A stretch of 35,203 nucleotides of DNA from Deltaproteobacteria bacterium RBG_16_64_85. Lineage in GTDB: Bacteria > Desulfobacterota > Deferrimicrobia > Deferrimicrobiales > Deferrimicrobiaceae. The notes under the pieces are model-generated. The model did not search any database. It was not told where the DNA came from and saw only the letters and a list, made by a program, of their open reading frames with translations. The DNA is taken from positions 1,594-36,796 of the forward strand of contig MGQW01000020.1 of assembly GCA_001798885.1 (NCBI GenBank). The letters are read 5' to 3'. Positions 1 through 35,203 of the stretch are shown one piece after another (within the stretch, counting starts at the first letter, position 1; each line of letters opens with the position of its first letter). A program made the translations under genes and the position numbers.

Positions 1-1813
1 TCCAGACCTGTTGCGAGGAGATCTTCGCCGCGATCTCGGCGAACTCCCCGGCATTGGCGGGCTTTTTCTTTGTTTCCGGATCCTCGAACGAGGCATAGTA
101 GTCGTACAGGTTGGCAAAGCCTTTGGCCTTCAGCTTTTCGGCCAAAAGCCACATCACCTCGGTCTCCTCGGCCTTCACCTGCCAGAGAGTCTTGCCCACC
201 GGCTGCTGGATCGATACGTGGCCGTGCAGGTTGGCCATGTTGGTGATGATCGAGAGCTTCTCGGTGGGAGCAAAGGTCGCCGGCAGCACGATGTCGGCGA
301 ACTGGGTCATCTCCGAGGCGTTGGTGACCATGTGAACGAAGAAGGGAACCTTGGCCATGGCTTTGTCCCAGCGGTCAGCCCCGGTGCAGGAGAAGTTGAA
401 ATTGCTCCAGGAACTGATGAAGACCTTGATGGCGTCCGGATTCTTTAACATACCGTTGGCCACGTTGTTGGTGACTACGCCGCTGCCGGGCTTCCCGCTC
501 ATCATGGCCGGCATGTCCTTGGCGCCGCGGCCGTCCAGCTTCTTCCCCTTGCCGGACTTCTGGGCAAGCTCGTCGACAAATTTATCCGCGGAAGGGAACT
601 TCTCGGTCGGAGAGCCGGAGCTCTGGAAGACGCCTCCCTCGGTCTCGATGGAGCCCAGGATGCCGTTCAGAGCGTATACCGCCATGGCGGCGTAGGTGCC
701 GCGGGGCGTCATCGCCACGCCGGGGCCCATCCAGACGGCTGTGGCGGATCCGGCCTTTCCCATGGCGCGGGCCACGCGGACGGTCTGATCCTCCGGGATC
801 AGGGTTTTCTTGGCGGCCCAGGCAGGGGTCTTGTCCTTCAGCTCCAGATTCCACCACCTCACCACACCATGGGTCTGTTTCTCGACAAAGGCGGCCTCGT
901 CGACCGCAGCGCCGGCCTTGAAGAGGTTCTTGCCGTCCTTGAAGTCGCCGACGAACTCCTTGCTCCACATCCCTTCCGTCATGATGACGTGTGCGAGGGC
1001 GGCGGCGAGGGCGCCGTCTTCCCCCGGTTTGATCGGCAGCCACTCGTTGGCCTTGGCGGCCGAGGCGGAGAGACGGGGGTCGACCGCGATGACGGTGCCG
1101 CGGTCCAGGATCTGGCCGAACTTGCCGATGGTGTTTGGCACTTGGCGGTTGGAACTCAAGGGGTCGCACCCCCAGACCACCAGGCACTTCGTCTTGGCCA
1201 GGTCGTAGTCGCGGTAGCCGAAAAAACCCTGTGTGTAGCCGGAGCCCATCTTCTCGGCCTCGGCGCAGATGGCGCTGTGGGAGAAGTAGTTGGGGGTGCC
1301 GAAGATCTTGGGAACGGTTCCGTAAAGCAGGTCGGTGGAGGTGGGAGAGTAGCGGCCCCGCATGTACATCAACTTCTCCGGCTCGTTCGCCTTGCGCAGT
1401 TCCATCATCTTGTCGGCGAGGGTGTCCAGCGCCTCGTCCCAGGTGACGGGGACGAACTTCGGGTCGATGCCGCGCCCTTTCTGCGGGTTGGTCCGCTTCA
1501 TGGGCACCTTGACCCGGTCGGGGTCGTACATCTGCTGGGTCATCATGTGACCGCGGGGACAGACAAAGCCTCCGTTGGCCTTGGAATACCGGTTGCCCCG
1601 CACCTTGACGACCCGCTCCTCCTGTACGAAAAACTCCACCGGACACCAGGCGGTGCAGCCCTGGCACGTGGAGGGCAACCACGCTCCCGGGTACTCGCCG
1701 AGCAGCTTCGGCTTTGCACCCGCTGCAAAGGCATTAAGCGCAGGCATGCCCACCGCCGCCATGGCGCCTGTCGCCGCCGTGACCTTCAGAAAATCTCTTC
1801 GGCTGATTTTCAT
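1..1813 (-). CDS. Tat-exported molybdopterin oxidoreductase, ArrA/Psr/Phs-like catalytic subunit (partial)
   Basis: This is the first ~604 residues of a Mo/W-bisPGD enzyme; the C-terminus lies outside the window. The start ATG at 1813 follows a GGAGG-rich leader. The protein begins with a twin-arginine signal (SRRDFLK, residues 4-10), so it should be exported folded. C50, C53, C57 and C85 (C-x2-C-x3-C-x27-C) fit an N-terminal [4Fe-4S] cluster. The segment SHSAICAEAEK (178-188) places C183 as Mo ligand, as in arsenate, polysulfide and thiosulfate reductases rather than Ser or Sec enzymes. K188, five residues after the Cys, matches from memory a substrate-contacting Lys of arsenate reductase ArrA. 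CQGCTAWCPVE and WGCDPLSSNRQVP also look ArrA-like. It follows a sensor/sigma-54 regulator operon on the same strand, with a candidate sigma-54 site in between. I infer a periplasmic respiratory reductase; the substrate is uncertain (arsenate favoured; polysulfide, thiosulfate or tetrathionate possible). Iron-sulfur and membrane subunits are not in view. Confidence 0.88.
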   Translation of the reverse strand, partial: MKISRRDFLKVTAATGAMAAVGMPALNAFAAGAKPKLLGEYPGAWLPSTCQGCTAWCPVEFFVQEERVVKVRGNRYSKANGGFVCPRGHMMTQQMYDPDRVKVPMKRTNPQKGRGIDPKFVPVTWDEALDTLADKMMELRKANEPEKLMYMRGRYSPTSTDLLYGTVPKIFGTPNYFSHSAICAEAEKMGSGYTQGFFGYRDYDLAKTKCLVVWGCDPLSSNRQVPNTIGKFGQILDRGTVIAVDPRLSASAAKANEWLPIKPGEDGALAAALAHVIMTEGMWSKEFVGDFKDGKNLFKAGAAVDEAAFVEKQTHGVVRWWNLELKDKTPAWAAKKTLIPEDQTVRVARAMGKAGSATAVWMGPGVAMTPRGTYAAMAVYALNGILGSIETEGGVFQSSGSPTEKFPSADKFVDELAQKSGKGKKLDGRGAKDMPAMMSGKPGSGVVTNNVANGMLKNPDAIKVFISSWSNFNFSCTGADRWDKAMAKVPFFVHMVTNASEMTQFADIVLPATFAPTEKLSIITNMANLHGHVSIQQPVGKTLWQVKAEETEVMWLLAEKLKAKGFANLYDYYASFEDPETKKKPANAGEFAEIAAKISSQQVW

Positions 1814-1902
1814 CCTCCACCTCCAGGGTCAAGATTTGGAATCCGTTTTATCGGCATCAAACAAGCAGTAACGGAAACGCGGTATAAAACCAGGTTACTA
1901 CA

Positions 1903-1918
1903 ATCAATTCCCATGCCA
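1903..1918 (-). promoter_or_regulatory. Candidate sigma-54 (-24/-12) promoter of the molybdoenzyme gene
   Basis: On the minus strand this reads TGGCATG, four bases (GGAA), then TTGAT. That matches the sigma-54 consensus TGGCAYR-N4-TTGCW except for A in place of C in the -12 GC. It lies about 90 bases before the reductase ATG in the otherwise empty 273-base gap after a sigma-54 activator gene with an intact GAFTGA motif. The position makes it credible, but the -12 mismatch lowers certainty. I found no convincing paired upstream activator sites in the rest of the gap. Confidence 0.42.
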
Positions 1919-2086
1919 TCGATAACCCACCGTTTTTTATAGGATCGAACATCGCCAAACGTTACTCGGAGGAAACGTCGTTCAGGGAAGGTGATACCAA
2001 GTGGTTGATTCTATACTCTATATCCATTGTTTCTTCAGCAGGATACCTTGTTGCATTATCGTAACATCTTGAATACGGTGATTGCG

Positions 2087-3427
2087 TCATTTATTGATTC
2101 CGTAGGCGTTTATCTTTTCCCAGAGGGTTTTTCTGCTGATGCCCAGGATTTCGGCGGCTTTCGTCTTGCCGCCTTGCGTCGCTCTCAGCACGCTGATTAT
2201 ATGGTTCCTCTCCGCGTCGGCGGCGACATGCGAAAGCAGAAGGTTCCTCGGCGCCTGCTGTCCCATCATGACCGCCGGAGGCATGTCATCTTTACCGATC
2301 CTCTCCGTCGTCGCCAGAGTTACACACCGCTCGATCGTGTTTTCAAGTTCCCTGACATTGCCGGGATAATCATAATTCAGAAGCATGTCGGCCGCCTCTT
2401 TCGAGAGCTTGACATTCTTTGAAAAACTTTTTCTGTATCTGTCCATGAAAAATTCGATCAGACTTGGAAGATCCTCCTTTCGCTCTCTCAGCGGGGGTAG
2501 GACGATCGGTATGACATTCAGCCTGTAATACAGGTCTTCCCGGAAGCGTCCGGCCTTGACCTCTTCTTCGAGGTTCCTGTTGGTTGCGGCGATCACCCGC
2601 ACGTCGACGGTCAATGTTTCCGTTCCGCCGATCCTTTCGAATTGCCTCTCCTGCATGACCCTGAGGATCTTGGCCTGGGTCGACGGGGGGAGATCCCCGA
2701 CCTCGTCGAGAAAAATGGTGCCGCCGTCGGCAAGCTCGAACCTGCCGGGTCTTCTTTTTATCGCCCCCGTGAACGCTCCCCTTTCATGGCCGAACAGCTC
2801 GCTCTCGATAAGCCCTTCGGGAAGCGTCGAACAGTTGACCTTGATCAGAGGCTTGTTCTTTCTCCCGCTCCGATAGTGTATGGACGTGGCGACGATCTCC
2901 TTGCCTGTCCCGCTTTCGCCAAGGATCAGAACGGTCGAAGGGGAATCGGAGACTTTTTCGATAAGGGAGAAAACCCTTTTCATCCCATCGCTCTCGCCGA
3001 TGATGTTGGGTGCCCGGTAGTAGGTATTGAGGTCTTTCCGGAGCCTGATGTTTTCTTCCTTCAGTCTCTTCAGTTCGAGCGCCCTTTCGATGAGCAGAAG
3101 GAATGCATCGAGGGTAAAAGGCTTGGTGATGTAATCGAAGGCTCCGAGCTTCATCGCCTCCACGGCGTCCTTTATGGTTCCGTATGCGGTCATCACGATA
3201 ACCTGCACGTTCCCCTGTCTCGTGATTTCCCTGACGATGTCGAAACCGTCCATGTCGGGAAGCCTCACGTCGGTGATCACGACATCGCACGATGCGTTGT
3301 TGATGGCATTCAGGCCGGCCGTGCCCGTGGAGAAAGACAGGACCTCGTATCCCGCCGCTCTCAGCGCGTCTTCAAGGGTTACGCGCATGATCTTCTCATC
3401 CTCTATGAGAAGGACGGTTTCTTTCAT
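2087..3427 (-). CDS. NtrC-family sigma-54-dependent response regulator
   Basis: This 446-residue protein has three domains. The receiver (about 1-120) has the acidic pair E9/D10, phosphoacceptor D53 and a conserved Lys in TKPF. The AAA+ domain (about 142-370) has Walker A GESGTGKE (170-177), the sigma-54-contacting GAFTGA loop (217-222) and Walker B DE (241-242). The C-terminus is a Fis-type helix-turn-helix. All motifs needed to remodel sigma-54 holoenzyme are intact, in contrast to the second NtrC-like protein at 11549. Its ATG overlaps the kinase stop by four bases (3427-3424), so it is translationally coupled and is almost certainly the partner of that kinase. The next gene on the strand is the molybdoenzyme, whose upstream gap holds a sigma-54-like site, making that gene the likely target. 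Confidence 0.95.
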   Translation of the reverse strand: MKETVLLIEDEKIMRVTLEDALRAAGYEVLSFSTGTAGLNAINNASCDVVITDVRLPDMDGFDIVREITRQGNVQVIVMTAYGTIKDAVEAMKLGAFDYITKPFTLDAFLLLIERALELKRLKEENIRLRKDLNTYYRAPNIIGESDGMKRVFSLIEKVSDSPSTVLILGESGTGKEIVATSIHYRSGRKNKPLIKVNCSTLPEGLIESELFGHERGAFTGAIKRRPGRFELADGGTIFLDEVGDLPPSTQAKILRVMQERQFERIGGTETLTVDVRVIAATNRNLEEEVKAGRFREDLYYRLNVIPIVLPPLRERKEDLPSLIEFFMDRYRKSFSKNVKLSKEAADMLLNYDYPGNVRELENTIERCVTLATTERIGKDDMPPAVMMGQQAPRNLLLSHVAADAERNHIISVLRATQGGKTKAAEILGISRKTLWEKINAYGINK

Positions 3428-4896
3428 GCCGGCCGACCTGCGGAGAAACGCATGATGAATCGGCTGCCCTTTCCTGTTTCGCTCTCGACGGCGATCTCGC
3501 CATCGTAATTCCGGACGATTTCATAGGTCAACCAGAGGCCGAGGCCGGTCCCTTCCCCGGTGGGCTTGGTCGTGAAGAACGGGTCGAAGACCCTGCCGAT
3601 ATTCTCCGGGGGGATGCCGCACCCGGTGTCGATGACCTCGATGGCGACGGTCGAGTCCTGCCTGGCGGCCCTCACCGTCAGTACCCCTTCCGATTCCATG
3701 GCGTGGACCGCATTGATGAAGAGGTTGAGAAGAAGCTGCTGAAGATCGTGCACATCGAAGAGGAAGCGCAGGTCTTCGGGAACTTCGTTTCTGAAGATGA
3801 GCCCGCCGTCCCGGATCTTGTACTTCAGGAAGGAGTACGCGCTCTCGACGGCATTTCTTATGGTAACTTCAACGGGAGCACCCTCCGTCTTCCGGGACAT
3901 CCAGAGGAGCTTGCTCACCGTCAACTCGATCCGGTCCATTCCCTCCCTGACGAGATCGAGGTATTTCTCCCTCAGTTTGGGATCTTCGCTGTTCTGTTTC
4001 AGGATCTGGAGGCAATTGAAGATGCCGCCCAGGGGATTGTTGATCTCGTGGGCAACCCCCGCGGTCAGAACGCCCATGGAGGCGAGCTTCTCCGACTGGA
4101 CCATTTTTTCATGAGTCTTCTTCAGCTCTTCGTTCGCCTGCCGGATCCTCTCTATCATGCTGTTGAACCGCTCGCCAAGGACCGCGAGCTCGTCGTGCCC
4201 CTTGACATCGACCTTCAGGTCGAGGGTATCCCCGTGCGCCCGCTCCATCGCATTGGCGAGCTGGGTGATGGGGCTGATGAACCTCCTGCTCAGGAGCACG
4301 ATGATCGCGAAGCCCGCAAAGAGAAGTACGATCGTCAAAACCACGATCCTTTTCACGGTGACGAGGATTTCACGCTCGACCTTCTCGAGGGATATCCCGA
4401 ATTTCAAGGTCCCCCACCTTTTCTTTCCGATCGAGAGAGGAACGCCGAAGTCCAGGGCATTGTGTCCGGCACTTGAAAAACGCTGTACGGTGGTCCGTTC
4501 CTCGGCGAGGATCTTTTTCGTCAGCCGATCCGCATATCGTTTCCCGTATTCGGTGATATCGTTGTGGGAAATCACCCTGCCCTCTTCATCCAGAATCGCC
4601 ACATACAGCAGGTCCGCGTCCTGCCGGTTGAAGATCTCCATAAGATAATTATCAAGAAGTCCGCCTTCTTCCACGAGCCCGAGTTTTTCGTAGATCAGGT
4701 CATTGATGATCGGTATCGCAAGCGTCTCGCCGAGGAGACGGCCCTGTTTTTCCACCTCCGCATACAAAATGCTCTTTTCCCTTTCGACGGCCAGATAGCC
4801 GAGAACGCTCATCATCACGATAATCGCGCACGTCGTGACGAGGATGAATTGAAACTGGAGGCCCTTCCTCGAAAAATAATCGATCAGCCGGGTCAT
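3424..4896 (-). CDS. Membrane sensor histidine kinase
   Basis: I chose the ATG at 4896, which overlaps the stop of the binding-protein gene (ATGA, 4896-4893); an in-frame ATG at 4917 would add seven residues. From the short start, a first membrane helix at about 15-35 is followed by a ~145-residue extracytoplasmic sensor region containing a PAS/Cache-like stretch ([17 protein letters not shown]). A second helix lies at about 181-203, then a HAMP domain. HisKA has the phosphoacceptor H283 in [12 protein letters not shown]. The HATPase has an N box ([10 protein letters not shown]), G1 (DTGCGIP) and G2 (GTGLGL). It is therefore a complete NtrB/AtoS-type kinase. Coupled between a periplasmic PhnD-like protein and a sigma-54 regulator, it most likely receives its signal from the binding protein in the periplasm, as AioX does for AioS in arsenite sensing (established analogy, inferred here). 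Confidence 0.93.
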
Positions 4897-6644
4897 CGTC
4901 GTATCTTCGGATGGCATCCCCTGCCGCAGGTCTGCGGGACGGCATTGATCTGCGAACGGATGTTTTCGTAGTCCTTGTCCGATGCCTCGGTAAACCCGTT
5001 CCTGAAGTCTTCATCCAGGCGCCTCAATATCTTTTGTCCGTTGTCATCCGAAGGGTTCAACTCGAGAAGCGCTCTCTTTATGCTTTCCACGACCGAAAGG
5101 GGGATTCCCGGCGCAACAACGAGGGGTCCCATGGGAATGGCCTCGGACTCGGCAATCGTCTCTATGCCGAGCTTCGAATATTTCCTTGCCACCGAGTCTC
5201 GCACGGCCCCCGCGTCGTACTGTCCTTTGAGAACCGCCTTCACCACGGAATCGTGATAATCGAAATTGGCATATCCCTTCAGGTCGTTCAGATGGATCCC
5301 GGAGTTTGCAAGGAGATAGCGGGGGACAAGGTTCCCGGACGTCGATTTGGACGAGGCAAAGGCGATGCTCTTCCCCTTGAGGCCAGCAGGACTTATCTGC
5401 GGATCGCTCTTCTTCTTGACGATCACGCTCCTGAATGTCGCGTTACCGTCAGCGCCCCTGGGTTTCAGGATGCAGATGGCGCCAAATCTCGCGCGGGCCT
5501 CGAGGTAGGTCAACGGTCCCAGAAGAGCGACATCCGTCTCCCCGCTCGCCAGGGCGTTCACCGTCTCCTCATAGTTCTTCTTCAGCACGAGTTCATAGGA
5601 GTAAGGCGTCTTCATCGAAAGGTAATCGAGAAGAGGCTGATACTTCTCGTACAGGATCCTGGGATTGTCCCGGGGGATTACGCCGACGCGCACGGTTTGG
5701 TCTTTCCTGGCTTTCTTCGCAACCGTCGAACTACCGGCGATGGCCCGGTCCATTGTCCGTATTCCGTCATAGTCCCTGTCGGGGACCTCGACAAATCCGT
5801 CGATCATCATGGCATCGAGAATCGCTTTTCCCCTTGGTGTCTTCCGCATGTTCAGAAAAGCGGCTTTCACCTCCCTTTTGAGCACGGGATCGAGATCCCG
5901 GACCGCAACCACCGGAGGGGTCCCGTAGGGAGGAGAACGTTTGATGATCTTTGTCTGCCTGGCGTAGGGAGAGCCGGTCTTCCGCATATACTCGTACACG
6001 ATGCTATCCACTGCCGCTCCGTCCACGATTTTCTTTGCGACCATCTCAACCGATTTATTGTGACTGTAACTGTAGAGAAACCTCCCGAAAAACCTTTCCG
6101 GATCGGTTCCCATCGTCTTCAGCAGATAGGTGGGATAGATCTTGCCGCTGTTGGATTTCGGGTCCATAAAAGCGAACGTCTTTCCCTTCAGCTCCGGAAA
6201 GGCCTTCAGGAGACTGTCGTTATGAACGATGATGTAGGAGTGATATTTTGGATTTCCGTCCACGCTCGGTGCTGCAAGGAGTTCAACACCGAACTTCTCG
6301 CGATCCTTCACATAGGGAGCGGAACAGATAAACGCGATTTTCACCTCGCCCCGCTCGAGGAGTCCGTCCATCTCGTCATAGGTCCTCCGGTGGACCATCT
6401 GGACGGGTTGTCCGATCTGGCTGCCGATGTATTCGATGATGTCCTGGTAATATTTGACCGTGTCGACCGGCGTGATCATCGACGACACGCCGATCCGGAT
6501 CGGTTCCTGCGGTGCGGCGGACTGGAGGGGTGCAACGAGGGCGGAGGCGGGGAGAAGGGCAAGAAAAAAAACAACGCTTCCGAAGAGGACCGGGATGCCC
6601 CGGGCAATGACCCACCGCGACAGCCCATGGGGTAGGAAACCCAT
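4893..6644 (-). CDS. Tandem-domain PhnD-like periplasmic oxyanion-binding protein
   Basis: This 583-residue protein has an N-terminal signal/membrane segment (about 11-40) and two consecutive PhnD-type phosphate/phosphonate-like binding domains, at about 46-300 and 316-565. Each repeat has the same landmarks. The first has IAFICSAPYV (103-112) and SNSGKIYPTYLL (164-175). The second has VALLGPLTYL (372-381) and STSGNLVPRYLL (434-445). Family members are usually a single ~300-residue domain, so this is a duplication or fusion. Cysteines are C107, C391, C573 and C577; C107 sits in the presumed ligand loop of the first domain. The extreme C-terminus has CGRGCH. No permease or ATPase accompanies it; the next genes are a kinase and a regulator, so it is probably a ligand sensor, like AioX/ArrX, rather than a transporter component. 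No Shine-Dalgarno is visible at this start. Confidence 0.9.
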   Translation of the reverse strand: MGFLPHGLSRWVIARGIPVLFGSVVFFLALLPASALVAPLQSAAPQEPIRIGVSSMITPVDTVKYYQDIIEYIGSQIGQPVQMVHRRTYDEMDGLLERGEVKIAFICSAPYVKDREKFGVELLAAPSVDGNPKYHSYIIVHNDSLLKAFPELKGKTFAFMDPKSNSGKIYPTYLLKTMGTDPERFFGRFLYSYSHNKSVEMVAKKIVDGAAVDSIVYEYMRKTGSPYARQTKIIKRSPPYGTPPVVAVRDLDPVLKREVKAAFLNMRKTPRGKAILDAMMIDGFVEVPDRDYDGIRTMDRAIAGSSTVAKKARKDQTVRVGVIPRDNPRILYEKYQPLLDYLSMKTPYSYELVLKKNYEETVNALASGETDVALLGPLTYLEARARFGAICILKPRGADGNATFRSVIVKKKSDPQISPAGLKGKSIAFASSKSTSGNLVPRYLLANSGIHLNDLKGYANFDYHDSVVKAVLKGQYDAGAVRDSVARKYSKLGIETIAESEAIPMGPLVVAPGIPLSVVESIKRALLELNPSDDNGQKILRRLDEDFRNGFTEASDKDYENIRSQINAVPQTCGRGCHPKIRR

Positions 6645-6653
6645 AATTTTTGA

Positions 6654-6683
6654 ATTCTATCATCTTCCAAGGCGGGTTTCTAA
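6654..6683 (-). promoter_or_regulatory. Putative sigma-70 promoter of the sensor operon
   Basis: On the minus strand, TTAGAA (6683-6678) and TAGAAT (6659-6654) are separated by 18 bases. The -10 ends only 10 bases before the ATG at 6644, so the transcript would be nearly leaderless. That would fit the absence of a ribosome binding site there. It is a pattern match only. Confidence 0.35.
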
Positions 6684-6703
6684 GCCGGCACCCCAGCGGG
6701 CGC

Positions 6704-6732
6704 GTGAATCCCGCACCGGATTTTGGTACACT
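6704..6732 (+). promoter_or_regulatory. Putative extended -10 promoter of pgk
   Basis: TGGTACACT (6724-6732) forms an extended -10 element. The -35 (GTGAAT, 6704-6709) is poor at 17-base spacing. It lies 33 bases before the pgk ATG in the divergent gap with the sensor operon. Confidence 0.3.
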
Positions 6733-6765
6733 TCACCAAGAAATTCCTCCGCGGAGGGAAAAGCG

Positions 6766-7953
6766 ATGAAGAACCGCACCATCGACCAGCTGGATCTTTC
6801 CGGGAAGCGGGTGCTGATCCGCGTCGATTTCAACGTGCCGCTGGACAAGGCGGGGAACATTACCGACGACACGAGGATCCAGGCGGCGATCCCCACCGTC
6901 CGGCACGCCGTGACGCACGGCGGGAAGACGATCCTGCTCTCCCACCTGGGCCGCCCGAAGGGAAAGAAGGTGCCGGAGATGAGCCTCGCTCCCGCCGCGA
7001 AGCGGCTCTCCGCGCTCCTGGGCAAGGAGGTCCCCTTCGTCCCCGACTGCGTCGGCGAGATCGCGGAGAAGGCGGTTGCGGCGATGCGCCCGGGGGATGT
7101 CGTCCTGCTGGAGAACGTCCGATTCCATGCCGAGGAGGAGAAGAACGACGAGGCCTTCGGCAAAAAACTCGCCGCCCTGTGCGACGTCTACGTCAACGAC
7201 GCCTTCGCCACCGCGCACCGGGGCCACTCCTCCAACGTCGCGATCACCCGGTTCGTGAAGGAGAAGGCCGCGGGGCTGCTGATGAAGAACGAGATCGCCT
7301 ATTTCGAGAAGGCGCTCGTCGATCCCGCGCGGCCGCTCGTCGCGGTCTTCGGGGGGGCCAAGATCTCGGGGAAGATCGAGGCGATCAACAACGTGCTGGG
7401 CAAGGTGGACAAGATCCTCATCGGCGGGGCGATGGCCAACACGTTCTTTGCGGCGCAGGGGTACGAGGTGGGAACATCCCTCTATGAGGCCGAGATGGTG
7501 GACACGGCGAGGCAGGTGCTCGCCAACGCCGCGGGCCGCAAGGTCAAGCTGTACCTCCCGGTGGACGTCGTGGTGGCCGACCGGTTCGAGGCGTCCGCCG
7601 CAACGAAAGCCGTCCCCGTGCCGGAGATCCCCGCGGGCTGGACGGCGGCGGACGTGGGGCCGGCGACCTCCCTCCTCTTCAGGGAGGCCCTGCAGGGGGC
7701 AAAGACGATCGTATGGAACGGGCCCCTGGGCGCGTTCGAGATGGCGCCGTTCGCCAACGGGACCTACTCGATGATGCGGGCGCTCGCGGAGAGCGACGCG
7801 ATCACCATCGTCGGGGGAGGGGACACCGACACGGCCCTCCACAAGGCGGGGCTCTTCTCGCGGATGTCCTACGTCTCCACCGGCGGGGGGGCATTCCTCG
7901 AACTGCTCGAGGGGAAGCGGCTGCCGGGGATCGCCGCGCTGGAGGAAACTTAG
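6766..7953 (+). CDS. pgk: Phosphoglycerate kinase
   Basis: The enzyme transfers phosphate between 1,3-bisphosphoglycerate and ADP in glycolysis and gluconeogenesis. The 395-residue length is normal. The N-terminal signature RVDFNVPLD, the substrate-binding HLGRPKG, GGAKISGKI and the C-terminal nucleotide-loop GGGDTDTA are all present. The reading frame is open far upstream, but the ATG at 6766 follows a good GGAGGG site, and the protein then starts at the expected place (MKNRTIDQLDLSGKRVL). It is the first gene of a plus-strand run and lies six bases before ligA, divergent from the sensor operon. The usual gap partner is not adjacent. Confidence 0.97.
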   Translation: MKNRTIDQLDLSGKRVLIRVDFNVPLDKAGNITDDTRIQAAIPTVRHAVTHGGKTILLSHLGRPKGKKVPEMSLAPAAKRLSALLGKEVPFVPDCVGEIAEKAVAAMRPGDVVLLENVRFHAEEEKNDEAFGKKLAALCDVYVNDAFATAHRGHSSNVAITRFVKEKAAGLLMKNEIAYFEKALVDPARPLVAVFGGAKISGKIEAINNVLGKVDKILIGGAMANTFFAAQGYEVGTSLYEAEMVDTARQVLANAAGRKVKLYLPVDVVVADRFEASAATKAVPVPEIPAGWTAADVGPATSLLFREALQGAKTIVWNGPLGAFEMAPFANGTYSMMRALAESDAITIVGGGDTDTALHKAGLFSRMSYVSTGGGAFLELLEGKRLPGIAALEET

Positions 7954-10047
<2,094 letters not shown>

Positions 10048-10329
10048 ATGAAGGAGACTTCGGAGGCCCGCGTGGTCGTCTCGGGAAGGGTCCAGGGGGT
10101 CTTCTTCCGCGCGTCGACGCGGGACGTGGCCGTTCGTTACGGGGTCCGCGGGTTCGTCCGGAATCTCCCCGACGGCCGGGTGGAAGCGGTGCTGCAAGGG
10201 GACCGGGGCGCCGTGGAGAAGGTCGTCGCCTTCATGCGCGAAGGGCCGCCGGGGGCATACGTGGAGGAGACCGATATCGAATGGCGGCCCCCGTCGGAGG
10301 TCTGGAATGGGTTCCTCGTCCGCCGCTGA
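10048..10329 (+). CDS. acyP: Acylphosphatase
   Basis: This 93-residue enzyme hydrolyses carboxyl-phosphate bonds such as those of acyl phosphates. The family signatures are intact: GRVQGVFFR with the phosphate-binding R21, and GFVRNLPDG with the catalytic N39. The ATG follows the ligA stop directly (TAGATG), and the end overlaps the next gene by 23 bases, so it sits inside a tightly packed operon. Proximity to pgk, whose substrate is an acyl phosphate, is suggestive but may be coincidental. Confidence 0.95.
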   Translation: MKETSEARVVVSGRVQGVFFRASTRDVAVRYGVRGFVRNLPDGRVEAVLQGDRGAVEKVVAFMREGPPGAYVEETDIEWRPPSEVWNGFLVRR

Positions 10330-11311
10330 ACCCAGAGTCGCGGACTATTGGCATCCCGAGGGGGAAGCCGTCCGTTGCGAGCTGTGCCCCCACGGGTGCC
10401 TGATCGCCGACGGCAAGCGGGGGATCTGCCAAATACGGGAAAACCGGGAGGGAACGCTATTCGCCCTCACTTACGGCAGGGTGTCGGCGGTTCAACTGGA
10501 TCCGATCGAGAAGAAGCCCCTCTTCCACTTCCACCCGGGGACGGAGATCCTTTCCGTGGGGTCCATCGGCTGCAACTTCCGCTGCGGGTTCTGCCAGAAC
10601 TGGCACCTCGTCCTGGGGCAGGCATCGCTTTCGCCGGCCGGGATCCCGGAGCTCGTCCGCGCCGCCAGGGAATCGGGGTCCGTCGGGATCGCCTATACTT
10701 ACAACGAACCGCTGATCTGGTTCGAATTCGTGATGGACTGCGCCCGGGAATTCCGTAAGGCCGGCATGGCCAACGTGCTGGTGACGAACGGCCACGTTTC
10801 CCCGGAGCCGCTGGGGGAGCTTCTCCCGCTGGTGGACGCGATGAACATCGATCTCAAGTCGATGGACCCCGATTTTTACCGGAAGGTATGTGCGGGAAAC
10901 CTGGCGCCCGTTCTCGACACGATCCGGACGGCCTCGCGAAGCGTCCACGTCGAGATCACGGCCCTGCTGGTCACGGGGGAGAACGATTCGGACGACGCGA
11001 TCCGGAAGGTGGTCGACTTCGTTGCCGGCACGGACCCGGAGATCCCGCTTCACTTTTCCCGCTATTTCCCCCAGCACCGGTTCACCGCGCCGCCGACACC
11101 CCCCTCCCGGCTCGAGACGGCACACCGGATCGGCCGGGAGAAGCTTTCCTACGTTTACGTGGGAAATTACCACCTGGCCGGAAGCGAGGATACGCGGTGC
11201 CCCCGTTGCGGCGCGACCGTCGTCCGCCGTCTGGGCTACCGGACCTCCCCGATCGGCCTCGTGGGAAACCGGTGCGCCTCTTGCACAGCGAAGCTTCGTT
11301 TCGTGGTATAA
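10307..11311 (+). CDS. amrS: AmmeMemoRadiSam-type radical SAM enzyme
   Basis: This 334-residue protein has the radical SAM motif C-x3-C-x2-C (CNFRCGFC) that binds a [4Fe-4S] cluster and S-adenosylmethionine. An upstream Cys pair (CELCPHGC) and the GICQIREN segment are typical of the AmrS/PflA-like family, followed by AYTYNEPLIWFEF and NIDLKSMD. The C-terminus has a zinc-ribbon-like pair of CxxC motifs (CPRC and CASC). The usual partners AmrA and AmrB (Memo) are not in this window, so the family name is by similarity and the substrate is unknown. The start overlaps acyP by 23 bases. Confidence 0.88.
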   Translation: MGSSSAAEPRVADYWHPEGEAVRCELCPHGCLIADGKRGICQIRENREGTLFALTYGRVSAVQLDPIEKKPLFHFHPGTEILSVGSIGCNFRCGFCQNWHLVLGQASLSPAGIPELVRAARESGSVGIAYTYNEPLIWFEFVMDCAREFRKAGMANVLVTNGHVSPEPLGELLPLVDAMNIDLKSMDPDFYRKVCAGNLAPVLDTIRTASRSVHVEITALLVTGENDSDDAIRKVVDFVAGTDPEIPLHFSRYFPQHRFTAPPTPPSRLETAHRIGREKLSYVYVGNYHLAGSEDTRCPRCGATVVRRLGYRTSPIGLVGNRCASCTAKLRFVV

Positions 11312-11545
11312 ATGACCCCAATGAGAAGCGCGTTTCTCGCCCTTCTGTTGTGCATCGCTCTATGGGCCCCCCCGATGCTCCAGGGGGCGCCGGACAACAC
11401 CCACCGCGGAGCGGCTACCTATGAGGAGCGCTCCAAAGCCGAAAAGATGAGCCGTTCCCGGTACAGGGACCTGGAGGTGGCCTCCCTCGTTCTCATCCTC
11501 GTGGTAGGGGGAGCAGCCATTCTGTGGGCAGTGCGAAAAAAATAA
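11312..11545 (+). CDS. Small membrane protein of unknown function
   Basis: The protein has 77 residues. An N-terminal hydrophobic stretch (about 6-25, with a plausible signal cleavage near LQGA) is followed by a charged, Arg/Lys/Glu-rich middle and a second hydrophobic helix (about 57-73) ending in RKK. It begins immediately after the amrS stop and ends three bases before the regulator gene at 11549. An internal ATG at 11321 is an alternative start. I recognise no family. Conserved packing with the degenerate regulator suggests a membrane-linked partner, which is inference. Confidence 0.7.
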   Translation: MTPMRSAFLALLLCIALWAPPMLQGAPDNTHRGAATYEERSKAEKMSRSRYRDLEVASLVLILVVGGAAILWAVRKK

Positions 11546-11548
11546 GTC

Positions 11549-12940
11549 ATGAAAGCGACTCCGCCCAAAAGGATCCTCGTCATCGACGACGAACCGCAGA
11601 TCCTGAACTTCCTCAAGGAACTCTTCCAACCCGGCGGATGGGACGTGCACCAGGCGTCCTCCGGCACGGAGGGGATCGAGAAGATCGAGCGGGAGCGGTA
11701 CGACGTCATCCTCACCGATCTCAGGATGCCGGACGCCGACGGGATCGAGGTCCTCCGGACCGCGAAGAAGATCCAGTCCGACGCCGAAGTCGTTCTGATG
11801 ACGGCCTACGGCACCGTCGACAGCGCGATCGAGGCGATGCGAGCGGGCGCGTTCCACTTCCTCATGAAACCGTTCCGGGCGGAGGAGGTGCGCCACCTGG
11901 TCGACAAGGCATACGACCGGCGCCAGCTGAAGCGCGAGAACCTCTTCCTCAAAGCCGAAGCGCGCGGCCAGCACCAGATCGGGGCCGTCGTCGGCACCAG
12001 CCCGACCGTCCAGGAGGCCGTTTCCCGCGTCCAGCGGCTGGCGGACACGGACACACCCGTCCTGATCGAGGGGGAGCACGGGACGGGACGGGGATTTCTC
12101 GCGAGAATCATCCACTACCAGAGCTCGCGTTTCGACGGCCTCTTCGTGCCCGTGGCCTGCGCCGGCATCCCGGAGGAGCTGCTGGAGAGCGAATTGTTCG
12201 GATATGCGCCGGGAGCCTACCAGCGGGCCATGCTGCCCCGCGCCGGAAAGGCCGAACTCGCCAGCCGGGGAACCCTCTACCTCGCCGATATCGACAGGGT
12301 GGGGATGCGGATCCAGGAGAAAATCCTCCGGCTCCTGACGACGAAAACCATATCCCCCGTGGGTGGCAGCCGGGAGATCGAGAGCGACGTGCGCCTGGTG
12401 GCCTCCTCCACCTCCTGCGTTGGCGATCTGTCGGAGAGCGGGAAATTCCTTCGAACCCTTCGGGACGCCCTGCATCCGGGGCTCATCCGCCTCCCCCCTC
12501 TTCGGGAACGTACCGAGGACATCCCTTTGCTCCTCCATCATTACCTCTTCGAATCGAACCGGGAGAGGAAGAAGCCGCTCCGGGGCTTCAGCGAGGCCGC
12601 ACTGTCGGCCCTGACGGCGCATTCCTGGCCGGGAAACGTCGAGGAGCTCATCGAGCTGGTGAACCTCATCTCCTCCCGGAAGAGGCAGGGAAGCGTGGTG
12701 GACGCAGCGGACCTCCCCACGGAAATCCTGTACGGGCGCACGCGCAAGCCCCCGATGGACGACTCCCCTCCCGCGAAGCCTCCCCTGGACATCCGCGAAG
12801 CCATAAAAGACCTCGACCGACAGATGCTCAAGCAGGCTCTCGCCTTGTCCGAGGGGGACAAGGAGAAAGCCGCCGCACTCCTCAATATCGAGTTGGCCGC
12901 CCTGGAGAAACTGATGAAGAGCAGCGGCATCGAGGAGTAA
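11549..12940 (+). CDS. Response regulator with degenerate NtrC-type AAA+ domain
   Basis: This 463-residue protein has receiver, AAA+-like and C-terminal regions laid out as in sigma-54 activators. The receiver looks functional (D13/D14, phosphoacceptor D57, Lys in MKPF). The AAA+ region keeps the fold but not the chemistry. Walker A is GEHGTGRG (175-182), with R181 in place of Lys. The GAFTGA loop has become GAYQRA (222-227). Walker B reads LYLADID, where DE is expected. The sensor II motif is WPGNVEE, with Glu in place of Arg. The C-terminal helix-turn-helix is weakly recognisable (KEKAAALLNIELAALEKLM). It probably cannot hydrolyse ATP or open sigma-54 complexes, so it may act as a phospho-switched binding protein or a dominant partner. 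It ends 17 bases before the MDR gene. Confidence 0.9.
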   Translation: MKATPPKRILVIDDEPQILNFLKELFQPGGWDVHQASSGTEGIEKIERERYDVILTDLRMPDADGIEVLRTAKKIQSDAEVVLMTAYGTVDSAIEAMRAGAFHFLMKPFRAEEVRHLVDKAYDRRQLKRENLFLKAEARGQHQIGAVVGTSPTVQEAVSRVQRLADTDTPVLIEGEHGTGRGFLARIIHYQSSRFDGLFVPVACAGIPEELLESELFGYAPGAYQRAMLPRAGKAELASRGTLYLADIDRVGMRIQEKILRLLTTKTISPVGGSREIESDVRLVASSTSCVGDLSESGKFLRTLRDALHPGLIRLPPLRERTEDIPLLLHHYLFESNRERKKPLRGFSEAALSALTAHSWPGNVEELIELVNLISSRKRQGSVVDAADLPTEILYGRTRKPPMDDSPPAKPPLDIREAIKDLDRQMLKQALALSEGDKEKAAALLNIELAALEKLMKSSGIEE

Positions 12941-12957
12941 ACCGGAGGGGGACACTC

Positions 12958-13989
12958 TTGAAAGCCGCCTTTTTCCGCGAGCACGGCGGTCCCGACAAGA
13001 TCCAGTACGGAGATCTCCCCGATCCGGCACCCGGCCCGGGGCAGGTGCGGGTCCGCATTCGCGCCGGGGCGTTGAACCACCTCGACCTCTTCGTCCTAAG
13101 GGGGATCCCCGGCATCCCCGTGACTCTCCCCCACGTGATGGGGTCCGACGGCGCAGGCGTCGTCGAGGCGGTAGGGCCCGGGGTCGCCCGCGTGAGGCCC
13201 GGCGACGAGGTGGTGCTGAATCCCGGGATCCACTGCGGGACCTGCGAGTTCTGCCTCAAGGGCGAGCACTCGCTGTGCGTCACTTTCCACCTCCTCGGGG
13301 AGCACATCGCGGGGACGTTCGCTTCGCTCGTCGTCGCCCCGGAGATCAATGCCTATCCGAAACCCGCGGGACTCACGTGGGAGGAGGCGGCGGCGTTCCC
13401 CCTTACCTTCCTCACGGCGTGGCGGATGCTCGTCACGAAGGCCCGTGCGAAGCCCGGCGAGTCCATCCTCGTCGTCGGCATCGGCGGAGGCGTAGCGGTC
13501 GCCGCGCTGCAGATCGCGAAAATGCTGGGCCTGACCGTATGGGTCACGTCGGGCAGTGCGGACAAGCTTTCCCGGGCGAAGACGCTGGGGGCGGACTTCG
13601 GCATCGACCCTGCCGAAGCTGACTTCTCTCGCGAGATCCGGAAGTTCACGGAGAAGCGCGGCGTGGACATCGTCCTCGACTCGGTAGGGAGGGCGACCTG
13701 GAAGCAATCCATCGCCTCCCTGGCCAAGGGGGGGCGGCTGCTCACCTGCGGCGCGACCACCGGCCCCAACCCCGAGGAGGATATCGCCAGGATCTTCTGG
13801 AACCAGTTGAGCGTGCACGGTTCGACCATGGGAACGCACGGCGAGTTCGCCGACATGCTCCGAATGTTCCACGGAGGACGCCTGCACCCCGTGATCGATG
13901 CCGTGTTTCCCCTGTCGCAGGCGAGGGAAGCCGCGCGACGGCTGGAGGAGAAGCGGCAGTTCGGAAAGATCGTGCTCCGGGTCGATTGA
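12958..13989 (+). CDS. MDR-family zinc-binding alcohol dehydrogenase/quinone oxidoreductase
   Basis: This 343-residue protein begins at TTG 12958, preceded by a strong AGGGGG site; the N-terminus MKAAFFREHGGPDKIQY is typical of the family. It has the GroES-like domain, a structural-zinc Cys set (CGTCEFCLKGEHSLC) and a Rossmann domain with the glycine-rich loop VVGIGGGVAVAALQIA. The usual catalytic-zinc Cys near residue 40 is replaced (ALNHLD), so it may work as a quinone oxidoreductase or enoyl reductase rather than a zinc alcohol dehydrogenase. The substrate cannot be told. A strong promoter for the next gene overlaps its stop codon. Confidence 0.9.
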   Translation: MKAAFFREHGGPDKIQYGDLPDPAPGPGQVRVRIRAGALNHLDLFVLRGIPGIPVTLPHVMGSDGAGVVEAVGPGVARVRPGDEVVLNPGIHCGTCEFCLKGEHSLCVTFHLLGEHIAGTFASLVVAPEINAYPKPAGLTWEEAAAFPLTFLTAWRMLVTKARAKPGESILVVGIGGGVAVAALQIAKMLGLTVWVTSGSADKLSRAKTLGADFGIDPAEADFSREIRKFTEKRGVDIVLDSVGRATWKQSIASLAKGGRLLTCGATTGPNPEEDIARIFWNQLSVHGSTMGTHGEFADMLRMFHGGRLHPVIDAVFPLSQAREAARRLEEKRQFGKIVLRVD

Positions 13990-14014
13990 CGGACGCGCGG
14001 GTCCCTGCTACATT
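13986..14014 (+). promoter_or_regulatory. Strong sigma-70-like promoter of the 101-aa gene
   Basis: TTGACG (13986-13991) and TACATT (14009-14014) are separated by exactly 17 bases, and TGC before the -10 adds an extended element. The -35 overlaps the stop codon of the upstream gene. It is one of the best promoter matches in the window. Confidence 0.65.
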
Positions 14015-14047
14015 AGCCGCCAAGACATCCTGAAAGGAGGACCTGCG

Positions 14048-14353
14048 ATGGTCACTTTCGAGTACCGGTTCGACGTGATCCCGGGGAAATCGGTCGAATA
14101 CGAAAGGTACGTGAAGGGCGCGGGAAAGGACATCTGGCTGAAGTTCACGGGCGTGAAGTCGGTGCGGACCTATAAGAGCATGCTGGGGGGCTCATCGCCG
14201 CAGCGGCTGGTCCAGGTGGACCTGGAAAGCCTCGCGGCGCTGGAGAAGATCCTCTCCAACCCCGCCTTTCAGAAGGCGAAGGCGAAATTCCACGGACTGG
14301 TGACCCACGTTTCCGACTCGCTGCTGGTGCAGGTGAGCGCAAAGAAGAACTAA
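14048..14353 (+). CDS. Small conserved-looking protein, possible ferredoxin-like (dimeric alpha-beta barrel) fold
   Basis: The protein has 101 residues and starts at ATG 14048 after a near-perfect AAAGGAGG site. The sequence (VTFEYRFDVIPGKSVEYERYV, then alternating strands and helices) resembles ABM/NIPSNAP-like dimeric alpha-beta barrel proteins in pattern only; I do not recognise a specific family. There is no signal peptide or membrane helix, and it is Lys-rich at the C-terminus. It has its own strong promoter, strong ribosome site and intrinsic terminator, so it is probably an abundantly expressed monocistronic gene. Function unknown. Confidence 0.8.
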   Translation: MVTFEYRFDVIPGKSVEYERYVKGAGKDIWLKFTGVKSVRTYKSMLGGSSPQRLVQVDLESLAALEKILSNPAFQKAKAKFHGLVTHVSDSLLVQVSAKKN

Positions 14354-14378
14354 ATGGGGAACGTGCTTCGAGGCGTGG

Positions 14379-14414
14379 GGGCGGCCTGAGGGCTTAGGGC
14401 CGCCCTTTTATTTT
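14379..14414 (+). terminator. Intrinsic terminator after the 101-aa gene
   Basis: GGGCGGCC (14379-14386) pairs perfectly with GGCCGCCC (14398-14405) around an 11-base loop, followed by TTTTATTTT (14406-14414). It works in the plus direction only: on the minus strand no T-tract follows the stem. It overlaps the stop codon of convergent rsmI. Confidence 0.85.
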
Positions 14415-15238
14415 GCGCGCTGGCGGAGGATTTCCGCGTACACTTCCTTGCGGGAGAGGCCTGTCCGCTCGGAGATTTCCCGGGCGAAGTCCCGCGAGGA
14501 GCCGGAGGCGTCCGAAAGGGCGGCCTGCACGATCTCTTCCACCGACATCTTCACCGTCTTCTGCGCCCCCCCAACGACAAGGGTGATCTCCCCGAGGACC
14601 GACCCCCGGCGGGCGATCTCCGCGGCCAGTTCCGCGAGCGTCCCGCGGAGGATCTCCTCGTGGATCTTCGTCAACTCGCGCACCAGGCATGCCCTGCGGT
14701 CGCCGAGGATCTCCGCCGCCTCGGCGAGAAATGCTCCGACACGCTGAGGGGATTCGTAGAAGATCATCGTGCGGGTCTCGTCCGCGAGGGCCTGCAGCGC
14801 TTTCTTCCGCTTCTCCTTCCGGTTCGGGAGGAACCCCTCGAAGGCGAAGTGGTCGGTGGGGAGGCCCGAAACGACGAGCGCGGAGATCAGCGCCGACGGC
14901 CCCGGGATCACCTCGACCGGGATGCCCACGGTGATCGCTTCCCGCACCAGCTCGTATCCGGGGTCGGAGATGGCCGGGGTCCCGGCGTCGGAGACCAGCG
15001 CGACGCTCTCCCCCTCTTTCAACCTTCGCATCAGGACCGCGCCCGCGCGCAGCTTGTTGTAGTCGTGGAAGATGAACATGGGGGTGCGGATCTCGTACCG
15101 ATTGAGCAGCTTCACCGTCCGCCGCGTGTCCTCGCAGGCGATGACCGATGCCTCCTTGAGGACGCGGATCGCGCGAAGCGTGATGTCCTCCAAATTCCCG
15201 AGCGGGGTAGCCACGATGTACAGGGTGCCTTGGCCCAT
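14408..15238 (-). CDS. rsmI: 16S rRNA (cytidine-1402-2'-O)-methyltransferase
   Basis: This 276-residue SAM-dependent tetrapyrrole-methylase-fold enzyme modifies C1402 in the ribosomal decoding centre. Signatures are LYIVATPLGNLEDITLRA at the N-terminus, CEDTRRT, VSDAGTPAISDPG, IPGPSALISAL and FYESPQR. A C-terminal extension (SRDFAREISERTGLSRKEVYAEIL) is the helical domain common in this family. It lies 39 bases after paaK at the end of the amino-acid operon and converges on the 101-aa gene. Confidence 0.96.
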   Translation of the reverse strand: MGQGTLYIVATPLGNLEDITLRAIRVLKEASVIACEDTRRTVKLLNRYEIRTPMFIFHDYNKLRAGAVLMRRLKEGESVALVSDAGTPAISDPGYELVREAITVGIPVEVIPGPSALISALVVSGLPTDHFAFEGFLPNRKEKRKKALQALADETRTMIFYESPQRVGAFLAEAAEILGDRRACLVRELTKIHEEILRGTLAELAAEIARRGSVLGEITLVVGGAQKTVKMSVEEIVQAALSDASGSSRDFAREISERTGLSRKEVYAEILRQRAK

Positions 15239-15277
15239 CTTCGCGCTCCTTCGAGAAGCCGCGACGGTCTGCTTCCG

Positions 15278-16576
15278 TCACAGTTTCCTGTTGTCGATGA
15301 CGCGTTTCGCCTTCCCCTCGAACCGTTGCAGCGTCTTCTTCTCCACGAGCTTCACGTCCACGCTGATCCCCAGCTCGTGCGCCAGCCGCTTCCGGATCGT
15401 CTCGACCATCCCGCTTTGCCTCCGCATCTGGTCGAAGAAGATCGACTCGGCGGCCTCCACCAGGACGGTGACCTCGTCCATCGCCCTCTTGCGGTCGATC
15501 ACGATCTGGTAGTGAGGCTCGGTCCCCTCGATCTCGAAGAGTACGGACTCGATCTGGGAGGGGAAGACGTTCACCCCCTTGATGATCAGCATGTCGTCGG
15601 TGCGCCCCGCCACGCGGCTCATGAGCCTTCCCGTGCGGCCGCAGGGGCAGTCCCCCGGCAGGAAACTGGTCAGGTCCCGCGTCCTGTACCGGATCATCGG
15701 GAACGCTTCCTTGGTGAGCGTCGTGATCACGAGCTCCCCCGCCTGCCCCGCAGCGACGGGTGTAAGCGTCTCCGGGTGGATCACCTCCACGAGAAAGTGG
15801 TCTTCGTTGATGTGCAACCCGCGGCGCTCCTGGCACTCTCCCGAGACGCCCGGCCCGAGGATCTCCGACAGCCCGTAGTTGTCGGTGGCGACGATCCCGA
15901 GCTTGTCCTGGATCTCCTGCCGCATCCCCTCCGACCACGGCTCCGCTCCGAAAAGCCCGTACTTGAGGGAAAGCGCGGAGACCGGGATCCCCATCTCCTG
16001 AATCGTCTCGGCGACGAGCATCGCGTAGGAGGGAGTTCCCACGAGCGCCGTCGTCTTGAAGTCCATCATGATCTTGATCTGGCGGGCGGTGTTGCCGCTC
16101 GAGGCCGGGATGACCGACGCACCGATCCGCTCCGCCCCGTAGTGGAGGCCGAACCCCCCGGTGAACAAGCCGTACCCGAAGGAGATCTGGACGACGTCGT
16201 CCTTCGTCACGCCCCCGGCGGTGAGGACGCGGGCCACGAGGTTGCTCCACGTCTTGATGTCGTTGAGCGTGTACCCCACCACGGTCGACGTCCCCGTCGT
16301 TCCCGAGGAGGCGTGGATGCGGACGACCTCCCGCATCGGCACCGCGAACAGCCCGTAAGGGTAGTTCTGCCGAAGGTCCTCCTTCGTCGTGAACGGCAGC
16401 CGAGGGAGGTCGTCGAGCGACCCGAAGTCCTCCGTCGAGATCCCCAGCTCGTCGAACTTCCTCCGGTAGAAGGGGACGTTCCGGTACACCCTGTTCAGCG
16501 TCGACTCGAGCCTCTCCAGCTGAAGCTGTGCGAGCTCTTCCCTGTCCATCCGTTCCTGCACGGGCTCCCAGTACAT
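15278..16576 (-). CDS. paaK: Phenylacetate-CoA ligase (second copy)
   Basis: This 432-residue AMP-forming enzyme activates phenylacetate or a related aryl-acetate with ATP and CoA. The P-loop-like [33 protein letters not shown] and the C-terminal [12 protein letters not shown] with the Lys-bearing EGKAKRVID tail are typical. I chose ATG 16576 because a GGAGG site precedes it at good spacing; an upstream in-frame GTG (16597) overlaps the livF stop but would add a non-homologous N-terminus. It follows livF in the same operon and is a paralog of the ligase at 21751-23052. The two may differ in aryl substrate. Confidence 0.95.
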
Positions 16577-16593
16577 CGCAGCCTCCGATCCCG

Positions 16594-17331
16594 TCACATC
16601 CTGCCTTCCGCGTCCAGATCCCTGCCGAGGTAGGCGCGCTGCACATCGCGATTCGAGAGCAGGTTTTCGGCTGTCCCTTCCAGGATGATCCTGCCGGTAT
16701 CGAGAACGTACCCGCGATCGGCAATGCCGAGAGCGGCCCTGGCGTTCTGCTCGACGAGCAGGACCGTGTTCCCTTCATCGCGAAGCCTCGTGACGATCGA
16801 GAAGATGTCTTTCATGACCAGCGGCGCAAGCCCCATCGATGGCTCATCCATCATGACGAGCCTCGGACGGGCCATGAGCGCCCTTGCGATGGCGAGCATC
16901 TGCTGCTCGCCGCCCGAAAGTGTGCCGGCCAGCTGGTGTTCGCGCTCCCTCAGCAGGGGGAAGATCCCGTAGATGCGCTCGATGTCGTCTCTCACCGCCT
17001 CGCCTTGTTTTCTGCGGAATTGCGGGAATGCGCCGAGGAGGATGTTCTCCCTGACGGTCATGGGGGCGAAAAGCTGGCGTCCTTCTGGGACGAGCGAGCA
17101 GCCGAGAAAAACGATCTTCTCCGGAGGGAGCTTCCCGATTTCCCGCATCTCAAATAGAATTTCGCCCGAGCGCGCCCGGAGCAGTCCCGAAACGGTCCGG
17201 AGGAGCGTGGTCTTCCCGGCGCCGTTGGCCCCGATGATCGTCACGATCTCGCCGGTCCCGACGTGCATCGTGACCTTTCTCAGCACTTTCAGCCTGCCGT
17301 ATCCCGACTCGACGTTCCTGATCCTCAGCAT
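16594..17331 (-). CDS. livF: Branched-chain amino acid ABC transporter ATP-binding protein LivF
   Basis: This 245-residue ABC ATPase powers uptake through the LivHM channel. It has Walker A GANGAGKT, the LivF-type [14 protein letters not shown] segment, signature LSGGEQQ, Walker B LVMMDEP and a switch His region replaced by VEQNA, as is normal for LivF. It lies 7 bases after livG and is the last of five consecutive transporter genes. Confidence 0.96.
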
Positions 17332-17338
17332 GCGATTC

Positions 17339-18100
17339 TCACTGGACTTCCCCCAGGTACACCCGGATCACCTCCCGGTTCCTCTGGATGGCAAGGGGAC
17401 GGTCCTCGGCGATTTTCTCCCCGTAGCAGAGCACCACGACCTCATCCGAGATGTTCATGACGAGCGACATGTCGTGCTCCACGAGCAGGACGGTGATCCC
17501 CCTGTCGCGGACCTTGGCGATCCGCTTGCCCATGTCGATCGTTTCCCGCATGTTCAGTCCGGCCACGGGCTCATCGAGCAGGAGGAGCTGCGGCTCGCAG
17601 GCGAGCGCCCTGCCCAGCTCGACGACGCGCTGCTGCCCGTAGGCCAGGCTCGTCGCTTCCGCCTGCGCGCTGTCGGCGATGCCGAGAAGTTCCAGGATCT
17701 CGAAGCTCCTGTCCCGGATTCGCCGCTCCTCGCTCCACGTGAAGGGGAGGTTCAGCATGCCGGCGAGGAACCCCGCCCGGCTGTGGACATGCCGGCCGAC
17801 CATGACGTTCTCCAGGACCGTCATCTTGGGGAAGAGCCGGATATGCTGGAACGTGCGCGCCATCCCGAGAGCGGCGATCTCGAAGGGCTGCAGGCCCTGG
17901 ACCGCCGTCCCGTCGAACAGGATCCTGCCGCTGTCGGGCGGCAGGACCCCGGAGATCAGGTTGAAGAGCGTCGTCTTGCCCGCGCCGTTCGGCCCGATCA
18001 GCGCCTTGATCGACCCGCGCGCGACGTCGAAGGAAACCCCTCCCACGGCCTGGAGGCCGCCGAAGCGCTTGCTGACATCCCGGACCGAAAGGAGGGTCAC
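17339..18100 (-). CDS. livG: Branched-chain amino acid ABC transporter ATP-binding protein LivG
   Basis: This 253-residue ABC ATPase has Walker A GPNGAGKT, the LivG hallmark GMARTFQHIRLFPKMTVLEN, signature LAYGQQR and Walker B LLLLDEPVAGLN, then VEHDM. The start is GTG 18100, which overlaps the livM stop (GTGA) and has AGAGGAA upstream. The frame continues open further upstream, but only as an overlap with livM. Confidence 0.96.
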   Translation of the reverse strand: MTLLSVRDVSKRFGGLQAVGGVSFDVARGSIKALIGPNGAGKTTLFNLISGVLPPDSGRILFDGTAVQGLQPFEIAALGMARTFQHIRLFPKMTVLENVMVGRHVHSRAGFLAGMLNLPFTWSEERRIRDRSFEILELLGIADSAQAEATSLAYGQQRVVELGRALACEPQLLLLDEPVAGLNMRETIDMGKRIAKVRDRGITVLLVEHDMSLVMNISDEVVVLCYGEKIAEDRPLAIQRNREVIRVYLGEVQ

Positions 18101-19170
18101 GGCGCTTCCTCTTCGGAGCTCCCGGAAAAAATCCGCTTCAGGTCGCCGAAGAGATGCCGCCGCAGCAGCCCTTCCGGCGCGAAGAGCATGATCAGGATGA
18201 GGATCGCGCCGAAGACGGCGTCGTCGAAGGTCCCGAAATACCCCCGGAGCGAAAGGTAGTTCAACACGAGGCTCATCGAAAGGGCGCCCCACAGGTTCGC
18301 CATGCCGCCGGCCGCTACGATCGCGACGTATCGCACCGACTTCATGACCGACGCCTCCGACGGCCCGATTCCGCCGTTGTAATGGGTGAGGAGAACGCCT
18401 GCCAGGGCGGCGAAGACCGCGCTCAACACGAAGACGTTCAGCTTGTAGCGCGCCGTCGGGATCCCCACGGCATCCGCGGCGTCCTCGGCTCCGTGGATCG
18501 ACGAAAGCGCCCTGCCCACCCTCGAATGGATCAGGTTGAGCAGGAGCACCATTCCCAAGATCACCAGCCCCCATGCCAGGTAGTAGTTGGGAATCCTCAT
18601 GGAGGACTTGCCGGTGATTTCCAGCCCCGACAACAAGGGGAATCCCGGGACATCGGAGATCCCGTCCGCCGCGCCGAGAAATCCCGTTCCCAGGGCAATA
18701 CGGTAAATGATGATGCCGAATCCGAGGGTCGCCATTGCGAGATAGTGGCCCTTGAGCTTCAGGACAGGGCCTCCAACGAGATAGGCGATGACAACCGCCG
18801 CGATGACTGCGACCGCGCAGGCAAGCCAGGGGTGGACATTCAGGAGGTCCCCTCCGTAGAGGTCGGGACGAGCAACGAGCACCCCCGACTTCGAAAGCAT
18901 CGAGACGAAGAAATTCCCCTTCTGCTGCGACAGGTCACGGGTCGTCAGGAACGCCGTCAGATACCCCCCGATGGCGAAGAATCCGGCGTGTCCGAGCGAG
19001 ATCTGGCCCGCGTACCCGATCAGCATGCACAGGCCGACGATGAGCAGCGAATAGTAGGCGGTCATGGTCAGCTGCGTCAGGTGATAGGTGCTGTCGGTGA
19101 GATGGGTCACCAGTTGGATGACGACGATGAAGACCGCGAAGGCGGCGACCGGAAGGATTCTCGCCTTCAT
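18097..19170 (-). CDS. livM: Branched-chain amino acid ABC transporter permease LivM
   Basis: This 357-residue integral membrane protein has multiple hydrophobic helices. Family motifs are GYAGQISLGHAGFFAIGGY, LKLKGHYLAMATLGFG and the cytoplasmic coupling region SRVGRALSSIHGAEDAADAVGI. The C-terminus is charged (FSGSSEEEAP). The ATG at 19170 overlaps the livH stop by one base (TGATG), and the end overlaps livG by four, so the permeases and ATPases are translationally coupled. Confidence 0.95.
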   Translation of the reverse strand: MKARILPVAAFAVFIVVIQLVTHLTDSTYHLTQLTMTAYYSLLIVGLCMLIGYAGQISLGHAGFFAIGGYLTAFLTTRDLSQQKGNFFVSMLSKSGVLVARPDLYGGDLLNVHPWLACAVAVIAAVVIAYLVGGPVLKLKGHYLAMATLGFGIIIYRIALGTGFLGAADGISDVPGFPLLSGLEITGKSSMRIPNYYLAWGLVILGMVLLLNLIHSRVGRALSSIHGAEDAADAVGIPTARYKLNVFVLSAVFAALAGVLLTHYNGGIGPSEASVMKSVRYVAIVAAGGMANLWGALSMSLVLNYLSLRGYFGTFDDAVFGAILILIMLFAPEGLLRRHLFGDLKRIFSGSSEEEAP

Positions 19171-20060
19171 CAGAACTCCTTGAGCCGGGCCGCCTCGGCG
19201 CTGCCGAAGATGCCGCTCGGCCGGACGAACAGGATGATGAGAAGGAGGGAAATCGAGATGGCCTCCTTGTACGCGGCGGGCAGGAACCATATGCTGAAGG
19301 ACTCGAGGACCCCCAGGATCATGCCCGCGGCCACGGCGGCCACGCTGTTTCCGAGTCCGCCCAGGATGGCGACGGTGAAGCCCTTGATGGCCAACGGCGT
19401 CCCGCTGTCGTACTGGATGTAGGTGATGGGGCACACGACGCAGCCTGCGAGGGCGCCGATGGCGGCGCTGAGCATGAACGAGAGGGTTACCATGTTGCTA
19501 ACGCTGATGCCGCACAGGCGCGCGGCGTCGCGGTTTGCCGAACATGCGCGCACCTGCCTGCCCAGGAGCGTGTAGTTGAAGAAGGCGGAAAGCCCCGCCA
19601 CCGCGAGGGCGCTGACGCCGATGACCCACAGGACCTGGGGCGAGATGTACACTCCTCCGAGGTGGATGGAGGTCACAGAGCTGCCGGTGAAATAGGGAAG
19701 CGCCCGGACGCTTTCTCCCCAGACATGCAGGGCGGTTTCCCGGATCAGGATCGATATGCCGATGGTGATGATGATCATCCGCAGCACGGAAGGGCGGTGG
19801 AGCCACCGGATGAAGGTGATCTCGATGACCGCTCCGATGACCGTCGTCACCGCGACCGCGCCCAGGATGGCCACGGGCAGGGGCAGGAACCGGCTCAGCG
19901 TGACGGCGGTCATGCCGCCCAGCATGACGAACTCGCCCTGCGCGAAATTGATGATGCCGGTCGCGTTGTAGATGATATTGAACCCGATGGCGACGATTGC
20001 GTAGATCGTCCCGTAGGTGACGCCCGCCACGAGGTACTGAAAAAAGAAGTCCAGGTGCAT
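19170..20060 (-). CDS. livH: Branched-chain amino acid ABC transporter permease LivH
   Basis: This 296-residue membrane protein has the LivH signature YNATGIINFAQGEFVMLGG near the N-terminus and RACSANRDAARLCGI as the ATPase-coupling loop. The ATG follows AAGGAG. A large stem-loop lies in the 71-base gap before it, after livK. Confidence 0.95.
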   Translation of the reverse strand: MHLDFFFQYLVAGVTYGTIYAIVAIGFNIIYNATGIINFAQGEFVMLGGMTAVTLSRFLPLPVAILGAVAVTTVIGAVIEITFIRWLHRPSVLRMIIITIGISILIRETALHVWGESVRALPYFTGSSVTSIHLGGVYISPQVLWVIGVSALAVAGLSAFFNYTLLGRQVRACSANRDAARLCGISVSNMVTLSFMLSAAIGALAGCVVCPITYIQYDSGTPLAIKGFTVAILGGLGNSVAAVAAGMILGVLESFSIWFLPAAYKEAISISLLLIILFVRPSGIFGSAEAARLKEF

Positions 20061-20074
20061 CTCCTTCCATCCAG

Positions 20075-20113
20075 CGGTCGGGAGTCCCCGCTTATGGCGG
20101 GTACTCCCGACCG
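20075..20113 (-). promoter_or_regulatory. Intercistronic stem-loop between livK and livH
   Basis: CGGTCGGGAGT (20075-20085) pairs perfectly with ACTCCCGACCG (20103-20113). Inside it, after one mismatch, CCCGC (20087-20091) pairs with GCGGG (20097-20101) around TTATG. No T-tract follows in the direction of transcription, so it is not a typical terminator. It more probably stabilises the upstream livK mRNA or partly attenuates livHMGF, as known for binding-protein genes in ABC operons. Confidence 0.7.
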
Positions 20114-20131
20114 GAACGTCGGCGTTTCCGG

Positions 20132-21283
20132 CTATTTCTGCTTCAGGATGTCGAATTTCCCCTTCGTTACCGTCAGCATCTCGAAGGCATCGACGTTGAG
20201 GCCGTTATGGTCCGTCGCCGAGAAGTTGAAGATCCCGCCTGTGCCAATGACGCCCGTAAGCTGCTCGATGGCGGAACGGACCGCCTCCTTGTCGACGGAT
20301 TTCGCCTTCTCGATCCCCTTCACGAGGATGATGAAGGCGTCATAGGCATGCCCTCCGAAGGTGCTCGCATCCTCCTTGTACCTGGACTCGTAGTCCTTCT
20401 TGTACTTGACGAGGAGCGCCTTCTGGGGATTGCTCTTCGGAAGCACGTCCGCAACGAGCAGCCGGCCGGCGGGGAAAAGCATCCCTTCGGCCGCCTCGCC
20501 CGCGGCCTCTACGTACTTGATGTTCCCGAACCCGTGGCTCTGGAAGATGGGGCCCTTGAACCCGATCTGGCGAGCGTTCTTGATCACGATCGCCTGCGCC
20601 GGCTCGATGGACCAGTTCAGGATCGCCTCGACCCCGGCAGCCTTGACCTTCGTCACCTCGGCCGTGAGGTCCGATGCGGCCTTGTCATACACTTCGTTAA
20701 CCACGACCTTGATGCCGTGGTCCGGCGCGAGCTTCATGATCTGCGCCTCCCCCGCCTGGCCGAAGCCGGTGTTGCTCGACAGGACGCCGATCTTGGAGAT
20801 CTTCATCATCTTCATCTGCTGGAAGATCTTGACGACCGCGTCGCTGTCCTTCTGCGGCGTCTTGAACACGTACTTCGCCACGGGGTTGACGATCGTCTCG
20901 GCCGCTGCGCAGGACAGAAGGATCGTCTTCCCCACCTCGGCGACGCTCTTGATCTTCATCGTCTCGCCGCTCGTCGAGGGGCCGATGATCGCGAACACCT
21001 TGTCCTCCTCGATCAGCTGCTTGGCGAACGAGAACGCCTTTTCCGGGCTGGCGCCGGAATCCTTGATGATGAGCTCGATCTTGTGTCCCTTGACGCCTCC
21101 CATCTTGTTCTGCTCCTCGACGAGCATCTCGAGGGTCTTCGCCTCAGGCGCCCCCAGGAACGACGCCGGGCCGGTGATCGATAAAATCGCCCCGATCTTG
21201 ATCGGCTCCGCCGCCTGAACCGTCCCCGCGGCCAGCAGGACCACCGCCACGATTCCAAAAACCATTCCCCTTCTCATCGTCAT
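20132..21283 (-). CDS. livK: Branched-chain/aromatic amino acid ABC transporter substrate-binding protein
   Basis: This 383-residue periplasmic protein has a signal peptide (MTMRRGMVFGIVAVVLLAAGTVQA, cleavage near residue 24) and the Peripla_BP_6 fold (EPIKIGAILSITGPASFLG, IIGPSTSGET, GFGQAGEAQ, HAYDAFIILV). The start ATG 21283 is preceded by GGAGGATGGGAG; an out-of-frame ATG lies seven bases upstream. It is the first gene of the livKHMGF block. The presence of ior and paaK genes in the same operon suggests that it may bind aromatic amino acids or aryl acids as well as, or instead of, Leu/Ile/Val. Confidence 0.93.
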   Translation of the reverse strand: MTMRRGMVFGIVAVVLLAAGTVQAAEPIKIGAILSITGPASFLGAPEAKTLEMLVEEQNKMGGVKGHKIELIIKDSGASPEKAFSFAKQLIEEDKVFAIIGPSTSGETMKIKSVAEVGKTILLSCAAAETIVNPVAKYVFKTPQKDSDAVVKIFQQMKMMKISKIGVLSSNTGFGQAGEAQIMKLAPDHGIKVVVNEVYDKAASDLTAEVTKVKAAGVEAILNWSIEPAQAIVIKNARQIGFKGPIFQSHGFGNIKYVEAAGEAAEGMLFPAGRLLVADVLPKSNPQKALLVKYKKDYESRYKEDASTFGGHAYDAFIILVKGIEKAKSVDKEAVRSAIEQLTGVIGTGGIFNFSATDHNGLNVDAFEMLTVTKGKFDILKQK

Positions 21284-21306
21284 CTCCCATCCTCCCTGTT
21301 TTTTTT

Positions 21307-21738
21307 TTACAGCGCGTACACTTCCTCCCCCCTCAAAATACGAACTCCGGCGTCGAGAAGCACCCGGATGGCCTTGTCCAGCTCGTCGAACCGGAAGATG
21401 ATGATCGCGTTGTCCCCCGACCTCTGGACGAAGGCGTACATATATTCCACGTTGATCCCGGCGGCGTCCAGGATTTTCAGGATGCTCCCCAGGCCGCCCG
21501 GCTTGTCGGGCACCTCCAGGGCAATCACCTCCGTCTTGGCCACCGTGAACCCGCTCTCCTTCAGGACCGTCTTCGCCCGGTTGGTGTCGTTTACGATCAG
21601 GCGCAGGATCCCGAAGTCGGCGGTGTCGGCCAGCGAGAGCGCCCGGATGTTGACGCCCGACCGCGAGAGGATCCCCGTCACCTCCGCCAGGCGCCCCGAC
21701 TTGTTCTCCAGGAAAATCGAAATCTGCTCGACCTTCAT
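21307..21738 (-). CDS. Tandem ACT-domain protein
   Basis: This 143-residue protein consists of two ACT domains (about 1-65 and 70-140), the second opening with [30 protein letters not shown] domains bind amino acids and regulate enzymes or transcription. There is no catalytic or DNA-binding domain. It sits 12 bases after paaK and just before livK, an arrangement I know from paaK/ior clusters, so it is likely an amino-acid-sensing modulator of this pathway; its target is unknown. Confidence 0.88.
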
Positions 21739-21750
21739 CGCATGCCCTCC

Positions 21751-23052
21751 TTAAATCTTCCGCTTGTCGATGACCCGCTTCGCTTTCCCTTCGCTGCGCT
21801 GGATCGTCTTCGGCTCGACGAGCTTCACCTTGCACGATACGCCCAGCAAGTCCTTGATGTCGTGCTCGATCCGGCGGGACAGCGCCTCCAGTCCCTTGAT
21901 CGCGTCGGAGAAGATCGATTCATTGACCTCCACCTGGACCTCGAGGACATCCAGGGAGCCCTCTCGGGAGACGATCAGCTGATAGTGCGGCTCCACACCT
22001 TCCACATCCATCAGCACCGCCTCGATCTGGGACGGGAAGACGTTGACGCCGCGGATGATGAGCATGTCGTCCGTACGCCCCGAGATCCTTTCCATCCGGA
22101 CGAGCGTCCTCCCGCAGGAACAGGGCGTGGGGATCAGCTTCGAGATGTCCCGCGTCCGGTATCGGATGACGGGAAAGGCCTCCTTCGTCACCGTGGTGAA
22201 GACCAGCTCGCCCGTCTCCCCGTAAGGCATGGCGTTTCCGGTTTCGGGATTGATGATCTCCGGAAGGAAATGGTCCTCCGAGATGTGGAGCCCGTGCTTC
22301 TCCTCGAGGCACTCGGAGGAGACGCCGGGACCGATGACCTCGGAGAGGCCGTAGATGTCGAGCGCGCTGATCTTTAGCTTCTTCTCGATTTCCTTGCGCA
22401 TCGACTCGCTCCACGGCTCGGCGCCGAACATGCCGCACTTGAGGCGGAGCTTCCCCGGGTCGATCCCCTCCTCCGCCATCACCTCGGCGATGTTCAGCGC
22501 GTAGGAGGGGGTGCACAAAAGGATCGTGGACCCGAAATCCTGCATGATCATGATCTGGCGCTTGGTGTTTCCCCCCGACATCGGGATGACCGTGGCACCG
22601 ATCTTCTCGGCGCCGTAGTGCGCGCCGAGGCCACCGGTGAACAGACCGTATCCGTAGGAGTTGTGCACCACGTCCCCGCTGGTCGCCCCGCCGCAGCAGA
22701 GGGTGCGAGCCATGAGCTCCGACCAGGTGTCGATGTCGCGCCGGGTGTACCCGACCACCACGGGCTTGCCCGTCGTCCCCGACGAGGCGTGGATCCGCAC
22801 GACCCGCTCCATCGGTATGGCGAACATGCCGAAGGGGTAGGTGTCTCTCATGTCGTTCTTGTCGGTGAAGGGAAGCTTCGCCAGGTCGGAGAGCTTCCGG
22901 ATGTCCCCGGGCTTGAACCCCGCTTCCGACAGCTTGGCCCGGTAGAACGGGACCGTGGCATAAACGCGGTCGACCTGCTCTCGCAGGCGCTTGACCTGCA
23001 GCGCCTCCATCGCTTCGCGCGGCAGCGTTTCGAACTCGTCGTTCCAGATCAT
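21751..23052 (-). CDS. paaK: Phenylacetate-CoA ligase (first copy)
   Basis: This 433-residue AMP-forming ligase starts at ATG 23052 after GGAGAAGGG, giving the typical N-terminus [19 protein letters not shown]. It has [33 protein letters not shown] and [12 protein letters not shown], and ends in [13 protein letters not shown]. It is a close paralog of the ligase at 15278, retaining the same order of motifs. Directly downstream of iorAB, it probably converts aryl-acetates to aryl-acetyl-CoA, or runs in reverse to make ATP from the acyl-CoA made by IOR. Confidence 0.95.
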
Positions 23053-23104
23053 CCCTTCTCCTCCGTGCGGGAGCGCCCCGAAAAGAGGGACCCTCCGGAT
23101 GGAA

Positions 23105-23710
23105 TTATCGCCCGGTCGCGAGCGTCGGCAGGATCCCACGCCCCGTGCGGAACGCCCGTATGTTCACCTCTACGATCTTCGCCGGCAGGGCGGCGCGCAA
23201 CGCTTCGACGTAAGCCTCCTCCGCGAGCGGCAAAAAGTGGGAAGCCGCGCCCACCATCACGATGTTGACCGCCCGCACCTCGTGCAGCGAAAGGGCCGCC
23301 GCCAGCGCGTCGACCACGAACAGGTTCGGCGTGAACTCCCGGAGCCGCTCCTCGATCCGCGACGGATAGCGCTCCTTGCCCGTCGACACCGACGGCGGGA
23401 GGATCTCCTGCGCGTTGACGAGCGCCGCGCCGCCCGGGGACAGGTAGTGCGCGAACCGCAGGGCCTCCATCTTTTCGAAGGCGACCAGCAGGTCCGCGGT
23501 CCCGGGCTCGATGAGCGGGGAGTGGACTTTCTTTCCGAACCGCAGGTGAGTGGTGACGGCACCTCCGCGCTGGGCCATGCCGTGGACCTCGCTCTTCTTC
23601 ACGTCGTACCCGGAGAGGAGAAACGCCTCGCACAGGACCTCGGAGGCCAGGAGGATCCCCTGCCCGCCGACGCCCGCAAGAAAGACGTTTCCCGCGCGGG
23701 CCTTGTTCAA
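23105..23710 (-). CDS. iorB: Indolepyruvate:ferredoxin oxidoreductase beta subunit
   Basis: This 201-residue subunit belongs to the pyruvate/ketoisovalerate oxidoreductase gamma family: [20 protein letters not shown] near the N-terminus, then [20 protein letters not shown]. The start is TTG 23710, which overlaps the iorA stop (TTGA) with GGAGAAG upstream. Longer frames upstream only overlap iorA. It completes the IorAB complex with the preceding gene. Confidence 0.94.
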
Positions 23711-25515
23711 TCCTTCTTCTCCAGGATCGCCTTGAACTTGCACAGGGGAGGGCACTGGTTGCAGCCGTCGCACAGGAGGGGGTGGATCCGGGACATCCCC
23801 TTCTGGGCGGCCTTCTTTCCCGCCGCCACCGCCTCCTTGGTCGTGAACGGCACCCACTCGATGGCGGGGCAGCCGAGTTTGCCGCACGCCTTGCAGCCGG
23901 TGCACAGGTCCGGGATCACCTCATAGACCGGGCGCTTTTTCTTCCGGTGTTCGGGCAGGAGCACGCACGGCGCCTCGGTGATGACGACGGACGGCGCTTC
24001 CCGGGAGAGCTCCCGCCGGAGGACCGCCTCGGTCTGCGCCATGTCGTGCGGGTTGACCGTGTACACGTGCTCGACGCCGATCGCCCGGCACAGCCCCGGC
24101 AGGTCGAGCCGGTGGGTCGGATCCTCCATCAGCGTCCTGCCCGTCGCGGGGTTCTCCTGGGCGCCCGTCATCGCGGTGGTCCGGTTGTCCAGGATAATCA
24201 CCGTGGTGAAGCCGCGGTTGTAGACGATGTCGATGAGCCCTGTTATCCCGGAGTGGATGAAGGTGGAATCTCCGATGACCGCGACGACTTTTCCCAGCGC
24301 CGCCTTCCCCAGCGCCTTCTCGATGCCGAACGCATTCCCGATGGAGGCGCCCATGCAGACGCAGGTGTCCATCCCCCCCAGCGGGGGCAGCGCCGCGAGA
24401 GTGTAGCAGCCGATGTCCCCCGCAACGATGACTTTCAGCTTGGTGAGGACATAAAACAGCCCGCGGTGCGGACAGCCCGGGCAGAGGTTGGGGGGGCGGG
24501 ACGGAACTTCTTCCCGTGGATGCACCGGCGCGCTCCCCCCGGCGATCCCTTCCCGGACGATCCGGGGGTCGAGCTCGCCGACGAGGGGAATCCGCTCCTT
24601 CCCCTGCACCGGTATGCCCAACGCCTTCACGTGCGTCTCGATGTGGGGATCGAGCTCCTCAACGACCACGAGCCGCGTTACCCCCGCCGCGAACTCGCGG
24701 ATGAGCCGTGAAGGCAGGGGATGCGCCATCCCCAGCTTCAGGACGGAGGCGTCGGGAAACGCCTCCCGGACGTACTGGTAGGAAACCCCGGCGGTGATCA
24801 CCCCCAGCGAACGGTCCCCCCACTCGATCCGGTTGCCGGGAAACGTTTCCGCGAACTCCGCAAGCGCCCGCATCCGCTCTTCCACGAGAACGTGGCGCGC
24901 CCTGGCGTTCTGGGGGAGCATGACCCACTTGGACGTGTCGCGGACGAAACCGGGGGGGAACGCCGCCCCGGCCACCTCTCCGAGCCGGACCGTTCCCTTG
25001 GCGTGGGAGATGCGGGTCGTCGTCCGCAGGAAAACGGGAGTGTCGAACTCCTCCGACAGCGCGAAGGCGATCCTCGTGAACTCCTTTGCCTCCTCCGAGT
25101 CGGAGGGCTCGAGCATGGGGATCTTGGCCGCCACCGCGTAATGCCGGTTGTCCTGCTCGTTCTGGGAGGAGTGCATTTCCGGGTCGTCCGCGGTGACGAT
25201 GACGAACCCGCCCCGCACGCCGGTGTAGGACGCGGTGAAGATCGGGTCCGCCGCCACGTTGACGCCCACGTGCTTCATGGCCGCAAGCGCCCGCGCGCCG
25301 GCCATCGAGGCCCCGAGGGCGACCTCCACCGCCACCTTTTCGTTGGGGGCCCACTCCGCGTACACCCCCTCGTACCGGGCGAGGTTCTCCAGGATCTCCG
25401 TGCTCGGCGTCCCGGGATAGGCGGAGGCGACCTTGACCCCCGCTTCGAAGGCACCGCGGGCGATGGCCTCGTTTCCGGACAGAAGTTTGATGAGCTGTCT
25501 TGCCGGTACGGACAA
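23707..25515 (-). CDS. iorA: Indolepyruvate:ferredoxin oxidoreductase alpha subunit
   Basis: This 602-residue subunit oxidatively decarboxylates aryl-pyruvates (from Trp, Phe, Tyr) to aryl-acetyl-CoA, reducing ferredoxin. The N-terminal half resembles POR domain I (LSGNEAIARGAFEAGVKVASAYPGTPSTEI). The central region binds thiamine diphosphate (GDIGCYTLAALPP, GDSTFIHSGITGL). The C-terminus has two [4Fe-4S] motifs (CTGCKACGKLGC and CDGCNQCPPLC). The start is TTG 25515 with GAGGAAA at good spacing. It is the first gene of the long operon and needs anaerobic, ferredoxin-based metabolism. Confidence 0.96.
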   Translation of the reverse strand: MSVPARQLIKLLSGNEAIARGAFEAGVKVASAYPGTPSTEILENLARYEGVYAEWAPNEKVAVEVALGASMAGARALAAMKHVGVNVAADPIFTASYTGVRGGFVIVTADDPEMHSSQNEQDNRHYAVAAKIPMLEPSDSEEAKEFTRIAFALSEEFDTPVFLRTTTRISHAKGTVRLGEVAGAAFPPGFVRDTSKWVMLPQNARARHVLVEERMRALAEFAETFPGNRIEWGDRSLGVITAGVSYQYVREAFPDASVLKLGMAHPLPSRLIREFAAGVTRLVVVEELDPHIETHVKALGIPVQGKERIPLVGELDPRIVREGIAGGSAPVHPREEVPSRPPNLCPGCPHRGLFYVLTKLKVIVAGDIGCYTLAALPPLGGMDTCVCMGASIGNAFGIEKALGKAALGKVVAVIGDSTFIHSGITGLIDIVYNRGFTTVIILDNRTTAMTGAQENPATGRTLMEDPTHRLDLPGLCRAIGVEHVYTVNPHDMAQTEAVLRRELSREAPSVVITEAPCVLLPEHRKKKRPVYEVIPDLCTGCKACGKLGCPAIEWVPFTTKEAVAAGKKAAQKGMSRIHPLLCDGCNQCPPLCKFKAILEKKD

Positions 25516-25553
25516 CGGTTTCCTCTTCTTTCCCCATGGAATATAAGGAAATT

Positions 25554-25582
25554 AAGTTAGCACATCGTCCCGCCTCTTTCAA
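25554..25582 (-). promoter_or_regulatory. Sigma-70-like promoter of the ior-paa-liv operon
   Basis: On the minus strand, TTGAAA (25582-25577) and TAACTT (25559-25554) are 17 bases apart, with TGC before the -10. It lies 39 bases before the iorA start, back to back with the pfk promoter. I saw no clear operator dyad. Confidence 0.5.
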
Positions 25583-25601
25583 ATCCGGCGGGAGGAAATT
25601 C

Positions 25602-25610
25602 TGCTATACT
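25602..25610 (+). promoter_or_regulatory. Putative extended -10 promoter of pfk
   Basis: TGCTATACT is a good extended -10 element, 29 bases before the pfk ATG. No acceptable -35 is seen at 16-18 bases. It partly shares the 124-base gap with the divergent iorA promoter. Confidence 0.45.
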
Positions 25611-25639
25611 GTGCCAAATTTACCGAGGGAGATTTCACC

Positions 25640-26680
25640 ATGAAAATCGGGGTACTGACGGGCGGGGGGGATTGCCCGGGGCTGAACGCCGTCATCCGCG
25701 CCGTCGTCCGGAAGTCGGATGCCTACGATTCGCGTGTGATCGGCATCCGGAACGGCTGGAAGGGTCTGGTCGAGTTGGCCCCAATGGACCTCGATATAAA
25801 GATGGTTTCCGGTATCCTGCACATCGGGGGAACGATCATCGGAACTTCCCGCACCAATCCCTTCAAGGACCCATCCGGCCCCGACATGGTGCTGCGGAAC
25901 TTCCGGCTTCTGGGGCTCGACGCCATGGTCGCGATCGGCGGGGAGGACACCCTCGGCGCGGCGAGCAAACTCTACGAGAAGGGCCTGCCGGTCGTCGGCG
26001 TCCCCAAGACGATCGACAACGACCTTTCCGGCACCGACTTTACGTTCGGCTTCGACACGGCGGTCAGCATCGCAACCGACGCCATCGACCGGATCCATAC
26101 CACGGCCGAATCGCACAACCGGGTCATGGTGGTGGAGGTGATGGGACGCAACGCCGGGTGGATCGCCACCTTCTCGGGAATCGCCGGCGGGGCGGACGTC
26201 GTCCTCATCCCCGAGAAGCGGATCGACCTCGACGAAGTATGCGACCTGATTCTCCGGCGCCACAGCCGCGGGAAGAGCTTCAGCATCGTTGTCGTCGCCG
26301 AGGGGGCGAAATTCGCGGAGAAGCCCGGTACGGACCCGCAGCTCATCGTCCAGGAGACCAAGACCGACGAGTTCGGACACGTCCGCCTGGGCGGGATCTC
26401 CCAGCTCCTCGCCGGGGAGATCGAAAAGCGTACGCGGTTCGAGACCCGCTGGGTCGTGCTCGGCCACATCCAGCGCGGCGGCTCGCCGACGGCCCACGAC
26501 CGGGTCCTCGCCACACGTTTCGGCATCTTCGCCACCGAGATGGTGCACCGGGGCGAGTTCGGGAAGATGGCCGCGCTCCAGGGGAACCGGATCGTCGCCG
26601 TCCCCCTGGCGGAGGCGACCGCCCAGATCAAGACGGTAGACATGGGGCTGTACGCCATCGCCGAGGAGTTTTTCGGCTAA
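25640..26680 (+). CDS. pfkA: 6-phosphofructokinase, probably pyrophosphate-dependent
   Basis: This 346-residue PFK phosphorylates fructose 6-phosphate. It has GGGDCPGLNAVIR at the N-terminus, the TIDND catalytic loop (D126 as base), MGRNAGWIA and GHIQRGGSPTAHDR. Two positions that decide the phosphoryl donor differ from ATP enzymes: GGED, with D103 at the E. coli Gly104 position, and PKTIDND, with K123 at the Gly124 position. Both are known marks of pyrophosphate-dependent PFK, so the reaction may be reversible and serve gluconeogenesis too. The ATG 25640 follows GAGGGAG. The end overlaps convergent yraN by four bases. Confidence 0.94.
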   Translation: MKIGVLTGGGDCPGLNAVIRAVVRKSDAYDSRVIGIRNGWKGLVELAPMDLDIKMVSGILHIGGTIIGTSRTNPFKDPSGPDMVLRNFRLLGLDAMVAIGGEDTLGAASKLYEKGLPVVGVPKTIDNDLSGTDFTFGFDTAVSIATDAIDRIHTTAESHNRVMVVEVMGRNAGWIATFSGIAGGADVVLIPEKRIDLDEVCDLILRRHSRGKSFSIVVVAEGAKFAEKPGTDPQLIVQETKTDEFGHVRLGGISQLLAGEIEKRTRFETRWVVLGHIQRGGSPTAHDRVLATRFGIFATEMVHRGEFGKMAALQGNRIVAVPLAEATAQIKTVDMGLYAIAEEFFG

Positions 26681-27066
26681 ATCAGTTTTCCGCGGGCGTC
26701 GAAGGCGCCCGGGTAATGCCGAATGAGGGTGTCCGGCCCCGTCCCGACGACGGCGACGACGTCGAAGCGGGCCTCCCTCCACGAATCCCACGGGATTCGG
26801 CTGATGTACTCCCTCGCCGTGGAGACAATCCTGCGCCGTTTGGCCAGCCCCACCGTCTCCTCCGGTGCGCCGAATTCTTCCCCTTCCCGGAAGCGGACCT
26901 CGACGAAGACCAGGATGTCCCCCTCCCGCGCAACGATGTCGACCTCTCCTCCCCGGACTTGGAAATTGCGCTCCACGATCCGCATCCCACTCGCCTCGAG
27001 GAACGCGCAGGCCGCCGCTTCCGCTTCGGCCCCTGACTCCCGCGTGGACTCGGGGGGGAAACTCAT
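26677..27066 (-). CDS. yraN: YraN family endonuclease-like protein (UPF0102)
   Basis: This 129-residue protein has a PD-(D/E)xK nuclease-like fold. The core motif GGEVDIVAREGDILVFVEVRFR carries the Asp and Glu of the family; the final Lys position is Arg, as often seen. The ATG 27066 overlaps the rnhB stop (ATGA), so it is coupled to rnhB, its usual neighbour. The biochemical role is not settled for the family. Confidence 0.93.
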   Translation of the reverse strand: MSFPPESTRESGAEAEAAACAFLEASGMRIVERNFQVRGGEVDIVAREGDILVFVEVRFREGEEFGAPEETVGLAKRRRIVSTAREYISRIPWDSWREARFDVVAVVGTGPDTLIRHYPGAFDARGKLI

Positions 27067-27659
27067 GGTTGGGTTCTCACTCCGCGGAAGGTCTTCCTGT
27101 GGATCGGGCAGGGACCCAGATTGCGGAGGGCCGCGAGGTGTTTGCGGGTCGGGTACCCTTTGTGGGAGGAGAAACCGTAGCCGGGGTACACGCGGTCGAA
27201 CTCCTCCATCATTTCGTCCCTTGCAACCTTGGCCAGGATGGAAGCCGCCATCACCGAGAGGCAGCGGGAATCCCCGGCCACCAGCGTCTCCTGCGATACG
27301 GCGCACGGAACCGGGAACGTTCCGTCGACGTAGAGGAAATCGGGCGGTGGAAAAAGACGCTCGACGGCCCGCCGCATGGCGAGCAGCGAGGCCCGCAGGA
27401 TGTTGACCTCTTCGATCTCTTCGGGGGTGGAATGGGCGACGGCAAAGGAAACCGCCTCCGCCGTGATCCGGGTGTGCGCACGCTTCCGTGCGGCGGGGGA
27501 AAGAGCCTTCGAATCGCGGATCCCCTCGGGGCGAAACCCCGGCGGGAGGATGACGGCGGCCGCTACGACCGGGCCGGCCAGCGGCCCCCGTCCGGCCTCG
27601 TCGACGCCGGCGATCGCGCGATACCCCATCGCGCGGGCCCGGGTCTCGAAGCTATCCAA
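27063..27659 (-). CDS. rnhB: Ribonuclease HII
   Basis: This 198-residue enzyme cleaves RNA in RNA-DNA hybrids and at single ribonucleotides. The active-site motif GVDEAGRGPLAGPVVAAAV, DSKALSPAAR, VDG and SILAKVARD are intact. The predicted start is TTG 27659; ATG 27629 (MGYRAIAGVDEAGRG) is an alternative that leaves the catalytic core whole. It belongs to the rpsP-rplS operon, 10 bases after rplS. Confidence 0.95.
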   Translation of the reverse strand: MDSFETRARAMGYRAIAGVDEAGRGPLAGPVVAAAVILPPGFRPEGIRDSKALSPAARKRAHTRITAEAVSFAVAHSTPEEIEEVNILRASLLAMRRAVERLFPPPDFLYVDGTFPVPCAVSQETLVAGDSRCLSVMAASILAKVARDEMMEEFDRVYPGYGFSSHKGYPTRKHLAALRNLGPCPIHRKTFRGVRTQP

Positions 27660-27669
27660 CGGGGGAACC

Positions 27670-28128
27670 CTACTCTTTGCTCTCCGTCGTTTCCGGTGCC
27701 GCCGCGACTTCCGTTGGGGCAGTCCCCTCCACCGGGCGCTCCGGGGTCCCTTCGGCGGGGACGGCGACCCCTTTCTTCCCCAGCCAGTCCTTCTTCTCGC
27801 GGATGCGCGCCTTCTTTCCGGACACCTCGCGCAGGAAGAAGAGCTTCGCCCGGCGGACGTCCCCCTTCTTCTTGACGACGATCTTTTCGAGGAGCGGGGA
27901 GTGCATCGGGTACGTCCGCTCTACTCCCACTCCATAGGACTCCTTACGGACCTTGAAGGTGGTGGAAACGCCGTTGCGGTGGAAACCGATGACGATCCCC
28001 TCGAAGTACTGGACGCGCTCCTTCTCGCCTTCCTTGATGCGCGAGTACACGCGGATCGTGTCCCCCACTTTGAATACCGGCAGATTGCTTCGAAGTTGCG
28101 ATTTTTCCACTTCCTTGAGGAGACTCAT
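27670..28128 (-). CDS. rplS: 50S ribosomal protein L19 with C-terminal extension
   Basis: This 152-residue protein has the L19 core (about 1-115; VGDTIRVYSRIKEGEKERVQYFEGIVI, RTYPMHSPLLEKIVV) and an extra ~37-residue tail rich in Pro, Ala, Glu and Thr, ending in ESKE. L19 is usually about 115 residues. The tail is of low complexity and probably disordered. Its gene order with trmD and rimM is the common bacterial one. Confidence 0.96.
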   Translation of the reverse strand: MSLLKEVEKSQLRSNLPVFKVGDTIRVYSRIKEGEKERVQYFEGIVIGFHRNGVSTTFKVRKESYGVGVERTYPMHSPLLEKIVVKKKGDVRRAKLFFLREVSGKKARIREKKDWLGKKGVAVPAEGTPERPVEGTAPTEVAAAPETTESKE

Positions 28129-28180
28129 GGCGGTACCCCTTCCATCCGTCGGTTCCAGAGGATAAACAAGACCCTAAAGT

Positions 28181-28885
28181 CTATTCCACGCCCTTGCCGG
28201 GTGTCAACTTTTTATTGGCGAGATCGGGGCGTCTTTCCACGGTCCGCCGCGTAGCCTCCTCGCGGCGCCATTTCTCGATCGCGGCGTGATCCCCCGAGAG
28301 GAGCACGTCCGGCACCGCGTGGCCGCGGAACGTGCGCGGGCGGGTATATTGCGGCGCCTCGAGCAGCCCCTCCTCGAAGGAATCGCGGGAGGAGGCCAGT
28401 GGATCCCCCAGCACGCCGGGGAGGAACCGCGCCACCGCGTCGACGAGAACGAGCGCGGGCAGCTCCCCGCCGGTCAGGACGTAATCGCCGATGGAGACTT
28501 CCAGGTCGGCCAGGTGGTCCGCCACGCGCTGGTCGACCCCCTCGTAGCGCCCGCAGACCAGGATCAGGTGATCCTCCGCGGACAGCTTCCGGGCGAGCGC
28601 CGAAGTGAGGGGTTCCCCGTGGGGGGAGAGCAGGACGGCCTTCCCGGGCCCGAACCGCTCCCTCAAGGCTTCCACCCCCGCGAAGATCGGCTCCGGCTTC
28701 ATCACCATTCCGCCGCCCCCCCCGAACGGCGGCTCGTCGGTCACACGGTGCTTGCCCGCAGCGAAATCCCGAAGGTCGTGCACCTCGACCGTCAGGAACC
28801 CCGCTTCCCTGGCCTTGGAAAGAATGCTGTGGTCGAGCGGCCCGGAAACGATCCCGGGAAAAAGCGTAAGGATATCAACTCGCAT
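28181..28885 (-). CDS. trmD: tRNA (guanine-37-N1)-methyltransferase
   Basis: This 234-residue SPOUT methyltransferase modifies G37 of tRNAs to prevent frameshifting. It has [43 protein letters not shown] and the knot region [20 protein letters not shown]. The ATG overlaps the end of rimM by 11 bases, showing coupling. Confidence 0.97.
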
Positions 28886-29369
28886 CCAGCCACCCCTCCG
28901 GGGGGGTCACGACGATGCGGCGTCCCGCAACGTCCACTTCCCGGACAAATTCCGAAACGACCGGCAGGAGCGCCTCCCCTCCTCCGGAACGGCGGATTTC
29001 CAGCCAGTCGTGGGCGGGGCCGGAAACGACGCCTGCCACGCGGCCGATGGGGACGCCGTCCGCGGCGATCACCGCGCACCCGACGAGGTCGACGACGAAG
29101 TACTCATCTTCCCCCGGCGGCGGAAGTTCCTTCCTGCGGACGAAGACGCGGGCCCCGACCAGCTCCCTCGCAGCTTCCAGGGTTTCGATCCCCTTCAACG
29201 AAAAAACGGCACAGCCCCCCGACCGCTGTGCCGCGTTCACCTCGAATCCGCGTCCTCCCGAACCGCCCAGATCCGGCTTCCCGCATAAGCGCAGGGAACG
29301 CGCCGCGAGAAGTCCAGACGGGTTGCCGGAGATCGCCTTCACCTTTATGCCGCCCGCCACCCCATGCAC
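28875..29369 (-). CDS. rimM: 16S rRNA processing protein RimM (start uncertain)
   Basis: RimM helps maturation of the 30S head and binds S19. The given GTG start at 29369 yields 164 residues beginning inside the first conserved strand ([12 protein letters not shown]). Homologous residues continue in frame upstream (LEVGKVVA, from CTG 29393), but no ATG, GTG or TTG precedes them in this frame. The only ATG, at 29419 (overlapping the rpsP stop as TGATG), is out of frame by one base. Either CTG 29393 is the start, or one base is missing between 29394 and 29416. The C-terminal PRC-barrel part ([38 protein letters not shown]) is normal. Confidence 0.88.
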
Positions 29370-29418
29370 GGCGACAACCTTTCCGACCTCCAGGAAGGCC
29401 TGCGCCGCGGCGCTTTCA

Positions 29419-29703
29419 TCACGCGACAGCCGGTTTCTCCCGCTTCCCGTCCAGGAACTTCTTCCAGACGCCCGCCTTCTTGAGCAGGCTCTTGACCGTC
29501 TCCGTCGGCTGCGCCCCCTTGCGGAGCCACCGCAAGATCAGCTGTTCGTCCACCTGAAAACGGGCAGGGTTCTCCCTCGGGTTATAGGTGCCGACCCTTT
29601 CGAGGAACTTGCCGTCCCGGGGAGCCTCGGAGTCCGCCACCACCACCCGGTAGGAAGGAAGCTTCTTCCTGCCCGTCCGCGTCAGCCGGATCTTTACCGC
29701 CAT
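29419..29703 (-). CDS. rpsP: 30S ribosomal protein S16
   Basis: This 94-residue protein has the typical start [24 protein letters not shown] and the core RVGTYNP. It lies 48 bases after ffh, in the conserved ffh-rpsP-rimM-trmD-rplS block. The khpA (KH-domain RNA-binding) gene commonly found between rpsP and rimM is absent: only 49 bases separate the rpsP stop from the rimM start used here. Confidence 0.97.
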
Positions 29704-29751
29704 CTCATAAACCTCCCGCGTCTTTGGATGAACCTCAATGTACCATGGATC

Positions 29752-31089
<1,338 letters not shown>

Positions 31090-31126
31090 TATGGGCGCAC
31101 TCGTCCCCCGCGAAGTCGAATTCGAT

Positions 31127-31156
31127 AACTTACGGGAATTATACCGCTAACGTCAA
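31127..31156 (-). promoter_or_regulatory. Putative promoter of the ffh-rpsP operon
   Basis: On the minus strand, TTGACG (31156-31151) is followed after 18 bases by TAAGTT (31132-31127). A perfect TATAAT (31143-31138) lies between them, without a matching -35 of its own. Either element would start transcription 40-60 bases before ffh. Confidence 0.4.
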
Positions 31157-31213
31157 TCCGAAAATCATCGGCCCTGCCGGGATTAAAAAGTTTAAGAACG
31201 TCCCCGCTTAAGT

Positions 31214-31247
31214 AAAAACCCCCCGGGGGAGGGCCCCCCGGGGGGTT
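31214..31247 (-). terminator. Intrinsic terminator of the porin gene
   Basis: AACCCCCCGGGGG (31217-31229) pairs perfectly over 13 bases with CCCCCGGGGGGTT (31235-31247) around a 5-base loop. On the minus strand the stem is followed by a T-run (31218-31214). It lies 30 bases after the porin stop and insulates the ffh operon. Confidence 0.88.
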
Positions 31248-31277
31248 CGTCGTGCGTTGGGTTACCGCCCGCGTTAC

Positions 31278-32726
31278 TTAGAACGCGTAGTTCAGGCGGG
31301 CGTACAGGGCGTACAGGTTGTCCGGCGACGGAGAACCGGCCACTTTGTAGCCGTCGCCCAGCCACGCATAGGCGCCGAAGAGGCCGAAGTCGAGCCCCTT
31401 CATGATGTTGTAGTTCACGTTCGCGTTGATCTCGGTGCCCATACTCTTGCTGACGTTCAAGTTCGTCCCCGCGAGTGCCGCCGGGGCGAGCTGGTTGGCC
31501 CGGAGGTACCCGGCGCCGACCTTGGCGGTCGTTTTGTCGTTGAGCTTCATCGAAGCGCCGGCGGCGATGAAGGTCGCGCCCAGCCGCACGCCGTTCATCG
31601 CGTACCCCCCGGCGGCCCGGTTGTTGTTCGTCGTGTACGTCAGGTTCCGGGAGGTGTTGATGTCGTCCCCGTTCGGCCCGAGGATCTGCATGTCAAAGCT
31701 TGTGGGTTGGGAGGAGCTGGAAAATATCTTGAAGTCTTCCGCAACGACCACGCCTTCGATCTTGTCCGTGGTGCCCGGCTTGTCGCCGCTCGTGTACAGC
31801 CCCTCGAGGAAGACCTTCGCCGGGCCGACGTTGGCGTCGACCCGCACGTCGCCCGCGTAGCCGCCGAACTTCGTCTTCGCGGCGCCGCTGTCATAGACCC
31901 GGTCGCCGAACTGCGCGAAGGCGAACCCGGAGACCTTCACCACGCCTGCGTTGAAATCGACGTTCACGCCCGGCATGTAAATCTTCGTCACGCCCGGCAC
32001 GACAATCTTCGTCACGCCCGGCACGACCTGGACGCCGCCGAGGTAACCCGGGCCGGGGGTGCTGGTTTCACCCGAAGTGGCACCCAGCGCATCCGCGCCG
32101 TCCCGGATGAAGTAGAAGTTCAGGCCCACGTTCAGGTTCTTCGTCGGGGCGAGCTTCCCCTCGGCGATGAAGATCAGGGAGTCGTCCGCCTGGTTGGTAT
32201 CCCGCTCCCATGGGGTGAAGCCGCCGACCCTGAAGGAGAGGGGCTCGAACTTGAAGGTGGACATCACCCCCGCCACGTCGGCGGCGCCTATGAAGACGCC
32301 GCGGTACGGGTCGCTCACGTTCTGGAGCCCGACCGTGAAGTCGGCGCTGGTATTGGGAAGCTTGAACCAAAGGTAGGCGTTCTTGGCCTCGAGGTTGATC
32401 GAGTCACCCTGGATCGCTCCGCCCTGGTTACGGGCGACCTGGCCGGAGGCGTCGCCCCACATCATGTCCTGCTCGAGGAACAGCACCGCCTTCACGTTTT
32501 CCACGCCCGTCGTGAACTTCAGGCGAAGGCGCTGCTCGACGTAGGAGCTCGTCGATGAGGCATCCGCCGGGGTCGGGTTCACATAATTCGCTGAGGTGTA
32601 ATTCTTGATGTTGGACACGTACCCCTTTGAGCGGTAGTACCCTAAAAGTTCGTGGTCGGCCAAAGCCGGCAGTGCTAACACCGCCACCAGGACAGTTGCA
32701 AACAAGACCGTCAAGCCTTTCCGCAT
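31278..32726 (-). CDS. Porin-like outer-membrane beta-barrel protein
   Basis: The protein has 482 residues. The start ATG 32726 follows AAGGAGG and gives a clear signal peptide (MRKGLTVLFATVLVAVLALPALA, cleavage before DHELL). The mature part has alternating amphipathic strands rich in Gly, Asn, Tyr and aromatic girdle residues (LRLKFTTGVENVKAVLFLEQDM, KNLNVGLNFYFI). It ends in LYALYARLNYAF, with the terminal Phe typical of outer-membrane barrels recognised by BamA. It resembles porins of Desulfuromonadota by pattern; substrate unknown. The frame is open further upstream, but only before the ribosome site. It contains the 24-bp tandem repeat described separately, and a strong terminator follows. 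Confidence 0.85.
   Translation of the reverse strand: MRKGLTVLFATVLVAVLALPALADHELLGYYRSKGYVSNIKNYTSANYVNPTPADASSTSSYVEQRLRLKFTTGVENVKAVLFLEQDMMWGDASGQVARNQGGAIQGDSINLEAKNAYLWFKLPNTSADFTVGLQNVSDPYRGVFIGAADVAGVMSTFKFEPLSFRVGGFTPWERDTNQADDSLIFIAEGKLAPTKNLNVGLNFYFIRDGADALGATSGETSTPGPGYLGGVQVVPGVTKIVVPGVTKIYMPGVNVDFNAGVVKVSGFAFAQFGDRVYDSGAAKTKFGGYAGDVRVDANVGPAKVFLEGLYTSGDKPGTTDKIEGVVVAEDFKIFSSSSQPTSFDMQILGPNGDDINTSRNLTYTTNNNRAAGGYAMNGVRLGATFIAAGASMKLNDKTTAKVGAGYLRANQLAPAALAGTNLNVSKSMGTEINANVNYNIMKGLDFGLFGAYAWLGDGYKVAGSPSPDNLYALYARLNYAF
31965..32036 (-). repeat. 24-bp tandem repeat inside the porin gene (3 imperfect copies)
   Basis: Three adjacent 24-base units start at 31965, 31989 and 32013, each beginning CACGCCCGGCA on the plus strand. 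The first two differ at three positions; the third diverges at its end. In the protein they give an 8-residue motif (V-V/M-P-G-V-T-K-I) repeated in frame, probably in a surface loop or strand turn. Confidence 0.85.
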
Positions 32727-32988
32727 GTTTCCCTCCTTGGAAAATTTAATCTGCCTGTCTTCTCCTCCAAAGAAAGCAACAACCACTTGCGTCGAAATCC
32801 TCGATTGCCCGAAACCACCTCCTCCCGTCGCGATCCGGTTTTCCTATCGTCTACCTTATGTCGACATCCGGGGCCCTTCCCCGGGGCGAAGTTGCGGGAA
32901 ACTGGTTTTTTTCGAACGGGATGTTACCACATCGGGGCCCGCCGTGTCAGGAAAATCCGCGGGAGCCCGCCCCCATCGATTCTGCGTT

Positions 32989-34632
32989 CTATTCCGGCTG
33001 GAGCAACACCAGCCGGCTGACCCGGTCTTTGAAGGCCGACCCGGCCTGCTCGATAACCGAGGCGATCACCTTCCCCCCCCGGCGGAAACCTCCGGGGGGC
33101 AGCACGTCCACCCCGGAGTAGAAGAAATCGCTCTTGGGAGAGCCCGCCCTCTCGGTGAACCCTCCGCCCTCCTTTTTCAAGATCACAATGCGCGACGACT
33201 CGAAAGTCCCGATTACGCTTTGCAGGACCCCTTTCCGGACCTCCGTCGTCACAACCATGGGGTCCCCCTTCGGTCCGACGACCACCCGCGGAGCACGCCG
33301 GAGCGGATACATCGCCCGCCGTCCTTCCAGTCGGTTCACTTCCCCGTACTCGAACCCGTCCGCCGCCGCGCCGAACTTTTCCTTGGATCGGTATGCGCTC
33401 TTCCCCTTGGGGTCGAGGACCCGCAGGTGTTCTTCCACGTCCACGTACAACCACTGCCACTCGTTTCCGAGGAGGACCGGAGAAAGGCTGTAGACGCCGC
33501 CGCTGGACAGGGGAAGGATCGAAACGTCGAGGGGCAACACCTCCCCTTCCACAAGCGTCTTCCCGTTCCACTTCATGGCGTGGATCTTCCCCTGGAACGG
33601 CTCGCTGAAACCTCGGCGCTGGCCGGCAATGACGGTCCGGCCGTTCCAGTCCCGCAGAGCCACGAGATGATACGGGGTGGTCCCCGGGATCTCCACGAAT
33701 CCGTCTCCCTTTCGCAGCAGCACGAAGGACGAAAGGTTCTCCGCATCCCGGTCGGTGACGACCAGGTCCTTCTTCCCGTCCCCGTCGAGATCGACAGCCT
33801 CAACATTCAGGAAATGGTGAGAAATTCCGCGGCTGATGCGGGTGTACGGGAGGACCTCGCTCCCCTTCACCCGGTACACGTAAATGGTGTGCCGCCCGAA
33901 GGCGACGACCTCCCCGTTCCCCTCCGTGTCCACATCCCCGGTAACGACCCCGTAGAGTTCGTCCGCGATCTTGTCGGACTCCGAGACCCTCCGGAGGGTG
34001 GAAGGAGACCACCCCTCGGCGGGCGCGACGGGAGCCGGGGTGGGAGCGGTAGCCGCGGCCAGGAGAGGGACCGGAACCAGGGGTTCGGCGATCGGTGCTA
34101 CGGCAATCGCCTGCGTCCCGCCCGGCGCCGGGACCACGACCGGTGCTGGCGAGGCCACGGTCCGGGACGCCCCCTGCACGCCGAAGAGCTTCTCCGCGAT
34201 CTCACCCGACAGGAGCCCCATCTGCGCGATGATGTCGTCCTCCGTCGCCGCGGCGGCGAAAAACGCACCGGCCGTCTTCCCCGTAGCGAGGTCGAGGGCG
34301 GTGATGTCGATGCTGTAGCCTTTCCCGAGCTTCGCTACCGTCCCCTGGAGCAGGAGGGCCGTCTTCGCTTCCCTCGCAGCCTCCGCCGGAGGGTTTTCCC
34401 CTGATGGAAGCAGGACCACCTCAGCACCGGAAATCGCCATCAGGCGCGAAGACAGGAGACGCGGCAGGACGGCAACGGTCTGCCGGATGTCTTCCTTGGC
34501 AAGGGAAGTGAAGGAAGCGATGGCGACGCTGCGGGGGAAATCGGCCGGAAGGGCGGAGGCGGCGCCAAGGCAGAACGACAGGACGAGAAAGGCCCGTAAG
34601 AGCCGTGAAGCGATTTTCTCCTTCCCCCACAT
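32989..34632 (-). CDS. Exported FG-GAP/VCBS-repeat protein with TolB/FlgO-like N-terminal domain
   Basis: The protein has 547 residues from ATG 34632; the frame is open up to 34749 but the earlier part looks unlike a signal peptide start. A signal peptide (LLRAFLVLSFCLGAASA) is followed by a domain of about 110 residues (FPRSVAIASFTSLAKEDIRQTVAVLPRLLSSRLM, LLLQGTVAKLGKGYSIDITALDLATG) that resembles CsgG/FlgO/TolB-N modules. A Pro/Ala/Val-rich linker leads to beta-propeller-like FG-GAP repeats (VEAVDLDGDGKKDLVV, EGNGEVVAFGRHTIYVYRV). The role is unknown; an envelope-associated beta-propeller is likely. No strong ribosome site is visible. Confidence 0.82.
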   Translation of the reverse strand: MWGKEKIASRLLRAFLVLSFCLGAASALPADFPRSVAIASFTSLAKEDIRQTVAVLPRLLSSRLMAISGAEVVLLPSGENPPAEAAREAKTALLLQGTVAKLGKGYSIDITALDLATGKTAGAFFAAAATEDDIIAQMGLLSGEIAEKLFGVQGASRTVASPAPVVVPAPGGTQAIAVAPIAEPLVPVPLLAAATAPTPAPVAPAEGWSPSTLRRVSESDKIADELYGVVTGDVDTEGNGEVVAFGRHTIYVYRVKGSEVLPYTRISRGISHHFLNVEAVDLDGDGKKDLVVTDRDAENLSSFVLLRKGDGFVEIPGTTPYHLVALRDWNGRTVIAGQRRGFSEPFQGKIHAMKWNGKTLVEGEVLPLDVSILPLSSGGVYSLSPVLLGNEWQWLYVDVEEHLRVLDPKGKSAYRSKEKFGAAADGFEYGEVNRLEGRRAMYPLRRAPRVVVGPKGDPMVVTTEVRKGVLQSVIGTFESSRIVILKKEGGGFTERAGSPKSDFFYSGVDVLPPGGFRRGGKVIASVIEQAGSAFKDRVSRLVLLQPE

Positions 34633-34739
34633 ATCGGTGAAAATGTACCAGAGCCCGAAGAGGAAGGTCAAACAAAAACCGCATCTAAATAACATCGGGA
34701 CGGGAAGGAGACGCCCCGTGGAAAGGCGGGGATAGGGAA

Positions 34740-35059
34740 ATGGAAACATCGGTTCGACCGATCATGGCCGCATTGGCGGCGATTTTCGTAATCTTCCTGT
34801 TCGGCGGAACGGAAAGCTCCCTCGGTTCCGATGCAGGAGGGGGGGAAGTCTTTCGTTGCTGACCTACGACATCAACCTCGGTGCCGCGGACCGGGTTTTC
34901 ACCACCGTGGAATTCGAGGTACCGTCGGTGGCCGTCGATTTGGACGGAGACGGCCGGATGGAGGTGGTGGCCATCGTCTCCGGGGGGTCCGGCCTTTCCG
35001 GAATCGGGTCAGGCGTCCGGAAAAGCTGGCTGGCGACCTTGGAATATCGCGAGGGATGA
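34740..35059 (+). pseudogene. Frameshifted remnant of an exported FG-GAP protein
   Basis: Frame one, from ATG 34740, encodes a signal-like segment (IMAALAAIFVIFLFGGTESS) and stops at 34862 after GGGEVFRC. From 34856 another frame encodes TYDINLGAADRVFTTVEF, then VAVDLDGDGRMEVVAIVSGG, an FG-GAP-type repeat like the one in the divergent gene, and ends at 35059. One extra G in the 7-G tract at 34839-34845 would join both into a ~106-residue product. Even joined, it holds only a signal peptide and a last repeat, so an internal deletion is likely. Alternatives are a sequencing error or a slippage-controlled gene. Confidence 0.6.
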
Positions 35060-35147
35060 TCGCCGCGGTTCCCCGTCCTGATCCTACGCAATGTGAATTT
35101 TTTTTTCGCGGAAAACATCTAATACAATACGAAAGGGGGAAAGTACA

Positions 35148-35203
35148 ATGCGCGGCAGGATACAGGCGTTCGGATATCTCATCGTTCCCGTGATCCTCCT
35201 CCT
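35148..35203 (+). CDS. Start of an exported or membrane protein (partial)
   Basis: ATG 35148 follows an AGGGGGA ribosome site. The 18 visible full codons (MRGRIQAFGYLIVPVILL) look like the positively charged start and hydrophobic core of a signal peptide or membrane helix. The gene runs off the window, so nothing more can be said. Confidence 0.6.
   Translation, partial: MRGRIQAFGYLIVPVILL

Follow-up and report, generated by a model that had tools for sequence, protein, structure and literature searches.

The window, a 35,203-nt stretch of DNA from Deltaproteobacteria bacterium RBG_16_64_85, carries a gene for an NtrC-type response regulator whose active-site and contact motifs are degenerate, and which we refer to as pseudo-NtrC. 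The gene, its neighbours and its internal features are listed below in window coordinates.

10307-11311, + strand: amrS-like radical SAM gene, the upstream neighbour and synteny anchor (synteny).
11312-11545, + strand: small membrane protein, 77 aa, conserved in the family and matching the PilZ-type anchor of the sister family.
11549-12940, + strand: pseudo-NtrC response regulator, 463 aa (open reading frame, Pfam, ortholog alignment).
11570-11902, + strand: receiver domain, aa 8-118 (Pfam PF00072, 98 bits).
11717-11719, + strand: phospho-acceptor D57, within YDVILTDLRMP.
11900-11986, + strand: linker helix from receiver to core, aa 118-146, with the conserved KAY.QRQLKRENLFLK (alignment, AlphaFold model).
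12071-12094, + strand: degenerate Walker A, GEHGTGRG, with R181 (12089-12091) replacing Lys; Arg in 20/20 orthologs, Lys in intact paralogs.
12212-12229, + strand: degenerate sigma-54 contact loop (L1), aa 222-227, GAYQRA for GAFTGA (alignment).
12275-12289, + strand: degenerate Walker B, LYLAD, with A246 replacing Asp; Ala or Ser in 20/20 orthologs.
12449-12469, + strand: former arginine-finger segment; positions 301 and 307 are now Leu and Ala, with Arg gone at both.
12500-12748, + strand: AAA+ lid, aa 318-400, with the newly fixed basic motif PLLLHH...NR.RKKPL.GF and RKKQGT.VDA.D.P, conserved above the level of the intact paralog.
12641-12643, + strand: sensor II position 365, Glu in the window protein only (ortholog alignment).
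12791-12937, + strand: Fis-type C-terminal domain, aa 415-463, predicted helical, with its DNA-binding charge lost (alignment, AlphaFold model, charge count).
12964-13989, + strand: zinc-type alcohol dehydrogenase/quinone reductase, the downstream neighbour, start approximate (synteny).

No histidine kinase gene adjoins pseudo-NtrC, and a simple scan for a -24/-12 pattern found no match to a sigma-54 promoter upstream of it. About 7 kb off, at 2087-3427 and 3424-4917 (- strand), the window holds an ordinary pair: the gene of an intact NtrC-type activator and, overlapping it, that of a histidine kinase with sCache and HAMP domains. RpoN was present in all eight genomes tested.

The 463 codons run without interruption, as an earlier note on this DNA had reported, and encode in order a receiver, linker, AAA+ core, lid and Fis-type C-terminus. 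Pfam recognized the receiver, the sigma-54 activator core (PF00158, 147 bits), an AAA lid and a borderline HTH_8 (22.5 bits against a cutoff of 22); PF00158, together with Foldseek matches to FleQ and NtrC1, identifies an AAA+ sigma-54 interaction domain by homology. The receiver is that of a response regulator, with the acidic pair D13/D14, the phospho-acceptor D57, T85 and K107 all retained. The earlier note had pointed to D57, and the alignment shows it kept in 19 of the 19 orthologs that have the receiver region.

Judged by sequence, the residues of ATP hydrolysis (Walker A Lys, Walker B Asp and two arginine fingers) are gone. The substitutions described previously in Walker A, in GAFTGA and in Walker B (AD for DE, at A246 and D247 of GTLYLADID) are all present, and the alignment extends them beyond this one protein. 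The Thr of GAFTGA is absent from all 20 aligned orthologs, which thus lack the contact loop of a sigma-54 activator. The reported change of the sensor II Arg to Glu exists in the window (E365 of WPGNVEEL) but fails as a trait of the clade: the other 19 orthologs have Arg (17), Lys (1) or Gln (1), so the change is local to the window's species. The statement that all motifs are degraded listed real losses in the window protein but was incomplete, as both arginine fingers (301 and 307) are missing in 20/20 aligned orthologs, and the Asn of the glutamate switch (203), that of sensor I (288) and the HTH surface that touches DNA have gone too. In PspF the key residues are Walker A, the switch Asn64, Walker B Asp107/Glu108 and the R-fingers Arg162/Arg168 (PMC12054792, PMC7175178). 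Their counterparts, matched by ourselves from the alignment, are positions 181, 203, 246, 301 and 307, every one of which is altered in pseudo-NtrC.

We searched 59 related genomes for orthologs and obtained a clade of the window protein and 19 relatives, 50-73% identical, whose 20 aligned frames contained no internal stops. With fragments at contig ends counted, pseudo-NtrC occurs in 21 of 24 genomes of its family, a group of uncultured deltaproteobacteria, at the same syntenic position, in the conserved order pgk-ligA-acyP-amrS-small ORF-pseudo-NtrC. In one genome (G001) it is split across two contig ends (L160, L027), and in another (G014) the locus is truncated by a contig end. It was not found behind amrS in G003, G010 and G018; the contigs of G003 and G010 stop ~1.1 and ~0.7 kb further on. 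In G018, a 1.7-Mb genome, pseudo-NtrC and the alcohol dehydrogenase gene are both missing between amrS and rsmI, and the small membrane gene is kept there (L159, ~8982-9341, 34% identical). The alcohol dehydrogenase gene is also absent from this position in genus g2.

A wider survey of 297 genomes drawn from the phylum separated the clade by score, with 680-830 bits inside it and at most 503 outside. The highest-scoring protein beyond the clade, from the sister family, was rejected as a member because its motifs are intact. The earlier note had named orthologs with intact motifs as a sign of a recent decaying copy; inside the clade there were none, and intact copies were confined to the sister family and the paralog. 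Because the core losses are common to all 20 aligned orthologs, chance and sequencing error are excluded. A reverse frame is also open (a 556-aa ORF, 11360-13030), but the Pfam domains, synteny and conservation all lie on the + strand, and annotation or frame error, previously judged hard to accept, was rejected. The comparison of orthologs proposed in that note thus bore out conservation for Walker A, Walker B and the GAFTGA Thr, but not for the sensor II Glu. The shared motif substitutions have been fixed since the family ancestor.

Pairwise dN/dS over the whole gene was 0.05-0.35 among the pairs computed (NG86, and YN00 values for part of the pairs), in agreement with the purifying selection for which a check had been suggested. 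Recent decay is ruled out by the orthologs and by dN/dS, and the claim that the gene is maintained stands on its occurrence across the family, its conserved synteny and its lack of internal stops. A conserved fold, lost catalytic residues and purifying selection are the marks of a pseudo-enzyme, and pseudo-NtrC is almost certainly a maintained pseudo-ATPase of the NtrC family.

Constraint has shifted among its domains. In the 16 genomes carrying both the intact paralog and pseudo-NtrC, mean pairwise identity for the paralog and pseudo-NtrC, respectively, was 0.70 and 0.65 in the receiver, 0.57 and 0.62 in the linker, 0.79 and 0.53 in the AAA+ core, 0.59 and 0.71 in the lid, and 0.69 and 0.55 in the HTH. 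Column entropy was concordant (Wilcoxon p 4e-17 for the core and 0.006 for the lid, receiver unchanged), with p-values that serve as a guide since alignment columns are not fully independent. Lid positions such as 330 (H), 340-344 (RKKPL), 378-380 and 386 are near-invariant and mostly variable in the paralog; K341/K342 stand in place of Gly/Arg, and the net charge of the lid is +4.9, against +0.5 in the paralog. A structural role could be an alternative cause of this gain in conservation.

The AlphaFold model of pseudo-NtrC (pLDDT 81.7, pTM 0.52, domain packing uncertain) retains the receiver, a long linker helix, the AAA+ fold and a Fis-like helical end. Its Foldseek matches were NtrC1, NtrX, LuxO and FleQ, the closest being NtrC1, NtrX and FleQ. 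Aquifex NtrC1 (PDB 1ny5, 4l4u) and Brucella NtrX (5m7n) have the same order of receiver, linker, AAA+ core and lid, with identities over the model of ~35% and ~28%. NtrC1 has an ATPase site and a sigma-54 loop, whereas pseudo-NtrC is without catalytic residues, sigma-54 loop and DNA-binding face. FleQ has a receiver that cannot be phosphorylated and a functional ATPase (PMC10723142); pseudo-NtrC appears to be the reverse, with the phospho-acceptor kept and the ATPase residues lost.

In a phylogenetic tree the pseudo-NtrC clade was a single group (support 100/100), and formed with the family's intact paralog and the sister-family copies a larger group (100/99) separate from the other activators included. 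These nearest relatives, the clade of the paralog (L002 in the window genome) and the sister-family copies (L032, L033), are ~38-44% identical to pseudo-NtrC and differ from it in that all motifs are intact and fliA is adjacent; the HTH of the L002 clade, unlike that of pseudo-NtrC, is positively charged. In the sister family (G024, G025) the intact copy occupies the corresponding ligA-acyP-amrS locus, close to fliA and a MinD-like gene, and the family's own intact paralog is located elsewhere in the genome, adjoining fliA. From this arrangement we infer that a duplicate of the FliA-linked activator degenerated at the window locus. The tree and gene order indicate that this duplication, in the ancestry of the bacterial class, gave rise to pseudo-NtrC a single time, and that the protein then became fixed throughout one family; the AU test did not separate duplication before the split of the two families from duplication after it (p 0.15 and 0.20).

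In the window genome the gene adjoining the intact paralog encodes a FliA/WhiG sigma factor (L102, 10811-11572, + strand, contig C13). Flagellin had no match in this genome, which makes a flagellar role for the FliA link improbable there. The Walker Lys is present in the remaining full-length NtrC-type proteins retrieved from the window genome. Two further activators in it, L004 and L010, have altered loops (GAFTEA and GSFTDA) and intact Walker motifs.

The 77-aa ORF between amrS and pseudo-NtrC is missing from the earlier note. Its TAA lies 3 bp ahead of the pseudo-NtrC start, and its product consists of a signal-like N-terminus, a short loop, RSRYRDLEVASL, one hydrophobic segment and an RKK tail. 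It is found 3' of amrS, as a single copy, in 20 of the 24 family genomes. Pseudo-NtrC occurs without it in G019 and G022, and the reverse holds in G018; the association of the two genes across the 24 genomes is no more than suggestive (Fisher p 0.06).

In the sister family a membrane-anchored protein is encoded beside the intact NtrC-type gene (L122, 8758-9726, + strand; L123, 11076-12161, - strand). RSRYRDLEVASL, the hydrophobic segment and the RRK tail resemble the N-terminal anchor of this PilZ-type protein, which has the same location. The profile match to L122 had an i-Evalue of 2.6e-7; L123 has the same RYRVLEFFSL pattern with a score below threshold, and is the only one of the two in which Pfam called PilZ. 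These likenesses suggest that the small membrane protein is a shortened relic of a PilZ-type protein. With its NtrC-type activator, fliA, MinD-like ATPase and PilZ-type protein, the sister-family cluster resembles the FleQ-FleN-c-di-GMP neighbourhood and looks like a c-di-GMP-linked, FleQ/FleN-like system.

The loss of the motor and of the grips on polymerase and DNA in a gene kept in place under selection makes a phosphorylation-controlled protein-binding switch the probable outcome, and the constraint on receiver, linker and lid makes a phospho-switch acting through the lid the most economical reading. That pseudo-NtrC is such a switch, and not itself a transcription activator, is a claim we hold to be evenly poised. 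Some histidine kinase would still phosphorylate D57; phosphorylation would alter the receiver/linker dimer, so that the lid is exposed or masked, and the conserved basic surface of the lid would bind a partner protein with no need of ATP. In FleQ the lid subdomain (SD2) touches the receiver in trans (PMC10723142), which is a precedent for receiver-to-lid signalling. Because the pseudo-NtrC gene lies immediately behind the small membrane gene, the protein encoded there may be the partner, or may tether the switch to the membrane. Candidate partners would be, in order, this adjacent protein and the intact paralog; that the small protein is the functional partner has a real chance of being true, although we lean toward doubt. 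More tentative still is the larger picture, in which the whole module was duplicated, the activator became a non-transcriptional phospho-switch, its PilZ partner was reduced to a membrane anchor alone, and both now make up a membrane-linked signalling pair that works through the newly fixed basic surface of the lid. Among the roles put forward in the earlier note, an ATP-independent phospho-switch or a scaffold would fit best, and an anti-activator is possible.

Such an anti-activator would enter mixed oligomers with the intact paralog or another activator and poison the hexamer in a phosphorylation-dependent way. The fold, receiver and linker that this calls for are retained, pseudo-NtrC was duplicated from exactly the paralog's lineage, and the paralog was detected in 20 of 24 family genomes. 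However, constraint is most relaxed in the AAA+ core, where the majority of ring contacts are made. Four genomes with pseudo-NtrC (G001, G005, G015, G019) gave no match to the paralog at the cutoff, and three (G003, G010, G018) have the paralog but no pseudo-NtrC. We consider this role unlikely, if still worth keeping in mind.

A lost sigma-54 loop need not end transcriptional function. The NtrC proteins of Rhodobacter capsulatus and Caulobacter and VpsR, all NtrC-family proteins with no GAFTGA, act on DNA at sigma-70 promoters, the two NtrC proteins in a phosphorylation-dependent manner (PMC10274813). Pseudo-NtrC shares the missing contact loop with them, its Fis-like fold is still predicted and its lid has turned basic, so it might serve as a transcription factor that acts with sigma-70 polymerase and needs no ATP. 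Unlike them, it has also lost Walker A and Walker B, and the positive charge of the HTH or the HTH itself is gone: net HTH charge is -3.3, against +5.8 in the intact paralog, the recognition helix is acidic, and four orthologs stop after the lid, with the rest of the protein retained and no HTH. The C-terminus is therefore predicted not to bind DNA, the property kept by sigma-70 NtrC/VpsR-type proteins, and this reading is improbable.

Slightly less probable again is a non-canonical nucleotide sensor, in which Arg181 and the retained GxxGxG loop would hold a nucleotide (ATP, ADP or c-di-GMP) that is not hydrolysed, and the lid would signal its presence. G175, G178, G180, R181 and R186 are invariant among orthologs, most of which retain the sensor II Arg; a PilZ-type protein is encoded at the sister-family locus, and in the relatives FleQ and VfmH the AAA+ domain is a c-di-GMP-binding site (PMC10714721). 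Against this, the Asp that binds Mg is lost, as are the two arginines acting in trans, and the window protein itself is without the sensor II Arg. A functionless duplicate in slow decay, retained by chance, is scarcely credible, for although the AAA+ core evolves faster than in the paralog and the gene is lost from three family genomes, the frame is open in 20/20 aligned orthologs, dN/dS is well below 1, and the phospho-site and lid are near-invariant while identity in the family falls to 50%.

Taken on its conservation and its lost residues, pseudo-NtrC is a real, conserved pseudo-enzyme. We found no paper on a pseudo-ATPase of the NtrC family in the literature searched, which excludes most subscription journals. 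Automatic annotation would give proteins of this kind the label of a sigma-54 regulator. Two intact proteins are available for comparison, the paralog that most of these genomes also carry and the sister-family copy at the corresponding locus, so that the change can be put to the test. The motif-poor NtrC relatives cited above lost the sigma-54 loop and kept their action on DNA; if the phospho-regulated protein-binding switch is correct, a family-wide clade without motor, polymerase or DNA contacts, but with more constraint on its lid, would show that this large activator family can yield non-transcriptional signalling proteins.
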